NCBI RefSeq assembly: GCF_016919445.1
Contig: NZ_CP070356.1
Coordinates: 3,971,502-4,035,501, forward strand
DNA: 64,000 nt
Source of the DNA: Pseudomonas sp. PDNC002
GTDB taxonomy: Bacteria; Pseudomonadota; Gammaproteobacteria; Pseudomonadales; Pseudomonadaceae
Reading direction: 5' to 3'
A program made the position numbers and the translations under genes. The notes beneath the pieces were generated by a model, which was given only the letters and a program-made list of their open reading frames with translations, made no database searches and was not told the DNA's origin. Positions 1 through 64,000 of the stretch are shown one piece after another (position 1 is the first letter of the stretch; each line of letters opens with the position of its first letter).

Positions 1-73
1 CCCCTGTGATGCGGTGCGCACTGCGGAGAGTCAGAAGTCTCAGCAAGCGGTTTTATAGCTACCGAGCGGGGCT

Positions 74-1348
74 TTACGGCTTGCGTGGATTGAGCACCGA
101 AGCCGGGCAGTGGAAGGCCGCTCCGGCCTGATCGAAGGGTGGCCCCTTGACGGTCGCCGGAGTGGGAACGAGCTTGGATGCTGCCTGGCTATCGAACAGC
201 CCCACCTCCGAAGCAGCAAAAGTGCCACGGTGGACCCATGCGCTCTTCTCCTCCGCGGTCAGCCCCTCGATGCCCAGCGCATCAACAAAGTAGGCGACGT
301 CGCGACCGAGCCGATCGCGCGTTTGATTGCTTGTAGGGAATGCCCGCGAGTACGCACGCCGGACGTTGGCGGGTGTGAGGGGCCAATGATTTGCAGATAG
401 TACGCCCTTGATTTTTTGTGCCGCTGACACGGTGTCGCTGGGCGGCGAGGAGTGCGTGGCCCGATCCAGAAAGAACCCATAGTCGACCGTGGTCGGCGAG
501 ACGCCCAGCCTCTGATATAGCCGGAAGAGACTCGCCATCTTGGATCCGTCACTGGCAGTGGAAAGGTAGTGCGCGTCGTAGACCTGGCGCACAGCTGGGT
601 CTTCCCCGATTTTTTGGAAACCTGCGGTCCATTGGCCCCGCCGCTTAGGATCGACATACACCGAACACAACATGGCGCGCGTCGCATTTGAGTTCAGCGT
701 GAAGAGCGTGCGAACGGCGGCGGCTTCCGATCCAAAGGCATTCGTGATGGACGCGGGATGTTGTTGATCGAGTTGCCATAGAACCCATTGGACTTCCTTG
801 CCGCCTCCTGCTGTCGCCCCACGAGGCCCCCAGGTGATGAGGCTCGACGGATCATTCGTGTAGCAAGGCGCTGAAGGATTGGCTGGCGTCCAGAAAGGTT
901 TGTTCTGGCAGAAGTTCCATTCGAGGCGATCGTAGTCGGTCGCTTCGTAAGTCAAAACCAGTGTTTGGGCGCGCTTTTCGTAGGAGGGGCTCGGGCTGCC
1001 GCTCGGCATGACCGATTTCCAAAGGTCTTCTGTCAACGCCCCTTTGAATGCGGGGGAGTTGGGCGAGAGGGCGCTCTTGATGGCGTCGCACTGGGTCGCG
1101 TGCTGGATCGCCTTGCGTGTCGACTGACCAAACTGGCCATCCACCGTTACCGGGAGAAGCTTGCAGGTCTCTGGGAGTGCGTTCAGCGCACCTTGGAACG
1201 CCGCGATGTCCCCGAATCTGCCGTCAAAGAGTGGCTTCGTACCGACCTGATACAACACCTGATCTGCATAAGCTGGCGAGAGTGACATGCACAGTAGGGT
1301 AGCGGCGAGCCCTGCGGGCCGGGCAAAGCGTTGCGATGGTTGAGTCAT
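74..1348 (-). CDS. Secreted lysozyme/chitosanase-like protein with peptidoglycan-binding-type N-terminus
   Basis: The 424-residue protein starts with a clear signal peptide (basic start, hydrophobic core, AYA/D cleavage near residue 28). Residues 40-85 resemble a PG_binding_1 repeat (DGRFGDIAAFQ, DGQFGQSTRKAI). The middle holds TYEATDYDRLEWNFC and ITWGPRGATAGGGKEVQ, a pattern like lysozyme-fold GH46 chitosanases, with the Glu of YEATDY a candidate general acid. The ATG at 1348 follows AAGGA at good spacing. It probably acts on cell-wall glycan in the periplasm or outside the cell. An upstream exported protein (1835-2398) lies on the same strand 486 bp away. The enzyme class is inferred from motif resemblance only. 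Confidence 0.6.
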   Translation of the reverse strand: MTQPSQRFARPAGLAATLLCMSLSPAYADQVLYQVGTKPLFDGRFGDIAAFQGALNALPETCKLLPVTVDGQFGQSTRKAIQHATQCDAIKSALSPNSPAFKGALTEDLWKSVMPSGSPSPSYEKRAQTLVLTYEATDYDRLEWNFCQNKPFWTPANPSAPCYTNDPSSLITWGPRGATAGGGKEVQWVLWQLDQQHPASITNAFGSEAAAVRTLFTLNSNATRAMLCSVYVDPKRRGQWTAGFQKIGEDPAVRQVYDAHYLSTASDGSKMASLFRLYQRLGVSPTTVDYGFFLDRATHSSPPSDTVSAAQKIKGVLSANHWPLTPANVRRAYSRAFPTSNQTRDRLGRDVAYFVDALGIEGLTAEEKSAWVHRGTFAASEVGLFDSQAASKLVPTPATVKGPPFDQAGAAFHCPASVLNPRKP

Positions 1349-1834
1349 TTTGCCTTCCTTGGTTGAGTCTCACGACGGAGATTCTTTGTATCCCACCAAG
1401 TATTTCAGCCTGAGATGGAAAAAACGCCAGGAAGGCATTAACAAAAGGTTGGCTTGTAATCGCATGGAGGAGCCAGCGGCATCCGGCTCTGGTATGGGTC
1501 TTTTCGAGTTGATTCGGTGCGACTCGTGCGCCAGCTTGGATTATGCAGCCTCGTACTTGGCGGTTCTGACTTCGGAGCAGTCCTTGCATGTTTGCACGGC
1601 TTTAAGTGAAAGAGAACAGCCCGTTTTCCCTGCCTAGATACTGGCCCGGGAAGTACCGGTTATGTGGCGCGATACGGTGTTGCCCCCACACTTTCTAGAC
1701 GCTGCTGCGTCGCTACCTTGTGCTCGGAGCGCTAGTGGATGCTGAAACTTTTCCGTCGTTGAGTTTCAACGTTTCGCAGTGCCACACATGGGGCGCAATT
1801 TGAGGATGTCGGTGAGTGAGTGATTCTCGGCGGT
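1349..1834. other. Intergenic stretch without a convincing gene
   Basis: The 486 bases separate two minus-strand exported-protein genes. Short open frames exist on both strands, but none has a good ribosome site or recognisable protein character. The stretch is less GC-rich than its surroundings and probably holds the promoter of the 424-residue protein. Confidence 0.5.
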
Positions 1835-2398
1835 TCACTGACAATGGCTAGGAATGAGTTTGTAGGTCTTGGGCGACCAGTCGAAGCAGGTGGGTTCAAG
1901 GCGAGCGTGGGGCTTGGAATAGACCACCAGCGCAAAGCTGCCATCGCGACGAATTTTCCACTCGATGGCCTCGCCCAGTTGCTGGTCGAGTGGTTGAAGA
2001 CCGTCTTTGCCAATGCCGAAGATTTCCACCTGCCGAGCGAGCGCGCCTTGGGAATAAAGGAGGGCGATGACGGGCTGCTGGTGGTATTGCCAGTTCGTGA
2101 TTTGTCTCAGCAACAAGTCGTAGGCATCGCTTCGTTGGGTCAGCCACAGCGTTTGGGTTGTGTGGCTGGACTTTCTGACCAGGCCGAAGGAGACGGCGTG
2201 GCTTTTGTTATCTTCCCAGGCGATGGCCAGGAGGCGGTCCTCAACTGGTCCGGGCGTCAGGTTAAGTGACTGCGAGGAAACGATGGGAGAGGCCGCCAGA
2301 GCCTGAATGGTTGGCGGCAGCACCGGGGAGGATGCGTGCGCCGGCGCGAGCGCCCATGCCGACATCATTGCAGCCCCGGCTGCGCGAAGAGTTCTCAT
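1835..2398 (-). CDS. Exported protein of unknown function
   Basis: Starting at the ATG at 2398, preceded by CAAGGA, gives 187 residues. The N-terminus MRTLRAAGAAMMSAWALAPAHA is a typical Sec signal peptide cleaved after AHA. The mature part is about 165 residues, with Trp-rich stretches, a single Cys near the C-terminus (PTCFDWSPKTYK) and no motif I recognise. A longer reading to 2464 lacks a ribosome site and would bury the signal peptide, so I chose the shorter start. It lies upstream of the secreted lysozyme-like gene in the same direction. A partner or immunity role is possible but unsupported. Confidence 0.6.
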   Translation of the reverse strand: MRTLRAAGAAMMSAWALAPAHASSPVLPPTIQALAASPIVSSQSLNLTPGPVEDRLLAIAWEDNKSHAVSFGLVRKSSHTTQTLWLTQRSDAYDLLLRQITNWQYHQQPVIALLYSQGALARQVEIFGIGKDGLQPLDQQLGEAIEWKIRRDGSFALVVYSKPHARLEPTCFDWSPKTYKLIPSHCQ

Positions 2399-3084
2399 AT
2401 TCCTTGCTTTCTTGCTGCGGGGACGGGGCTCGAAAATGCCCTGGCGGTTCCAAATTCTTTTCATGGTTGGCTGTTCTGCGGCGGGTTGTTCTGTCTTCGA
2501 TGGCTATAGGGGGCGCCATGAGGAGTTCGTAGGCACACCTTTCATACGGTTTCGCGGAGTTCATGGATGGCGTGCTGCAGTTTCCGATGTTTTCCCAGGC
2601 CGGGATGATAGGAAAACTGATTTTCAGTGCGGTGCCAGATCACCGGTGGCGTCGGACAGATGAGCCAGGGTAGGGCAGCCAATGGAAGGATCCTGGCCTG
2701 CGCTCGATGAAATGTGAGTCCTTCGATCTTTCTGAGAAAAGCTGCATCTCAGTGCGTTTTTCCAATACGCATGACATACGGTGATCTGCCGGGTGGCCCG
2801 GTGCGCTTCGATGCGCGAAATTCAAACACTCGACTTGCTTTCCAGGACTAGCCGGAACCCGGTGGGCCTAGGGAATACAGCCCGAAAAATATTAAGACCG
2901 GCGTTCTAGACGGGTTCTGGCTCATCTGTCAGCATTTTGCCAGGGCCAAGGTTTTCTCTGGCGCTTGCATTTTGACAAGGTCGTTCCACGCTAGGTGGTG
3001 GGGCCGCTTTCTGTTAAGGTTCGGCAGTTCCCCGACATTTGCCGTCGGGGGCTTCATCATTCCATTTCGCTCAAGGGGTGCTGC
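2399..3084. other. Long intergenic region upstream of gacA
   Basis: The 686 bases lie between the divergent exported-protein gene and gacA. I see no convincing coding region. Coding-like frames on the plus strand at 2266-2663 are shadows of the minus gene and its upstream region. The stretch presumably holds the gacA promoter, and the sequence becomes AT-richer at about 2880-2960. Confidence 0.5.
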
Positions 3085-3729
3085 GTGATTAAGGTGCTGG
3101 TGGTCGATGATCACGATCTGGTGCGCACCGGAATTACCCGCATGCTGGCCGATATCGATGGCCTGCAGGTCGTTGGCCAGGCCGACTCCGGCGAACGCGG
3201 GCTGCAACTAGCTCGCGAGCTCAAGCCCGATGTGGTGCTGATGGATGTGAAGATGCCTGGCATCGGCGGCCTTGAGGCGACTCGCAAATTGCTGCGCAGC
3301 CAGCCCGACGTTCGTGTCGTGGTGGTGACCGTCTGCGAGGAGGACCCATTCCCGACTCGCCTGATGCAGGCCGGTGCAGCGGGTTATCTGACCAAGGGCG
3401 CAGCGCTGGAAGAAATGGTCCAGGCCATTCGCCAGGTGTTTGCCGGCCAGCGCTACATCAGCCCACAGATTGCCCAGAGCCTCGCGCTGAAATCCTTCGA
3501 GCCGGAAAAGAACGCCACACCGTTCGATACGCTGTCCGAGCGCGAAATCCAGATCGCGCTGATGATCGCCAACTGCCATAAAGTGCAGAGCATTTCCGAC
3601 AAGCTTTGCCTGTCGCCCAAGACCGTGAATACCTACCGTTACCGCATCTTCGAGAAGCTCTCGATCACCAGCGACGTCGAGTTGGCGCTGCTGGCCGTCC
3701 GGCACGGCATGGTCGACACCAGCAACTGA
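3085..3729 (+). CDS. gacA: GacA, response regulator of the GacS/GacA system
   Basis: The 214-residue NarL/FixJ-type regulator has a receiver domain (residues 1-120: acidic D8/D9, phospho-acceptor D54 in VLMDVKMP, Lys in YLTKGA) and a LuxR-type helix-turn-helix (about 148-205, [17 protein letters not shown]). The start is GTG at 3085, preceded by AAGGGG. An upstream in-frame ATG at 2995 would add 30 residues absent from the family. GacS phosphorylates GacA, which activates the small RNAs that titrate RsmA and so controls secondary metabolism and virulence. The gene is followed two bases later by uvrC, the conserved gammaproteobacterial arrangement, so the two are probably cotranscribed. Confidence 0.97.
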
Positions 3730-3731
3730 CG

Positions 3732-5558
3732 ATGACCGCTCCGTTCGATTCGGCGGCGTTCCTGGCCACCTGCAGTGGACGGCCGGGCGTCTACCGCATG
3801 TTCGATGCCGAGGCCAAGTTGCTGTATGTCGGCAAGGCCAAGGACCTCAAGAAACGTCTATCCAGCTACTTCCGCAAGACCGGCCTGGCGCCGAAGACCG
3901 CCGCCCTGGTGGCGAAGATCGCCCAGGTCGAGACCACCATCACTGCCAACGAAACCGAAGCGCTGCTGCTCGAGCAGACGCTGATCAAGGAATGGCGGCC
4001 GCCGTACAACATCCTGCTGCGCGACGACAAGTCGTATCCGTACGTCTTCCTGTCCACCGAGGATGACTTCCCGCGCCTGACGATCCATCGCGGTGCGAAG
4101 AAGCGGAAGGGGCGGTACTTCGGCCCCTATCCCAGCGCTGGCGCGATTCGTGAAAGCCTGGCCTTGCTGCAGAAGGCATTCTTCGTGCGCCAGTGCGAGG
4201 ACAGCTATTTCCGCAACCGCACACGTCCGTGCCTGCAATACCAGATCAAGCGCTGCAAGGCGCCTTGCGTGGGGTTGGTGAGTGAGGAGGAATATGCCGA
4301 AGACGTGCGTCACTCCATCATGTTCCTCGAAGGCCGCAGTAACGTCCTGGCGGAGGAGCTTTCCTCCAGCATGGAGCAGGCGGCGATGCGCCTGGACTTC
4401 GAAAAAGCCGCGGAGCTGCGCGATCAGGTTTCTATCCTGCGCCGTGTCCAGGATCAGCAGAGCATGGAGTTCGGCACCGGCAATGTCGATGTGGTGGCGG
4501 CTATCGTCACGCCGGGTGGCGCGTGCGTGCATCTGATCAGTGTTCGAGGCGGGCGCGTGCTGGGGAGCAAGAACTTCTTCCCGCAGGTGGCCATCGAGGA
4601 GGAGGTGGCGGATGTCATGCTCGCGTTCCTTGGCCAGTACTACCTCAGTCATCACGAGCGCGATCTACCTACCGAACTGATCGTCAATGCCGTGCACGAG
4701 GATTTTCCGATATTGGCATCGGCCATCGAAGAGTCCCGTGGCCGGCTGCTGGAAATCAGCCATCGCGTGCGCGGCACCCGTGCTCGCTGGCAGCAGTTGG
4801 CCGTGACCAACGCCGAACAGGCGCTGGGGGCGCGGCTGGCCAACCGGCTGCACATGGCCACTCGCTTCGACGCGCTGGGCGAGGCGCTGGACCTGCCCGA
4901 GCCGCCACAGCGGCTGGAGTGTTTCGACATCAGTCATTCCAGCGGTGAAGCGACTGTCGCGTCCTGCGTCGTCTTCGGGCCGGAAGGCGCCCTGAAGTCG
5001 GACTATCGCCGATTCAATATCGAAGGCATCACTGCCGGCGACGATTACGCCGCCATGCACCAGGCCCTGACGCGCCGCTTCAGCCGACTCAAGGAGGGCG
5101 AAGGCAAGATGCCGGACATCCTGCTGGTGGACGGTGGCAAGGGGCAGCTGGCGATGGCCCAGGAGGTGCTTCAGGAGCTGGCTGTAGTGGGATTGACGTT
5201 GCTTGGTGTGGCCAAGGGCGTTACCCGCAAGCCGGGCCTGGAGACGTTGTATCTCAATGACGCCGAACATGAATTCACGCTGCCCGCCGATTCCCCGGCG
5301 CTGCACCTCATCCAGCAAATCCGCGATGAGGCTCACCGCTTCGCCATTACTGGCCACCGCGCACGACGCGGAAAGGCGCGTAGAACCTCGACCCTCGAAG
5401 ATGTGGCAGGTGTCGGTCCCAAGCGCCGGCGCGACCTGCTCAAGCATTTCGGTGGGTTGCAGGAACTCGGTAGAGCCAGTATCGATGAAATTGCCAAGGC
5501 CCCCGGTATCAGTAAAAAGCTGGCAGAGCAGATTTATGCTGCACTGCACAGCGAGTAG
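3732..5558 (+). CDS. uvrC: UvrC, excinuclease ABC subunit C
   Basis: The protein has 608 residues, the usual UvrC length. It contains a GIY-YIG nuclease domain for the 3' incision ([18 protein letters not shown], residues 15-95), a UVR UvrB-binding motif (about 200-235), an RNase H-like domain for the 5' incision ([20 protein letters not shown]), and C-terminal tandem helix-hairpin-helix motifs ([13 protein letters not shown]). The ATG at 3732 is two bases after the gacA stop. A longer upstream reading would overlap gacA in another frame and is rejected. It completes nucleotide excision repair with UvrA and UvrB. Confidence 0.97.
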
Positions 5559-5591
5559 AATGCCGGCTCAACTCGCAGACCTTCCGACCCG

Positions 5592-6152
5592 ATGAATATC
5601 CCGAACCTGCTTACACTGCTCCGCGTTCTGCTCATTCCGATCTTCATCCTGCTGTTCTATCTCCCGTTTCCGGCGAGTCATCTGGCTGCCAGTTCCGTTT
5701 TCGCATTGGCGGCGGCTACCGACTGGCTCGATGGCTACCTCGCTCGCAGGCTTGGGCAAAGCACGCCGTTTGGCGCGTTCCTCGATCCGGTGGCGGACAA
5801 GCTGATGGTCGCTACCGCGCTGGTCCTGCTGGTCGAGGAGCATGCCAATCTGTGGCTGACGCTGCCTGCGGCGATCATCATCGGTCGCGAGATCGTGGTG
5901 TCGGCATTGCGCGAGTGGATGGCAGAGCTAGGGGCGAGGGCGCATGTTGCCGTCTCGAGCCTCGGGAAATGGAAGACTGCCGCGCAAATGTTGGCGCTGG
6001 TCATTCTTCTGGCCAATCCACCCCTGATGACTTTCTGGGTCCTGGTAGGCTACGCATTGCTGATCATTGCCGCGGTCCTCACCCTGTGGTCGATGCTGCA
6101 CTATCTGGTGGCCGCCTGGCCGCACCTCAACGCGACCCCAAAAGAGAAATAA
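5592..6152 (+). CDS. pgsA: PgsA, CDP-diacylglycerol-glycerol-3-phosphate 3-phosphatidyltransferase
   Basis: This 186-residue inner-membrane enzyme makes phosphatidylglycerol phosphate from CDP-diacylglycerol and glycerol-3-phosphate. The CDP-alcohol phosphotransferase signature is complete: [10 protein letters not shown] followed by [10 protein letters not shown] (residues 47-75), giving the metal-binding aspartates. Several membrane helices are visible, beginning at the N-terminus ([20 protein letters not shown]). It lies 33 bases after uvrC, in the conserved gacA-uvrC-pgsA order, upstream of the tRNA cluster. Confidence 0.96.
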
Positions 6153-6171
6153 GTATTTTTGAATCAAGGAG

Positions 6172-6199
6172 TTGACAGGGCTTTTCGAAACGTTAGAAT
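6172..6199 (+). promoter_or_regulatory. Sigma-70 promoter for the tRNA-Gly/tRNA-Cys operon
   Basis: A perfect -35 TTGACA (6172-6177), a 16-bp spacer and a -10 TAGAAT (6194-6199) lie about 22 bases before tRNA-Gly. The following GC-rich discriminator (GGCGCCCG) is typical of stringently controlled stable-RNA promoters. Confidence 0.85.
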
Positions 6200-6220
6200 G
6201 GCGCCCGTCAACACGACAAC

Positions 6221-6296
<76 letters not shown>

Positions 6297-6331
6297 GATT
6301 TTGATGATCACCTTGTGGTCATCCGTGTCAT

Positions 6332-6405
6332 GGCTGAGTAGCAGAGTGGTTATGCACCGGATTGCAAATCCGTGAACGCCGGTTCGATTCCGACCTCAGC
6401 CTCCA
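6332..6405 (+). tRNA. tRNA-Cys (GCA), prophage integration site
   Basis: The 74-base gene has acceptor stem GGCTGAG/CTCAGCC, encoded CCA and anticodon GCA (6364-6366). The 3' half, from anticodon stem to CCA, is the left attachment repeat of a prophage remnant, so the gene is rebuilt across the integration point. The second copy at 16966-17014 carries only the 3' part. Confidence 0.96.
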
Positions 6406-6406
6406 A
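6358..6406. repeat. attL: left direct repeat of the tRNA-Cys prophage
   Basis: This 49-bp segment, from the anticodon stem to one base past CCA, is repeated at 16966-17014 with one mismatch (T at 6388, A at 16996, in the T-loop). It marks the left junction of a tRNA-integrated element; the broken integrase gene lies just inside it. Confidence 0.93.
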
Positions 6407-6410
6407 ACAG

Positions 6411-6445
6411 AAAGCCCCGTAGATTAAGCATCTGCGGGGCTTTTT
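6411..6445 (+). terminator. Rho-independent terminator after tRNA-Cys
   Basis: An AGCCCCG stem with partial pairing through the loop and a CGGGGCT arm is followed by TTTTT. It lies inside the prophage just past attL, and may end both the tRNA transcript and, on the other strand, the integrase message. Confidence 0.8.
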
Positions 6446-6516
6446 GCTTTCTGCCTTCCTCGCATCATTTCCGTTATTTCGAGATCGTTTCCGTTACACG
6501 CGCCCCACGCGACGGG

Positions 6517-7584
6517 TCAGCGAGTCGGTTTGACTACTTCGCCAACGCGGCGGTAGACCTTCTTGGTGATCTCTTCTTTGCTGTGGCCCAGCAGCTTGCT
6601 GGCGTCGCCGATGTCCTCGATTTCGCTCGCGGCCTTGGGTCGGACGTCGCTGAATACGAACGCCTTGATGCGCTCAGCCAACGGCTTGTCGTGGGCCTCG
6701 ATCGCGGCTGCTGCCGCCTGGTTGCGCGCTTCGTTCCAGCGGTTGACCAGCATGCGGTAGCTCAGGCGCAGCCCCCGACTGTTGGTGATCAGTGTCGAGC
6801 TGGTGATGCCGGCGAGCTTGCGGCGCTCCAGCAGACCGTCGATGAACTGGCCCAGCCCCGTGGGGGCTCCGTCGACGTGCAGGCGCACGCGCAGCTTTTT
6901 TGTGGTCTTGCCCGACCAGCAGGAAGTCCGCCGTCAGGTCGCCCGCCGACACTTTAAGGGTGTCCGCCGGCCGCTGGCCGGCAAGGTAGGCCATATCCAT
7001 GGCGTCCCGCAGCTCCTGGCAGGCCTGGGCGTAGACGGCGGACCAAACGTCGTTGCCCGCATAAAAGCTCCGTGGGCGCTCTTTATTGCGGCGGACCCCG
7101 CGCAGGGGTTGGCGCCGTCGTGGTAGCCCCATTCCCGTGCAAGGGTAAAGACGTGGGAAAGGATGGCAATCTCGCGATTGCCGCGTGTTTTTGCCGTCCG
7201 TGCATCCCGATAGCGCGCGATCACCTGGGGCGTGATTGCGCCGATAGGGGCTTTGTCGAAGGCTCTGCGCAGCCGGGGCAGCTCATATTTGAGGTTGTCG
7301 TCCTGGGAGCGCTTGGACTTGGTGGGGATGATCTCGTTTTCGTAGCGGTCGAACAGCTCCGACATGTAGCGGATGGTTTTCGGCGGGGTTGCCCGGGCGA
7401 GGCGTGCCCACTCCTGCAGTGCCTCGCCGAGGTCGGTCCCGAGGGGGATTTCCTTGACCGTGCCGTCTTCCTTGCGGCCGAGGTAGTAGTAGCCGACCCA
7501 TTCCTTACCTGATTTGAGCTTCCGGGTGCGCTTGAGCATACGGTAGGGAAGCTCTCGGTTTTCCGGTTTGCGCGGGCGTCCCAT
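6517..7584 (-). pseudogene. int: Tyrosine-recombinase phage integrase, broken by two frameshifts
   Basis: Three frames together give a full-length integrase of about 355 residues. The N-terminal part (MGRPRKPENREL to GANPCAG, 7584 to about 7099) holds the arm-binding and core-binding domains. A lost base in a C/G run near 7096-7099 shifts the frame, which continues through VRRNKERP and the first catalytic Arg (GQRPAD). A second shift near 6910-6920 leads to the last part, with LLGHS and the Tyr motif KKVYRRVG. The box-II region reads FSDVRPKAASE, so the usual His is not obvious. It was the enzyme for recombination at tRNA-Cys. The ATG at 7584 overlaps the preceding stop as TAATG. Confidence 0.88.
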
Positions 7585-7833
7585 TAGCTGACGTCCCTCA
7601 AGTCGAGCTGCCAAGGTTCCTCAACAGCGGCCGAGCTGGTGGGCTTCACCCCGGCTAGTTTCAGACGGGCGTAGATACGGCCGACGATGGGGCGGCCTGC
7701 AGCGTAGACTTCGTACACCCATCCGTTTGCCTTGAGCCATGCGATCTGGTGGGTACTGGGCCATTACCTGTAGCTCGGCTTCGGTCAGAAACTCAGCGGC
7801 GGGCTCGGTGCTGGTTGTCGCTGCGATGATCAT
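7584..7833 (-). pseudogene. DUF4224-like phage protein, frameshifted
   Basis: The gene starts MIIAATTSTEP and continues FLTEAELQVMAQYP. A single-base shift near 7750-7756 moves it to the frame reading IAWLKANGWVYEVY, AAGRPIVGRIYARLKLAG and ending LRDVS at 7584. This is the layout of small DUF4224 proteins found directly upstream of tRNA-targeting phage integrases. Its start overlaps the methyltransferase stop (ATGA) and its stop overlaps the integrase start (TAATG), so the three genes formed one coupled operon. The family name is from memory of the motif. Confidence 0.75.
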
Positions 7834-8225
7834 GCTTCGTCTCCAGTACCAAACAGATCGCCCTGGGCGCGCTCGTGCTGCGCCTGTTCCCATGCGTGGC
7901 TGATGCGGGCTGCGGCGATGGCGATGTAGCCCAGGGACTGCCCGTTTTCGTCGGTGTCGCGTTCGATGCCGATGAGGCGGAATCCTTCGCGCATGCAGGC
8001 CTTGCCGGTGCTGCCGCTGCCCATGAACGGATCCAGCACCAGACTGCCTGGCGGTGTAATCAGGCGGCACAGGTAGGCCATCAAATTGGTGGGTTTGACG
8101 GTGGGATGGTGGTTTTCGCTCGTGCGGTCAGTGTTGGCCGATTGGAACGAGCCCGGGTTCTGTTCACCGCTGGACCAGTTGAGCGTTCCGCGGGGCATGC
8201 CGTGGCAGCCTTCATTTATGCGCGG
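7830..8225 (-). pseudogene. C-terminal fragment of a phage DNA methyltransferase
   Basis: About 130 residues remain. They include HHPTVKPTNLMAYL and the AdoMet-binding motif LVLDPFMGSGSTG followed by GFRLIGIERD, as in the N4/N6 (beta-type) DNA methyltransferase class. The catalytic DPPY half, which comes first in this class, is missing. The sequence upstream of about 8225 is unrelated and AT-rich, so the 5' part was lost by deletion. An ATG at 8249 could start a short product, but it would lack the active site. The stop overlaps the next gene's ATG. Confidence 0.82.
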
Positions 8226-8347
8226 TAACCATGCACACCCACCACACACATCTAATTAAGTTAAGGATTTATATAGTTTTTTGTGTGTTGGGTGTGTGTT
8301 GGGTAGGTCGCTTGATGTGTTGGGTTGGCCGAGCTGGAGTTTTGACG
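8226..8347. promoter_or_regulatory. Divergent intergenic region at a probable deletion junction
   Basis: This short AT- and GT-rich stretch (TTAAGTTAAGG, TTTATATAG, then repeated TGGGT/TGTGTTGGGT) lies between the truncated methyltransferase and the Q-like gene. In an intact lambdoid phage this gap would hold recombination, replication and immunity genes. It is the likely scar of that deletion and may contain the promoter of the plus-strand late operon. Confidence 0.45.
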
Positions 8348-8707
8348 ATGATTCGAGCAATGGACGAACTGCTGCGGGTGTGGGCTTTCGAGTTCCATGG
8401 GCCGGGGCTGAGGCGCCCGGAGGGCACGGGCTGCGGCAATGTGATCGCGCTGCTGATGGACACCTGCGGCGAGTTAATCCGCAGCATGAACCGGGGCGGT
8501 AGCGTGCTGGTGGGGCAGGCGGCGGAAATCGAGATGATCATGAATCGCTATCTGCTGCCGCATAAGCTGCGGGAGCACTATCTGAACCGCCAGAGCATGG
8601 AGTACCAGAAGTGGGCTTATTGCCGGTGTAGCCAGCGAACGTTCTATCGTCGCCTGCGCGATGCGCACCTGGCGCTCCAGGGCATGCTGCTACGTCGTGC
8701 TGCATGA
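8348..8707 (+). CDS. Probable phage late-gene regulator (antiterminator Q/RinA-like)
   Basis: The 119-residue protein starts at ATG 8348, seven bases after a GGAG-type site. Its C-terminal third (YCRCSQRTFYRRLRDAHLAL) looks like a sigma region 4-type helix-turn-helix, as in phage Q/RinA/ArpU late activators. It precedes the lysis and packaging genes, where a late regulator is expected. I recognise the architecture and position rather than a specific family. A longer upstream reading would be hydrophobic and lacks a better start. The gene looks intact. Confidence 0.55.
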   Translation: MIRAMDELLRVWAFEFHGPGLRRPEGTGCGNVIALLMDTCGELIRSMNRGGSVLVGQAAEIEMIMNRYLLPHKLREHYLNRQSMEYQKWAYCRCSQRTFYRRLRDAHLALQGMLLRRAA

Positions 8708-8868
8708 GATATTGGCGGATGGAAGGATAAAAAATCCTTAAATATCAAAGGGGTTGAAAACGTATTCACGTTGATTGGAGGGCTGGCGTTGGCCTTTTGG
8801 CAAAGAGGGGGTACAAAGTAGGCATGGTGTTACCGGTTTGTCTTAAGGGCTCCGGTACGCAAATCAAG

Positions 8869-8895
8869 AAACCCGGCCGTCGTGCCGGGTTTTTT
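8869..8895 (+). terminator. Rho-independent terminator (possible Q target)
   Basis: A 7-bp perfect GC stem (ACCCGGC/GCCGGGT) with a 6-base loop is followed by a run of T's. It sits between the regulator gene and the late genes, where a terminator read through under antitermination would be expected. Confidence 0.75.
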
Positions 8896-8954
8896 GTTGC
8901 CTGCCTATTGATGGGCTCGGCGTGTGTCGGGCTTTGGGTGGGCGGTTGAAAGAG

Positions 8955-8994
8955 GGCGACCGTGGTCGGTGTAGTAGCACCGCCCACGGTCGCC
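8955..8994. repeat. Long inverted repeat (17-bp arms, 6-base loop)
   Basis: The left arm 8955-8971 (GGCGACCGTGGTCGGTG) pairs with the right arm 8978-8994 with a single mismatch, around the loop TAGTAG. No T-run follows, so it is not a typical terminator. It lies 86 bases before the com-like gene. Confidence 0.85.
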
Positions 8995-9080
8995 GACCTG
9001 CAGTCCGAGCTGCAAGCCAGCCTAGGCCCCCTTGCTCTCGAGAGCGCGGCGAGCCTAGCAGAACTGAATAGGCGTTGCAG

Positions 9081-9266
9081 ATGCTGAAGGATTGCCGCTG
9101 TGGGAAATGCAGCCGGTTGCTTGCCCGTATTGGGGAGCTGAGTGAAGTCCAGATCAAGTGTCCGCGCTGCCGGACGCTTAATCATGTGAGGGCCTTGAGC
9201 CTCGTCCAGACGCCTTTGAGCGATTCACGTTCGATTAACTCTGAAGGTAAATGCGAGGATCTATGA
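9081..9266 (+). CDS. Com-like zinc-finger translational regulator
   Basis: The 61-residue protein starts MLKDCRCGKCSRLLAR and has two CxxC pairs (CRCGKC and KCPRCRTLNHVRA), the pattern of the phage Mu Com family. Mu Com binds an RNA structure and switches on translation of the overlapping mom gene. Here the stop overlaps the next gene's start (ATGA at 9263-9266), the same coupled layout, but the downstream gene is an exported Ig-like protein instead of mom. A TTG two codons upstream (9075) is a possible alternative start. Confidence 0.75.
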   Translation: MLKDCRCGKCSRLLARIGELSEVQIKCPRCRTLNHVRALSLVQTPLSDSRSINSEGKCEDL

Positions 9267-10540
9267 AGCTTTCAACAACTTGTATTGCTGTATGCCTGGC
9301 GATCGGCTGGCTCTCTACTGTTCAAGCCGAAGAAACTGTCATGCAGCCAAGCGCGACTCAAGAGTCGGCTGTCGCTGAGCAGAAACAACTTCTGGGAGCT
9401 GCAGCAGGAGCTACTGGTTATGTGTGTGGGACTGGAACCAATATTCCTGCTGGGAAATATTTCAGTTACCTAGAGACAAATTATGCATATTGCCCGGGTG
9501 TAACTGTGCATTGGACGGATTTGTTCGATGGCGCGACGATTATGTATCAGAAAGATTTGCAGAATACAAAATCTGGACTGGTTATCAGTAAGGCTCGCTA
9601 TGTCAGTTACCCACAGGCGCCGGTTGAGCATTATCGCTTTGAGTTGGCCGCGCCAAAAGAACGCTTGAGGGGGTGTAGTACCTATACTCCATCCAATTGG
9701 ACTTATTCAGAGGAAATTGGTGCTGAATGCGGTAGCTTTAACTCTGTTGTTTTTCATGAGGTTGTCACCTCTGATTGGGAGGACTATAAAGGTCGAAGCC
9801 GACTGAAGTTGGTAAGTTATAATAGCGTCACTAAGATGACCGTAAAGGTAGAGGCGACTGGGGCCGGTATTTCCGATTCATTCTCTCAACAATACACTGA
9901 GACGATGGGCCTTCCGCTGTGGGTGTACGTGGATGCAGATAGTTTCAATAAAACCTTCAAGGACTACGCCCAGAAAAATGCCAACTTTAAGGTGACGGTC
10001 GATGCGTATATAGGTTCGCGCTACGCATACACCAAGACGTTCGAGAAGTCTGGATTTGAAATGCTCGGAATCAAACATCCTACCATGACGCTATCTGTTA
10101 ATCCGGTGAATGTTATTGAGGGTGATGTGGTTACTCGGAATTGGGAGTCGCAATATGCTGACTACTGTACCAGCAAGACTGGTGACCGCCTTGCGACCTC
10201 TGGTTCCTCGGTCACTGCGCCTGTGTACTCCTCCAATACCTATCAAATCTCCTGCACAGGCCTAGGTGGGACTGTAACTTCGAGCGTCTTTGTTAATGTT
10301 ATTCCAAAGCCAACAATGACCTTGGATGTGCAGCCACGTCAGATTCAGGCTGGACAAAAGGTCACTCGCTATTGGTCTTCTCAAAATGCTAGTCAGTGTA
10401 TGAGCAAGACCGGTGTTCCGCTGGCAACTTCAGGCGCTTGGGAAACTGATCCGTTGTACTTCTCTAATATCTATCAAATTTCGTGCTCTGGTCCCGGTGG
10501 CACAGTTACACAGTCGGTTGATGTCACAGTCGTTCCCTAA
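9263..10540 (+). CDS. Exported Ig-like-repeat protein, prophage moron
   Basis: The 425-residue protein begins with a signal peptide (MKLSTTCIAVCLAIGWLSTVQA). Residues 30-270 match nothing I recognise. Two tandem repeats of 77 residues follow, from about 273 and 350. Each begins PTMTL, has a core Trp and Cys (NWESQYADYC, YWSSQNASQC), SKTG..LATSG, and ends YQISC.G.GGTV, like PKD/Ig-like repeats of bacterial surface proteins. Codon and base use are visibly more AT-rich than the flanking phage genes, which suggests recent transfer. A terminator follows directly, so com plus this gene form an independent cassette. It is probably a lysogenic-conversion factor acting in the envelope; function unknown. 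Confidence 0.75.
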   Translation: MKLSTTCIAVCLAIGWLSTVQAEETVMQPSATQESAVAEQKQLLGAAAGATGYVCGTGTNIPAGKYFSYLETNYAYCPGVTVHWTDLFDGATIMYQKDLQNTKSGLVISKARYVSYPQAPVEHYRFELAAPKERLRGCSTYTPSNWTYSEEIGAECGSFNSVVFHEVVTSDWEDYKGRSRLKLVSYNSVTKMTVKVEATGAGISDSFSQQYTETMGLPLWVYVDADSFNKTFKDYAQKNANFKVTVDAYIGSRYAYTKTFEKSGFEMLGIKHPTMTLSVNPVNVIEGDVVTRNWESQYADYCTSKTGDRLATSGSSVTAPVYSSNTYQISCTGLGGTVTSSVFVNVIPKPTMTLDVQPRQIQAGQKVTRYWSSQNASQCMSKTGVPLATSGAWETDPLYFSNIYQISCSGPGGTVTQSVDVTVVP

Positions 10541-10555
10541 CTTGTGATATGCGGA

Positions 10556-10582
10556 AAAGCCCGGCGGTATGCCGGGCTTTTT
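10556..10582 (+). terminator. Rho-independent terminator after the moron
   Basis: The stem AAAGCCCGGC/GCCGGGCTTT with loop GGTAT runs into T's, 15 bases after the moron stop. It isolates the com/moron cassette from the holin genes. Confidence 0.88.
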
Positions 10583-10642
10583 CATGTTGAATGTTCGGAT
10601 TTTTCTCTGCGATCAATACAAATGCAAATTGAGGAGGCCTTC

Positions 10643-11023
10643 ATGGAAGGCGGACCACTTACCGGTCCTGGTCTAGCGACGTTGGCTACGGCCGCAGCTG
10701 CAATTCTGGGTGTCCAGGCCGACGGTTTCTTGGGCGTAGTTGCTGGGGCGTTCTGTGGAGCTGTGGTTTACATGCTGAGTCTCCAGGCGGACCCCGTCAT
10801 TGCCAAGACTCTGTATTTCATCGTCGCTTGGTTGGCTGGTGTCCTCACCGCGGGCTTCGCTGCTGATGCCATCGGATTAGTGATGATGGGTAGTGCGGCG
10901 GCTATCCCGGATGGGGTCGGTGCGTTGCTGACCAGCGCGATTATTGTGCGGCTTCTGCAGTACCTGATCAGCAGGCCACTGCAGAAGATATTCTCTGATG
11001 CGCAACGCTGGAGAAAACGCTAA
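10643..11023 (+). CDS. Putative phage holin-like membrane protein
   Basis: The 126-residue protein starts at ATG 10643 behind GAGGAGG. It has about three hydrophobic segments (GVVAGAFCGAVVYML, YFIVAWLAGVLTAGFAA, a GLVMM...LLTSAIIV region) and a basic C-terminal tail (SDAQRWRKR), the usual class I holin layout. It sits upstream of terminase, where many Pseudomonas phages keep holins. The stop overlaps the start of the next membrane-protein gene (TAATG). No endolysin gene remains nearby. It would form lethal inner-membrane lesions in a functional phage. Confidence 0.6.
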   Translation: MEGGPLTGPGLATLATAAAAILGVQADGFLGVVAGAFCGAVVYMLSLQADPVIAKTLYFIVAWLAGVLTAGFAADAIGLVMMGSAAAIPDGVGALLTSAIIVRLLQYLISRPLQKIFSDAQRWRKR

Positions 11024-11400
11024 TGGATGCTCTGATGGAGTCGATGCACTGGCTGCTCCAATGGCTGCATCCGCTGCCAGGGCTGCCATTGCTGGCGACA
11101 GTGGTCGATATGGCTGCGAGCGGCGGAATTTTCTACTTAGTTGCCTTGCACTATCGAGGTCCGGTTATTAGGCGCTGGATCACATGGCTGGCGTTTCTGC
11201 TTGCGTTGTCTTCTGGGCTTACCTGCCTTTTCGATGTTGCTGTGCTCGCAGGTTGGGAGGGCGCCAGCCGTTTGGCTTACGTCGCAAATACGGGGATCAA
11301 CTGCATGCTGTTCGCTGCCCTGGTGGCGGTCCAGGGGAATGTGGGGAAGTTACTTAAAAGATCTGCTTGGGATGGTCCCTCAAGCCTCGGACCAAGTTGA
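11023..11400 (+). CDS. Putative second phage holin/membrane protein
   Basis: This 125-residue protein has three likely membrane helices (LLATVVDMAASGGIFYLVAL, WITWLAFLLALSSGLTCLF, GINCMLFAALVAVQ) and a basic tail. Its ATG overlaps the previous stop, so it is translationally coupled. Together they look like a holin pair, or a holin plus an accessory lysis membrane protein. I assign the role by topology and position only. Confidence 0.55.
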   Translation: MDALMESMHWLLQWLHPLPGLPLLATVVDMAASGGIFYLVALHYRGPVIRRWITWLAFLLALSSGLTCLFDVAVLAGWEGASRLAYVANTGINCMLFAALVAVQGNVGKLLKRSAWDGPSSLGPS

Positions 11401-11548
11401 CCATCTCTGCCGTCGGGGACCCTGTGGCACCCGCCAGACACGGGCGTTCAGACCCGCGATTTCGCGTTAGTGGCTGGGGTTGAGACTTAGTGAACTGCGG
11501 TTCACCGGTTCACTCGACCAGTTCATTTCCGGTTAACAGGTGCCCTCA
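11401..11548. promoter_or_regulatory. Gap before terminase with GTGAAC/GTTCAC repeats
   Basis: The 148 bases contain the inverted repeat GTGAAC-TGCG-GTTCAC (11490-11505), followed by another GGTTCAC and a GGTTAAC. They could be a binding site near the packaging (cos) region or an RNA structure. No gene is visible. Confidence 0.4.
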
Positions 11549-12039
11549 ATGACACTGATGCTCAAGTCCGAGTACGCGGACAGCCGCGGCTGGTCACGCT
11601 CCTACGTTTCCAAGCTCGCCCGCGAGAACCGCCTGGTGCTCACTGCCGACGGCAAACACGTCGACGCCGCAGCCACCGGCGCGCTGCTGGAGGCGACCGC
11701 AGATCCCAGCAAGGCCGGCGTCGCCGCACGCCACGAAGCGGCCCGCCTGGAGAGCGGCGTCACCGCCCACCTGACCCCCGACGCGCCGCCGCTGCCAGCA
11801 CTCGAGCCGACAACTCCCGGCGTCCACGACCTCCAGAAAGCCCGCGCCCACCGCGAGTACTACCTGGGCCAACTGGCCGAGGACGAATTCCGCAAGCAGC
11901 GCGGCGAGCTGGTGGAGCCGTCGACGCCGGCGCATTCAACGCCGCCCGAACCACCAGCGAACTGGTCCTGGGTCTGCCCAAGCAGCTCGCCCCAGAGCTC
12001 GCCCCCGACGGCGGTATTACCTTCACCGACACGAGTTGA
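11549..12039 (+). pseudogene. Phage terminase small subunit (Nu1-like), frameshifted
   Basis: From ATG 11549 the frame reads MTLMLKSEYADSRGW with the winged-helix-like DNA-binding start (SRSYVSKLARENRL), then QKARAHREYYLGQLAEDEF. After RGELVE at about 11917 the frame is lost. Coding continues one frame over as AVDAGAFNAARTTSELVL, LPKQLAPELAPD and ends at TGA 12037-12039. One missing G in a GG pair explains the change. The shift now fuses the N-terminal part in frame to the large-subunit gene, which is an artefact of decay. The small subunit recognises cos/pac DNA for packaging. Confidence 0.85.
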
Positions 12040-12043
12040 ACAC

Positions 12044-14047
12044 ATGCAGCACTACGCCGACGGTGCCGCCGCGCATCGTGCGGCATTTGCGCGGGGCCTC
12101 GAGCCCGATCCCGCGCTCTGGATCGATCAGTGGGCCGACGAATACATGCGCATTCCGCGCGATACCGGCGCCGCCGAGCCCGGCCCATACCGCACTGACC
12201 GCACACCCTATGCCCGCGAGCCCATGCAATGCCTCTCGCCAGCGCGCCCTTGCCGCCGGGTGGTGACCAAGGTCGCCTCGCAGCTGATGAAGACGCAGAT
12301 CGCACTCAACTGGATCGGCGGCTGCATCCACATGGCGCCGGCCAATATCCTGATGCTGCTGCCCAGCCTCAACCTGGCGAAGCGCGTCTCCGCCCGCCTG
12401 GACAAAACCATCAAAGCCACGCCGGTCCTGCGGGAGAGGGTGGCCTCGCCGCGTTCCCGCGACTCGCGCAACACAATGGACACCAAAGAGTTCGAGGGCG
12501 GCGCGCTGTTCGCCACCACCGCCGGCTCCGCCGCTAACCTCGCCGAGCTGGCCGCGCGCTTCATCTACGGCGACGAGATAGACCGTTGGGACGTCGACGT
12601 CGACAACGAAGGCGATCCCATCGAGCTGGCCGAAACCCGTGGCTCCACGTTTGGCCGCAACGCCAAGTTCTATTTCTCCAGCTCGCCCACCATCAAAGGG
12701 GCGAGCCGGATCCAGGATCTGTTCGACACCAGCGACCAGCGCAATTACTACATGCCCTGTTCGCACTGCGGCTTCATGCAGGTCCTGGAGTGGTCGCGCC
12801 TGCACTGGGACGGCGGGTAGCAGATGGTCCAGTACCGCTGCGCCAACCCTGACTGCGAATGCCTGATCGAGGAGCACCACAAGGCGGCCATGCTAGCCGC
12901 CGGCGAGTGGCGCGCCCACGCAGCCGGTGACGGCGAGACGGTCGGATTTCACCTCAACGCGCTGTATGCCCCCTTGGGTTGGGTCAGTTGGACGGCCCTG
13001 GCCAAACAGTACGACAAGGCTGTGCTCGCCCAGAGCAGGGGTGACCTCGAACCCATGCAGGTGTTCTACAACACCCGACTGGCCGAGGTCTGGGACAGCG
13101 CCCAGGAACAAACCAAGGCCGGCGTCCTGATGGCTCGGGCGAGAGCAGAGACCTACGTCCTCGGCACCCTGCCAGTCGGCGCCCTCATGCTCACTTGCGC
13201 GGTTGACGTGCAGGGCAACCGGTTGGAAATGATGGTTCTGGCCTGGGGCGTTGGGATGGAGCGCTGGGTCGTAGATCACCAGGTGATCATGGGCGACCCT
13301 GCGGAGACCCACACCTGGGCTGCCCTTGATGCGCGCTTGCAGGCCCGCTACCAGCACCCGGCCGGGCCGACCCTGCCGATCCTCGCTACCGCCGTGGACT
13401 CTGGCGGCCATCACACCGACGAGGTTTACCAGTTCTGCCGCGTGCGCCGGTGGCGCAACGTCTTCGCCATCAAGGGGGCGAGCAAGCCGGGCCGCCCGGT
13501 GATTGCCCAGCGCCCCTCGCGCGTCGACGTCACCTGGCTCGGCCAGGTCGAACGCAATGGCGCTGAACTCTGGATCGTCGGCACCGACACCGCCAAGGAC
13601 TGGATCTATAACCGCTACAACCTGACCGAGGGCCCCGGCGCCTTGCACTTCGCGCGGGCCCTACCCGACGACTTCTTCGACCAGTGCGTGGCCGAGCGCA
13701 AAGTCGCCCGCTACATCAAGGGACACAAGCGGATCGAGTGGGTGAAGGGCAAGGCCGAGCGTAACGAAGCGCTGGACCTGCTCGTCTACAACCTCGCCAT
13801 AGCCCACTACCTGAACATCCACCGCTACCAGCAACACCAGTGGGAGCAGGTAGCCAACGCCTTCCGGCAGAGCAACCTGTTCGAGCAGCCCGTCCAGCAA
13901 CAGGCGTTACCGCCCGCCGATGATGAGCCGCAACCGGTACCCCCAAGCCCGGCCCCCGAGCCGCCAACCACACCACCACAGCCGCCGGTGCGCCAAGCGT
14001 TGCCCCAACGGCGCAGCTCGCACAGTGGCTACCTGAAAAGGCGTTAA
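12044..14047 (+). pseudogene. Phage terminase large subunit (lambda GpA family) with an in-frame stop
   Basis: The natural start is ATG 12044, five bases after the small-subunit stop. The product of about 667 codons matches lambda GpA in order: an ATPase region (VASQLMKTQ, a poor Walker A, then SPRSRDSRNTM), FIYGDEIDRWD, YFSSSPTIKGASRI, a zinc-like MPCSHCGF, then IKGASKPGRP, GTDTAKDWIYNR and RNEALDLLVYNLA of the nuclease half. A TAG at 12818-12820 cuts it after HWDGG, and the frame continues at once with MVQYRCANPDCEC. The stop separates the ATPase from the nuclease, so packaging should fail. Confidence 0.9.
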
Positions 14048-14050
14048 CCC

Positions 14051-14263
14051 ATGGCCTACACCCAAAGCGACCTGGACGCGATCGATCGCGCGATCGCTAC
14101 AGGCGAGCGATCCGTCCGCTTCAGCTCACCCACTGGCGACCGCACCGTTGAGTTCCGCTCCATCACCGAACTGAAGGCCGCCCGCGACCTGATCAAGGCC
14201 GAACTGGCGGAAAGTCCACCGCGTCGCATCGTCCGCCTCTACCACGGCGGCAAGGGGTTGTAG
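14051..14263 (+). CDS. gpW-like head-tail joining protein
   Basis: The 70-residue protein is the length of lambda gpW. Its pattern YTQSDLDAIDRAIATGERSV and TVEFRSITELKAARDLI matches the family. It starts three bases after the terminase stop and four bases before portal, the lambda order A-W-B. gpW helps plug the filled head before tail attachment. It appears intact. Confidence 0.88.
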   Translation: MAYTQSDLDAIDRAIATGERSVRFSSPTGDRTVEFRSITELKAARDLIKAELAESPPRRIVRLYHGGKGL

Positions 14264-14267
14264 CGCA

Positions 14268-15740
14268 ATGAGCCGTTACCGCCCCGACCCCGCCAGGCTG
14301 GCCAAACTCACGCGAATCCAGAACAGCTACGAAGGTGCGGCGGAGGGGCGGCGCTCGCAAGGCTGGGACGCCTCTGACCTTGGCATGAACGCCTTGCTCA
14401 TGCCAGCGCTGAACAACCTCCGCAGACGCTCTCGCGCCGCCATCCGCAACGACCCATACGCCGGCGGCGCCATCACCCGCCGCGTCAGTAATCTGATCGG
14501 CACTGGCATCACACCACGGCCGAGAACAACCGATAGCGTCCTCCGCGAACAACTGCAGGAGCTCTGGGATGACTGGACAGATGAAGCCGACTCAGATGAC
14601 CGCACCGATTACGGCCTGCAGGCGCTGGTAGCGCGCACCGTAGAAGGGGCGGGAGAGTGTTTCATCCGATTCCGCCCACGGCGGCTCGAGGACGGCTACG
14701 CCGTGCCCCTGCAGCTCCAGTTGCTGGCACCCGAGTTCGTACCCAGCGACAAGAACGAACTGACCCCGAGCGGGAACATCATCCGAGCCGGTATCGAGTT
14801 CAACCCACAGGGCCAGCGAGTCGCGTATTACTGCTATCGCACACACCCGAGAGACCCAACCGCCTCAATCGGCGGCTACAACCAGGTGCTGCGGGTGCCC
14901 GCCGAACAGATGCTGCACATATACGAGCCCCTGGAGCCCGGCCAGCTGCGCGGCGTGCCGCGCCTTGCCCCGGTGCTCAAGCGGCTGCGCAGCCTGGACA
15001 ACTACGACGACGCCGTGCTGTTCCGGCAGGAGGTCGCCAACCTGTTTACCGGATTCATCCGGCGCGACGCTCCCGATGGCGGCCCGCCGACTTTCGATCC
15101 GGTCAGCGGCAAACCGATAGAGACAACACACGACGGTGTCCCTATGGCCGGCCTGGAGCCCGGTACCATGCAGGAGCTTTTACCCGGTGAGAACGTCGAG
15201 TTCTCCGACCCTCCGGACGCCGGCAACAACTACCCGGCTTTCATGCGGCAGCAACTGATGGCCGCCGCAAACGGCCTGGAGATGTCCTACGAGCTGTTCT
15301 CCGGCGACCTGCGCGACGTCAACGATCGCGGCTTGCGCGTGGTGCTGACCGAGTTCCGCCGCCGCTTGGAGCAACTCCAGTTTGGCGTCTACGTCCACCA
15401 GCTGTGCCGGCCCGTCCGTGCCGCCTGGCTGGATATGGCCGTCCTCTGCGGCGCCGTGAAACTGGCCGACTACGCCACCCGCCGCCGTGAATACCTGCGC
15501 ACCCGTTGGGTTCCCCAGGGCTGGGCCTACATTCACCCCGTCCAGGACGTGCAATCCAAGCTGCTGGAAGTCAACGCCGGTTTTGCCTCTCGCAGCGAAA
15601 TGGCCCTGCGCACTGGGTACGACGCCGAAACCATCGACAAGGAAAACGCCGAAGACGCCAAGCGCGCCCAGTCGCTGGGCCTCAACTACAAGACCCTCAC
15701 CAGCCTGGCCCCCGAGCCGGAGGAGAAGGAAACCCCATGA
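14268..15740 (+). CDS. Phage portal protein (lambda GpB family)
   Basis: The 490-residue open gene looks intact. It has the portal features RNDPYAGGAITRRVSNLIG near residue 65, a central region with QMLHIYEPLEPGQLRGVPRL, and the conserved stretch SYELFSGDLRDVNDRGLRV. Portal forms the dodecameric DNA channel at the capsid vertex. Its stop overlaps the next start (ATGA at 15737-15740). With terminase broken and other head genes absent, it should have no function here. Confidence 0.92.
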   Translation: MSRYRPDPARLAKLTRIQNSYEGAAEGRRSQGWDASDLGMNALLMPALNNLRRRSRAAIRNDPYAGGAITRRVSNLIGTGITPRPRTTDSVLREQLQELWDDWTDEADSDDRTDYGLQALVARTVEGAGECFIRFRPRRLEDGYAVPLQLQLLAPEFVPSDKNELTPSGNIIRAGIEFNPQGQRVAYYCYRTHPRDPTASIGGYNQVLRVPAEQMLHIYEPLEPGQLRGVPRLAPVLKRLRSLDNYDDAVLFRQEVANLFTGFIRRDAPDGGPPTFDPVSGKPIETTHDGVPMAGLEPGTMQELLPGENVEFSDPPDAGNNYPAFMRQQLMAAANGLEMSYELFSGDLRDVNDRGLRVVLTEFRRRLEQLQFGVYVHQLCRPVRAAWLDMAVLCGAVKLADYATRRREYLRTRWVPQGWAYIHPVQDVQSKLLEVNAGFASRSEMALRTGYDAETIDKENAEDAKRAQSLGLNYKTLTSLAPEPEEKETP

Positions 15741-16513
15741 CTACCACGCAACGGCTGCGGATCTACAACAAGGTCCCCGGCGCCCCAACCGAGAACGCCC
15801 AACACTGGTACAGCATCCAGGCCCGCGCTGAAGGCAGCACCGACCCCATCGAGGTCTATGTCTATGGCGAGATTGGCGTCTGGGGCATCACCGCCAACGA
15901 CTTCATCCGCGACCTGGTGGCAGCCGATGACGGTACCAGCCAGATCGTCGTCGCCTTCAACACCATCGGCGGCGACCTGTTCGACGGCCTAGCCATCCAT
16001 AACGCGCTGCGTCGCCTCGGCGCCCGCGGTACCGCTCGCATTGACTCCCTGGCCGTCGGCGCGCTGCTCCCGGGCATCGGCACGCTGCTCGGCTCGCTCG
16101 TTGTCCCTGCTATCAGCAGCCCTGCTGCTCCATTGGGCCAGGTCGCACGCTCCCTGGAGGCACTGGCGCCCCCCAGCCCGGCCCCGTTGCTGGTCAACCC
16201 CGTCGAGCCACCGCCGCCGCAGGTTGACCAGCAGTTCTCGTTCTCTCCGCAGGTATCGCTGACGGTGCAGGGGGACGTGAAAGCTCCGGCCCAGATGGCG
16301 CGTGATCTTGAGCCACACCTGCGGCGACTGTTCGACGAGTTCGCGGCGCTGCAGGAGCGCCGCAGCCTGTACGACAAACCACACATCTTTCCATCCTCGC
16401 CGTGGGTGATCGATAGCACTGCACGCGGATCAGCGTCGAACGCCAGTGTGCCTCGCGTGCAACTGCCAGCCCGCTGCAGGGCCTGGTCGAGCACGATGTA
16501 TTGCGACGCCTGA
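15737..16513 (+). pseudogene. Prohead ClpP-like protease fused by deletion to the tape-measure C-terminus
   Basis: Residues 1-107 are the start of a ClpP/S49-type prohead protease (IEVYVYGEIGVWGITAND, VVAFNTIGGDLFDGLAIHNALR). At about 16055-16060, just before the catalytic Ser would appear, the sequence turns into tape-measure C-terminus: GALLPGIGTLLGSL, a Pro-rich linker, then DLEPHLRRLFDEFAAL and SLYDKPHI. The open frame continues past a second junction near 16388 into unrelated sequence. The junctions imply loss of the capsid, head-tail, tail-tube and most tape-measure genes in one event. The chimera has no expected function. Confidence 0.82.
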
Positions 16514-16620
16514 TGAAACCGCTCGCCGGCCAGCTCCTCGATCGCGAACGAATACGCGGCCGTAATCAGCTCGGCCAGTTCGAACCACTCGTCGACGTCG
16601 ATCACCCCGCGCGTCAACAT
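16380..16620 (-). pseudogene. Truncated phage gene of unknown function
   Basis: Reading from ATG 16620, about 80 residues look like real protein (GVIDVDEWFELAELITAAYS, FAIEELAGERFHQASQYIVL). After that the frame runs antisense through the tape-measure remnant. The ATG overlaps the stop of the 36-residue upstream gene, so the two are coupled. The gene's 3' end was lost at the same deletion junction that cut the tape-measure gene. I do not recognise a family. Confidence 0.6.
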
Positions 16621-16724
16621 CCCCGCGCCCCCTCGGAGAGGATGCGGCGGTGGCTGTCGGGTCCGATCATCAGGTCGCGGCGTTTGTTCAGCAGCGCGTG
16701 CCACTCGGTCAGCTCTGGATGCAC
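16614..16724 (-). CDS. 36-residue phage protein behind a LexA box
   Basis: A GTG start at 16724 gives MHPELTEWHALLNKRRDLMI through EGARGC, ending at 16614 and overlapping the next start. The composition (acidic/basic helix, TEWHALLNKRRD) looks coding. It lies 17 bases downstream of a LexA-type box on the same strand. Function unknown; it may be the leader gene of an SOS-induced prophage operon. Confidence 0.5.
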   Translation of the reverse strand: MHPELTEWHALLNKRRDLMIGPDSHRRILSEGARGC

Positions 16725-16731
16725 GGCATGG

Positions 16732-16769
16732 GCTCAATATGCTGTCTATGCATACAGTATATTGAGCCA
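16732..16769 (-). promoter_or_regulatory. LexA-type SOS box in a larger palindrome
   Basis: CTGTCTATGCATACAG at 16742-16757 fits CTGT-N8-ACAG. It is the centre of a longer near-palindrome whose outer arms are GGCTCAATAT and ATATTGAGCC. It lies just upstream of the minus-strand 36-residue gene and its truncated partner, so this prophage operon is likely induced by DNA damage. Confidence 0.7.
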
Positions 16770-16965
16770 GGATCGAGCCGGCTATGCCTGGGCGACGCGC
16801 TGCGCGATCTCCAGCTGGATGGCGGCGCAAGGGTGTCAGGCACCTAAAAATCATTTCCATTACCAAATTTACCCCTGCGGGGCTCTAGGGCAGCAGAGCG
16901 GCACTTGCACTTGCGTTTCGGAAATGATCGTGGCCTAATGCATTGATTAATTTGGTTTTTGTGGT
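16770..16965. other. Right-end prophage sequence before attR
   Basis: About 200 bases lie between the LexA box and attR. I see no convincing gene. The last 70 bases are AT-rich (CATTGATTAATTTGG), as is common next to attachment sites where integration factors bind. Confidence 0.4.
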
Positions 16966-17014
16966 CGGATTGCAAATCCGTGAACGCCGGTTCGAATCCG
17001 ACCTCAGCCTCCAA
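16966..17014. repeat. attR: right direct repeat of the tRNA-Cys prophage
   Basis: This is the second copy of the 49-bp tRNA-Cys 3' segment, with A at 16996 in place of T. It lacks the 5' half of the tRNA and so is not a gene. It restores the chromosomal sequence that once followed tRNA-Cys. Confidence 0.93.
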
Positions 17015-17017
17015 TAG

Positions 17018-17053
17018 AAAAGCCCTGTAAATCCAAGATTTACAGGGCTTTTT
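17018..17053 (+). terminator. Rho-independent terminator after attR
   Basis: The stem AAAAGCCCTGTAAATC/GATTTACAGGGCTTTT with a 4-base centre runs into T's. It was probably the original terminator of the tRNA-Gly/tRNA-Cys unit before prophage insertion. It differs in sequence from the phage-borne terminator at 6411. Confidence 0.88.
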
Positions 17054-17173
17054 CTTTACCTTGCCTCAGTCAGGATGCCAGTGATCGCAACTTGCACCGA
17101 GGGCTGGGGGCTGTATATAGTCCAGCCCCTCGCGGGTTCTCGTGAGCCCCTGACAACGCTGCAACGCGCTGCC

Positions 17174-17259
17174 GCCCGGATGGCGAAATCGGTAGACGCA
17201 GGAGACTTAAAATCTCTCGCCCTTTGGGCGTGCCGGTTCGAGTCCGGCTCCGGGCACCA
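17174..17259 (+). tRNA. tRNA-Leu (TAA)
   Basis: The 86-base gene has acceptor stem GCCCGGA/TCCGGGC, a long variable arm (TCGCCCTTTGGGCGT), encoded CCA and anticodon TAA (17208-17210). It is the third member of the gacA-linked tRNA cluster, now separated from tRNA-Cys by the prophage. Confidence 0.96.
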
Positions 17260-17366
17260 TTTCTTTCCCCTGGTAATCATTCCCCGCGGCGTCCGCCGCT
17301 CCGCTGCATCATGCTTCTGGCCACCTTGCGATTCGCACGGTCGCGTTCGTGCATTCGTCACATATT

Positions 17367-17393
17367 AAAAACCCGGCTGCCGCCGGGTTTTTG
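17367..17393 (+). terminator. Bidirectional terminator between tRNA-Leu and a minus-strand gene
   Basis: The stem AAAAACCCGGC/GCCGGGTTTTT, with the short loop TGC, has A's before and T's after. It can end tRNA-Leu transcription and that of the convergent gene at 17415. Confidence 0.85.
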
Positions 17394-17414
17394 TAAATCG
17401 ATCACGCCCGGAAA

Positions 17415-17780
17415 TCATGCACCCGCGTTGGCCATGGCACGCAGCTTGGCGCCTGCTTTCACGATGCGGCGCTGACGCAGCGGGGCAGCGGTTTCGTAGA
17501 AGTTCTGCAGCGGTACCTCCTCCTTGAAGTGATCGGCATCCTGTTCCTGCAGGGGGCCATATTCGGTGGCGAGGTCGCGACGGATGCGGCTCACGAGGCT
17601 GGTTAGCAGCTCCTGATTGCGTTGCTCTTCTAGGCGCACCACGCGGCAGGCGATACGCTCACCAGCATCCTTGCTCAGCGTCATGATCAGGTTTCCGTCC
17701 GGGCGGGCGGAGAAGCCCACTTCGAAATCGGCGAACTGTTGGCAGAGATACTGGGCGGCAGGCAGACGTTCGATCAGCAT
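17415..17780 (-). CDS. Small conserved Pseudomonas-type protein, possibly DUF3509
   Basis: The 121-residue soluble protein starts MLIERLPAAQYL at ATG 17780 with GAGGA nearby. It has a beta-rich N-terminal half (FEVGFSARPDGNLIMTL), then RVVRLEEQRNQELLTSLVSRIRRDL and a basic C-terminal tail. The N-terminal pattern recalls the DUF3509 family of pseudomonads, but I am not certain. An upstream ATG (17819) would add 13 residues. It faces tRNA-Leu convergently. Confidence 0.65.
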   Translation of the reverse strand: MLIERLPAAQYLCQQFADFEVGFSARPDGNLIMTLSKDAGERIACRVVRLEEQRNQELLTSLVSRIRRDLATEYGPLQEQDADHFKEEVPLQNFYETAAPLRQRRIVKAGAKLRAMANAGA

Positions 17781-17957
17781 GGTGTCGTCCTCGGCAATGA
17801 TTGGGGTGGTCTTTCCCATTCATTGCAGAGTGCATACCAACTTCTAATTTATAAAAATGTATTAAAAATCAATAGGTTATATTTTTGCGCCGCTGCGCTT
17901 CCCATGCACTCTGCATGAGGCTCGAAAAAACGCATGGCATTTTGCACGAATGGAGAT

Positions 17958-18116
17958 TCAGTGCGGAATTGGCTGATGCCGTGAAGCGTCTGGCTTGCTC
18001 TTCGGCTTTTGTAGCCGCGCCCGGCGCATCGGGACGCGCAGAATCGCCCAAAGCGTGACCACAGCCAGCAGCAGCCAGCCAATGATCATGAGAGTCACGA
18101 ACGTGCCTGGATTCAT
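17958..18116 (-). CDS. Small single-span membrane protein
   Basis: The 52-residue protein starts MNPGTF at ATG 18116 behind GAGGAT. It has one hydrophobic segment (VTLMIIGWLLLAVVTLWAIL) and a strongly basic tail (RVPMRRARLQKPKSKP), so it is predicted to be anchored with the tail in the cytoplasm. Function unknown. It lies upstream of, and divergent from, the LexA-controlled UmuD-like gene. Confidence 0.55.
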   Translation of the reverse strand: MNPGTFVTLMIIGWLLLAVVTLWAILRVPMRRARLQKPKSKPDASRHQPIPH

Positions 18117-18239
18117 ATCGATATCCTCACCCCTCCCTAAGGGTAGTCCACCGCCTTTGGCGTGCTGTCCTTTCGGTTGAGCGGCAATGCTCCAAGAGGT
18201 TCCAATCAATGGCTTGAAGGGTGTCGCCTTATCTGGTAT

Positions 18240-18255
18240 CTGTATGGATATACAG
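18240..18255 (+). promoter_or_regulatory. LexA-type SOS box of the UmuD-like gene
   Basis: CTGTATGGATATACAG matches CTGT-N8-ACAG with an AT-rich centre, close to the Pseudomonas LexA consensus as I recall it. It ends 16 bases before the ATG of the UmuD-like gene, where bound LexA would block transcription. Confidence 0.85.
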
Positions 18256-18271
18256 TGTAGAGGGCATCGTC

Positions 18272-18643
18272 ATGCTTCAAGCCATTCTGGAAACCCGTGA
18301 TGTGCCGAGGGCTGGTAAATCCCTCGCAGCGCCTCTGCTCCATACCTACATAGTCCGAGCATGTGGCGAGGAAATGACGGCGGCGGGCATACGCGACAGC
18401 GACCTGCTGCTGGTGGATCGAATGGAGTTGGCGGTACCGGGGGAGATCGTGGTGGCCGCACTCAACGGCGAAGCGATGATCCGCCAGTTGGCCATTGTCG
18501 ATGGCTCTTTCGCCTTGCTTGCCGCAAATGAAGGCATTCCGGTCTTGCGGGTAGAAGAGGGGGATGAACTCTCTATCTGGGGTGTGGTGCGCCGGCGCGT
18601 GGGAAGCGACGAGGTTGAGCGGGCGGCGGCACTTCACGCCTGA
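18272..18643 (+). CDS. UmuD-like S24-fold protein lacking the catalytic Ser/Lys pair
   Basis: The 123-residue protein aligns without gaps to the UmuD' part of UmuD: YIVRACGEEM, GIRDSDLLLVDRMELAVPGE, IVVAALNGEAMIRQL and a WGVVRRRV end. The catalytic Ser of the GDSM motif is Glu34 (CGEEM), and the catalytic Lys position is Arg71. The N-terminal segment that UmuD removes by self-cleavage is absent. It therefore looks like a permanent, inactive UmuD'-like protein that may dimerise with UmuD' or bind a polymerase. It follows a strong LexA box and no umuC is adjacent. ATG 18272 is chosen because upstream starts would lie over the operator. Confidence 0.8.
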   Translation: MLQAILETRDVPRAGKSLAAPLLHTYIVRACGEEMTAAGIRDSDLLLVDRMELAVPGEIVVAALNGEAMIRQLAIVDGSFALLAANEGIPVLRVEEGDELSIWGVVRRRVGSDEVERAAALHA

Positions 18644-18856
18644 GGTCGCGCGCCCAAGGGTGGGCCGGGTGTCGATGCTGACCATTTGCCAGTAGTCATC
18701 GAACTAAATGGCTGTCACGGAGTCGTATCCGTCGTGCCACCGGTTCCGCAACTGTTCAAGGCAGTTGCATGGCTTGCCAGCCGGGGCATTGTAAGGCGGC
18801 CGCAGCCTGATTAGACTGCGCGCAACTCGCACCCCTGTCCCTCTCGAAGGACTACC

Positions 18857-19696
18857 ATGATCAAGAAATGTCTGTTCCCGGCCGCCGGCTACGGTACCCG
18901 CTTCCTCCCGGCCACCAAGGCCATGCCCAAGGAAATGCTGCCGGTGGTGAACAAGCCGCTGATCCAGTACGCCGTTGAAGAGGCGCTGGAAGCCGGCCTC
19001 GGCGAAATCGGTATCGTCACCGGCCGCGGCAAGCGCTCCCTCGAAGACCACTTCGACATCAGCTATGAGCTGGAGCACCAGATTCGCAACACCGACAAGG
19101 AGAAATACCTGGTCGGTATTCGTCGCCTGATCGACGAATGCACCTTCTCCTACACCCGCCAGATCGAGATGAAAGGTCTGGGCCATGCGATCCTGACCGG
19201 TCGCCCCCTGATTGGTGATGAGCCTTTCGCCGTCGTGCTGGCGGACGACCTGTGCCTGAACCTCGAAGGCGACAGCGTTCTCAAGCAGATGGTCAAGCTG
19301 TACAACCAGTTCCGCTGCTCCATCGTGGCGATCCAGGAAGTACCGCCGGAAGAGACCAACAAGTACGGCGTGATCGCCGGCGAGATGATCCGCGACGACA
19401 TCTACCGTGTGAACAACATGGTGGAGAAGCCGAAGCCGGAAGAAGCACCGTCGAACCTGGCGATCATCGGTCGCTACATCCTGACTCCGGATATCTTCGA
19501 CCTGATCGAGCAGACCGAGCCGGGCAAGGGCGGGGAAATCCAGATCACCGACGCGCTGATGAAGCAGGCCCAGGACGGTTGCGTACTGGCCTATAAATTC
19601 AAAGGCCAGCGTTTCGACTGCGGTAGCGCCGAGGGTTACATCGAGGCGACCAACTTCTGCTACGAGCACCTCTACAAGACCGGCAAGGCCTGGTAA
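18857..19696 (+). CDS. galU: GalU, UTP-glucose-1-phosphate uridylyltransferase
   Basis: The 279-residue protein begins with the nucleotidyltransferase signature FPAAGYGTRFLPATKAMPKE and has VVLADDLCLN and the late KFKGQRFDCGSAEGYIEA motif. It makes UDP-glucose from UTP and glucose-1-phosphate for LPS core and other surface polysaccharides. ATG 18857 follows GAAGGAC. A terminator follows. The galU, VOC protein and gor neighbourhood is also found in P. aeruginosa, as I recall it. Confidence 0.97.
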   Translation: MIKKCLFPAAGYGTRFLPATKAMPKEMLPVVNKPLIQYAVEEALEAGLGEIGIVTGRGKRSLEDHFDISYELEHQIRNTDKEKYLVGIRRLIDECTFSYTRQIEMKGLGHAILTGRPLIGDEPFAVVLADDLCLNLEGDSVLKQMVKLYNQFRCSIVAIQEVPPEETNKYGVIAGEMIRDDIYRVNNMVEKPKPEEAPSNLAIIGRYILTPDIFDLIEQTEPGKGGEIQITDALMKQAQDGCVLAYKFKGQRFDCGSAEGYIEATNFCYEHLYKTGKAW

Positions 19697-19718
19697 TTCC
19701 AGTCGACTTCCGGTTCTG

Positions 19719-19750
19719 CGAAAAAGCCACCTTCGGGTGGCTTTTTCGTT
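19719..19750 (+). terminator. Bidirectional terminator between galU and the VOC gene
   Basis: The stem GAAAAAGCCACC/GGTGGCTTTTTC with loop TTC lies between convergent genes and can terminate both. Confidence 0.9.
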
Positions 19751-19777
19751 GCGTGGCATCCTTGATTCATTGGCGGC

Positions 19778-20209
19778 TTACATCGAGCGCGGAACGGGCA
19801 TTGCCTCGGACCCGGGTCCCAGTGGCTGGCCGTAGCTGAATTCGACGTAGTTTCCCGCCGGGTCTCGCAGGCCACAGTAGTAACCGACCGGATAGGGCTC
19901 CTCCCGCGGCGCCCAGATCAGGCAGCCGGCGGCCTTGGCTTCTTCGGCGATTCGATCGACTTCCTCGTGGCAATCGACTGCAAAGCCGAAGTGGCTGTAG
20001 TCGTCGTCGGCGAGATGGCGTTCTTCGCCGCCCGGCATGATGACGAAGATGAAGCTGTGCTCCTTGCCTGGCTCCGCCATCCACACGATGCGCGAGCCCT
20101 TGCCTTCGCGCTGGTGGATGACGCGCATGCCGCAGAAGCGTTCGTAGAACGCGATGCAGGCGTCGAGGTCGGGAACGTGCAGGGCCAGGTGGGTCAGGGT
20201 GGATCGCAT
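19778..20209 (-). CDS. VOC-superfamily (glyoxalase/dioxygenase-like) protein
   Basis: The 143-residue protein starts MRSTLTHLALHV at ATG 20209. It has paired beta-alpha-beta-beta-beta units with candidate metal ligands (His in LTHLALHV, Glu in KEHSFIFV, His in DYSHFGFAVD, Glu in NYVEFSYG). The pattern fits lactoylglutathione lyase-like or ring-cleaving dioxygenase-like enzymes; the substrate cannot be told. It lies divergent from gor, which fits a link with glutathione or electrophile detoxification. Confidence 0.82.
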   Translation of the reverse strand: MRSTLTHLALHVPDLDACIAFYERFCGMRVIHQREGKGSRIVWMAEPGKEHSFIFVIMPGGEERHLADDDYSHFGFAVDCHEEVDRIAEEAKAAGCLIWAPREEPYPVGYYCGLRDPAGNYVEFSYGQPLGPGSEAMPVPRSM

Positions 20210-20295
20210 GGCGGTAATCTCCTGCTTCGGCTTCTGGCAGGATAGGTCAGGCGCCATGAGGTATGCTGCCTGGCATATCCAATGGGAGATCCATG

Positions 20296-21654
20296 ATGTC
20301 TTTCGATTTTGACCTGTTCGTCATCGGTGCGGGTTCCGGCGGCGTGCGTGCCGCGCGCTTCGCAGCTGGCTATGGCGCGAAGGTGGCGGTGGCGGAAAGC
20401 CGTTACCTGGGCGGCACCTGCGTCAACGTCGGCTGCGTCCCGAAGAAGCTGCTGGTGTATGGCGCGCATTACCACGAGGACTTCGAGCAGGCCGCCGGAT
20501 TCGGCTGGACGCTGGGCGAGGCGAGCTTCGATTGGTCGACCCTGATCGCCAACAAGAACCGCGAAATCCATCGGCTGAACGGCATCTACCGCAATCTGCT
20601 GGTGAGCAGCGGCGTCACCCTCCTGGAGGGGCATGCCAAGTTGCAGGACGCCCACACCGTCGAGGTCGATGGCCAGCGTTTCAGCGCCAGGCATATCCTG
20701 ATCGCCACCGGCGGCTGGCCGCAGGTTCCGGACATTCCCGGCAAGGAGCATGCGATTACCTCCAATGAAGCCTTCTTCCTCCCATCGCTGCCGCGGCGCG
20801 TGCTGGTGGTCGGTGGTGGTTACATCGCGGTCGAGTTCGCCGGCATCTTCCATGGCCTGGGGGCGCAGACCTCGCTGTTGTATCGCCGCGATCTGTTCCT
20901 GCGCGGCTTCGACCGCAGCGTGCGCGAGCACCTGCGCGACGAGTTGACCAAGAAGGGGCTGGACCTGCAGTTCAACAGCGACATCGCGCGTATCGACAAG
21001 CAGGCCGATGGCACGCTGGCCGCCACATTGAAGGATGGCCGCGTACTGGAGGCGGATTGCGTGTTCTACGCCACCGGCCGCCGTCCTCAACTGGATAACC
21101 TGGGGCTGGAAAACGTCTCGGTCGAACTGGATGACCGAGGCTATATCAAGGTCGATGAGGCCTATCGCAGCAGTCAGCCATCGATCCACGCCATTGGCGA
21201 CGTGATCGGCAAGGTGCAGTTGACCCCGGTGGCACTGGCGGAAGGCATGGCGCTTGCGCGGCACCTCTTCCGCCCGGAGGAGTACCGTCCGGTGGATTAC
21301 AAGCTGATTCCGACAGCCGTGTTCAGCTTGCCAAACATTGGCACGGTCGGGCTGACGGAAGACGAGGCGCGTACCGCCGGCCACAAGGTAAAGATTTTCG
21401 AAAGCCGTTTCCGCCCCATGAAGCTGACCCTAACCGAGTGCCAGGAAAAGACCTTGATGAAGCTGGTCGTCGATGCCGACAGCGACAAGGTGCTGGGATG
21501 CCACATGGTCGGCCCGGAGGCGGGCGAGATTCTCCAGGGTATCGCCATTGCCTTGAAGGCAGGTGCCACCAAGCGTGTCTTTGACGAGACCATCGGCATC
21601 CACCCGACGGCGGCCGAGGAGTTCGTTACGCTACGTACGCCTGTGGGCGCCTGA
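20296..21654 (+). CDS. gor: Gor, glutathione-disulfide reductase
   Basis: The 452-residue flavoprotein has an FAD-binding GAGSGG (near residue 13), the redox disulfide [13 protein letters not shown] (about 41-53), an NADP-binding [11 protein letters not shown], a second FAD motif [15 protein letters not shown], and the C-terminal active-site [10 protein letters not shown]. It reduces GSSG with NADPH in the cytoplasm. Two ATGs lie in tandem at 20293 and 20296; GGGAGA spacing favours the second. A terminator follows. Confidence 0.96.
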
Positions 21655-21667
21655 CCGGGCCGCAGAA

Positions 21668-21702
21668 ACGAAAAAGCCGGTGCAATGCACCGGCTTTTTC
21701 GT
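21668..21702 (+). terminator. Bidirectional terminator after gor
   Basis: A long perfect stem ACGAAAAAGCCGGTGCA/TGCACCGGCTTTTTCGT lies between gor and the convergent BASS-transporter gene. Confidence 0.92.
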
Positions 21703-21728
21703 AGGCGAAGCTCCGACCCGGAGCAGCT

Positions 21729-22727
21729 TCAGTTGGCGCGTTCCAACTGATTGTGGGCACTGTCCTGGCGCTGCGCATAACGTTGCGCGAGCACGGCGCA
21801 GACCATCAGCTGGATCTGGTGGAACAGCATCAGCGGCAGCAGGATCACGCCCACCGTGCTACTGGCGAAGAGCACCGACGCCATGGGCACGCCGGTGGCC
21901 AGGCTCTTCTTCGAGCCACAGAAGACGATGGTGATGCGGTCTTCCAGGGAGAAACCCAGGTAGCGTCCCAGTAGGTTGGTGGCGATGAGCGCCAGGGCCA
22001 GCAGCACGCAGCAGGCGACTACCAGGCCGGCGAGGGCGGGCAGCGGAATCTGGTGCCAGAGGCCCTGGATCACTGCGGCGCTGAAGGCGGTATAGACCAC
22101 CAGCAGGATCGAGCCCTGGTCGACGTACTTCAGCACCGGCTTGTTGCGCTCGACCCAGGCGCCGATCCAGGGGCGCAGCAGTTGGCCGGCGAGGAAGGGC
22201 ACCAGCAGTTGCAAGGTGATCTTGCCGATCGCATCCAGTGTGGAGATGCCGGTGTCGCCATGGGCGCCGATCAGCAGCTGCACCAGCAGGGGAGTCAGGA
22301 ATACACCCATCAGGCTGGAAGCGGAGGCGCTGCAGATCGCGGCGGGCACGTTGCCGCGCGCCAGCGAGGTGAAGGCGATGGACGACTGGACCGTGGCGGG
22401 CAGGGCGCACAGGTAGAGCATGCCCAGGTACAGGTCCGGCGTGACCAGCGGTGACAGCACGGGCTTGAGCGCCATGCCGAGGATCGGGAAGAGGATGAAG
22501 GTGCAGGCGAACACCAGCAGGTGCAGGCGCCAGTGGGTGGCGCCGGCGATGATGGCCTGGCGCGACAGCTTGGCACCGTGCAGGAAGAACAGCAGCGCGA
22601 TGCCCAGGTTGGTGATCCAGCCGAAGACCACGGCAGTGGTGCCTTCGCAGGGCAGCAGGCTGGCAACGGTCACAGTGGCGATCAGCGCCAGGGTGAAGTT
22701 GTCGGGGAGCAGGCGTGGGCGAGCCAT
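21729..22727 (-). CDS. Bile acid:sodium symporter family (BASS/SBF-like) transporter
   Basis: The 332-residue inner-membrane protein starts MARPRLLPDNF at ATG 22727 and has about ten hydrophobic segments. Family features include TNLGIALLFFLHGAKLSRQA, the unwound-helix region LCALPATVQSSIAFTSLARG and the late VFCGSKKSLATGVPMA. These fit the YfeH/SBF-like branch. The substrate is unknown; family members move organic anions with sodium. It stands alone between terminators. Confidence 0.88.
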   Translation of the reverse strand: MARPRLLPDNFTLALIATVTVASLLPCEGTTAVVFGWITNLGIALLFFLHGAKLSRQAIIAGATHWRLHLLVFACTFILFPILGMALKPVLSPLVTPDLYLGMLYLCALPATVQSSIAFTSLARGNVPAAICSASASSLMGVFLTPLLVQLLIGAHGDTGISTLDAIGKITLQLLVPFLAGQLLRPWIGAWVERNKPVLKYVDQGSILLVVYTAFSAAVIQGLWHQIPLPALAGLVVACCVLLALALIATNLLGRYLGFSLEDRITIVFCGSKKSLATGVPMASVLFASSTVGVILLPLMLFHQIQLMVCAVLAQRYAQRQDSAHNQLERAN

Positions 22728-22825
22728 GGGCACATCTCTCATCGTTGTTGTGTGTGAACGACCACTAAGGTCAGGTTCGCACTCTAAGCCCGGGAGGATG
22801 TGCCGGCTAACGCCAGAAAGTCAGC

Positions 22826-23152
22826 TTATGTCGCTGAAAGGACAGATTCGGCGCCGTTGATGTGCAGATCGACCCAGTAGACGCTGACCATTCCCCGCAT
22901 GCGCTGCGCAATGACTTCGGCGCGATGGCGCGGCAACGTGGTCACTCGCAGGGCGATATCCAGCCAATCCTCGCGGCGGGAGGATTCGACCTCGGCCGGC
23001 ACGTGGCCCTGGAGCGCGAACTGGTTCAGCAGCCGGCAGAGGATGTCGGCATCGATCTCGGCGCGGATCAGGTAGCGCACGTCGGCTGCTGCTTCAGTGG
23101 GAACGGGACGCTCCATGGGGAATTGGAGAAGGTTGCGCGCGGGAAGAGTCAT
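22826..23152 (-). CDS. Conserved protein of unknown function, divergent from an Lrp regulator
   Basis: The 108-residue soluble protein starts MTLPARNLLQF at ATG 23152. The centre (DVRYLIRAEIDADILCRLLN, REDWLDIALRV, VIAQRMRGMVSVYWVDLHI) looks like a compact alpha/beta fold. It is transcribed divergently from the Lrp/AsnC-type gene at 23285, and so may be its target. Confidence 0.65.
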   Translation of the reverse strand: MTLPARNLLQFPMERPVPTEAAADVRYLIRAEIDADILCRLLNQFALQGHVPAEVESSRREDWLDIALRVTTLPRHRAEVIAQRMRGMVSVYWVDLHINGAESVLSAT

Positions 23153-23284
23153 GACGGTCGGCCGATGCGGTAGAGGTGGGGAGCATTGTGCGACCGGGCC
23201 GGGGGATTTATTTGCCTGAATTCTGCATTGGTTCAGCGATGTGTGCATTAATAAGTCGGGTAATAGATGTCTGGAGACTTATTA

Positions 23285-23758
23285 ATGCCTGTTTCGCTGG
23301 ACGCCCATGATCGCAAGATTCTCGCCCTGTTGCAGGAGGAGGCAACGCTCTCTACGGCCGAGATCGCCGAACGCATCGGCCTTTCCCAGTCGCCGTGCTG
23401 GCGGCGGATTCAGCGGTTGAAGGAGGAGGGAGTGATCCGCAAGCAGGTCACCCTGCTGGACCGCAAGAAGATCGGCCTCAACACCCAGATCTTTGCGCAG
23501 GTGAAGCTCAACGCCCACGGACGCAATCACCTGACGGATTTCGCCCGCGCCATGGACGAGTTTCCCGAGGTGCTGGAATGCCATGTGCTGATGGGGGCGG
23601 TGGATTTCATGCTGCGCATCGTCACCGAGGATGTTGAGGCTTACGAGCGCTTCTTCTTCGAGCGGTTGTCCCAGGTGCCTGGGGTCCAGGAGATCAACTC
23701 GATCGTGGCGCTGTCGGAGATCAAGTCCACCACCAGCCTGCCGCTGCCACGGGGATGA
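23285..23758 (+). CDS. Lrp/AsnC-family transcriptional regulator
   Basis: The 157-residue protein has the N-terminal helix-turn-helix (LDAHDRKILALLQEEATLST, LSQSPCWRRIQRLKEEGVI) and the C-terminal RAM ligand/oligomerisation domain (ECHVLMGAVDFMLRIV). Such proteins sense amino acids or related ligands and often regulate the divergent neighbour, here the gene at 22826. The ATG at 23285 is chosen over an upstream in-frame start because the homology begins here. Confidence 0.92.
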   Translation: MPVSLDAHDRKILALLQEEATLSTAEIAERIGLSQSPCWRRIQRLKEEGVIRKQVTLLDRKKIGLNTQIFAQVKLNAHGRNHLTDFARAMDEFPEVLECHVLMGAVDFMLRIVTEDVEAYERFFFERLSQVPGVQEINSIVALSEIKSTTSLPLPRG

Positions 23759-23788
23759 AGGGCGCCGGAAGGCCGGCGCCCGCAGCGA

Positions 23789-24295
23789 TCACACGCCGCC
23801 GAGGTAATCCATCTTGCCGACTTCCACGCCGTTGTGGCGGAGAATGTCGTAGGCCGTCGTGATGTGGAAGTAGAAGTTCGGGTTGACGAAACCGAGCAGG
23901 AAATCCGCGCCGCTGAAGCTGACTTCGCGGGTGCGCAGCTTCAACTCGATGGTACGTTTCTCGGCGCCCTCGAACTGCTCCGGCTTGAGGCCCTTGAGGA
24001 AGTCGACGGTCTTGGTGATGCGCGCCTGCAGTTCGTCGAAGGTGGTTTCGTCGTCGGCGAAGCTGGGCACCTCGACTCCTGCCAGGCGAGCGCCGGCGCC
24101 CTTGGCGGAGTCGCTGGCGATCTGCACCTGGCGCGCCAGGGCGAACATGTCCGGGGCGAGGCGGGCATTGATCAGGACGGAAGGATCGATGGACTTGGCC
24201 TCGGCATGCGCGGCGGCCTTGGCGAGGATCGCCGAGAGGTTGCCGAGCATACGGATGAAGACGGGAACGGAGGCCTGGTAGATCGAGAGGGACAT
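23789..24295 (-). CDS. DUF1993-family protein
   Basis: The 168-residue, mostly helical soluble protein begins MSLSIYQASVPVFIRML and contains LLGFVNPNFYFHITTAYDIL near the C-terminus, the recognisable DUF1993 pattern (DinB-like four-helix bundle). The HITTAYDILRHNG end supplies a candidate metal ligand. Function unknown. Convergent with the Lrp gene. Confidence 0.85.
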   Translation of the reverse strand: MSLSIYQASVPVFIRMLGNLSAILAKAAAHAEAKSIDPSVLINARLAPDMFALARQVQIASDSAKGAGARLAGVEVPSFADDETTFDELQARITKTVDFLKGLKPEQFEGAEKRTIELKLRTREVSFSGADFLLGFVNPNFYFHITTAYDILRHNGVEVGKMDYLGGV

Positions 24296-24384
24296 GCTGC
24301 GTACTCCAGACAGGACAATAGGGTGCGCGTCACGCGGGACGGCCGTCGGAGTCTACTGCCGGCAGGGACCGCTGTCGCGAGCCG

Positions 24385-25098
24385 TCAGCGATTTGCCAAC
24401 TTGGGTGGGGGGCAGCGCGCGGTGTCGATCTGGCCCACGTAGGGGTTTCCCCAGCCCATCACGCAGCCAACCATCTGATTACGCTGACGTTCCCAGCCTT
24501 CCACCGGGTATTGCTTGTTCCAGGCGGTGAAGAGTTGGCGGTCCTGCTTCGACAATTTCAGGCCGTAGCGGTCACTCATATAGAAGTAGGTGCGGGCGAT
24601 CATGCCGCGGATCTGTGGACGGGGCATTGCCTTGCGGGCCTTGAAGTCGATCACCATGGGGCAGGCGCCGTATTGCGATGGTTTCTGCTGCAGCCAGCCG
24701 AAGCTGTAGTTGGCACGATCACCGTTCACTTCGCCGATGCTAGGCACCAGGTTGTGCAGGTCGGCTTCCGCTTTCTGGTAAACGCGGTCATTGCGCGTGC
24801 AGTTCTTGCGGCCGCCGCTTTGCCAGCACTGGCGCTGATGGCCTATGACCCAGGCCGGAACGATATGCTCCCATTCGATACGCGAGGCGCGGTTGGCATT
24901 CTTGCGCGGGGTGTAGCCGCAACTCTTCAGGTCGACCTTGGTGCCGTTGTAACGGCAGCCGCAGTAGAACTCCACGGATTGGCGGGCATAGAGCTTGCGG
25001 CCGACCTTCTTGGCTTCCTCGAAGGTGCGAGGCGCGGCGGCGGAGGCCGCGGCCGGAATGGTGAGGATCAGCAGCAGGGTCAGGCAGCGTCCGAACAT
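24385..25098 (-). CDS. endA: Periplasmic/secreted endonuclease I
   Basis: The 237-residue protein starts MFGRCLTLLLILTIPAA at ATG 25098 behind AAGGA, with a signal peptide cleaved after ASA. The EndA/NucM catalytic region is clear: RIEWEHIVPAWVIG with the active-site His, YQKAEADLHNLVPSIGEVNG and RANYSFGW. Several cysteines suggest disulfides. The enzyme degrades double-stranded DNA outside the cytoplasm. A longer reading to 25197 lacks a ribosome site and would bury the signal peptide. Confidence 0.93.
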   Translation of the reverse strand: MFGRCLTLLLILTIPAAASAAAPRTFEEAKKVGRKLYARQSVEFYCGCRYNGTKVDLKSCGYTPRKNANRASRIEWEHIVPAWVIGHQRQCWQSGGRKNCTRNDRVYQKAEADLHNLVPSIGEVNGDRANYSFGWLQQKPSQYGACPMVIDFKARKAMPRPQIRGMIARTYFYMSDRYGLKLSKQDRQLFTAWNKQYPVEGWERQRNQMVGCVMGWGNPYVGQIDTARCPPPKLANR

Positions 25099-25543
25099 GA
25101 GGCGTTCCTTACGAAAGTCGCTGCATCTTACTGATTGAGAAAGAAATGCCAATCGTGGCAATGGAATGGCAACCGTGCAAATCACCGGGTTTCGCATTCG
25201 CTGGGCGGTAGCTCGGGTTGGCAGCGGTGTTGGTCGTTATTTTCTTATGTAAAGAATTACATATTCATTGTAACTATATGATTTAAAAGTATTTATATTC
25301 TATTTTCTGACATGGAAGGGAGGGTCTGGCGGGCGTTTTAGCTGGGTTCCGGGCTGCCGGATTGCGACACCATCGCCCCCCACGGGGGATCACGGAGTTT
25401 TCTTCGTTCAGATTCTCATGATGTGTTCTCAACTATAAGATTTTAAAGGATTTTATTTTTTCAGCTGGAGGTGTCGATAGTTCTGCCAGGCGAAGGAGTA
25501 GCTTGGTAAGCTGTAGCTTCCCATCCCACGAAGGAGATCGGCC
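25099..25543. other. AT-rich intergenic region
   Basis: The 445 bases contain a strikingly AT-rich block (about 25235-25310, runs such as TATATGATTTAAAAG) and a second AT-rich patch near 25430-25460, in an otherwise GC-rich genome. I see no gene, tRNA or clear repeat. It probably carries promoters for the small exported-protein gene and endA, and may be a site for H-NS-like silencing proteins. Confidence 0.5.
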
Positions 25544-25912
25544 ATGAACGGTCTCAAGAGCCTCGCGGTGATCATCTGCTGTGCCCTGAGCGCGCCGACG
25601 CTGGCGCAGAAATTTTCCGGGCAGGAGGTTCAGCCGCAGTACCAACCGCGCTATCAGACCCAGCCTCAGTGGCAGTCGCCACCGCCGGTGCAGCGGATTT
25701 ATGTCAGCCCGGGCGCGAATGGGAGCGTCGAAAGCTCATCCAGTTGGCAACGCTATGACGGTTATGGTGGCGTGCAGGTGCCGCGCGGGTACGGTGAGAC
25801 GCGCTCCGGCACGGTGATCATCGATCAGGGCAGTGGCGGCGTCCGGCAGAGCATCGAGTATCCCAACGGCGCGGTGTACCCACGCGGTAACGGCTATTAC
25901 CAGCAGCAGTGA
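25544..25912 (+). CDS. Small exported Gln/Tyr/Pro-rich protein
   Basis: The 122-residue protein has signal peptide MNGLKSLAVIICCALSAPTLA and a strong AAGGAGA site. The mature part is low-complexity, rich in Gln, Tyr, Pro, Gly and Ser (PQYQPRYQTQPQWQ, then RGNGYYQQQ at the end). It is likely periplasmic or surface-associated and disordered. No family is recognised. Confidence 0.65.
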   Translation: MNGLKSLAVIICCALSAPTLAQKFSGQEVQPQYQPRYQTQPQWQSPPPVQRIYVSPGANGSVESSSSWQRYDGYGGVQVPRGYGETRSGTVIIDQGSGGVRQSIEYPNGAVYPRGNGYYQQQ

Positions 25913-25918
25913 GCGGAT

Positions 25919-26104
25919 TCAGTCCAGCGGATCGTCGCGGGTCAGTCGGGATTTGCGCAGGCCGCCGTGGCTATAGAACAACCCGGTATCGCCGCGCCAA
26001 TGGAAGAGTGTTGCCAGGAAGGCGGAGCTGACCCGGCCCACATCCCAACTGCGGAGTTTGCGGTAGGCCCAGAGCCAGTTGTCATCGGAAGATGCGTCGC
26101 GCAT
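25919..26104 (-). CDS. Small hypothetical protein
   Basis: The 61-residue protein starts MRDASSDDNWLWAYRKLRSW at ATG 26104 preceded by CAAGGA. Its Trp/Arg-rich make-up (FLATLFHWRGDTGLFYSHGG) looks coding, but no family is recognised. An upstream in-frame ATG would add 14 residues. It converges on the preceding plus-strand gene with a six-base gap. Confidence 0.5.
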   Translation of the reverse strand: MRDASSDDNWLWAYRKLRSWDVGRVSSAFLATLFHWRGDTGLFYSHGGLRKSRLTRDDPLD

Positions 26105-26217
26105 GGAATCGTCCTTGATTCGGCAAGCGGAAAGGAAAAAGTGCATGGACAGTAGTGCGAGCCAGAGCCCTTCGCAAGTCGCTGCTCCCGCACCACCATC
26201 CTGCGAAAACTCCCGTG

Positions 26218-26532
26218 TCAGGCGGTGCTGAGCGCCCGGGACTCTTCGACATACTCCTTCAACCAGCGCAGTACCTCGACCGCGTCCCAGCGGCTGGGGT
26301 CGAACATCGCATAGGCTTGACCCTGGTAGCCGACCACGTCCAGGGGGCGGTGATAGCCGGCCCGCTGAAGGAGGGCTTCGATTTCCGCGAAGCACACGTT
26401 GAAGTGGGTACGGCTGAACGGCGTCTTGCCTTCGGTAACCAGGCCCTCCAGGGTCAATTCCTCCACGGCTTCGCGCACTTCCTCGATGGCCATGTGGTTC
26501 ACGGTGTACTTCAGCTGATGGATGCTGACCAT
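26218..26532 (-). CDS. Conserved hypothetical protein, possibly SOS-controlled
   Basis: The 104-residue soluble protein starts MVSIHQLKYTVNHMAIEEVR at ATG 26532 behind GAGGAG. It is acidic and helical in its first half (EEVREAVEELTLEGLV), with the C-terminal part YAMFDPSRWDAVEVLRWLKEYVEE. No family is recognised. A LexA-type palindrome (26633-26660) lies about 100 bases upstream in the shared promoter region with the divergent lipoprotein gene. Confidence 0.65.
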   Translation of the reverse strand: MVSIHQLKYTVNHMAIEEVREAVEELTLEGLVTEGKTPFSRTHFNVCFAEIEALLQRAGYHRPLDVVGYQGQAYAMFDPSRWDAVEVLRWLKEYVEESRALSTA

Positions 26533-26632
26533 CGCTTGCTCCTCAATGGGCGGCGGGCCCATGCCCTTGTTGCGAGGTGATCGACTAAGCCAATGGACTG
26601 CGGCCATTCGTCGAGGTTTAGAAAATTTTCGC

Positions 26633-26660
26633 AAAATACTGTATGCATGAACAGTATTTT
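26633..26660. promoter_or_regulatory. LexA-type box with perfect 10-bp arms
   Basis: AAAATACTGT and ACAGTATTTT form perfect arms around eight bases (ATGCATGA), containing CTGT-N8-ACAG at 26639-26654. The extended TACTG...CAGTA matches the classical SOS box. It lies between divergent genes, about 100 bases from each start, so either or both may be regulated. Confidence 0.82.
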
Positions 26661-26755
26661 GTCGCTAGTATCTTTCTCGCTGGCTGACAGAAACCCGGAA
26701 GTGCCCGAAACACTAGCGGTGGCGGGCATCCTTCGAAGAAGAGGAGCGATTGGCG

Positions 26756-27136
26756 ATGCTGCAGAAACTGATGCTGTGCGCAGGTCTGGCGATGCTGGTG
26801 GGGTGCGCCGAGCCGCCGACGGATGTACCGCGTGCCAATGGCGCCTACCTCATCATCGAGGGCAAGGAGGCCTGGGCGGTGCTGGTGGCCGACGGCAAGC
26901 GCACCGAAGAGCGCGGCACCGTGCGCGACGCCATCCGCCTGCCGAAGGATCGCTCGGCAATCGCTGCCAGCTATGTCATCGACACGCCGAACTGCGGCCG
27001 CCTGCAATGGCTGACAGAAAGCGAGGGCGACGCCACTGTGCGCCTGACTTCCCAGGGCGAAGCGCCGGATCTGTCGGCGTGCCGCATCAGCGGCGGCTTG
27101 AGCCGCGCCTGGACGACGCTGGATTACTCCAGCTGA
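26756..27136 (+). CDS. Putative lipoprotein
   Basis: The 126-residue protein starts MLQKLMLCAGLAMLVGC at ATG 26756 behind GAGGAG. The lipobox LVGC places the lipidated Cys at residue 17, followed by AEPPTD, compatible with outer-membrane sorting. The mature domain is small and beta-rich with two further cysteines (TPNCGRL, DLSACRI) that may form a disulfide. Function unknown. A LexA-type box lies about 95 bases upstream. Confidence 0.75.
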   Translation: MLQKLMLCAGLAMLVGCAEPPTDVPRANGAYLIIEGKEAWAVLVADGKRTEERGTVRDAIRLPKDRSAIAASYVIDTPNCGRLQWLTESEGDATVRLTSQGEAPDLSACRISGGLSRAWTTLDYSS

Positions 27137-27236
27137 GGCAAACTCGAACAAATTGTGTCCATCGGCCCAGCTTTCACGTTTTTTTCACGTCCCGGGGCGG
27201 AGGATCAAAACCAGCTAAGGGATTAGCTCCCCATCG

Positions 27237-27263
27237 AAAGCCCGCTTGATCGCGGGCTTTTTA
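27237..27263 (+). terminator. Rho-independent terminator after the lipoprotein gene
   Basis: AAAGCCCGC/GCGGGCTTT with loop TTGATC runs into TTA, about 100 bases after the lipoprotein stop. Confidence 0.82.
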
Positions 27264-27342
27264 TTGCCTGTCGACAAAGGTCGGCTCGCCTGCGTGGCGC
27301 TTGCCGGCTAAGGTCAGTGCCTTGGAGATGGCGGAGATAGAC

Positions 27343-28728
27343 ATGCAGCGTGTTCTTGCGGAACAACTATGGACGGCATTGGCGGGCCACGCCGATCGTC
27401 TGAGCTATCTTGCCTTCCGGGGTGAAGGCGCCTTGCCTTCGGCGTTTTGCGTCACCGATCTCGCCGCAGCCAGTATCGCGTGTGCGGGACTGGCGCTGAG
27501 CGAATGGTTGGAGCCCGAGGTCGGCGTCGCCTCCTCGATGGTGATAGATCGCCGCCTGGCTTCGTTCTGGTTCTCTTCCTCTCTGCGTGCCCAGGGCTGG
27601 ACTCCTCCGGACCTGTGGGACGCCATCGCCGGCAACTACCGCACGCGCGACGGTTGGATTCGCCTGCACACCAATGCGCCTCACCATCGTGCCGCCGCGC
27701 TCAGGGTCCTGGGTGTGGGCAATGATCGTGGCCAGGTCACCGATGCCGTCTCCGGCTGGTCGGCTGGAGACCTGGAGCTGGCGGTGGTGCAGGAGGGCGG
27801 CTGCGCGGCTCAGATGCGTTCGTGGGACGCATGGAAGCAACATCCGCAAGGCATTGCCGTGGCCCGTGAGTCACTCGTGTTGCGCGATCTGCAACTCACC
27901 TCGGCGCCCTCGCTGGATCTGCGCGTCGATCGTGAGCGTCCTTTGGCGGGTCTGCGGGTGCTGGATTTGACCCGTGTGCTCGCCGGTCCTATCGCCACAC
28001 GCTTTCTTGCCGGCTTCGGCGCGGAAGTGCTGCGCATCGATCCGCCGGACTGGGATGAGCCCGGCGTGATTCCGGAAGTCTCGCTGGGTAAACGCTGCGC
28101 GCGGCTCGACTTGCATCTACCTGACGACCGGGAACGCTTCCGGTCGCTATTGGCCGGCGCCGACGTCCTCGTCCATGGCTACCGGGCCGATGCGCTGGAG
28201 CGCCTGGGCTTCGGTGCGGACGTGCGCCGAGCCATCGCGCCGGGGCTGGTGGATGTCAGCCTGAATGCATACGGGTGGTCCGGCCCCTGGAGCGAGCGGC
28301 GTGGTTTCGACAGCCTGGTGCAGATGAGTGGCGGAATCGCCGCTGCGGGTAGCGTCTGGGCGGGGGACGAGAAGCCCGTGCCGCTGCCCGTGCAGGCGCT
28401 GGATCATGCCACTGGCTATCTGATTGCCGCCGCTGCGCTGCGCGGGTTGGCTGAACGGCGCCGCAGCGGGCGCGGCAGTCGCTGGCGCCTGTCGTTGGCA
28501 AGGACTGCGCAGTGCTTGTTGGAGGCTGGTCCGCAACCATTGGGCGCGGCGGAGTTGGCGGCGGAAACCATTGCTGACCTGGCCGCCGGTATCGAGTCGA
28601 CCCCGTGGGGCCTTGCGCGACGCCTGCGCCCACCGCTGCAGGTGGCTGGCTCGCCGCTTTACTGGGAGCTGCCGGCAGCCGAGCTGGGCTCGGCGCCGGC
28701 GCAGTGGCAGCCGATCAGCCGCGATTGA
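27343..28728 (+). CDS. CaiB/BaiF-family (type III) CoA transferase
   Basis: The 461-residue protein starts MQRVLAEQLWTAL at ATG 27343, six bases after GGAG. The family core appears at about 205-355: LRVLDLTRVLAGPIATRFLA, FGAEVLRIDPPD, a catalytic-type Asp region and SLNAYGWSGPWSERRGFDSL. The N-terminal 200 residues look like a second, degenerate CoA-transferase half, consistent with a large family member acting on an unusual acyl-CoA. The substrate is unknown. Its 3' end overlaps the convergent flavin-reductase gene by 14 bases. Confidence 0.82.
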   Translation: MQRVLAEQLWTALAGHADRLSYLAFRGEGALPSAFCVTDLAAASIACAGLALSEWLEPEVGVASSMVIDRRLASFWFSSSLRAQGWTPPDLWDAIAGNYRTRDGWIRLHTNAPHHRAAALRVLGVGNDRGQVTDAVSGWSAGDLELAVVQEGGCAAQMRSWDAWKQHPQGIAVARESLVLRDLQLTSAPSLDLRVDRERPLAGLRVLDLTRVLAGPIATRFLAGFGAEVLRIDPPDWDEPGVIPEVSLGKRCARLDLHLPDDRERFRSLLAGADVLVHGYRADALERLGFGADVRRAIAPGLVDVSLNAYGWSGPWSERRGFDSLVQMSGGIAAAGSVWAGDEKPVPLPVQALDHATGYLIAAAALRGLAERRRSGRGSRWRLSLARTAQCLLEAGPQPLGAAELAAETIADLAAGIESTPWGLARRLRPPLQVAGSPLYWELPAAELGSAPAQWQPISRD

Positions 28729-29281
28729 CCTGGAACGCTTCGCCGGTGGCGAAGAAAGCGCCGCCGGCCTGGTAGTGGATAGTGCGCAGGTCGTCGCTGG
28801 GGAAGTGCCAGCGGCCATTGGAGAACGCGCGCTCGTCGGCGTAGGCCGCGACGACCTCGGCGATGAACAGGTCGTACTTCTGCTGGTTGTGCGGTTCGCT
28901 GATCACCTTGCATTCCAGGTAGGCCACGCAGCCTTCGACGACCGGCGCGTCGATCTGCCGTGCCCGCGCGGTGCGGATATCCAGGCTTTCGAACTTGTTG
29001 CCCTCGCCGCCATTGCTCGAACCTACCGCCAGGGTCAGCTCGGCCTGCTGGCGCGTCGGCAATTGAATGACGAAGGCGCCGGAGCCCTCCACCAGATGGC
29101 GCGACCAGGTATTGCGGTCAAGCACCAGCATCAGCTTGGGGGGATCGAAGTCCAGCGGCATGACCCAGGCGGCAGCCATCACGTTGGCGACGCCGTCGTG
29201 CTCGCTGGTGACGATGGTGCTCGGGCCGTGGTTGAGCAGCAGGTAGGCCTTGTTCAGCGGCACGTCTTTCAGGTGGTTCAT
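28715..29281 (-). CDS. Flavin reductase-like FMN-binding protein
   Basis: The 188-residue protein fits the flavin reductase-like split-barrel fold: LLLNHGPSTIVTSEHDG, NVMAAAWVMPLDFDPPKLML and SGAFVIQLPTRQQ, with DRNTWSRHLVEG between. Such proteins bind FMN and pass electrons to a partner oxygenase or to oxygen. No oxygenase is adjacent, so the partner is unknown. Confidence 0.87.
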   Translation of the reverse strand: MNHLKDVPLNKAYLLLNHGPSTIVTSEHDGVANVMAAAWVMPLDFDPPKLMLVLDRNTWSRHLVEGSGAFVIQLPTRQQAELTLAVGSSNGGEGNKFESLDIRTARARQIDAPVVEGCVAYLECKVISEPHNQQKYDLFIAEVVAAYADERAFSNGRWHFPSDDLRTIHYQAGGAFFATGEAFQVNRG

Positions 29282-29302
29282 CGAAGATTCCTCAGGGCCG
29301 GA

Positions 29303-30220
29303 TCAGAGCAGCAGGCCATCCACCGGTTTGAGCGGCTCGGGCAGCTCAGTCTCGCCAAGGATTTCCAGCACGGCGATTTCCAGGTTGCGGCTCATGGCGT
29401 CCAGCGGCAGGTCGTTGGGTTGGGTGTCGAACGGGTCGGCGATCTGGTCGCCCAGGGCGTCCAGGCCGAAGAAGGTGTAGGCCAGCACGCACACCGCCAG
29501 CGGGGTGAACCAGCCGATGCTGTCCACCAGGCAGAAGGGCAGCAGGAAGCAGTAGACGTGCACGATGCGGTGCAGCATCAGGATGTAGGGGTAGGGAATC
29601 GGCGTGTTGCTGATCCGTTCGCAGCCGCCCAGCACGTAGGACAGGCGAGTCATCTGCTGGTCGATGGCGGTCAGGTTGACGTCGCTGGCGCCGGCGGCAC
29701 GGCCGCGGTCGGCAAATGCTTGTCCAAGGTGCGCGAGCAGGACGTTGCTCGGGTTGCGGCTGGCAACCAGTGCGGCAGCTTCGTTGCCCAGCAGGCGTTT
29801 CACGTCGTCGCTTTGCGGGTCGCCGCGCAGTTGGTCACGCAGGGTATAGCCGAAGGCGATCAGCGGATTGCACAGCTGGCGGCGGCCGTCTGCGTTGAGG
29901 TTCGGCAGGAGCGAGCGTGTCTGCCGCGCCAGGTTGCGTGTCACGATCAGCAGCTCGCCCCAGAGTGTGCGCGCCTCCCAGAAGCGCTGGTAGGCGACGT
30001 TGTTGCGAAAGCCCAGGAAGATCGCCAGCGTCAGGCCCCAGAGGGTGAAGGGCGTAGAGGTGATGATCACTTTGTAGTGGTAGAGCGTGCCGTGGGTCGC
30101 TACTACCAGGGAGCTGAGCAACACCGTGTAGAGCACCTTGCGCCAGATCGCCGGGATGATCGATCCCTTGAGGGAGAACAGCAGGACCCAGAGTGTCGGG
30201 GTTTGCGGGCGAAGGATCAT
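29303..30220 (-). CDS. Bestrophin-family membrane channel protein
   Basis: The 305-residue protein has the bestrophin/UPF0187 layout: an N-terminal cytoplasmic stretch, hydrophobic segments (VLYTVLLSSLVVATHG, TLWGLTLAIFLGFRNNVAYQRF with the conserved RNN..YQRFWE), and a late helix pair (CFLLPFCLVDSIGWFTPLAV). Bacterial bestrophins form pentameric ion channels. It is 21 bases downstream of the flavin-reductase start, transcribed in the same direction. Confidence 0.9.
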   Translation of the reverse strand: MILRPQTPTLWVLLFSLKGSIIPAIWRKVLYTVLLSSLVVATHGTLYHYKVIITSTPFTLWGLTLAIFLGFRNNVAYQRFWEARTLWGELLIVTRNLARQTRSLLPNLNADGRRQLCNPLIAFGYTLRDQLRGDPQSDDVKRLLGNEAAALVASRNPSNVLLAHLGQAFADRGRAAGASDVNLTAIDQQMTRLSYVLGGCERISNTPIPYPYILMLHRIVHVYCFLLPFCLVDSIGWFTPLAVCVLAYTFFGLDALGDQIADPFDTQPNDLPLDAMSRNLEIAVLEILGETELPEPLKPVDGLLL

Positions 30221-30306
30221 GCGGCGGCATCCGGTGGGGCGGAGCGCGCATGATAGCCGAGATAGGCGGTTTGCAACGACGCGATGGCTGTTTGGATAAG
30301 CGCTGT

Positions 30307-30415
30307 CGTAGGAGCTGATCTTATCCGCGATCCGTGGTTACCCTTGGCTACGTGCGTCAAGGATAACAACAGGAACCGCTGCGCGGTTCATCGCGGACAA
30401 GGTCCGCTCCTACGA
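30307..30415. repeat. Pair of inverted REP elements
   Basis: A REP copy at 30307-30332 (CGTAGGAGCTGATCTTATCC...) faces an inverted copy at about 30391-30414 (TCGCGGACAAGGTCCGCTCC...). This is the BIME-like arrangement of the dispersed Pseudomonas REP family. It separates the bestrophin and mmsB genes. Confidence 0.85.
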
Positions 30416-30423
30416 AAGTCGGA

Positions 30424-31299
30424 TCAGCCTTGTTGGTACAGCTTGACGATGGCCGAGAAGTCCAGCTGGCCGTTGCCCTGGTTGCTGAAGGTCTGGAACA
30501 GCTGCTGGGCCAACGCACCGAGCAGCACCGGTTGGCGGATCTGCCGCGCGGCCTCGCTGGCCAGGCCCAGGTCCTTGAGCATCAGGTCGGTGCCGAAGCC
30601 GCCGCTGTAGCCGCGCGCCGCCGGCGCGCCGGTAAGCGGGTTGTTGATCTCCGACGCCCAGCAGCGGCCGCTGGAGGTGTTGATGATGCCGGCCAGCACT
30701 TCGGCGTCCATGCCCAGCTTCACGCCCAGGGACATGGCTTCCGCCACGCCGATCATGGAGATACCCAGCAGCAGGTTGTTCGCCACCTTGGCCACCTGGC
30801 CGTTGCCGGCGCCACCGCAGTGCACGATGTTCTTGCCCATGGCGGCCAGCACCGGGCGCGCGCGTTCGAAATCGGCCTGCTCGCCGCCCACCATGAAGGT
30901 CAGGGTACCGGCCGCAGCGCCAGCGGTACCACCGGAGACTGGCGCATCCAGCATGGGGTTGCCGTGGGTGAGGGCGGCAGCGGAGACCTCGCGGGCGTTC
31001 AGTGGGTCGATGGTGGAGGAGTCGATCAGCAGCACGCCGGGCTGCACGTTGGCCAGCAGGCCATCGTCGCCGAGGAATACCTGTTTCACGTGGGCCGCGG
31101 CGGGCAGCATGGTGATGATCACTTCGACATCGTCGCGCGCCACTTCAGCGGGCGAGGCCAGCGCGCGGGCGCCCAGCGCGACGGCCGCTTCTACGGCCTT
31201 GGCGGAAAGATCGAAGACGCTCAGGTCGAAGCCAGCCTTGAGCAGGTTGGCGGCCATGGGGCCGCCCATGTTGCCGAGTCCGATGAAACCGATGCGCAT
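30424..31299 (-). CDS. mmsB: MmsB, 3-hydroxyisobutyrate dehydrogenase
   Basis: The 291-residue NAD-dependent enzyme of valine degradation has the Rossmann start IGFIGLGNMGGPMAANLLKAG, the substrate loop DAPVSGGTAGAAAGTLTFMVGG and the catalytic Lys region GNGQVAKVANNLLLG. It oxidises 3-hydroxyisobutyrate to methylmalonate semialdehyde, the substrate of the adjacent upstream mmsA. Confidence 0.94.
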   Translation of the reverse strand: MRIGFIGLGNMGGPMAANLLKAGFDLSVFDLSAKAVEAAVALGARALASPAEVARDDVEVIITMLPAAAHVKQVFLGDDGLLANVQPGVLLIDSSTIDPLNAREVSAAALTHGNPMLDAPVSGGTAGAAAGTLTFMVGGEQADFERARPVLAAMGKNIVHCGGAGNGQVAKVANNLLLGISMIGVAEAMSLGVKLGMDAEVLAGIINTSSGRCWASEINNPLTGAPAARGYSGGFGTDLMLKDLGLASEAARQIRQPVLLGALAQQLFQTFSNQGNGQLDFSAIVKLYQQG

Positions 31300-31448
31300 G
31301 GGGATTTCCTCTTCTTCTTGTACGGGAGCGCCCTGGCGAGCGAGGCGCGGAAAGGGTGCCCGCCCGCGTGGTGCCTGGTCCGGACCAGCATCCTTGCTGA
31401 AGTCCGGGGCGGCTCGGGGCAGGCGGGCGGGCAGGGCTGCTTACATGA

Positions 31449-32957
31449 CTAACGGAGATTGATGGTGGTGTTCACCGCACCGCCGACTTCGTTCTCGTCG
31501 AACCAGCGTTCGGTGACGGTCTTGGTCTGGGTGTAGAACTGCACCACCTGCTTGCCGTACGGGCCGAGGTCGCCCAGCTTGGAGCCGCGCGAACCAGTGA
31601 AGGAGAACAGCGGCACCGGTACCGGGATCGGCACGTTGATGCCCACCTGGCCGACGTCGATCTCTTCCTTGAAATGCCGCGCAGCGGCGCCCGAACGGGT
31701 GAACAGCGCGGTGCCGTTACCGTTGGGGTTGGCGTTGATCAGTTCGATGGCCTCGTCGAAGGTCTTCACCGACACCACGCAGAGCACCGGGCCGAAGATT
31801 TCCTCGCGGTAGATGGTCATCTGCGGGGTGACGCCGGAGAACACGGTCGGGCCGACGAAGTTGCCCTTGGCGTAGCCGCTCACCTGCGGATTGCGGCCGT
31901 CCAGTTCCAGCTTGGCGCCTTCCTGGGTGCCGCGCTCGATCAGGCCGCTGACGCGATCCAGCGCCGCGCAGGAAACCAGCGGACCGACGTCGGTGTTGGC
32001 CTCGGTGCCACCGCTCACTTTCAGGGTCTTGGCCTTGGCCACCAGGTCGGGAATCCACTCATTGGCCTCGCCCACCAGGATCGCCACCGACACCGCCATG
32101 CAGCGCTGCCCGGCGGCACCGAAGGACGCGCCGGCGATGGCGTTGAGGGTCTGCTCCTTGTTCGCGTCGGGCAGGACCACGGCGTGGTTCTTCGCGCCCA
32201 TCATGCACTGCACGCGCTTGCCGGCCAGCGAGGCTCGGTTGTAGACGTGGGTGCCGACACGGGTCGAACCGACGAAGGAAACGGCCTTGATGTCCGGGTG
32301 ATCGCAGATGGCGTTGACCACGTCCGGGCCGCCATGGATGACGTTGAGCACGCCCGGCGGCACGCCGGCTTCATGGGCCAGTTCGACCAGGTGCATGGTC
32401 ACCATCGGGTCCTGTTCGGAGGGCTTGAGGACGAAGGTGTTGCCGGTGGCGATGGCCATCGGGAACATCCACAGCGGGATCATCGCCGGGAAGTTGAAGG
32501 GGGTGATGCCGGCGCACACGCCGATGGGCTGCAGGATCGTGAAGGTATCCACGCCGCCAGCCACGTTGTTGGCCAGTTCGCCCAGTTGCAGGTTGCCGAT
32601 GGCGGAGGCGTGCTCGACCACTTCCAGGCCGCGGAACACGTCGCCTTCGGCGTCGGGCAGGGTCTTGCCCTGTTCGGCGGTGAGGATGGCCGCCAGCTCC
32701 TTCATGTTTTCGCGAATCAGTTGCTGGTACTTGAGGAAGATCCGTGCGCGGGCGCCGATGGGCGTCTTCTTCCAGGTCTTGAATGCGGCCTTGGCGCTGG
32801 CCACCGCGCGATCGACTTCCTCGGGCGTGGCGAAGGGCACGCGGGCGAGGACTTCCTGGGTGGCGGGGTTGATCACGTCGCGCCATTCGGAGGTGGTGGA
32901 CTCGACGGGCTTGCCGTCGAGGAAGAGTTTGACGGTCGGGACGGCAGGTGCGGTCAT
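31449..32957 (-). CDS. mmsA: MmsA, CoA-acylating methylmalonate-semialdehyde dehydrogenase
   Basis: The 502-residue aldehyde dehydrogenase has the NAD-binding region and catalytic Cys in [14 protein letters not shown]. Its [15 protein letters not shown] and [15 protein letters not shown] stretches typify methylmalonate-semialdehyde dehydrogenases. It converts methylmalonate semialdehyde, CoA and NAD to propionyl-CoA, the last dedicated step of valine breakdown. The first gene of an mmsA-mmsB pair, it is transcribed away from a LysR gene. Confidence 0.95.
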
Positions 32958-33008
32958 CGGGGTTCTCCCAGCCTGTAGGCTTTGTTCTTGTGTGGTCCGA
33001 TCCTAACA

Positions 33009-33066
33009 GTGCATTTTTGATGTGCTCAATGCGGTGATGTGCAAGTATGGTCTGCATTTTTGCAGA
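33009..33066. promoter_or_regulatory. Candidate LysR operator between mmsA and its divergent regulator
   Basis: The palindrome TCTGCA-TTTT-TGCAGA (33051-33066) contains the T-N11-A shape favoured by LysR proteins. TGCATTTTTG occurs twice (about 33010 and 33053). The region lies between the divergent mmsA and LysR starts. Confidence 0.6.
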
Positions 33067-33090
33067 TAGAGAGCGCACATTGAGGCGCGT

Positions 33091-33987
33091 ATGGACTGGG
33101 ACAACCTGCGTTTCTTCCTCGAGCTTTCCCGCGCTGGCAAGCTCACCGTCGCCGCGCGGCGTCTGGGTGTGGACCACACCACGGTGGCCCGCCGCCTGCA
33201 GGCGCTGGAGAAGAGCATCGGCGCACAGCTGCTGGTACGCGAACCCGCCGGCTATCGGCTGACCGAAGCCGGCCACGGCCTGTTGCCCCAGGCGGAGGCG
33301 ATGGAAAGTGCCTGCAAGGTGATCGAGAAACGCCTGGCCGGCGCCGAGGACAATCTCTCCGGCAAGGTGCGCATCGGCGCCACCGAGGGCTACGGCTCGA
33401 CGCTGCTGACGTCACAGCTGGTGGAGCTGAACCAGCGCCACCCGCACCTGGGCGTCGACCTGCTGGCGGTGCCGCGTGCGCTGCAGCTGTCGCGCCATGA
33501 GGCGGACATCGTTATCACCCTGGAGCGCCCCGGCCGCGGGCCCTACATCATTACCCGGCTGACCGATTACGTACTGCGTCTTTACGCCTCGAAGGACTAC
33601 CTGGCCGAACGCGGGCCGATCCGCACGCGCGACGACCTGCGCGAGCACGCGCTGGTGGGCTACGTCGACGACCTGCTGTACAGCAAGGAGCTGCAATACC
33701 TCGACGAGATCGGCCGGCCGCTGCACATGGCATTGCGCTGCACCAGCATCCTGGCCCAGCAGCGGGCGGTATCGGAGGGCGCCGGGCTGGCGATCCTCCC
33801 GGCGTTCGCGGCGAGCGAGGACCCGTCGCTGCAGCCGGTGCTGGCGGACGAGATCGAGTTCGTGCGGACGTTCTGGATGCTGATGCCCACGGAGCTCAAG
33901 GACATCGCGCGGATGCGCACCACCTGGGATTTCCTGCGGGAGAAGGCGGAGGGGAGTCAGGAAGTATTGATGGGGCGGGCAGGGTAG
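33091..33987 (+). CDS. LysR-family regulator next to mmsAB
   Basis: The 298-residue protein has an N-terminal winged helix (DWDNLRFFLELSRAGKLTVA, VDHTTVARRLQALE) and a periplasmic-binding-type effector domain (VRIGATEGYGSTLL, ASKDYLAERGPI). Its position and the operator-like palindrome suggest that it controls mmsA-mmsB. In P. aeruginosa the mmsAB regulator is the AraC-type MmsR, so the control here would differ. Confidence 0.88.
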   Translation: MDWDNLRFFLELSRAGKLTVAARRLGVDHTTVARRLQALEKSIGAQLLVREPAGYRLTEAGHGLLPQAEAMESACKVIEKRLAGAEDNLSGKVRIGATEGYGSTLLTSQLVELNQRHPHLGVDLLAVPRALQLSRHEADIVITLERPGRGPYIITRLTDYVLRLYASKDYLAERGPIRTRDDLREHALVGYVDDLLYSKELQYLDEIGRPLHMALRCTSILAQQRAVSEGAGLAILPAFAASEDPSLQPVLADEIEFVRTFWMLMPTELKDIARMRTTWDFLREKAEGSQEVLMGRAG

Positions 33988-34019
33988 CGTGGGGGCATCA
34001 GGCGTGCGTTGCACGCCAT

Positions 34020-34080
34020 TCGCGGAGAAGCTCCGCTCCTACGGGCCTTTCCCTGTAGGAGCGGATCTTATCCGCGAAAT
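34020..34080. repeat. REP pair in inverted orientation
   Basis: A copy at 34020-34044 (TCGCGGAGAAGCTCCGCTCC...) and an inverted copy at 34054-34080 (TGTAGGAGCGGATCTTATCC...) lie 10 bases apart, forming a large cruciform-capable unit after the LysR gene. Confidence 0.85.
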
Positions 34081-34195
34081 CCCCCACGCCTTCCAGAACC
34101 GCGCGTTCTACCGAACCCGCCGTGATGATTTGGTCATGAGCCTACGCCGGAACGCTTTGGCTCCTGCACCCAGCAGAATGTCTGACCTACAAGGA

Positions 34196-34223
34196 AAACG
34201 GGCGGCCCATGGGCCGCCCGTTT
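34196..34223 (-). terminator. Terminator of the YebC-like gene
   Basis: AAAACGGGCGGCCC/GGGCCGCCCGTTT forms a strong GC hairpin with A's on the left, so it reads as a terminator for minus-strand transcription from the YebC-like gene. Confidence 0.85.
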
Positions 34224-34232
34224 CGTCTTGCC

Positions 34233-34260
34233 TGTAGGAGCGAGCTTGCTCGCTACTACA
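34233..34260. repeat. REP element (AGCGAGCTTGCTCGCT variant)
   Basis: TGTAGGAGCGAGCTTGCTCG followed by CTACTACA is a palindromic REP variant, placed between the terminator and the YebC-like stop. Confidence 0.8.
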
Positions 34261-34273
34261 GGGCGATATTGCG

Positions 34274-34975
34274 TCAGGCCAGACCGACGTAAAGGTTCTG
34301 CACGTCGTCGTTGCCGTCCAGGGCATCGAGGAAGGCTTCGACTTCCTCCAGCTCCGCGCCGGACAGGCTTACCGGGTTCTTCGCCTTGTAGCCGAGCTTG
34401 GCCGAGGCAACGGTGAAACCGTGCTCGGGCAGGGCGCGGCAGACGGTGTCCAGGTCGGTGGAGTCGGTGAGGAACAGGGTGTCGCCGTCTTCCTCGCCCG
34501 GCTCGAAGTCCTGGGCGCCGGCTTCAATGGCGGCCAGTTCCGGGTCGGCGTCAGCGCTGGCCGGGGTGGCCTCGACCAGGCCCAGGTAATCGAAGTCCCA
34601 GGCTACCGAGCCGGAAGCGCCGAGCTGGCCCTTGCGGAACAGCACGCGGATTTCCGCGACGGTGCGGTTCACGTTGTCAGTCAGGCACTCGACGATCACC
34701 GGCACGCGGTGCGGGGCGAAGCCTTCGTAGACCACGCGCTCGAAGGTGGCGCCGCCATCCAGCAGGCCGGCGCCTTTCTTGATCGCGCGCTCCAGGGTGT
34801 CGCGGGGCATGGAGGCCTTCTTCGCCTGCTCGACGACCAGGCGCAGCTTCGGGTTCATGTCCGGGTCGGCGCCGTTGCGCGCGGCGATCATGATTTCCTT
34901 CGACAGTTTGCCGAACACGCGGCCCTTGGCGTTGGCTGCGGCTTCTTTATGTTTGGCTTTCCACTGGGCGCCCAT
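34274..34975 (-). CDS. YebC/PmpR-family protein (YeeN-like paralog)
   Basis: The 233-residue protein starts [20 protein letters not shown] at ATG 34975 and continues with family motifs [34 protein letters not shown]-like [12 protein letters not shown] and [15 protein letters not shown]. It lacks the GHSKW start of classic YebC and resembles the YeeN branch. YebC proteins are described as transcriptional regulators and as factors that relieve ribosome stalling at proline-rich sequences. A separate upstream start at 35011 is less likely. Confidence 0.9.
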
Positions 34976-35062
34976 AGTGATCTCTTGCTGGCGGTTGCTG
35001 ATGGGCGGCAAGTCTAAGGCCTCGCGCGGGCTCTGGCGATATTTGCGGCGATATCCGGCGGA

Positions 35063-35488
35063 TCAGCGCTCCGCCGGTACCGCGAACACCGCGCTGGCCT
35101 GGGCCACCACTTTGTCGCCCACCGACAGCAGCGCATTGGCGAAAGCCATCTGCCTGCCGCGCCGGCTGTGCAGCAGGCGGATGCTCAGCCAGTCGCCGAC
35201 CTGGGCGCTGGAGACGTAGTCCAGGGTCAGGCTGGCGGTGACCAGCGGCTGCGGCGGCTGGCTGGAGAACGCCATGGCGTAACCCATGCCGATGTCCGCC
35301 AGGGTGGCGAGGATGCCGCCGTGGACGCCGCCACGGCTGTTGGTGTGGCGTTCGTCCAGCAACAGGCCCAGCTCCAGCGAATCGCCTTCGCCACGCACCA
35401 GGAAGGGACCGAGCAGGTCCAGCAGTGGGTTGCGCCGTTGCAGCGGCTGGAAACCCTCGGGATAGCCCAGATCGGCGAAAGCGTTCAT
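35063..35488 (-). CDS. PaaI-like hotdog-fold thioesterase
   Basis: The 141-residue protein starts MNAFADLGYPEGF at ATG 35488, overlapping the sigma-factor stop (ATGA). Its hotdog core includes ERHTNSRGGVHGGILATLAD (catalytic-loop HGG) and SLTLDYVSSAQVGD, as in YdiI/PaaI acyl-CoA thioesterases. The substrate is unknown. Coupling to the upstream ECF sigma gene implies co-expression. Confidence 0.88.
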   Translation of the reverse strand: MNAFADLGYPEGFQPLQRRNPLLDLLGPFLVRGEGDSLELGLLLDERHTNSRGGVHGGILATLADIGMGYAMAFSSQPPQPLVTASLTLDYVSSAQVGDWLSIRLLHSRRGRQMAFANALLSVGDKVVAQASAVFAVPAER

Positions 35489-36285
35489 TGCCAGCCTCCG
35501 GTGTGCTGCTGCAGCACGGCGCGCACGGTTTCGATCACCCGTTGCGGCACCTGGTAGTCCGGGTGCGCGCGGAACACTGCCGCCGCGTCGGCCAGGCGGG
35601 TCAGGGCAAGCAGTTCGCTTTCGGCTTTGCGGGTATCGTTCACGCCGGCCGGCAGGGCCAGCGCCTGACGCTCGCAGGAGCAGGGCGCCTGGGGATTCAC
35701 CAGCCCGCAATGCCGGTGCATGAACTCATCCAGTCGCTGGCGCGCCCGCGACAGGCGCTTGCGGTAGGTCGCCGGTTCGACCTCCAGCACCGCGGCGGCG
35801 GTTTCCGAATCCAGGCCGAAGGCGATGTCGAGCACGTAGGCCAGTCGCTGTTCACGCTCCAGGCACATCAGCATGCCCTGGGTGCAGGCCAGCGCGATGC
35901 GTTCGGCGGCCAGCTTGTCCGCCGGTTCCAGCGGTCGGTCGTTGGCCTCGGCCAGGCGCAGGCCCAGATCAAGCTTGTCCGCCAGGGCTTCGAGGGACAC
36001 GGTTGGCGCTTCGCGGACCTTGGTGCGCGCCGTCAGCAGCGCATTGCTGGCAATGCGGAAGGCCCAGGTGGAGAACTGGCTGTCGCCACGGAAGCTGGCG
36101 AGGTGGGTGGTGATGCGCAGGAGGATTTCCTGGCTGGCGTCCTGGGCGTCTTCGCGGCGGCCGAGCATGCGCAGGGCGAGGTTGTAGACCGGCGCCTGCA
36201 AGGCCAGCAACAGTGCGTCGAGGGCAGCGGGTTCGCCCTGCTGGGCACGTTGCAGTTGCTCGGGTTCGATGGCTGGGAATTTCAC
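35485..36285 (-). CDS. ECF-type RNA polymerase sigma factor with a Cys-containing tail
   Basis: The 266-residue protein starts at GTG 36285 behind AGGAGG. Region 2 includes YNLALRMLGRREDAQDASQE and region 4 VEPATYRKRLSRARQRL. An added C-terminal part begins RHCGLVNPQAPCSCERQ, a Cys-rich motif found in a subset of ECF factors, and continues for about 60 residues, so it may sense its signal directly. No anti-sigma gene is adjacent. The downstream thioesterase is coupled by overlap. Confidence 0.87.
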   Translation of the reverse strand: MKFPAIEPEQLQRAQQGEPAALDALLLALQAPVYNLALRMLGRREDAQDASQEILLRITTHLASFRGDSQFSTWAFRIASNALLTARTKVREAPTVSLEALADKLDLGLRLAEANDRPLEPADKLAAERIALACTQGMLMCLEREQRLAYVLDIAFGLDSETAAAVLEVEPATYRKRLSRARQRLDEFMHRHCGLVNPQAPCSCERQALALPAGVNDTRKAESELLALTRLADAAAVFRAHPDYQVPQRVIETVRAVLQQHTGGWQ

Positions 36286-36362
36286 GGTGTCCTCCTGACG
36301 TGGCCGGGGAAATTCCGGCTCTTCTTCCTTGGACTCGGCGTCCGCAAGTTTTGTGACCGCCC

Positions 36363-37751
36363 TCAGCCCTGCTGGGAAAGAAAAGCGTACAGCCGCTCAT
36401 CCAGGGAATGTGCCACGTTGAAGCGCATCCACGGCACACTGCGGCCATCGGGCATGAACAGTTGGCCAGGGAACAGCAGGATCTTCGCCTCCTTGGCGCG
36501 GCTGGCGAGCAGGGTGGCGTCGTCCACCGCGCGGTGCCGGGCCCAGAGGAACAACCCGGCGCGGGGCTCGTGGAAGATTTCCAGGCCGGCCGCTTCCAGA
36601 CGCCGCGCCACGCTGTCGTGGGCTTCGCCAAGCTGGTCGCGCAACTGGCGCACGTGCTTGCGGTGGCGGCCTTGCAGGAGGATGTCCAGGGCCAGGGTTT
36701 CGGTGAGTTCCGAGCTGGTCAGGCCGCTGACCATCTTCAGTGGCACCAGCTCTTCGATCAGCTCCGGGTGGGCGGCAATGAAGCCGGTGCGCAGCGCCGG
36801 CGCGATGACTTTCGACAGGCTGCCGATGTAGATCACCCGCGCCAGCTGGTCGAGGTTGGCCAGCAGCATCTGCCCGGCCGGGTCGAGGTCGGCGTAGATA
36901 TCGTTCTCGACGATCAGGAAATCGTACTTTTCCGCCAGTTGCAGCAGGCGGTGCGCGGCGGCCAGGGACAGGCTGCCGCCGGTGGGGCTCTGCAGGCGCG
37001 CCTGGGTGAAGTAGACCTTGGGGCGGTGCTCGCGGGCGAGTTGCTCCAGGCGGTCCAGGTCCAGGCCGTCGGCGCTGCGTGGCACGCCCAGCAGCTGGGC
37101 GCCTTGCAGGCGCAGGTTGAGGAACAGGTTGTGGTAGCCGGGTTCGTCCACCAGAACCGGGTCGCCGCGCTGCACCAGGTAGCGCACGGTGAGGTCCAGC
37201 GCCTGGCTGGCGCCGGCGGTCAGCAGGATCTGCTCGGGGCTGGCATTCACGCCGGCATCGCCCAGACGGTCGGCGAGCTTGCCGCGCAGCTTCAGGTTGC
37301 CCTTGCTGTGGCCGTAGTTGCCGAACTGGGTCGGCTCTTCCCGCGCCAGGCTGCGCAAACCGCGCTGCAGGCCTTCGCCATCGAGCCAGTGTTCCGGCAG
37401 CAGGCCGACGCCGGGGCGGATCTCCATGCCCAGTGGCTGGAAGACCTTGTGCAGCAGCAGGTGAGCGTCGAAGTCGAATTCCGTCGGCGCCTCGGCGCTG
37501 GCGCTGTCCTCGAGCGCCGGGCCGCGCACGTAGAAGCCGGCATTGGGCACGGCGTTCAGGCAGCCGCGCGCCACCAGCCGGTCGTAGGCCTCGACCACGG
37601 TGAAGTGGCTGACGCCATTGGCCTGGGCGAACTTGCGGATCGAGGGCAGCTTGGCGCCTGCGCGCAGGCGCTGCTCGTCGATGGCCTGGGCGATGCCGTC
37701 GACGATCTGGGTGACCAGGGGAATGTCCGAGGTGGGGTCGAGCAACAGCAT
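36363..37751 (-). CDS. MocR/PdxR-type GntR regulator with aminotransferase domain
   Basis: The 462-residue protein starts MLLLDPTSDIPLVTQIVDGI at ATG 37751. It has an N-terminal GntR winged helix (LPSIRKFAQANGVSHFTVVE) and a fold-type I aminotransferase-like domain with IVENDIYADLDP and the PLP-Lys region YIGSLSKVIAPALRTGF. Such regulators use PLP as a sensor. It is transcribed divergently from a class II aldolase and a solute-binding protein gene, its likely targets. Starts further upstream would overlap the divergent promoter. Confidence 0.92.
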   Translation of the reverse strand: MLLLDPTSDIPLVTQIVDGIAQAIDEQRLRAGAKLPSIRKFAQANGVSHFTVVEAYDRLVARGCLNAVPNAGFYVRGPALEDSASAEAPTEFDFDAHLLLHKVFQPLGMEIRPGVGLLPEHWLDGEGLQRGLRSLAREEPTQFGNYGHSKGNLKLRGKLADRLGDAGVNASPEQILLTAGASQALDLTVRYLVQRGDPVLVDEPGYHNLFLNLRLQGAQLLGVPRSADGLDLDRLEQLAREHRPKVYFTQARLQSPTGGSLSLAAAHRLLQLAEKYDFLIVENDIYADLDPAGQMLLANLDQLARVIYIGSLSKVIAPALRTGFIAAHPELIEELVPLKMVSGLTSSELTETLALDILLQGRHRKHVRQLRDQLGEAHDSVARRLEAAGLEIFHEPRAGLFLWARHRAVDDATLLASRAKEAKILLFPGQLFMPDGRSVPWMRFNVAHSLDERLYAFLSQQG

Positions 37752-37923
37752 CCGAAGGTCCGATTCTTGTGGGGAAGGATCTGTACAGGTCGGTGGACCA
37801 TAACAGCACTGCAGATTCTGCAGGGTGCCTGTGCATGGTGCGGGCAGGGCGCGCCCAGCACACTCGGTCCCAGACGGCGGCAATACGCCGCACAGCCTGA
37901 CAGAACAACAAGGACCACCCGTC

Positions 37924-38697
37924 ATGCGTGACACAGCTTACAACATCGATCCGTCGAGTATTTCCGCCGAAGAGTGGCAGGCCCGCTGCGACCTCGCCGC
38001 GCTGTATCGCCTGATCGCGCACTTCCGCTGGACCGACCACATCGACACCCACATCTCCGCGCGGGTGCCGGGCGAGCCGGGCCACTACCTGATCAACCGC
38101 TATGGCGTGCTGTTCCACGAAATGCGCGCCTCCGACCTGGTGAAGGTCGACCATGCAGGAGATGTCATCGACCCGCGTTTCGGCCCGAAAAGCGTCAATC
38201 GTGCCGGCTTCAACATCCATTCCGCGGTGCACGCCGCCCGTGAAGACGTGGCCTGCGTGATCCACACCCACACCGCCGCCGGCATCGCGGTATCCGCCCA
38301 GGAAGACGGCCTGCTGCCGATCAGCCAGCACGCGCTGAAGTTCTATAACCGCCTGGGCTACCACGACTACGAAGGCATCGCCCTGGACCCGGACGAGCGC
38401 TCGCGCCTGGTCAACGACCTGGGCAGCCACATGGTGATGATCCTGCGCAACCACGGCCTGCTGGCCACCGGGCGCTGCATCGCCGAAGCCTTCAACCAGA
38501 TCTACTTCCTCGAACGCGCCTGCCAGGCGCAGGTCCAGGCCCTGGCTGGCGGTCGCCAGTTGCGCTACCCGGCGCCCGCGGTATGCGAACGCGTTGCTGT
38601 GCAGGAAGAGGAGGCGCTGGTCGACGGCCTGCACCTGCTGGCCTGGGAGTCGGCGCTGCGCCTGATCGAGGACGGTGAGGCGGTCTACCGCACCTGA
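37924..38697 (+). CDS. Class II aldolase/adducin-family protein
   Basis: The 257-residue protein has family motifs DHIDTHISARVPGEP, YGVLFHEMRASDLVKVD, IHSAVHAAREDVACVIHTHT (metal-binding His) and MILRNHGLLATGRCIAEAF. The family includes aldolases, epimerases and decarboxylases acting on sugar- or hydroxyacid-type substrates. The start at ATG 37924 follows AAGGACC. It is co-oriented with the solute-binding gene 81 bases downstream. Confidence 0.9.
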   Translation: MRDTAYNIDPSSISAEEWQARCDLAALYRLIAHFRWTDHIDTHISARVPGEPGHYLINRYGVLFHEMRASDLVKVDHAGDVIDPRFGPKSVNRAGFNIHSAVHAAREDVACVIHTHTAAGIAVSAQEDGLLPISQHALKFYNRLGYHDYEGIALDPDERSRLVNDLGSHMVMILRNHGLLATGRCIAEAFNQIYFLERACQAQVQALAGGRQLRYPAPAVCERVAVQEEEALVDGLHLLAWESALRLIEDGEAVYRT

Positions 38698-38778
38698 TCC
38701 TGTTATCGTGCCCCGGTCCGCAGAGACCGGGCGCCTGCGTGCTTAACGATCTGCCAACAACAAAGCCAAGAGGTGGAA

Positions 38779-39807
38779 ATGAAGAACCCGATTCTGGGAG
38801 CCCTGCTCATGGGCGTGGCGTCCGGCGCCATGGCCGCGGACCTGACCGTGATCTCCTTCGGAGGCACCAGCAAGGACGTGCAGACCGAAGCCTTCTACAA
38901 ACCCTTCGAGAAAGTGGAAGGGATGAAGGTGATCGCCGGTGAATACAACGGCGAAATGGGCAAGATCAAGGCCATGGTCGATACCGGCAGCGTCAACTGG
39001 GACGTGGTCCAGGTCGAAGGCCCGGAACTGCTGCGTGGCTGCGAAGAGGGGCTGTTCGAGCAGCTCGATCCTTCGATCCTGGGCAAGTCCGAGGACTATG
39101 TGCCGGGCACCATCTCCGACTGCGGCGCCGGCCTGCTGGTCTGGTCGATGGCCATGGTCTACGACGGCAAGCGCTTCGCCAACGGCCCGACCGGCTGGAC
39201 GGATTTCTGGGATACGAAGAAATTCCCCGGCAAGCGCTCGCTGCGCAAGGGCGCCAAGTACACCCTGGAGATTGCCCTGCTGGCCGATGGCGTGAAGAAG
39301 GAAGACCTGTACAAGGTGCTGGCGACGAAAGAGGGCGTGGACCGCGCCTTCAAGAAGCTCGATGAGATCAAGCCGTCGATCCAGTGGTGGGAGTCCGGCG
39401 CGCAGCCGATGCAGTTCATCGCCAGCGGTGATGTGGCCATGAGTACTGCCTACAACGGCCGTGCCTTCGCCGCCCAGGAAGAGGGCGCGCCGATGAAGGT
39501 CGTGTGGAATGGCAGCCTCTATGCCATCGACTCCTGGGCGATCCCCAAGGGCAGCCCGAACAAGAAGGCCGCCGAGGACTTCATCGCCTTCTCGCTCAAG
39601 CCCGAGCAGCAGAAGATCCACACCGTGAAGCTGGGCTACGGCTCGGTGAACCTGGGCACCACGAAGCTGATCGATCCGAAGCTGGTGGAGCGCCTGAACA
39701 CCGCGCCGGCAAACCTGGAACAGGCCGTACCGGTGAACTTCGAGTTCTGGGTAGACCACGGCGAGGACCTGGAGCAACGCTTCAACGTGTGGGCGGCGAA
39801 GGGCTGA
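38779..39807 (+). CDS. Periplasmic solute-binding protein (polyamine/spermidine-type ABC)
   Basis: The 342-residue protein has signal peptide MKNPILGALLMGVASGAMAA and resembles PotD/SpuD-like binding proteins: LTVISFGGTSKDVQTEAF, WDVVQVEGPELLRGCEEGLFEQL, a WTDFWDTKKFPGKRSL region and AYNGRAFAA. ATG 38779 follows AGAGG. No permease or ATPase genes are nearby, so it is an orphan component. Its pairing with a MocR regulator and class II aldolase suggests uptake of an amine or a sugar-acid-like compound. Confidence 0.88.
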   Translation: MKNPILGALLMGVASGAMAADLTVISFGGTSKDVQTEAFYKPFEKVEGMKVIAGEYNGEMGKIKAMVDTGSVNWDVVQVEGPELLRGCEEGLFEQLDPSILGKSEDYVPGTISDCGAGLLVWSMAMVYDGKRFANGPTGWTDFWDTKKFPGKRSLRKGAKYTLEIALLADGVKKEDLYKVLATKEGVDRAFKKLDEIKPSIQWWESGAQPMQFIASGDVAMSTAYNGRAFAAQEEGAPMKVVWNGSLYAIDSWAIPKGSPNKKAAEDFIAFSLKPEQQKIHTVKLGYGSVNLGTTKLIDPKLVERLNTAPANLEQAVPVNFEFWVDHGEDLEQRFNVWAAKG

Positions 39808-39848
39808 CCGGAGCGGCGCGGGTAATACCCCCCGCGCCGCCGAGGGGG

Positions 39849-39949
39849 AACGTCAGGTCTTCGGCCTGACGTCAGGCAGGTTCGCGAGCACGCTCGCTCC
39901 TACAAGGTCGCACCGACTTTTGCCCGTAGGAGCGAGCTTGCTCGCGAAT
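39849..39949. repeat. Hairpin plus inverted REP pair
   Basis: The hairpin ACGTCAGGTCT-TCGG-CCTGACGT (from about 39849) is followed by REP copies at 39881-39904 and 39925-39949 in opposite orientations. They separate convergent genes. Confidence 0.8.
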
Positions 39950-39970
39950 CACTTCCTGCCGCTGTAGCCG

Positions 39971-40597
39971 TCAAACCTTGCGCCACACACTCGCCAGCCA
40001 CGGCTGCTGCTCGCGCGGCAGCCCGGCGGGTCGGTAGTAGTGTTCCAGTTCGCGGAATCCTGCGTCTTCCAGCAGGCGCGTCCAGTTTTCCAGGTCGTGG
40101 TACGAGCCATAACGCCCCGCGTTCCAGCCTTCCTGGTTGTCGCCGCGCGGGTTGGAGCTGAACAGCACGCCACCCGGTTTCAGTGCGCCATGCAGTTGGC
40201 GCAGCACGCGTGGCAGCTCTGCGCGCGGGACGTGGAACAGGCTGGCATTGGCGTAGATGCCGTCGAAGCGCGCGGAGGGCAGGTCGAGGGCCAGGAAGTC
40301 CTGCTGCCAGACCTCGCAGCCGCTGGCTTCGCGAGCCATGGCGACGAAGCTTGCGCAACCGTCCAGGCCGACCGGGGCATGTCCCATGTCGCGGAATACG
40401 CACAGGTCGCGCCCCGGACCGCAGCCGAAGTCGAGCAGGGCGAACGGCGCGTCGCCCTGGATGTGCCGCAGCAGGGCAGCGATGTTCTGTGTCACGTCAT
40501 GGTCCCAGGTGCCGTCGCGGAAGGCTTCGGCGCGCTCCTGGTAATGCTGCAGGGTCACTTGGGTGATGGCGCGCAGGTTCGGGTCTTCGGTGCTCAT
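39971..40597 (-). CDS. Class I SAM-dependent methyltransferase
   Basis: The 208-residue protein has SAM motif I ALLDFGCGPGRDLCVF, an acidic motif II (APVGLDGCASF) and FDGIYANASLFHVPRAELP. It has the Methyltransf_11/25-type layout acting on a small molecule. The substrate is unknown. An N-terminal YQERAEAFRDGTWDHDV stretch is typical of this group. Confidence 0.88.
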   Translation of the reverse strand: MSTEDPNLRAITQVTLQHYQERAEAFRDGTWDHDVTQNIAALLRHIQGDAPFALLDFGCGPGRDLCVFRDMGHAPVGLDGCASFVAMAREASGCEVWQQDFLALDLPSARFDGIYANASLFHVPRAELPRVLRQLHGALKPGGVLFSSNPRGDNQEGWNAGRYGSYHDLENWTRLLEDAGFRELEHYYRPAGLPREQQPWLASVWRKV

Positions 40598-40725
40598 GGC
40601 AGATCGCGTAGGCGGATTCGGACTCCCATCTTACCGCCGCTGCGCCGCCGGTTTGAAAGTCAGCGGCTGCGAACGGACGAGCAGGGGCCTGCCTAGACTG
40701 GCCGAAAGCCTCAACGGAGCGTCCC

Positions 40726-41436
40726 ATGTCCACTCTTGCCCAGCGCATTGCCAGCCTGGATTGGCCAGGTTTGGCTGACCAGCTGGATGCCAGCGGTCAC
40801 GCCGTCATTCCCAATCTGCTCGATCGCAGCCAGTGTGAGCAGCTGCGGGCGTCCTACATCGAGGACGAGCCTTTCCGTAGCCGCGTGGTCATGGCCCGGC
40901 ACCATTTCGGCCTGGGCGAATACCGCTACTTCGCCTATCCCTTGCCGGAGCTGGTGCAAGGGTTGCGCGAGGCGCTCTATCCGTCGTTGCGGAGCATCGC
41001 CAACAGCTGGCACGAGCGCATGGGCACCGGCATTCGCTATCCGCAGCACCACGCGGAGTTTCTCGAACAGTGCCGGCGCGCCGGACAGGCCCGGCCGACG
41101 CCTTTGCTGCTGCGTTATGGCGCGGGTGACTACAACTGCCTGCACCAGGATCTCTACGGCGAGCTTGCCTTCCCGCTGCAGGTGGCGGTCCTCCTGTCGC
41201 AACCGGGCCAGGAGTTCGACGGTGGCGAGTTCGTCCTCACCGAGCAGCGACCGCGCATGCAGTCGCGGGTGGACGTGGTGCCGCTGGGGCAGGGCGACGC
41301 GGTGGTGTTCGCCGTGGCGCAGCGCCCGGTGCGGGGCATGCGTGGCGACCATCGGGTCAACCTGCGCCATGGCGTCAGCCGCCTGCGTGCCGGCGAGCGC
41401 TTCACTCTCGGGGTGATCTTCCACGATGCGCTGTGA
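40726..41436 (+). CDS. 2OG-Fe(II) oxygenase family protein
   Basis: The 236-residue protein has the iron-binding HxD in NCLHQDLYGELAFPLQV and a distal His and Arg in NLRHGVSRLRAGERFTL, consistent with a prolyl 4-hydroxylase-like or AlkB-type dioxygenase. The conserved FDGGEFVLTEQRPR stretch is common in uncharacterised bacterial members. The substrate is unknown. It is followed 39 bases later by an SH3-type gene. Confidence 0.86.
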   Translation: MSTLAQRIASLDWPGLADQLDASGHAVIPNLLDRSQCEQLRASYIEDEPFRSRVVMARHHFGLGEYRYFAYPLPELVQGLREALYPSLRSIANSWHERMGTGIRYPQHHAEFLEQCRRAGQARPTPLLLRYGAGDYNCLHQDLYGELAFPLQVAVLLSQPGQEFDGGEFVLTEQRPRMQSRVDVVPLGQGDAVVFAVAQRPVRGMRGDHRVNLRHGVSRLRAGERFTLGVIFHDAL

Positions 41437-41475
41437 GGAGTAGCATGGATCGACCAAGGGTCACGGGAGATCGCC

Positions 41476-41829
41476 ATGCACTACGAAGTCATTCAACGCC
41501 ACCGCAGCGAGTATCCCGTGCCCATTACCTTCGCCAAGGGTGCGCCGCTGGCCGTTGGCGAGCGCTACGAGGGGGCGGAGGGATGGGAGGACTGGTACTT
41601 CTGCTCGACGCCGGGCCAGCGCCAGGGCTGGGTGCCCGCGCAGGTGTTCTCCATGACGGCGCCGGGGGCCGGCGTGGCGATGGAGGATTACACCGCCCGC
41701 GAGCTCGACGTGGAGATCGGCGAGCGGGTGGAAGGCGGGCGTGAGCTGGGCGGCTGGCTGTGGTGCGTGCGCGGCGGTGGCGAGGCGGGCTGGGTGCCGC
41801 TGGAGTGCCTGCAGGAAGTCGGGGCCTGA
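41476..41829 (+). CDS. SH3-like-domain protein
   Basis: The 117-residue protein consists of two SH3-like repeats: residues 1-55 (PLAVGERYEGAEGWEDWYFC, QGWVPAQVF) and 63-117 (DYTARELDVEIGERVEGGRE, GGWLWCVRG, AGWVPLECL). Each ends in the typical GWVP strand. Bacterial cytoplasmic SH3 proteins of this size have no settled function. It is co-oriented with the 2OG oxygenase gene. Confidence 0.82.
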   Translation: MHYEVIQRHRSEYPVPITFAKGAPLAVGERYEGAEGWEDWYFCSTPGQRQGWVPAQVFSMTAPGAGVAMEDYTARELDVEIGERVEGGRELGGWLWCVRGGGEAGWVPLECLQEVGA

Positions 41830-41898
41830 GCTAACAAGCGCAGGGCAACCGTTCAGGCTTATCCGCCGTCATCCCGACAGTGAAGCCAGGGCAGGTGC

Positions 41899-42672
41899 TC
41901 AGGACACCCGGCCAAGCTTGATGGTCAACGGCCAGCTGACCGCGCGCTCGGTGACATCGCCCCAGGCCGCGGTGAACTGCGCGCGCAGCGGCTCGACCGG
42001 GTCCAGGCCGGTGGCTGCGCGGTAGCTGGCAATGGCGGACCAGCTGTCGAAGTATCCCAGCAGGCGCGGCAGGTCCCAGGTCGCTTCCAGGGCGAAGGCC
42101 GGCGTCGGCACGCGCTCGAAGGGGAAGGGAATGGTCTCGTAGCCGGTCTCGACGTGCTTGCGTTCGGGCGCCCAGTAGGGGCCGACCACGTCGTGGTAGA
42201 GGTGGCGCACCAGGGCATCCAGCTCGGGGGTAATGTTCAGCAGGTTGTAGGACACCACCGCCAGCAGTGCATCGGGCCGGGAGACGCGGCGCACTTCCTC
42301 GTAGAAGCGCGGCACGTCGAACCAGTGCAGCGCCTGGGCGACCAGGGTGAGGTCGACGCTGGCGGGCGCCAGCGAGGTCCGCTCCGCAGGCTCGCAGCGG
42401 TAGTCGACGTTCGCCAGGCGTGGCGCCTTGTCCAGCTGCGCGGCATTGATGTCGGTGGCGATCACCTCGGCGAACTGCTTCGCCAGGTCCACGGTGGCCT
42501 GGCCGGAGCCGCAACCGCAGTCCCAGGCGCGCGCGCTGCCCGGCGCCGTTTGCGCCAGCCAGGCGAAGAAGGCTGGATCGTAGGTCGGGCGGTTGGCGCG
42601 ATAGGCGTCGGACTGGGCGGTGAACAACGAGCGCGTATCGGTGGGCTGGGGCGGGCTCTTCTCGGTGGACAT
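41899..42672 (-). CDS. Class I SAM-dependent methyltransferase
   Basis: The 257-residue protein has SAM motif I AWDCGCGSGQATVDLAK, motif II EVIATDINAAQL, and a middle SVDLTLVAQALHWFDVPRFY as in the trans-aconitate methyltransferase-like/Methyltransf_11 group. The C-terminal part is Arg-rich. The substrate is unknown. Confidence 0.88.
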   Translation of the reverse strand: MSTEKSPPQPTDTRSLFTAQSDAYRANRPTYDPAFFAWLAQTAPGSARAWDCGCGSGQATVDLAKQFAEVIATDINAAQLDKAPRLANVDYRCEPAERTSLAPASVDLTLVAQALHWFDVPRFYEEVRRVSRPDALLAVVSYNLLNITPELDALVRHLYHDVVGPYWAPERKHVETGYETIPFPFERVPTPAFALEATWDLPRLLGYFDSWSAIASYRAATGLDPVEPLRAQFTAAWGDVTERAVSWPLTIKLGRVS

Positions 42673-42737
42673 GGCAGGCCTCGGCGCGGTGGGAGGCGTT
42701 CATCTTGCACGTCCCGCCCGGTCGAGGCCAGTCCGGT

Positions 42738-44198
42738 TCAGCTCTTGTAGCGGCGTCCGGCGTGCTGTTTCAGCCAGGCCATCAGCCCGCGTTGCGGGAC
42801 GGCGACGGGTTGTTCCACCAGCAGCGCGGCGCTGGCCTTCTGGCGGAAGTCGAGCAGGCGGCCCATGGCGTCGGCGATTTCCTGGCGTGCGTCGAGGCAT
42901 GGCGCCAGGGTGGCCTTGTCCAGGTAATAGGCGGCGCCATCGCTGATCGCGGTGAACTGCGCCTGCCAGGCCGAGCCGGTGAGCACGCCGGCCTCGCCGA
43001 AGACCTCTCCCGGCCCCATGCGCCCGGCCTCGATGCTCTGGCCTTCGTTGGGCAGGGTGACGCTGACCACGCCGGAATCGATGATCAGCAGTTGCTCGCT
43101 GACATCTCCCTGCGCCAACAACACGTCGCCACGCTTGAATGGCCGGCGCTGCATCTTGCTGGCCAGCTCGTCGCGTTCTTCGTCACGCAACGCATCGAAC
43201 AGCCCGGAGCGCACCAGCAGCGCTCGCGCCCGCGAGGTGCTCTCGCGCATCGGCGCGTCGGCTTCGGCGAGCAGGTTGATGCCCGCCGCCTGCAGGTGCC
43301 GGTAGGCGAGGTCGAACAACTGGTTGCGGACTTCGCGTTTCTCACCCATGGCGGCGACGAACCCGCTCATTTCGTACTCCACGCCGTCGGGTGCGGACTT
43401 GCGCACGCTCACTGTCGGCGCAGGCATGGACAGTAGCGCGCGACAGCCACCGAGGGCGTGTTCCAGGGCGTCGATCACCTTGCCCGGGCGGATGTGCGGG
43501 CTGACCGTCAGGCTGACGCTGACGCCATAGAGGTTGGCCGGGCGGCTCAGGTTGAGCACCTTGGCCTTGGCGGCGAGGGAGTTCGGCACCACTGCCAGGG
43601 TGCCTTGCGAGGTTTGCAGGTAGGTGGAGCGCCAGTCGATTTCGGTGACCTTGCCCTCGATGCCGTCGATGGAGATCCAGTCGTCGAGCTGGTACGGCTT
43701 GGTGGTGTTCAGCACGATGCCGGAGAACACGTCGCTCAGCGTGCTCTGCAGCGCCAAGCCGAGGACGATGGCGACCACCCCGGAGGTAGCGAGCAGGCCC
43801 TTCACCGGCAGCTCCAGCACGTAGCCGGCGGCGGCGATGATGGCGATCAGGAAGATCAGTGCGCCGACCACGTCCTGCAGCAGCCGCCCGCCGTGGCCGA
43901 TGCGCTGTACCAGCAGGAAACCCAATACGACGGTCAGGCAGCGCGCGGCGAACAGCCACCAGATGATCTGGATGGCGGTGGCGACCAGGTGGCTGGGCAG
44001 ATCTTCCGGCCAGGGCGCCGCGCGCAGCGGGTTCATCCCGGCGTTGAACAGCAGCAGGCTGAACAGCAGGAAGCAGAGGATACGCGCGGCCAGGCGCCAG
44101 TGCGGGTGGGGTGCGCCGATCGAGCGCCAGAGCAGCAGGTCGACCAGCAGCAGGACAGGGGCGGCAAACAGTGGGTGGGTGGTGAGCAGGGCCGGCAT
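42738..44198 (-). CDS. MscS-type mechanosensitive channel with C-terminal cyclic-nucleotide-binding-like domain
   Basis: The 486-residue membrane protein has N-terminal helices, the MscS pore and beta domain (GVVAIVLGLALQSTLSDVFS, YQLDDWISIDGIEGKVTEID) and a C-terminal CNBD (about 340-455: FKRGDVLLAQGDVSEQLLII, GPGEVFGEAGVLTGSAWQAQ). The phosphate-binding Arg usually found after GE-A in the cassette is not visible (GSAWQAQF), so cyclic nucleotide binding is doubtful. It would gate ion release, possibly under ligand control. Confidence 0.9.
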   Translation of the reverse strand: MPALLTTHPLFAAPVLLLVDLLLWRSIGAPHPHWRLAARILCFLLFSLLLFNAGMNPLRAAPWPEDLPSHLVATAIQIIWWLFAARCLTVVLGFLLVQRIGHGGRLLQDVVGALIFLIAIIAAAGYVLELPVKGLLATSGVVAIVLGLALQSTLSDVFSGIVLNTTKPYQLDDWISIDGIEGKVTEIDWRSTYLQTSQGTLAVVPNSLAAKAKVLNLSRPANLYGVSVSLTVSPHIRPGKVIDALEHALGGCRALLSMPAPTVSVRKSAPDGVEYEMSGFVAAMGEKREVRNQLFDLAYRHLQAAGINLLAEADAPMRESTSRARALLVRSGLFDALRDEERDELASKMQRRPFKRGDVLLAQGDVSEQLLIIDSGVVSVTLPNEGQSIEAGRMGPGEVFGEAGVLTGSAWQAQFTAISDGAAYYLDKATLAPCLDARQEIADAMGRLLDFRQKASAALLVEQPVAVPQRGLMAWLKQHAGRRYKS

Positions 44199-44259
44199 CG
44201 AGCCTCTCCTTGGAACGATCGCAAGAAGATGGCACAGAAAGCGCTTTCTGGCAGCGCCC

Positions 44260-44877
44260 TTAGCTGGCGTTGGGGTGTTTCACCAGCGTGCGCCACTCGT
44301 CCGTCTCGACCTCGCCGGCGATGCGCAGCGGCGGATGGCTGTCGTCGAACAGCACGAGGGCGCTGCCGTATTCGGGGGTGTCGGTTTCCCGCACGTTCAG
44401 GTTTTCCCGCAGGCGGTCGAAGCATTCGCTGTGGGTGACCAGCACCAGGTTGCGGTGGGCGGCCTTGTGCTGGCGGATGTGGGCCAGCATGTCGTCGTCC
44501 TTGCAGGAGTAAAGCCAGTCCTGGCGAGCCACGGTGTGGTCGAACATCAGGTCGGCGGTCTGCGCGGTGCGGGTCAGCGGGCTGCTGTAGATGTCGGTGG
44601 CCCCGAGGCCGAGGCCGGTAAGGGTGTCGCCCAGCCGTTGGGCGATGGCTCCGGCGCGGGCGGTGATGCCGTCGGCGGCGCCCAGGCACGGTGCGCTGGA
44701 GCGGTCGCAGCGTTCCATGTGGCGGACCAGCAGGACCACGCCACCCCGCGCCCAGCTCTGGCTGAACGCGCTCTGGCTGGGGACGTCGTCCAGTGGCGAC
44801 GGCAATGAGCGCCAGGCGACCAGGGCCAGTGCGGTGCAGGTCAGAAGGGTAGCGGCCAGTAACGGAAAGCGGGGCAA
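44260..44877 (-). CDS. Membrane-anchored or exported histidine phosphatase-family protein
   Basis: A TTG start at 44877, six bases after GAGGA, gives 205 residues beginning MPRFPLLAATLLTCTALALV, a membrane anchor or signal. Upstream ATG 44955 has no site of that quality. The phosphatase motif VVLLVRHMERCDRS holds the catalytic His; a second His lies in VLVTHSECFDRL. It is like the LPS-heptose phosphatase-type branch and likely periplasmic. Two Cys near the active site may pair. The substrate is unknown. Confidence 0.82.
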   Translation of the reverse strand: MPRFPLLAATLLTCTALALVAWRSLPSPLDDVPSQSAFSQSWARGGVVLLVRHMERCDRSSAPCLGAADGITARAGAIAQRLGDTLTGLGLGATDIYSSPLTRTAQTADLMFDHTVARQDWLYSCKDDDMLAHIRQHKAAHRNLVLVTHSECFDRLRENLNVRETDTPEYGSALVLFDDSHPPLRIAGEVETDEWRTLVKHPNAS

Positions 44878-45009
44878 GATCGATCCTCGTGCGGGTGCGT
44901 CCAAGCGATATGCGTGGCGCTGGGCGCATGCTGTACCCGGCGAGGTGACAATCACACGATGGATTGATGACGAAGCGGTGATGAAAGTTCCCTACCGCCC
45001 GGCAGTTGC

Positions 45010-45972
45010 TCAGTCGCGGGCGGACTCTACCACGCTGACGGTGGCCGTGGTGCCGGCACGCAGGCGGTCGCGGCCTGCGTAGTGCGGATCGATGGCGATG
45101 CGCACCGGAATGCGCTGGGCCAGCTTCACCCAGGTGTAGCTCGGGTTGATGTTGGCGAGCAGGCGATTGCCCGGAAGGTTCTCGCGATCGGTGATGGCAA
45201 ACGCGATGCTTTCTACGCGCCCGTCGAAACGCTCGCCGCTCATCAGTTGAACGCTCACGCTGTCGCCCTCGTGGATGCGCGGCAGCTTGGTCTCCTCGAA
45301 GTAGCCGCTGACGTGGAAGGAGTCGCTGTCCACCAGCGCCACCAGGGCGCCTCCGGCCGTGGCGTAGTCGCCGGCGCGGGTCTGCAGGTTGGTTACGTAG
45401 CCGTTCACCGGCGCTACCACCTGGGTGCGCTCCAGGTCCAGGCGAGCCTGCTTCTGCGCGGCTTCGGCGAGTGCCACATTGGCCTGTGCCAGGCCCAGGT
45501 TGGCCTGTTCGCGCAATAGCTGCGCCTCGGCGACGGTGACATCGGTATGGGCCTTCTCCCATTCTTCGTTGGAGATCGCCGAGCGCGCCTTCAGCTCCTT
45601 GCGGCGGATTTCCTCACTCTGGCGCTGGCGCAGCAGCGCCTGGTTGGCGGCGATGGCGGCCTGGGACTGGCCGAGCGCGGCGCGGGCGACTTCCACCGCG
45701 CGATCAGCGTGCAAGACCGCCAGTTCGTAGCGCGCCGGGTCGATGGTCAACAACACCTCGCCCTTGCTGACGTGCTGGTTGTCCTTCACCCGCAGTTCGA
45801 CGATGCGCCCGGTGACGTCCGCCGAGACCGTCACCACGTCGGCGCGTACCCGCGCATCGCGGGTCCAGGGCGCACGGGTGTAGTAGGTCCAGGCATAGAA
45901 CGTGAGGACCAGGGCGAGCGCGACCAACGCCAGGGTGATCAACGGCGGCAGGGCTTTGCGCAGACTGGCCAT
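45010..45972 (-). CDS. HlyD/AaeA-type membrane fusion protein
   Basis: The 320-residue periplasmic adaptor has one N-terminal membrane helix (PPLITLALVALALVLTFYAW), a barrel/lipoyl region (SADVTGRIVELRVKDNQHVS, KGEVLLTIDPARYELAV), a coiled-coil hairpin (ALGQSQAAIAANQALLRQRQ) and LVDSDSFHVSGYFEETKL. It is most like AaeA/EmrA-type efflux adaptors. It follows a DUF1656 gene by one base and belongs to a three-gene efflux cluster with the FUSC gene. Confidence 0.93.
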   Translation of the reverse strand: MASLRKALPPLITLALVALALVLTFYAWTYYTRAPWTRDARVRADVVTVSADVTGRIVELRVKDNQHVSKGEVLLTIDPARYELAVLHADRAVEVARAALGQSQAAIAANQALLRQRQSEEIRRKELKARSAISNEEWEKAHTDVTVAEAQLLREQANLGLAQANVALAEAAQKQARLDLERTQVVAPVNGYVTNLQTRAGDYATAGGALVALVDSDSFHVSGYFEETKLPRIHEGDSVSVQLMSGERFDGRVESIAFAITDRENLPGNRLLANINPSYTWVKLAQRIPVRIAIDPHYAGRDRLRAGTTATVSVVESARD

Positions 45973-46179
45973 TCAGTGCAGGGCTCCCATGAGCAGGATC
46001 AGCGCGGAGCAGATGCAGGCGTACAGGGCGCCCTCGAACAGCGCTTCGTGCCAGACCAGACGCAGTACGCCGAGGCGGCGAAGGCTCCAGTCCAGCAGCA
46101 GGAAGATCGGCAGCGCCAGCAACAGGGCCTGCGCCAGGGGCGGCAGGTAGATCCCGCCCAGTTCGATATCAACGGGCAT
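45973..46179 (-). CDS. DUF1656-family small membrane protein (AaeX-like)
   Basis: The 68-residue protein begins MPVDIELGGIYLPPLAQALL and has two hydrophobic segments (PLAQALLLALPIFLLLDW, LYACICSALILLMG). ELGGIYLPPL matches the DUF1656/AaeX small subunit found with HlyD and FUSC proteins. It overlaps the FUSC gene by 11 bases. Confidence 0.9.
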   Translation of the reverse strand: MPVDIELGGIYLPPLAQALLLALPIFLLLDWSLRRLGVLRLVWHEALFEGALYACICSALILLMGALH

Positions 46180-48334
46180 GCAGCGGTTGTTCCCCGTGGT
46201 CGTCGTGGAAGTCGACGGCTTCGCTGTACAGGTCGCGGAAGCGCTCCAGCAGGTCGGCGGCCACCAGCAGCGCGACGCCGCTGACGAACACCGGACGCAT
46301 CGCGTCGCCGCTGGGGTAGTGGTCGTGGTTCTGCAGTTCGTCCAGCTCGGTGCCCAGCTCGCGCATCGCTGCCAGCACACGGTGCAGTGGCGCGGCCGGC
46401 GGCTGGTCGAGGCAGGCGGCGAGTTCGTCGAGCACCAGCGACAGGCGCGCCCGCAACGTCTCGGGCAGGCCGTGGGCATTCAGGCTTTCACGGCGCAGTT
46501 GATGCAGCACTACGCCCAGGGTCATGCTCGCCAGGCTGCACTGGAAGCGTTCGCCGGAGTGGGGATCACGCGCTGCCGGCAGCAGCCCGAGCATGATCGC
46601 CAGGCGATCCACCATGCGGCTTTCGAACAGGAACCGGCGCGCCTCGCTGGGTTTGGACAGCAGTACCGAACGCACTTCGGCGCGGGTGCGGCGCGATTGG
46701 CGGCGCAGGCGCGCGTCGGCATCGAAAGGGAAGATCCAGGCGTACACCAGCAGTGCCAGTACGCCAGCGCACACGTAGCCGCCGGCGAATTCGAACCATT
46801 GCAGCGCGCTGTTGGTCCAGGCGCCCTGGTTCTGCGGGCCGACCAGCAGGAAGGTGGACAGCCCCAGGCCGATGCCGATCCCGGCGGTCTGCGGATTGGC
46901 CAGGCCCACCGCGATCACATAGAGCAGCGGCGTGAGGAACAGCGCGAGCATCTCGAAGTCGCCGACGCTGGGCAGCAGCAGGAATTGCAGCAGCGCCGCC
47001 ACCACCAGCGCCAGGGCCAGGCCGCGCATGTAGGCCAGGCTGGCCAGCAGCGGGCGCGGGAAGGTAGCGAGCAGCGAGCAGAGAATGCCGATCAGGATCA
47101 TCCCGGCACGGGCGCCATCCCAGGCGGTTTCCACCCAGATCCAGCCCGCGCAGCAGAGGGCGATGAACGCGCGGCTACCGTTCATGGCGGCGAGGTGGAA
47201 GTCCAGGTGCAGGGCATGGGCCTGGCTCTGCGGATAGGAACTGCTGCCGGGGCGTCCCTCCTGGATCGCCTCGCTCAGTTCGATCATCTCGTCCAGTTGC
47301 TGCATCAGCCGGGCCTGCTCGAAACGCAGTGCCCAGGCGAGGGAGCGCAGTGAGGTGGGCAGGCCATCGGCCAGTTCCTCCGCCTGCCGCGCGGCGGCGT
47401 CGAAGCGCTGGCGCAGGCGGGTGATGCGCTTGCGGGAGGATGAGGGCAGGGCGCGGCCATACTCGGCGAGCTCCTCCAGGCTGGCGAGTTCGTCCTCGCG
47501 CAGTTGGCGAACCGATTCGGGCAGCGGACCGGTCAGGCGCGCCTCGATCAGTTTGCGCTGGCGCCGCAGGATGGCCAGCCGCGAGGTCATCAGCACCAGC
47601 TGGTTGGCCAGTTGCTGCACCAGTTCGTTGGCGCCCCGCAGACGCGGTGCGTCGAAGTACAGGTGGCGGCGCAGCATTTCCAGTGCGGCGATCTCGTTCA
47701 GCAACTGCTTCTGTCGTTGCTGGAAATCTTCCTCGCTTTCTTCGCCGCGGATCACCGCTGCCGCGTGCACCGCGATCAGCCGGATCAACTGGTCGACCTT
47801 GGCGAAGTAGCCCCGCGCCACGCTTTGCGGACGGGCGAAGAACAGGCTGACCAGGGTCACGCAGGCCACGCCGAGCAGCGTCTCGGTCACCCGGGTGATG
47901 GCCAGGGTGTAGGTGGATTCCGGTTCGGGCTGGGCCAGCAGGGCGACGATGACCGCGGTGAAGCCGCTGAGCACGAAGGCGTGGGAATGGGTGAAGCGCA
48001 TCAGCGTGCCGCCAGCGGTGCAGATCGCCAGCCATAGCGCCAGGGTGACGATGAAGGGCAGCGGCGCCTGGGGAAACAGCGCCATGATCGCCACCGCGAC
48101 CACGGCGCCGATGGTGGTGCCGATCACCTGGGCGAAGCTCTTCTGCAGGGTCATGCCGGCCAGTGGGGTGCTGATGATCACCACCGTCATGGTCGCCCAC
48201 TTGGGCTGTTCGAGATCCAGCAGGAATGCCAGGTACAGCGTCAGCAGGCCGGCGAGCACAGTGCGCAGGGCGAAGAGCAGGGTATCGCGGCCCGGATGGA
48301 TGACGGCACGCAGGTACAGCAGCAGTGGTGACAT
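46169..48334 (-). CDS. FUSC-family inner-membrane efflux protein (AaeB-like)
   Basis: The 721-residue protein has two blocks of membrane helices around cytoplasmic regions: an N-terminal block (about 20-165: FALRTVLAGLLTLYLAF, PKWATMTVVIISTPLAGMTL) and a second one at about 380-530 with FIALCCAGWIWVETAWDGAR. The C-terminal 170 residues are soluble. It is the membrane component of an AaeAB-like aromatic-acid efflux system with the downstream DUF1656 and HlyD genes. The LysR gene at 48440 lies upstream in the same direction. Confidence 0.93.
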   Translation of the reverse strand: MSPLLLYLRAVIHPGRDTLLFALRTVLAGLLTLYLAFLLDLEQPKWATMTVVIISTPLAGMTLQKSFAQVIGTTIGAVVAVAIMALFPQAPLPFIVTLALWLAICTAGGTLMRFTHSHAFVLSGFTAVIVALLAQPEPESTYTLAITRVTETLLGVACVTLVSLFFARPQSVARGYFAKVDQLIRLIAVHAAAVIRGEESEEDFQQRQKQLLNEIAALEMLRRHLYFDAPRLRGANELVQQLANQLVLMTSRLAILRRQRKLIEARLTGPLPESVRQLREDELASLEELAEYGRALPSSSRKRITRLRQRFDAAARQAEELADGLPTSLRSLAWALRFEQARLMQQLDEMIELSEAIQEGRPGSSSYPQSQAHALHLDFHLAAMNGSRAFIALCCAGWIWVETAWDGARAGMILIGILCSLLATFPRPLLASLAYMRGLALALVVAALLQFLLLPSVGDFEMLALFLTPLLYVIAVGLANPQTAGIGIGLGLSTFLLVGPQNQGAWTNSALQWFEFAGGYVCAGVLALLVYAWIFPFDADARLRRQSRRTRAEVRSVLLSKPSEARRFLFESRMVDRLAIMLGLLPAARDPHSGERFQCSLASMTLGVVLHQLRRESLNAHGLPETLRARLSLVLDELAACLDQPPAAPLHRVLAAMRELGTELDELQNHDHYPSGDAMRPVFVSGVALLVAADLLERFRDLYSEAVDFHDDHGEQPLHAR

Positions 48335-48439
48335 GCCGGGCCCCTCGATCTCGGCGGGTGGACGCCGCGTTGCAGCGCGGCGTCGGCGAACCCTATCCAG
48401 TGTGGTCGAGGATCGGCGGGCTTGCGGAAAATTCTTCGT

Positions 48440-49345
48440 TCAGCCGGTGGCGTGCAGCGACTGCGCCAGGCGCTCCTGGATGAAGTCGAGGAAGCACTGG
48501 ATGCGCAGCGCCAGCTGGGAGTTGCGGTAGTACACCGCGTGGATCGGCTGGCGGCGCTCGCTGGTCAGCTCCGGCAGGACGCGCACCAGCCGCCCGGCGC
48601 GAATGTCGTCGCAGGTCATGAAGCTGGCCAGGCAGGCGATGCCCTGGGCGCCGATGGCCAGCTGGCGCAGGGTCTCGCCGCTGGAGGCGGAGAGCGAGGG
48701 ATTGACCGTAAGGGTGTCGCCGCCGGCATGACGGATCGGCCAGACGTTCAGCGCTTCGGGCTGGGTGAAGCCGAGCAGGGAATGGCCGAGCAATTCCTCG
48801 AGGTTGGCCGGGGTGCCGTGGCGCTCCAGGTACTCCGGCGCCGCCAGCAGGTTCAGCCGGCTGCTGCCCAGTGGGCGGGCGTGCAGGCTGGAGTCGGCGA
48901 GCTGGCCGATGCGGATGGCGATGTCGGTGCTCTGCTCCAGCAGGTCGATGTTGAGGTCGTTGGTATTGAGCTGCAGCTCGATGTCCGGATAGCGCTCGCG
49001 AAAGGCGCCGATATGCGGCACCACGGCGTGCAGCATGAAGGGCGAGGCGGCGTTGATCCGCAGGCGCCCAGCGGGGGATTGCTGGCGCAGGGCGAGACGC
49101 TCTTCCAGGGCATCCATCTGTTCGAGGATGTGCCGGGCGTTCTCCAGAAAGAACTCGCCTTCCTCGGTCAGCTTCATCCGCCGCGTGGTGCGGTTGAGCA
49201 GGGTGGTGCCGAGCTTTTCCTCGAGCTTGGACAGCGCCCGGCTGACGGCCGAAGGCGTCAGGCCCAGTTGCTCGGCGGCGGCGGTGATGGAGCCGCAGTC
49301 GATCACCGTGGCGAAGGTCTTGAGTTCGTCGGAATGGGCTTTCAT
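48440..49345 (-). CDS. LysR-family regulator upstream of the efflux cluster
   Basis: The 301-residue protein starts MKAHSDELKTFATVIDCGSI at ATG 49345, with helix-turn-helix LTPSAVSRALSKLEEKLGTT and effector domain GRLRINAASPFMLHAVVPHI. It resembles the DmlR/YafC-like group. It precedes the FUSC-DUF1656-HlyD genes on the same strand and is the likely regulator, although the SDR/AKR/MFS genes lie on its other side. Confidence 0.88.
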   Translation of the reverse strand: MKAHSDELKTFATVIDCGSITAAAEQLGLTPSAVSRALSKLEEKLGTTLLNRTTRRMKLTEEGEFFLENARHILEQMDALEERLALRQQSPAGRLRINAASPFMLHAVVPHIGAFRERYPDIELQLNTNDLNIDLLEQSTDIAIRIGQLADSSLHARPLGSSRLNLLAAPEYLERHGTPANLEELLGHSLLGFTQPEALNVWPIRHAGGDTLTVNPSLSASSGETLRQLAIGAQGIACLASFMTCDDIRAGRLVRVLPELTSERRQPIHAVYYRNSQLALRIQCFLDFIQERLAQSLHATG

Positions 49346-49495
49346 TGGCGGGCCTGTTCGGGAGCGGCGGGGTGGATTGTAGGAGGGGCAGCGGGGCGTT
49401 GTCTTGAAGCGTTGCTGTCGCTGATGGCGCGGACTTTGTTCGACTTTGAGGTTTTTGGGCTTTCGCTCCTGCGGGAGATATGTTCGCTCAGGCCT

Positions 49496-49607
49496 GCCCT
49501 CACCCCAACCCTCTCCCACGGGGAGAGGGGGCCTTTCGTGCCGGCTGACGCGCTGGTTTCAACCTGCACCCTAACCCTCTCCCTTCGGGAGAGGGTTAGG
49601 GTGAGGG
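49496..49607. repeat. Two CCCTCTCCC-type palindromes
   Basis: Two related repeats are present: one at about 49496-49532 (CCCTCACCCCAACCCTCTCC...) and one at 49568-49607 with a perfect 15-bp stem (CCCTAACCCTCTCCC around TTC). This is a dispersed repeat common in many proteobacteria. Confidence 0.85.
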
Positions 49608-49638
49608 AGAGGGGCTCTTAACTGAGCAGCCCGCACTA

Positions 49639-50421
49639 TCAGTACGTTCCCGGATAAGCCCCACCATCGAGCAACAGGTTCTGCCCGGTCAGGTAGCCCG
49701 CCTGCGCGCTGCACAGGAAGGCGCAGAACGCGCCGAGTTCCTCGGCAGTGCCGAAGCGTCCGGCGGGGATTTCCTGGCGCCCGGCGTCGATCAGCTCGCC
49801 TTCATTGCGCCCGCTGAGTTGGGCCGCGCGTTGGAATCCACTGCGCAGGCGGTCGGTATCGAAGGAGCCGGGCAGCAGGCCGTTGATGGTCACGTTGTTG
49901 CCTGCCACCTGCGGTTGGCGCGCCAGCCCGGCGACGAAACCGGTCAGGCCGCTGCGTGCGCCGTTGGACAGGCCCAGGGTGGCGATGGGCGCTTTCACCG
50001 CGCCGGAGGTGATGTTGATGATGCGCCCGAAACCGCGCTCGGCCATGCCGTCGACGGTGGCCTTGATCAGCTCGATGGGCGTGAGCATGTTCAGCTCCAG
50101 GGCGCGCAGCCAGTCTTCACGTTCCCAGTCTCGGAAGTCGCCGGGCGGCGGGCCGCCGGCATTGTTTACCAGAATGTCCACCTGCGGGCAGGCGGCGAGC
50201 AGCGCGGCGCGCACGTCCGGCTGGCTGATGTCGCCGGCCACTTCGCGCACTTCCACGCCCAGCTGGCGCAGCTCGGCGGCGGTGGCGGCGAGGGTGTCGA
50301 CGTCACGGGCGTTGATCGCCAGGTTCACGCCTTCGCGGGCCAGCGCTGCCGCGCAGCCCTTGCCCAGCCCTTTGCTGGCGGCGCAGACCACCGCCCAGCG
50401 GCCCTTGATGCCCAGATCCAT
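49639..50421 (-). CDS. Short-chain dehydrogenase/reductase-family protein with unusual active site
   Basis: The 260-residue protein starts MDLGIKGRWAVVCAASKGLG at ATG 50421. The nucleotide-binding glycine motif CAASKGLGKGCA, DILVNNAGG and the Ser in INITSGAVKAPIATL are present. However, the position of the YxxxK pair reads LGLSNGARSGLTGF, without the expected Tyr and Lys. LLDGGAYPGTY ends the chain. It may be a non-catalytic or divergent SDR. It is the last gene of an MFS-AKR-MDR-SDR run. Confidence 0.85.
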   Translation of the reverse strand: MDLGIKGRWAVVCAASKGLGKGCAAALAREGVNLAINARDVDTLAATAAELRQLGVEVREVAGDISQPDVRAALLAACPQVDILVNNAGGPPPGDFRDWEREDWLRALELNMLTPIELIKATVDGMAERGFGRIINITSGAVKAPIATLGLSNGARSGLTGFVAGLARQPQVAGNNVTINGLLPGSFDTDRLRSGFQRAAQLSGRNEGELIDAGRQEIPAGRFGTAEELGAFCAFLCSAQAGYLTGQNLLLDGGAYPGTY

Positions 50422-50463
50422 GTTGTTCTCCTGTTGATTGCGAGTCGCCGGAGCGTCCGGCAT

Positions 50464-50556
50464 CGGTAGGAGCGGACCCTGTCCGCGATAGGCTGGGTGC
50501 GCTCCATGGCTGCCCGGAGTGGCGATGAAATGATCGCGGACAGAGTCCGCTCCTGC
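50464..50556. repeat. REP pair in inverted orientation
   Basis: A copy at 50464-50490 (CGGTAGGAGCGGACCCTGTC...) and an inverted copy at 50533-50556 (TCGCGGACAGAGTCCGCTCC...) are about 43 bases apart, between the SDR and MDR genes. Confidence 0.85.
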
Positions 50557-50587
50557 GCATGACCTTCATCACGCGTAATGAGCCGAC

Positions 50588-51610
50588 TCAGGCAACGACC
50601 GCCGGCGCGGGTAATAGACTGATCCATTTACCGCTGCCGTGGCCGGACTTCAAGCGGCGCAGCGCTTCGGGCAGCTCGGCAAAGTCGAAGAACTGCTTCG
50701 CCGGCGCCTGCAGCTGACCGTCGGCGACGCCCTGCATCAGGCTCGCTGCCGCATGGTGCAGCTCCTGCCAGTCCAGCGCCTCGCCGTGGGCGTGGATGCT
50801 GTTGAGCGCCACTTCGTGCAGTGAAATCGCGGTGCTGAAGGCTGGCAGCGGCGCGTTTTCCTGGCGGTCCTGAATGCACACCAGGTGGCCGTTGTAGCCC
50901 AGCAATGGCGCAAGGCTGGCCGCGTGCTCGCCGCTGACGGTATCGATGATCCCATGCAGACGACGAGGGCCGAGGACGTCGCGCAACTGCGCGGACCACT
51001 GCCCGTCGCGGTAGTCGAAGACCCCGGCGATGCCCAGTTGCAGCAGGTGCTCGCGGTGCTTCGCCGAGGCCGTCACCCACACGCGCAGGCCGCGTTGCAG
51101 GGCGAGTTGTGCCAGCAGATAGCCCACCGCACCGCCGGCACCGGTCACCAGCACGTCGCGATTGCTGCAGGCCGGCAGCTTGTCCAGCGCCTGCCAGGCG
51201 GTGAGGCCGGGGCAGGGCAGGCTGGCGGCGGTGGCGTCGTCCAGCGAATCGGGCACCGGGTAGACCGCGCGGGCACGCAGCAGGCTGTACTCGGCAAAGC
51301 TACCGCCGCGAGTCAGCGCCTGGTGGTAGGCGACGCGGGTGCCGGCGCGCAGGTTCACGTCGGCGCCCACGGCAATGACGATGCCGACACCATCCACGCC
51401 GGGCACCTGGCCCTGCTGCCAGTCGTCCCGGCCCCAGTCGATCATCTTCCAGTCCACGGGGTTCAGGGCGATGGCGGTGTTGGCAACCAGTACCTCGTCC
51501 GGCCCGGGCGTGGGTACCGGCAGACGGGAGAGGTTCAGGCCGTCGATGCCGGCGCCGGGCGTCCAGGTCCAGGCTGCATGGTTTGCAGGGGAGTGGTCGT
51601 TTGCACTCAT
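50588..51610 (-). CDS. Zinc-independent MDR/quinone reductase-like oxidoreductase
   Basis: The 340-residue protein has MDR motifs ALNPVDWKMIDWGRDDW, VPGVDGVGIVIAVGADV and the NADPH-binding VLVTGAGGAVGYLLAQLALQ. Catalytic zinc ligands typical of alcohol dehydrogenases are not evident, which fits the quinone oxidoreductase group. It is part of a same-strand run with AKR, MFS and SDR genes. Confidence 0.88.
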   Translation of the reverse strand: MSANDHSPANHAAWTWTPGAGIDGLNLSRLPVPTPGPDEVLVANTAIALNPVDWKMIDWGRDDWQQGQVPGVDGVGIVIAVGADVNLRAGTRVAYHQALTRGGSFAEYSLLRARAVYPVPDSLDDATAASLPCPGLTAWQALDKLPACSNRDVLVTGAGGAVGYLLAQLALQRGLRVWVTASAKHREHLLQLGIAGVFDYRDGQWSAQLRDVLGPRRLHGIIDTVSGEHAASLAPLLGYNGHLVCIQDRQENAPLPAFSTAISLHEVALNSIHAHGEALDWQELHHAAASLMQGVADGQLQAPAKQFFDFAELPEALRRLKSGHGSGKWISLLPAPAVVA

Positions 51611-51668
51611 GAAGACTCCTTGGAAACGGCAAAGCCGCCCCGAGGGGCGGCTGTCGATCAGCGGCGGT

Positions 51669-52472
51669 TCAGTCCCAGGCCGGGGCCAGGCTTTCCGGGC
51701 TGGTGATGCGCTCGTTGCGCTCCAGCGCGGCGATGGCGGCCATGTCGGCGTCGGTCAGGCGCAGGTCGACGGCGCGCAGGTTGCCTTCGAGGTTCTCGCG
51801 CTTGGTGGACGACGGGATCACCGAGTAGCCCAGTTGCATCGCCCAGGCCAGGGTGACCTGCGCCGGGGTGACGCCGTGGCGCTTGGCGATGCCGATGATC
51901 ACCTCGTCGCTGAGCACCTTGCCGTAGCCCAGGGTCATGTAGGAGGTGATGTGGATGCCCTGGCTCTGGGCGAAGTCCACTACCTTGCGGTTCTGCAGGT
52001 AGGGGTGCAGTTCCACCTGGTTGGTGGCGATCTGGCCGGCGCCGACAGCGGCGATGGCCTCCTGCATCAGGGCGATGGTGAAGTTGGACACGCCGATCTC
52101 GCCGGTCAGGCCCTGGGCCTTGGCTTCGGCCAGGGCGCCCATGAATTCGGCGACCGGTACCTGGCCCTTGGGCGACGGCCAGTGGATCAGGGTCAGCTCG
52201 ACGCGGTCGGTGCGCAGCTTGTGCAGGCTGTCCTTGAGGCTGGGGATCAGCTTGTCGGCGGCGTAGTTCTCGGTCCAGATCTTGGTGGTCAGGTACAGCT
52301 CGTCGCGCTTCACCTTGCTGCCGGCGATGGCTTCGCCGACGTCGGCTTCGTTGCCGTAGATCTGCGCGGTGTCGATGGCGCGGTAACCCAGGTCCAGCGC
52401 GGTGCGAATCGAGTCGATGACGGTCTGGCCCTTGAGGCGGAAGGTGCCGAGGCCGAAGGCGGGAACGCTCAT
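51669..52472 (-). CDS. Aldo/keto reductase (DkgB-like)
   Basis: The 267-residue protein, the length of DkgB, has the AKR signature: an Asp in [20 protein letters not shown], Tyr of IYGNE, Lys in [11 protein letters not shown] and His in [13 protein letters not shown]. Other matches include [17 protein letters not shown] and the late [15 protein letters not shown]. It uses NADPH to reduce aldehydes or 2,5-diketo-D-gluconate-like substrates. It lies 21 bases after the MFS gene stop. Confidence 0.92.
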
Positions 52473-52493
52473 GGAAGAACTCCTTGTGGTCGA

Positions 52494-53693
52494 TCAGTGA
52501 GTGGGAACCGCGCCGACGGGGCTCGGTTCCGTGGAATTGCGCCGGTCCAGACGACCGCTCAGGGCGGTCAGGCCGAACGCGGCAAAGGTGACGATGGCGG
52601 CGATCCAGGGCGTATGGCCCAGGCCCAGGTGGCTGACGACAAGACCGCCCGCCCAGGAACCGCCGGCCACACCGAGGTTGAACGCGGCGATGTTGAAGCC
52701 GGCGGCGACATCCACGGCGTCCGGCGCCACGCGCTCGGCCTGCTGCACGACGTAGACCTGCAGGCCGGGCACGTTGCCGAAGGCGACTGCGCCCCAGGCC
52801 AGCACCGTCAGGACCACCAGCCACGGATTGCCGGCGGTGAAGGTGAGCACCAGCAGTACCGAAGCCAGCAGGCCGAAGATGATCTTCAGCGCGCTCACCG
52901 GGCCGCGCTTGTCGGCCAGGCGGCCGCCCCAGATATTGCCGATGGCCACCGAGACACCGTAGGCCAGGAGCACGGCGCCGACCATGTTCGGGCTGAATCC
53001 GGCCAGGTCCTGGAGGATCGGCGCGAGGAAGGTGAAGGCGATCAGCGAGCCGCCGTAGCCCACGGCCGTCATCGCGTAGACCAGCAGCAGGCGCGGCTGC
53101 AGCAGCACGCGAGCCTGGCGCAGCAGCGGCGCGGGCGGGGTGTGCTGGATGTTCTTCGGGACGAACAGCAGGCTGCCGAGCAGGGCGATCACGCCGAAGG
53201 CGGCGACCACCAGGAAGGTCACGCGCCAGCCCAGGTGCTGGCCGATGAAGGTGCCCAGCGGAATGCCGGTGACGAAGGCGACTGTCATGCCGCTGAACAT
53301 GGTGGCGATGGCGCTGGCGGCCTTGTCCTTGCTCACCAGGTTGGTGGCGATGATCGAGCCGACCGAGAAGAACACGCCGTGGGCGAGCCCGGTGAGGATG
53401 CGCGCGATGATCAGCGATTCGTAGCTGGGCGCCTGCCAGGCCACCAGGTTGCCGACGGTGAACAGCGCCATCAACCCGACCAGCAATGCCTTGCGCGGGA
53501 TGCGGCCGGTCATGGCGGTCAGGAGCGGCGCGCCGATGGCGACGCTGAGGGCGTAGAGGCTGACCAGCAGGCCGGCGGAGGGCAGGGTGACGCCCAGGTC
53601 TGCGGCGATGGTGGGGATCAGGCCGACGATGACGAACTCCGTCGTGCCGATGGCGAAGGCGCTCAGGGTCAGCGCCAGGAGGGCGAGAGGCAT
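52494..53693 (-). CDS. MFS efflux transporter (AraJ/DHA1-like)
   Basis: The 399-residue inner-membrane protein has about twelve helices and a DHA1-like start (LALTLSAFAIGTTEFVIVGL), the loop TGRIPRKALLVGLM and ARILTGLAHGVFFSVGSIIA. Arabinose-efflux-type MFS pumps of this group expel sugars or drugs. It is the first gene of the minus-strand MFS-AKR-MDR-SDR run and is divergent from a GFA-family gene. Confidence 0.92.
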   Translation of the reverse strand: MPLALLALTLSAFAIGTTEFVIVGLIPTIAADLGVTLPSAGLLVSLYALSVAIGAPLLTAMTGRIPRKALLVGLMALFTVGNLVAWQAPSYESLIIARILTGLAHGVFFSVGSIIATNLVSKDKAASAIATMFSGMTVAFVTGIPLGTFIGQHLGWRVTFLVVAAFGVIALLGSLLFVPKNIQHTPPAPLLRQARVLLQPRLLLVYAMTAVGYGGSLIAFTFLAPILQDLAGFSPNMVGAVLLAYGVSVAIGNIWGGRLADKRGPVSALKIIFGLLASVLLVLTFTAGNPWLVVLTVLAWGAVAFGNVPGLQVYVVQQAERVAPDAVDVAAGFNIAAFNLGVAGGSWAGGLVVSHLGLGHTPWIAAIVTFAAFGLTALSGRLDRRNSTEPSPVGAVPTH

Positions 53694-53860
53694 GCTGTGG
53701 GACTCCGGACGAATGGGATGCGATGGATGGCATTGTCCGGAAGTCAGGCTTTGAGAAAAACGCGGTGAAGGGCAAAGGATAGTTGATCCTGAATCACGAA
53801 TAGGGCGAGCGTCTACGCTTGCAGGCAGTGATCAAGGGCACCCATGACGAGGACTCAGCC

Positions 53861-54226
53861 ATGCACTACACCGGCACCTGCCACTGCGGCGCGGTGGCTT
53901 TCGCCTTCGACGCGGAACTCGACGAACTGGTGCGCTGCGACTGCTCGCTGTGCGGCAAGCGCAATGCGCTGATGGCGACGGTGCCCAAGGACAGTTTTCG
54001 CCTGACCCGTGGCGAGGAGGCGCTGCGCCTGTACCGCTGGAACAGTGGGGTGGCACTGCACTATTTCTGCGGGACGTGCGGGATCTACGTCTATCACCAG
54101 CGGCGCAGCAATCCGGCGGTGCTCAGCGTGAACGCATGCTGTATCGATGGGATCGACCCTGAATCGATTCCGCTGCGGCGGGTGGATGGCAAGAGTATGA
54201 GCACGGTGGCTGGTCCCAACTCTTAG
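53861..54226 (+). CDS. GFA-family (glutathione-dependent formaldehyde-activating-like) protein
   Basis: The 121-residue protein starts MHYTGTCHCGAVAFAFDAEL. Zinc-binding Cys clusters CHC, CDCSLC and CGTCG are all in place, as expected for the CENP-V/GFA fold. These proteins bind glutathione adducts; the precise reaction is uncertain for most. It is divergent from the MFS gene. Confidence 0.88.
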   Translation: MHYTGTCHCGAVAFAFDAELDELVRCDCSLCGKRNALMATVPKDSFRLTRGEEALRLYRWNSGVALHYFCGTCGIYVYHQRRSNPAVLSVNACCIDGIDPESIPLRRVDGKSMSTVAGPNS

Positions 54227-54450
54227 GAGTGGATTTATCCCGGGTGGATTTCGCGGACAAGGTCCGCTCCTACGAGGGCACAAGCAGCGCGGGTTTTCCT
54301 GTAGGAGTGGGTTTATCCGGGAGGGATTTCGCGGACAAGGTCCGCTCCTACGAAGGCACAAGCAGCTCGGGTTTTCTTGTAAGAGTGGGTCCGCTCCTAC
54401 GAATACGCAGGGCGCTCGGGTTTCCTGTAGGAGCGGACCTTGTCCGCGAC
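54224..54450. repeat. Tandem array of REP units, 78-bp period
   Basis: Units start at 54224, 54302 and 54380, with a final partial unit at 54428. Units one and two are 78 bp long and nearly identical; each has TAGGAGTGG, a TTCGCGGACAAGGTCCGCTC palindrome and a GGGCACAAGCAGC-like spacer. The third is shortened to 48 bp by loss of the left half-palindrome. The array is an expanded REP cluster after the GFA gene, with the first unit overlapping its stop. Confidence 0.88.
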
Positions 54451-54496
54451 CGCGGGCATGGCCCGCGCCTTTGGAAGCACGCAAGGCTTTACCCAC

Positions 54497-54530
54497 AAAA
54501 AAGCCCCGCACGAGGCGGGGCTTCTTCTTT
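54497..54530 (-). terminator. Terminator of the symporter gene
   Basis: AAGCCCCGC/GCGGGGCTT with A's on the left side lies just past the minus-strand symporter stop. Confidence 0.88.
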
Positions 54531-54543
54531 ATCTACCGAGCGA

Positions 54544-56001
54544 TCAGTTGGCGGCGGCGGCCGAGGCGGCCATGTCCGACACGCTCTCGCCACGATGCTG
54601 GCTGAACTGCGGAGCCAGCGAGCCGGCGATCATGCCGATGGCGCTGCAGATCAGGCCGACCAGCTGCGGCGGCCAGAAGTCGCCTTCCTGATGGCCCAGC
54701 TCCAGCGACACCCAGCCGATCAGGCCGCAGGCAATGGCGGTCAGGGCGCCCTGGGTGGTGGCGCGCTTCCAGAACAGGCCGAAGAACAGCGGCACCACCG
54801 CGGCGACCAGGGTCACCTTGTAGGCGTTGCCGACCATCTCGTAGATGCTGGCGTTGGACAGCAGGGCGAACAGGCAGGTGGCGACGGTCATCGCCAGTAC
54901 GCTGCAACGCATGGCCAGCAGGGCCTGACGGTCGTTCATGTTGGGCAGGAAGTGCTTGACGATGTTCTCGGTCAGGGTCACCGACGGGGCCAGCAGGGCG
55001 CCCGAGGCGGAGGACATGATGGCCGAGAGCAGGGCGCCGAAGAACATGATCTGGGCGAACAGCGGGGTACGTTCCAGGATCAGGTGCGGCAGGATCTGCT
55101 GGGAATCTTCGGCCAGCCAGTGCTTGACCATCTCCGGCTCGATCATCGAGGCGGCGTAGATCAGGAAGATCGGCAGCATGCAGAAGACCAGGTAGCAGCA
55201 GGCACCGGTCATGGTGGCGCGCTGGGCGATCTTCTCGGTCTTGGCCGACATCACGCGGGCATACACGTCCTGCTGCGGGATGGAGCCGAACATCATCGTC
55301 ACCGCCGCACCCAGGAAGGCGACGATGTCCTTCGCCGAGGTGCCGTGCAGGAAGGTGAACTTGCCTTCGCTGGCGGCATGGCTGATCACGTTGACCGGGC
55401 CGCCGGCCATGTCGCCGATCAGCCAGACGAGGTAGAACAGGCCGCAGACGATGATGATCATCTGCAGGAAGTCGGTCAGCGCCACCGACCACATGCCGCC
55501 GAACAGGGTATGCAGCAGGACGATGATGGTGCCGATGATCATGCCCTGGGTGGTGGTCAGGCCGCCGTCGGAGAGCACGCTGAAGACCACGCCCAGCGCG
55601 GTGATCTGCGCGGCGACCCAGCCCATGTAGGAAATGATGATCACCAGGCTGGTGAAGATTTCCACGTGCTGGCCGAAGCGCTTGCGGAAGAAGTCACCGA
55701 TGGTGAGCAGGTTCAGGCGGTACAACGGGCGGGCGAAGACCACGCCGACCAGCATCAGGCAACCGAAGGAGCCGAAGGGGTCTTCGATGATCCCGGCGAA
55801 GCCTTCTTCGAGGAAGGTGGCCGGAATGCCCAGCACGGCTTCGGAGCCGAACCAGGTGGCGAACACCATGGTCACGACGAGGGGGAAGGACATGCTCCGG
55901 CCAGCGGCGGCATAGTCCGAGGAGTTGTGCACGCGGGTGGTGGCGTAGAAACCGACAGCTACGGTGATCACCAGATACACCGCTACAAACCAGATCAGCA
56001 T
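54544..56001 (-). CDS. Sodium:solute symporter (SSS) family transporter
   Basis: The 485-residue protein has about 13 helices with SSS features: TMVFATWFGSEAVLGIPATF, FGGMWSVALTDFLQMIIIV and MSSASGALLAPSVTLTENIV. It takes up a solute with sodium ions. The substrate is not clear from the sequence. It begins with ATG 56001 (MLIWFVAVYLVI) and has a long, AT-rich upstream region. Confidence 0.92.
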   Translation of the reverse strand: MLIWFVAVYLVITVAVGFYATTRVHNSSDYAAAGRSMSFPLVVTMVFATWFGSEAVLGIPATFLEEGFAGIIEDPFGSFGCLMLVGVVFARPLYRLNLLTIGDFFRKRFGQHVEIFTSLVIIISYMGWVAAQITALGVVFSVLSDGGLTTTQGMIIGTIIVLLHTLFGGMWSVALTDFLQMIIIVCGLFYLVWLIGDMAGGPVNVISHAASEGKFTFLHGTSAKDIVAFLGAAVTMMFGSIPQQDVYARVMSAKTEKIAQRATMTGACCYLVFCMLPIFLIYAASMIEPEMVKHWLAEDSQQILPHLILERTPLFAQIMFFGALLSAIMSSASGALLAPSVTLTENIVKHFLPNMNDRQALLAMRCSVLAMTVATCLFALLSNASIYEMVGNAYKVTLVAAVVPLFFGLFWKRATTQGALTAIACGLIGWVSLELGHQEGDFWPPQLVGLICSAIGMIAGSLAPQFSQHRGESVSDMAASAAAAN

Positions 56002-56381
56002 TTGTTCGTTCCGTTGGCTCGCCGGGAACCGTACCGCCGAGACGAAACTCGGGCAGGTGGGCCACGACTGACAAAGTTGTTTTTGTTGGGTTGCGCGGCC
56101 GAGGTCATCCGGTGCACCAGGCAGGAAGCCGGAAAAACGTAACCAGTTGCGACAACGGGCCGCAGTCTGCCAAATCCGTCAAATATGTCAAACACTTGAA
56201 TTGCTCATGAGTGAAAAAAATTACATCTCAAGACGAATGGTGTAGGTAAGAGGTTGATTTGATTGGTTGCTAACGATCTAGCGTGACTGTTTAGTCGTTT
56301 ATTTTTTACATGCCATGTTCGATAAGCAGAACATCCGCCAAGCCGCTAGGCTCATGGCACGGCACGCTTTCAGGGACTTTC
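56002..56381. promoter_or_regulatory. Divergent control region, symporter/DedA
   Basis: The 380 bases between divergent genes include an AT-rich part (56195-56310) with several TTGATTTGATTGG-like motifs and a GACTGTTTAGTC palindrome (56286-56297). Likely promoters, no gene visible. Confidence 0.45.
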
Positions 56382-56975
56382 ATGTTCGAGCATCTCCACC
56401 TCGCCCAATTGCTTTCCAGCTATGGCTATCCGGTGCTGTTCATCGGCTGCCTGCTGGAGGGCGAATCGATCCTGCTGCTGGCGGGGATCGCGGCGCACCA
56501 GGGGTTGCTTGGCTTCATCCCGGTGGTGTTCTGGGCCACGCTGGCCGGAACCCTGGGTGACCAGTTGCTCTTCTGGAGCGGCCGGCGCGCCGGTGATCGC
56601 GCCGTGCCCTGGCTGCAACGGCGCGGGCTGGCCATCGAGCGGGTTACCGGGTTGATCGAGCGCTATCCGCACCTGTCGATCTTCGCGGTGCGCTTTCTCT
56701 ACGGCATGCGCCTGGCCGGGCCGCTGCTGATCGGCGCGAGCCGGGTAGGGCCGTTGCGCTTTTTGCTGATCAACCTGCTTGGCGCCTTCTGCTGGGCGCT
56801 GCTGTTCGCCAGCGCCGGCTACTGGGCCGGCCAGCTGCTGGAACAGTGGCTGGGCAACCTGCGGCCCTACCGCCTGCCGGTGTTCATCGTCGTCCTGATG
56901 CTGTTCGCCGCCCTGGCACTCTGGCGCTACTGGCGGCATCGCCGTAAGCGCTTGACCGGCGCCGCACCGCACTGA
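56382..56975 (+). CDS. DedA-family membrane protein
   Basis: The 197-residue protein starts MFEHLHLAQLLSSYGYPVLF at ATG 56382. Family motifs are FIGCLLEGESILLLAGIAAH, FWATLAGTLGDQLLFWSGRR and the membrane re-entrant FLYGMRLAGPLLIGASRVGP. DedA/SNARE-associated proteins act in membrane lipid transport and envelope homeostasis. The charged C-terminal tail (RYWRHRRKR) is cytoplasmic. Confidence 0.92.
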   Translation: MFEHLHLAQLLSSYGYPVLFIGCLLEGESILLLAGIAAHQGLLGFIPVVFWATLAGTLGDQLLFWSGRRAGDRAVPWLQRRGLAIERVTGLIERYPHLSIFAVRFLYGMRLAGPLLIGASRVGPLRFLLINLLGAFCWALLFASAGYWAGQLLEQWLGNLRPYRLPVFIVVLMLFAALALWRYWRHRRKRLTGAAPH

Positions 56976-57057
56976 TCGCCAAGTCCTTGATACAGAGCGG
57001 TTTGGATTCGCGCGTGGCGCGATTAGAATCGCCGCTCTTTCGTTCAAGGACGCTGTC

Positions 57058-57939
57058 ATGAGCCTTTACCAGCCCGGCATTCTCGCCACCCCGGTTCCCG
57101 CCCACGCCCGCCACCTGTTCTTCGATCTGAAGTCGCTGCAGGACCTGCCCGCCGCGCTGGATCGCCTGATGCAGTTCGCCGATGGCGAGCGCGCGGTGGT
57201 CGGCTTCGGCGAATCGCTGGTGCGCGCGCTGGGCCGCCGTGTCGAGGGGCTGCGTGAGTTCCCGGCGATCGCCGGCGTAGGCGTCGACAACCCGTCCACC
57301 CCGCATGCGCTGTGGGTCTGGCTGCGTGGCGAAGAGCGCGGCAGCCTGCTGCTGCGCACCCAGGAACTGCAGGCCCTGCTGGCGCCGGCGCTGGAACTGA
57401 CTGGCCTGACCGAAGCCTTCCGCCATGGCAGCGGCCACGACCTGACCGGCTACGAGGACGGCACCGAGAATCCGCAGGACGACGACGCCATCGCCGCTGC
57501 CATTGTCGAAGGCGGCCCGGGCCTCGCTGGCGGCAGTTTTGCCGCGATCCAGCAGTGGCGCCACCAACTGCAGGACTTCGCCGCGCTGCCGCAGCACGAG
57601 CGCGACGACATCATGGGCCGTCGCCTGAGCGGCAACGAGGAGCTGGACGATGCGCCGGAGTCCGCCCACGTCAAGCGTACCGCCCAGGAGAGCTTCGATC
57701 CGGAAGCCTTCATCGTGCGCCGCTCCATGCCCTGGACCCAGGGCCAGGACGCTGGCCTGATGTTCCTCGCCTTCGGTTGCACCCTGGACGCCTTCGAAGT
57801 GCAGCTGCGCCGCATGAGTGGGTTGGAGGATGGCATTACCGACGCGCTGTACCGCTTCAGCCGGCCGCTGACCGGTGGTTACTACTGGTGCCCGCCGCGC
57901 AAGGATGGGCTGCTGGATTTGAGCGCGCTGCTCGGCTGA
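57058..57939 (+). CDS. Dyp-type heme peroxidase
   Basis: The 293-residue protein has the distal GxxDG motif (GYEDGTENP, about residue 138), a proximal His in SAHVKRTAQESFDPE and late MFLAFGCTLDAFEVQLRRM. It lacks a signal peptide, so it is probably cytoplasmic or encapsulin-targeted, like YfeX/DypB-type members. It oxidises dyes or porphyrin-like substrates with H2O2. A terminator follows at once. Confidence 0.93.
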   Translation: MSLYQPGILATPVPAHARHLFFDLKSLQDLPAALDRLMQFADGERAVVGFGESLVRALGRRVEGLREFPAIAGVGVDNPSTPHALWVWLRGEERGSLLLRTQELQALLAPALELTGLTEAFRHGSGHDLTGYEDGTENPQDDDAIAAAIVEGGPGLAGGSFAAIQQWRHQLQDFAALPQHERDDIMGRRLSGNEELDDAPESAHVKRTAQESFDPEAFIVRRSMPWTQGQDAGLMFLAFGCTLDAFEVQLRRMSGLEDGITDALYRFSRPLTGGYYWCPPRKDGLLDLSALLG

Positions 57940-57957
57940 TCCGCTGTTGCCCCTGGA

Positions 57958-57982
57958 AGCCCCGCCCTGGCGGGGCTTTTTG
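57958..57982 (+). terminator. Terminator after the Dyp peroxidase gene
   Basis: AAGCCCCGCC-CTGG-CGGGGCTT with TTTT follows the stop by 19 bases. Confidence 0.9.
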
Positions 57983-58000
57983 TGAGCGCTTGGCGCTCAT

Positions 58001-58158
58001 TTCGCGGATAAGATCCGCTCCTACAGGGAAGCCCGAACGCTGGGTTTGTCGGCTCTTCGTAGGAGCGGACCTTGTCCGCGAAATCCTGACCGGAACTACA
58101 TAAACAACACCCGCCCCATCGATATGTCTGAAGGTAGGAGCGAGCCTGCTCGCGAACC
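58001..58158. repeat. Three REP elements
   Basis: Copies lie at about 58001-58026 (inverted), 58058-58084 (direct) and 58133-58158 (AGCGAGCCTGCTCG variant), in the gap between the Dyp and cupin genes. Confidence 0.85.
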
Positions 58159-58275
58159 CCACGGCATCGACCACCCGCCGCAATGGCACCCTGATCTTCC
58201 CGGAAATTGGCTGTTGGCCCTCACCCCAGGCGGGCGTAGCGTGGACTCATCTTCCCACTGCCCGAGGTATCCACC

Positions 58276-58695
58276 ATGCCCGCCTCCACGTCCCTGAAAC
58301 TGCTGTTCGCTGGCCTCGGCCTGGCGCTGAGCCCGCCAACGTTCGCCCATGGCGACGGCGCCAACCCGGAAAAGATCGAGGTCCAGCAGGACCTGAAGCT
58401 GCCCGACGCGCCCGGCAAGAAAGGCCTGATGATCACCGTCTCCTACGAGCCGGGCCAGGCGTCCGGTGCCCACGTGCACAGCGGCTCGGTGTTCGCCTAC
58501 GTGCTCGAAGGCGCCGTGATCTCGCAGCTCGAAGGGCAGAAGCCGGTGACCTACCAGGCCGGCCAGTCCTGGTACGAAGCGCCCAACACGCCGCACCTGG
58601 TCTCGCGCAATGCCAGTGACAAGAAGCCGGCCAAGCTGCTGGTGTGGATGCTGCTGGACGAAGGTGCGCCGGTGCTGACGCCACTGAAGAAGTGA
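58276..58695 (+). CDS. Exported cupin-domain protein
   Basis: The 139-residue protein has a signal peptide (SLKLLFAGLGLALSPPTFA) and a cupin barrel: SYEPGQASGAHVHSGSVFAY, LEGAVISQLEGQKPVTY and WYEAPNTPHLVSRNAS. The His residues give a likely metal site. The location is periplasmic. Function unknown. Confidence 0.85.
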   Translation: MPASTSLKLLFAGLGLALSPPTFAHGDGANPEKIEVQQDLKLPDAPGKKGLMITVSYEPGQASGAHVHSGSVFAYVLEGAVISQLEGQKPVTYQAGQSWYEAPNTPHLVSRNASDKKPAKLLVWMLLDEGAPVLTPLKK

Positions 58696-59058
58696 TCAGC
58701 GCCAAGCAGAACCCCGCCAATCGGCGGGGTTCTGCATTACCGCCTCAAGGTCATCCTGCTGCGCCGGGGCACTCGGCGCGGGGCCATGAGGAACATCCAG
58801 GCCAGGACCGGGAAGTGGAGGCGAGGCGGATCGGCTGGTTGTTGCAGGTGACGGTGGGGTGAAGCCGACGATCATGGGTCTTCAACATCCCACCGATGGG
58901 ACGCCCCTGCGAACAGCGTGCTCACCAGGTAATCGAGCGTGCAACGGAACCCGGCGGCAGCCAAAGCTCCGAGTCCGCTGCGCTTTGCCTGAAGGGCGCG
59001 CGGGCGCGCATAATTCGCGCAGACCGCGCCATGGGCGCCTGCCAGACGATCCCGAGCA
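58696..59058. other. Intergenic region with terminator, cupin to TetR
   Basis: A GCAGAACCCCGCC/GGCGGGGTTCTGC hairpin (58706-58735) lies just after the cupin stop. The remaining 320 bases hold no convincing gene and probably contain the TetR promoter. Confidence 0.6.
58706..58735 (+). terminator. Terminator after the cupin gene
   Basis: The hairpin stem GCAGAACCCCGCC/GGCGGGGTTCTGC with loop AATC follows the cupin stop by ten bases. It lacks a long T-run, so it may be weak. Confidence 0.65.
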
Positions 59059-59724
59059 ATGACCGACAGCGCCCCCCAGCCGATCCCCGCGGAAACTTCC
59101 CGCCGGGGCCGCAAGAACAACCCGGAAAAGACCCGCGAGGACATTCTCCAGGCGGCCATCGCCGAGTTCGTCCAGCAGGGCCTGTCCGGCGCGCGGGTGG
59201 ATGCCATCGCGGAGCGCATGAACACCTCGAAGCGGATGATCTACTACTACTTCGGCAGCAAGGAACTGCTCTACCAGGCGGTGCTGGAAAAGCTCTACGG
59301 CGATATCCGCGGTACCGAACAGACGCTGCATCTGGCCGAACTGGAACCGCTGGAAGCCATGCGCCGGTTGGTGGATTTCACCTTCGACCACCATGACCGC
59401 AACGTCGGTTTCGTGCGCATCGTCTGCATCGAAAACATCCATTACGGGCAGTTCGCCTCAGGCTCCGAGACGATCCGCTCGATGAACAACAACATCCTGC
59501 GCACCATCGAGGACATCCTCCAGCGCGGCGTCGCCAGCGGTGTCTTCCGCGACGGCCTGCCGGCCATCGATGTGCACATGCTGATCAGTGGGTTCTGCTT
59601 CTATCGCGTTTCCAACCGCTACACCGTCGGCTCGCTGTTCCAGATCGAGCTGGAAGATCCGGAGGTCAAGGCGCGGCACAAGCAAATGATCATCGAAGCG
59701 GTGCTGCGCTACGTGCAGTCATAG
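59059..59724 (+). CDS. TetR-family regulator
   Basis: The 221-residue protein has the TetR helix-turn-helix ILQAAIAEFVQQGLSGARVD, MNTSKRMIYYYFGSKELLY and a helical C-terminal ligand domain (RRLVDFTFDHHDRN...). It starts at ATG 59059 after a Gly/Ala-rich upstream reading that is not coding. Its target is not evident; the neighbouring bkd genes are convergent. Confidence 0.88.
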   Translation: MTDSAPQPIPAETSRRGRKNNPEKTREDILQAAIAEFVQQGLSGARVDAIAERMNTSKRMIYYYFGSKELLYQAVLEKLYGDIRGTEQTLHLAELEPLEAMRRLVDFTFDHHDRNVGFVRIVCIENIHYGQFASGSETIRSMNNNILRTIEDILQRGVASGVFRDGLPAIDVHMLISGFCFYRVSNRYTVGSLFQIELEDPEVKARHKQMIIEAVLRYVQS

Positions 59725-59836
59725 AACGGCTGGCTTTGGTCCGTTCGCGAGCAGGCTCGGTACGGGGTGAGCGGTTGCGGTGGTGTCCGCCACGGTCGAC
59801 CTCCGCGCGCTGCCAAATGTTGGCGTAGTGCCGGCC

Positions 59837-59862
59837 AAAAAAGACCCGCCAGTCGGCGGGTC
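59837..59862 (-). terminator. Terminator of the bkd operon
   Basis: GACCCGCC-AGTC-GGCGGGTC with a run of six A's on its left (T's in the minus transcript) lies 28 bases after the lpdV stop. A partial REP (59741-59764) is nearby. Confidence 0.88.
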
Positions 59863-59889
59863 AGAGGGGGAAGCCTGGAGAGCGCGGCT

Positions 59890-61314
59890 TCAGACGTGCA
59901 AGGCATGCCCCAGCGCGCGCAGCGCAGCTTCCTGCACCGCTTCGCCAAGGGTGGGGTGGGCGTGGATGGTGCCAGCGATGTCTTCCAGGCAGGCGCCCAT
60001 TTCCAGGGACTGCACGAAGGCCGTGGACAGCTCCGAGACCGCCTTGCCCACGGCCTGCCAGCCGAGGATCAGGTGGTTGTCCTTGCGCGCCACCACGCGG
60101 ACGAAGCCGTCGGCGGATTCCAGGGTCATGGCGCGGCCATTGGCAGCGAACGGGAAGTTCGCCGTCAGCACCTCGTAGCCAGCGGCTTGTGCCTGCTCGG
60201 GCGACAGGCCGACCACCACCACTTCCGGATCGGTGAAGCACACCGCCGGGATCGCCGTGGGGGTAAAGGCGCGGCGCTTGCCAGCGATGATCTCGGCGAC
60301 CATCTCGCCCTGGGCCATGGCGCGGTGGGCCAGCATGGGCTCGCCGGCGATGTCGCCGATGGCCCAGACGTCGCGCATGGAGGTCCGGCATTGCTCGTCG
60401 ATGCGCACGGCGCGGCCGTTCATGTCCAGGCGCAGGGTGTCGAGGTTCCAGCCGGCGGTGTTGGGATGACGACCGACGGCGACCAGCACCTGGTCAGTCT
60501 CTATCACCCGTTGCGAGCCGGCGCCATCCTGCACGCGCAGGCCTTTGCCGTCCGGTTCCAGGCCCATGACGCTGTGGCCCAGGTACAGCTCGATGCCGAG
60601 CTTGCGCAGGGCGTTGGCAACCGGCTTGGTCAATTCCTCGTCGTAGGTCGGCAGAATGCGCGGCTGTGCTTCCACCACCGTGACCTCGACGCCGAGCTTG
60701 CGGTAGGCGGTGCCCAGTTCCAGGCCGATATAGCCGCCGCCCACCACCGCCAGGCGTTTGGGCAGGGCCTTGGGCGCCAGGGCTTCGGTGGAGGAAATCA
60801 CGTTGCCGCCCACCGGCAGGAAGGGCAGTTCGACGGATTTCGAACCCGCCGCCAGCAGCAGGTGTTCGGTGTGGATGTGCTGCACACCGCCTTCGCTGAG
60901 ATCGACTTCCACGGTCTTGCCGTCGACGATCCTGGCCCAGCCGTTGACGACGGTGACGCCATGTTTCTTCAGCAGCGCGGCGACGCCGGTGGTCAGGCGG
61001 TCGACGATGTCGTCCTTCCATTCCACGGTGCGCTGGATGTCGATGCTCGGCGCCTGCACGCTGATGCCCAGCGGCGACTTGCCGGCGAATTCGCGGGCCT
61101 TGAGGTACTCCTCGGCGGCGTGGATCAGCGCCTTGGAGGGGATGCAGCCGATGTTCAGGCAGGTGCCACCGAGCGAAGCGCCTTCCACCAGCACGGTGCG
61201 GATGCCTAGCTGGCCAGCGCGGATCGCCGCGACATAGCCGCCGGGGCCGCCACCGATCACCAGCAGGGTGGTTTCGAGAGTCTGGTTCTGTTTCACGTCT
61301 CTGGCTCCACTCAT
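59890..61314 (-). CDS. lpdV: LpdV, dihydrolipoyl dehydrogenase of the branched-chain complex
   Basis: The 474-residue E3 flavoprotein has [20 protein letters not shown], the redox disulfide [18 protein letters not shown]-binding [20 protein letters not shown] and the His-Glu dyad near [15 protein letters not shown]. It reoxidises the lipoyl group of E2 for the branched-chain 2-keto acid dehydrogenase. Its ATG overlaps the bkdB stop (TGATG). It is the last gene of the operon, followed by a terminator. Confidence 0.96.
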
Positions 61315-62597
61315 CAGTCGATGAACAGGGTGGCGGGATGTTCGAGCAGGGCGCGCACGGCCTGGATGAAGGCCGCCGCGTCCATGCCGTCGACCACCCG
61401 GTGATCGAAGGACGAGGACAGGTTCATCATCTTGCGCACGATGATCTGCCCGTTGATCACCATCGGCCGCTCAACCATGCGGTTGACCCCGACGATGGCC
61501 ACTTCCGGGTAGTTGATCACCGGTGTGCTGACGATCCCGCCGAGCGCGCCGAGGCTGCTCAGGGTGATGGTCGAGCCGGACAGTTCCTCGCGGCTGGCCT
61601 TGCCGTGGCGCGCGGCTTCGGCGAGGCGCGCGACTTCCGCGGAGTTGCCCCACAGGTCGCGGGATTCGGCGTTGCGCAGCACCGGCACCATCAGGCCGTT
61701 GTCGCTCTGGGTGGCGACGCCCAGGTGCACCGCGCCGTAGCGGGTGATCACGTCGGCATCGTCGTCATAGCGTGCATTGAGCTGGGGGAAGTCGCGCAGG
61801 GCGACGACCATGGCGCGGGCGATGAAGGGCAGCAGGGTCAGCTTGCCGCGCGCCGCGCTGTGTTTGGCGTTGAGATGGACGCGCAGGGCTTCCAGGTCGG
61901 TGACGTCGATTTCCTCGACGTAGCTGAAGTGCGGGATGCGCCGCTTGGCCTCGGCCATCTTCTGCGCGATCTTGCGGCGCAGGCCGATCACCGGGATCTG
62001 GTGCTCGTCGTGGCGCGCAGCGTAGCCGGAGGCAATGGTCGCGCCGCCATGTTCGAGGAAGTGTTCGAGGTCTTCCCGGAGGATGCGCCCAGCCGGGCCG
62101 CTGCCCTGGACGAATTGCAATTCCACGCCCAGGTCGCGGGCGCGCTGGCGCACAGCCGGCGAAGCGAGCGGCTTCTCGCCCGGCGCGCGGCGCGGAGCCG
62201 GAGAGGGAGCAGGGCGCGCGGCCGGGGCGACGGGTTTGCTCTCTGCGCGGGGCGCCGGCCTGGGCGCCTCGGCTACCGGTGCAGGCTTGGCCGCCGGCTG
62301 GGCCGGTGTTTCTTCGTGCGGCTTGGGCTGCGCAGCTTCCTTGTGGTTGCCGTGGCCTTCCACTTCCAGGCGGATCAGCTCGCCGCCCACGGCCATCACC
62401 TGGCCGGGTACGCCGCCCAGGGCGAGGATCTTGCCGGCCACCGGCGAGGGGATTTCCACGGTGGCCTTGTCGGTCATGACTTCCGCCAGCAACTGGTCCT
62501 CGTGGACCTCGTCGCCGACCTGGACATGCCACTCCACCAGCTCGACCTCGGCGATGCCTTCGCCGATGTCCGGCATCTTGATGACGTGAGTGCCCAT
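61314..62597 (-). CDS. bkdB: BkdB, E2 lipoamide acyltransferase of the branched-chain complex
   Basis: The 427-residue protein has an N-terminal lipoyl domain with the lipoylated Lys in [12 protein letters not shown] (about residue 45), a Pro/Ala-rich linker, an E3-binding domain ([16 protein letters not shown]) and a C-terminal acyltransferase with the catalytic [16 protein letters not shown] motif (HxxxDG). It transfers the acyl group from E1 to CoA. It begins directly after the bkdA2 stop. Confidence 0.96.

Positions 62598-64000
<1,403 letters not shown>

Follow-up and report, generated by a model that had tools for sequence, protein, structure and literature searches.

What does a homologue of Com, the translational regulator of phage Mu, control when the gene behind it is not mom? 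The question is raised by a 64,000-nucleotide stretch (hereafter the window) of the 6.39-Mb genome of Pseudomonas sp. PDNC002 (G000:C1:3971502-4035501), where a com gene overlaps the gene of an exported protein with two Ig-like repeats (Table 1). We propose that com, together with an RNA operator in its 3' end, is probably a mobile switch of translation whose cargo can be exchanged. What was computed from genomes is the operator, its confinement to genomes that carry com, its independence of the reading frame, its covariation and the different cargo found behind near-identical com-operator stretches; from these we infer Com binding, activation, its timing and the role of the cargo.

Table 1. 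Features of the com locus (positions are those of the window).
Feature	Position	Strand	Remarks
tRNA-Cys	6332-6405		holds one copy of the prophage-flanking repeat
Defective prophage remnant	6358-17053	.	about 10.6 kb, bracketed by direct repeats
PA0613-family gene	8231-8707	+	within the prophage remnant, 5' of com
com	9081-9266	+	Mu-type zinc-ribbon RNA-binding regulator (RNA binding predicted); 61 aa, CxxC...CxxC
Com operator, predicted	9187-9226	+	covariance model R1, 40.7 bits, genome E = 2.7e-6
Hairpin 1, GGGC[CUUGA]GCCU	9190-9202	+	folds alone to -3.9 kcal
Hairpin 2, CGC[CUUUGA]GCG	9211-9222	+	folds alone to -2.5 kcal; 3 pairs only
CUCUGAAGGU, ribosome-binding stretch before ATG 9251	9239-9248	+	predicted pairing with hairpin 2 core in longer free RNA
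Exported protein	9263-10540	+	425 aa; 429 aa if the in-frame ATG 9251 is used
Two Ig-like repeats, 77 residues	10079-10537	+	residues 273-349 and 350-425
Terminator hairpin	10554-10582	+	3' of the exported gene; fold z -4.8
Holin-like gene	10643-11023	+	PF16931 9.4e-14, phrog_198; directly after the exported gene cassette
Long ORF	14268-15740	+	in the prophage remnant

The remnant that contains the locus is flanked by two direct repeats of 88 nt that are 84% identical, one of which lies in the 3' end of the tRNA-Cys gene. Its minus strand carries an integrase gene, with partial profile matches and an internal stop, and a methyltransferase fragment. On the plus strand lie two holin-like genes (the second slightly below the Pfam cut-off), a terminase large subunit gene interrupted by an in-frame stop at 12818 and a protease-like fragment below its Pfam cut-off. 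The terminase (11540-14047) and integrase (6517-7614) frames hold one internal stop each. The element is thus a decayed prophage with one part intact, in which the frames for Com, the exported protein and the first holin are all still open, and the first-pass annotation, which had spoken of a moron in a lysogen, described it only loosely. The terminator that it had placed at the end of the cassette was found. A second terminator-like hairpin lies 5' of com at 8869-8892; it was scored on the minus strand and has a T run 3' on the plus strand as well. Between the upstream gene and com there is also a near-perfect inverted repeat (8955-8994, fold z -5.3), which could be a regulator site or a terminator. 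A promoter scan of 8600-11100 detected no sigma-70-like promoter on the plus strand, and no Rfam family came near its cut-off in 8700-9400.

The com gene is intact and its product is a genuine member of the Com family. Pfam PF10122 (Zn_ribbon_Com) matches residues 1-42 at E = 2e-18 (66 bits, cut-off 22.9), and two PHROG Com families match it as well, phrog_6417 ('translational regulator') at 4.7e-17 and phrog_13819 at 7.6e-5. The zinc finger had been called Com-like from its cysteine pattern, with the caution that the lack of a structural match to Com would undo the proposed control; the homology holds. Searches of solved structures gave no meaningful match to Com or to the exported protein. 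A second module is present in the same genome (L099, G000:C1:125300-134300), with com, operator, an exported protein and a holin: the gene after this other com (G000:C1:129793) encodes an exported protein that clusters with lectins and is followed by a holin-like ORF.

The exported gene is as AT-rich as first described. Its GC content is 0.478 and its GC3 0.473, against 0.60-0.65 and 0.76-0.84 in uvrC, pgsA, galU and the ORF at 14268. The two repeats, whose starts are spaced by 77 residues, are identical at 46 of 76 positions; the signal peptide was assigned by eye. No Pfam family matched the 425-residue protein, and PHROG 2155 (virion structural protein) matched the repeat part only (3.1e-9). 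The single-sequence AlphaFold model was poor (pLDDT 45), and Foldseek with this low-confidence model returned largely Ig-type domains, with query TM-scores of 0.30 or less among the rows listed, which at most backs the Ig fold class for the repeats. Relatives of the protein were found neither in viral contigs, phages or plasmids nor in wider genome contigs (one query, which detects close relatives only), and its own genome holds no second copy. Among 398 genomes of the family Pseudomonadaceae no full-length relative appeared, the two matches besides the window covering the Ig part only. With the full-length cargo found nowhere else, the concern that other genomes might carry the two genes apart does not apply; the Ig repeats alone occur apart from com, in two sister genomes only. 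There, the cargo repeats match, at 46-48% identity, an exported ORF with two repeats in G008 (186 aa) and a similar ORF in G016. These host-type two-repeat ORFs (L003:1402-1962; L117:7791-8543, minus strand) are without com, and their neighbours, read by eye, are cytidylate kinase and ribosomal protein S1. Judged by these similarities, the cargo seems to be a host-type repeat joined to an unfamiliar N-terminal part. Two other families of exported com cargo were compared with this N-terminal part by profile, and no convincing kinship emerged (probability at most 2.4%). The 425-residue protein is a new com partner.

A partner other than mom had been taken to be unusual at first pass, and this was not borne out: many kinds of gene stand behind com in Pseudomonadaceae, as is partly in print. 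Com is common in the family, with 93 matches listed in 74 of the 398 genomes. Eighty-four of these loci, the window included, were compared (four copies in G359, G062, two in G035, G077 and the partial match G265:6087988 were left out), and the next gene was surveyed at 83, one locus having none. This gene is very varied, and the list made at the suggestion of the first-pass annotation includes bacteriocins, glycosyl hydrolases and DNA-modification genes. Twenty representatives, each standing for a cluster or a single gene, were scanned with Pfam, and cluster members were assigned by BLAST. The scans identified 1) DNA-modification types (D12, C5 and N4/N6 DNA methyltransferases and Mom), 2) enzymes (GH5 cellulase, GH68 levansucrase, alginate lyase, GH19) and DUF642, and 3) an ABC-ATPase/GNAT protein, B-lectin, colicin M, an S-type pyocin DNase and a HEAT-repeat protein. 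The remaining representatives, exported families among them, had no Pfam match over the cut-off. At four loci (L072, L080, L103 and L007; Pfam scan on L103) com is followed by a long ABC-ATPase/GNAT-like protein, and in L007 a formyltransferase-like gene comes next; such loci are possibly a DNA-modification system. Proteins of 107-120 residues with no Pfam match (one member scanned) are another recurrent partner, in L042, L043, L046, L053, L069 and L074. With its holin-like gene directly after the cargo, the window fits a layout of com, one cargo gene and a nearby lysis gene. On a test with five query proteins this layout is no general rule, a holin-like ORF lying within 2.5 kb of com at 16 of 83 loci.

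Cargo can differ behind almost the same com. In eleven pairs of loci the stretch that runs from com to the start of the cargo is at least 88% identical, and the cargo belongs to different families. Between L041, which has colicin M, and L042, this stretch is 98% identical, against 53% for the first 200 nt of the cargo (about 55% is expected at random) and 59% for the sequence before com. Two of the eleven pairs are also alike (91%) in that upstream region.

The stretch that travels with com contains a candidate RNA operator. Mu Com recognises 5'-CC(N)2-3GAG-3' in the loop of a hairpin with a closing C-G pair, as SELEX, gel shift and SHAPE have shown, and the site lies close to the structure that holds the mom start (Nowacka 2019, PMC6483171). 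We searched the 130 nt after the zinc ribbon for a CC(N)2-3GAG loop on at least three pairs. At least one such hairpin was present in 82 of the 84 com loci, L100 and L115 being the two without, and at least two in 71. The corresponding frequencies were 4.8% and 0.19% in 8400 dinucleotide shuffles, and 5.3% and 0.25% in 5676 control segments taken elsewhere on the same loci. The window has two, and they share with com-mom the CC(N)2-3GAG loop, the closing C-G pair and the position shortly before the start of the gene to be controlled. A hairpin was likewise present at all 14 com sites examined in 13 phage records (Mu, B3, JD024, Phipami28, Komp_PAO1_1, DVM-2008 with two sites, Smp131, AP3, Mana, Mcat1, Mcat5, PhAER-1 and PhAER-5). 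The stems show covariation. We aligned 56 of the 62 unique sequences, a few of which, with short loops, were misplaced by MAFFT. In this alignment 91.5% of the pairing cells were paired, against 83.6% in shuffles, and the covariation score of 0.200, of a kind that relatedness inflates, was reached by none of 500 shuffles (0.079).

The distance from the hairpin to the next start falls into two common classes. In the shorter class are 19 modification genes, at 25-32 nt, and 11 of the 14 phage sites, at 26-32 nt (27 in Mu). Of the 51 remaining loci, 35 have 58-72 nt and the rest from 38 to 430 nt; at three ABC-ATPase/GNAT loci the start chosen by our script lies 174-177 nt from hairpin 2. The window, at 38 nt (ATG 9251) or 50 nt (ATG 9263), is outside both common classes. 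Many of the longer-distance loci (L041, L042, L043, L046, L053 and similar ones) have a third hairpin, of variable sequence, between operator and start, with a mean z of -1.58 in 50 loci scored and half of them below -1.5. This hairpin is not evident in the window (z -0.4, a rough value because the script used hairpin 1 as reference).

A two-hairpin covariance model, R1, was built from 56 sequences, that of the window among them, and used to search whole genomes. In the genome of the window it detected two strong sites, both at the two com genes (2.7e-6 and 8.4e-6), the next match being at 0.026. In the 398 genomes there were 85 matches at E<=3e-5, of which 77 lay within 250 bp of a listed com match and eight did not, and all 65 genomes with an operator at this threshold carry com. 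At E<=3e-4 there were 93 matches, 81 linked and 12 unlinked among the com matches listed; seen from the genes, 81 of the 93 listed com matches have an operator beside them and 12 are without. Since the terms refer to the com matches listed, a few unlinked sites, and genomes counted as free of com, could have com elsewhere. One unlinked site, in G055, was discarded as a chance match inside a coding gene of a genome without a listed com. In the eleven others hairpin 2 is exact, and hairpin 1 is exact in five and degenerate in six. A degenerate com remnant was found at three of these sites and no convincing one at the others. Nine of the eleven lie 59-91 nt before an ORF whose start resembles those of known com partners (DUF642-like, D12, 320-aa, lectin-like, GH19-like or short proteins, as judged by the sequence start). 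The start chosen by the script at L129 is 38 nt away, although a later one agrees with the partner family; L127 has a second site, from which the next ORF is reached after 140 nt. Some unlinked sites are 600 bp to 16 kb from a com gene, and others are on another contig or 0.7 Mb off. Since eight of the 85 operators have no com match beside them, Com action in trans is suggested for operators without an adjacent com. A wider proposal is more tentative, and we put its chances slightly below even: Com may be the trans activator of a multi-locus regulon, in which com-operator modules and com-less operators would be portable RNA switches for exported enzymes, bacteriocins, lysins and DNA-modification genes, the operator hiding the ribosome-binding site until Com binds. 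To these the window would add an exported Ig-repeat protein.

In the switch that we favour, com and its 3' end would form a small regulatory module whose mRNA carries tandem CC(N)2-3GAG hairpins. Without Com, part of the operator would be paired to the ribosome-binding region in front of the next gene, whose output would be kept low. Late transcription of the prophage or tailocin would lead to Com being made, and Com would bind and stabilise the hairpins, so that the ribosome-binding region would be freed and the cargo turned on. In the window the cargo lies beside a holin gene, and its expression would coincide with lysis.

Predicted folds were compared with this scheme. When several loci were folded without constraint, their operators paired with the ribosome-binding region, as CGCCUUUGAG does with CUCAAUAGGUG in L042. 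In an ensemble test of 73 loci, the 17 nt before the start paired with the operator at a mean of 0.443, against 0.305 when the segment was swapped from another family and 0.196 when it was shuffled; pairing was above the swapped control in 19 of 23 families (p 0.0013) and above the shuffled one in 20 of 23 (p 2.6e-5). Pairing of this kind across the families fits a switch in which hairpin-stabilising Com breaks an inhibitory pairing. A duplex test gave weak differences (native -13.1, swapped -11.6 and shuffled -9.4 kcal; family p 0.09 and 0.013). In the window the ensemble value was 0.46, against 0.43 swapped and 0.38 shuffled, and the pairing of the ribosome-binding stretch of Table 1 did not clearly exceed that of swapped controls. 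When short pieces of the window are folded, a rival hairpin at 9216-9234 is favoured. Enforcing the Com hairpins in the window cost 9.2 or 3.3 kcal and closed the start codons, the openness of ATG 9251 falling from 0.56 to 0.18 and that of ATG 9263 from 0.60 to 0.43. In 82 relatives the same constraint opened the ribosome-binding region (0.43 to 0.52) but not the start codon (0.48 to 0.45), and in the Mu control enforcing the Com hairpin made no change in openness. Folding of 9200-9330, to look for the start-occluding stem suggested in the first-pass annotation, showed no unusual stability (z -0.49). For an inhibitory structure that hides the start and is opened by Com, as in com-mom, the comparison across families gives support, and neither the window nor the Mu control gives a clear sign. 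Because pairing in the window is about that of swapped controls and the start codon closes, the switch is backed by a trend among families and is unproven for the window. Two things count slightly against it: how the window folds, and that hairpin 1 is partly lost where the operator is unlinked.

The conserved stretch could have been kept for other reasons. Most loci read it in frame as a variant of SLxxSPLSD, as would be the case if it were maintained for the amino acids of the Com tail and not as RNA. However, among the 70 loci with the usual pair of hairpins the second one falls in com frame 0, 1 and 2 in 49, 10 and 11 cases, and the 21 loci in another frame keep the hairpin while encoding an unrelated peptide (the types by frame are SPLSD, NAGER and ERPRA). 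In L102 hairpin 2 is positioned 3' of the com stop, and the unlinked sites show no intact com coding, so that this explanation is largely refuted and retains very little probability. Ordinary translational coupling, in which ribosomes ending com would restart on the exported gene with the Com protein not involved, also has a low probability. The ATGA overlap of the two ORFs in the window (exported start ATG 9263) and the purine-rich stretch 5' of that start speak for it. The overlap is not conserved, however, the called next start lying from -83 to +173 relative to the com stop, and at the unlinked sites there is no intact com from which coupling could start. The first-pass annotation had made ATGA a key feature, ascribing it to com-mom of Mu as well; it is incidental here and wrong for Mu, where the overlap is about 50 nt (in the Mu record com ends at L118:657, and the GTG at L118:608-610 fits the GUG start of mom given in PMC6483171). 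What stands of its proposal of com-type control before an exported gene is the Com homology and a com-type RNA site; the unusual partner and the ATGA feature fall away.

A stronger rival, which we still consider unlikely, sees a relic in the hairpins. On this view phages and tailocins would have spread com and its 3' end as a handy donor of promoter and start site, and Com control of the cargo would have been lost. The folding evidence, weak in the window, agrees with this. So does work on levansucrase, where the region is called a phage-associated promoter element and where, in the one test known to us of com with cargo other than mom, a stop codon in com on the lscB plasmid is reported, as data not shown, to have left levan unchanged (PMC3899960). 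Against a relic, which should decay, loops and stems are kept across reading frames and by covariation, and hairpin 2 is exact in all eleven unlinked sites. Moreover, going by a table in the same paper, the lscB test strain probably kept other com copies, and the test could have missed an effect of Com because these copies could supply it in trans; the negative outcome nevertheless stands as published. We therefore retain the translational switch as the preferred reading.

That com can precede genes other than mom is already known in print (PMC6240691, PMC3899960). In Pseudomonas it has been described before lectin-like and other bacteriocin genes and a lytic enzyme (Ghequire 2018, PMC6240691), whose authors left the role of Com outside mom open, and before levansucrase and glycosyl hydrolase genes (Srivastava 2012, PMC3899960). 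For lscB/C the region was named a phage-associated promoter element (PAPE), and com was judged not to be involved in lscB expression (PMC3899960; Khandekar 2014, PMC3973379). We found no description of Com operators outside mom in the open-access literature, and an earlier mention elsewhere is possible. Such an operator would make it possible to look for the cargo genes of prophage and tailocin regions by rule, and it may account for part of what has been called the levansucrase promoter element. Natural variants with the hairpin and without com make the role of Com outside mom testable. An old phage switch may in this way have become a portable on-switch for other genes.

Compared with known systems, the locus of the window is closest to com-mom of Mu in having a Com protein and a CC(N)2-3GAG hairpin in the 3' part of com, before the controlled start. 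It differs in its cargo, an exported Ig-repeat protein instead of a DNA-modification enzyme, in having two hairpins where Mu has one (ATGC[CTGCGA]GCAT, 27 nt before the GTG) and in a start 38 or 50 nt away. With the com-linked bacteriocins it shares a com directly before low-GC cargo in a prophage or tailocin region, whereas its cargo is a different protein, with no Pfam match, and the section on com in that review (PMC6240691) mentions no RNA site. Like the PAPE of lscB/C, which precedes extracellular enzymes, it is a prophage-derived stretch with com. The PAPE was described as a promoter element, whereas the present stretch is a predicted RNA operator, and the two levansucrase loci of our set, L070 and L079, carry Com-type hairpins.
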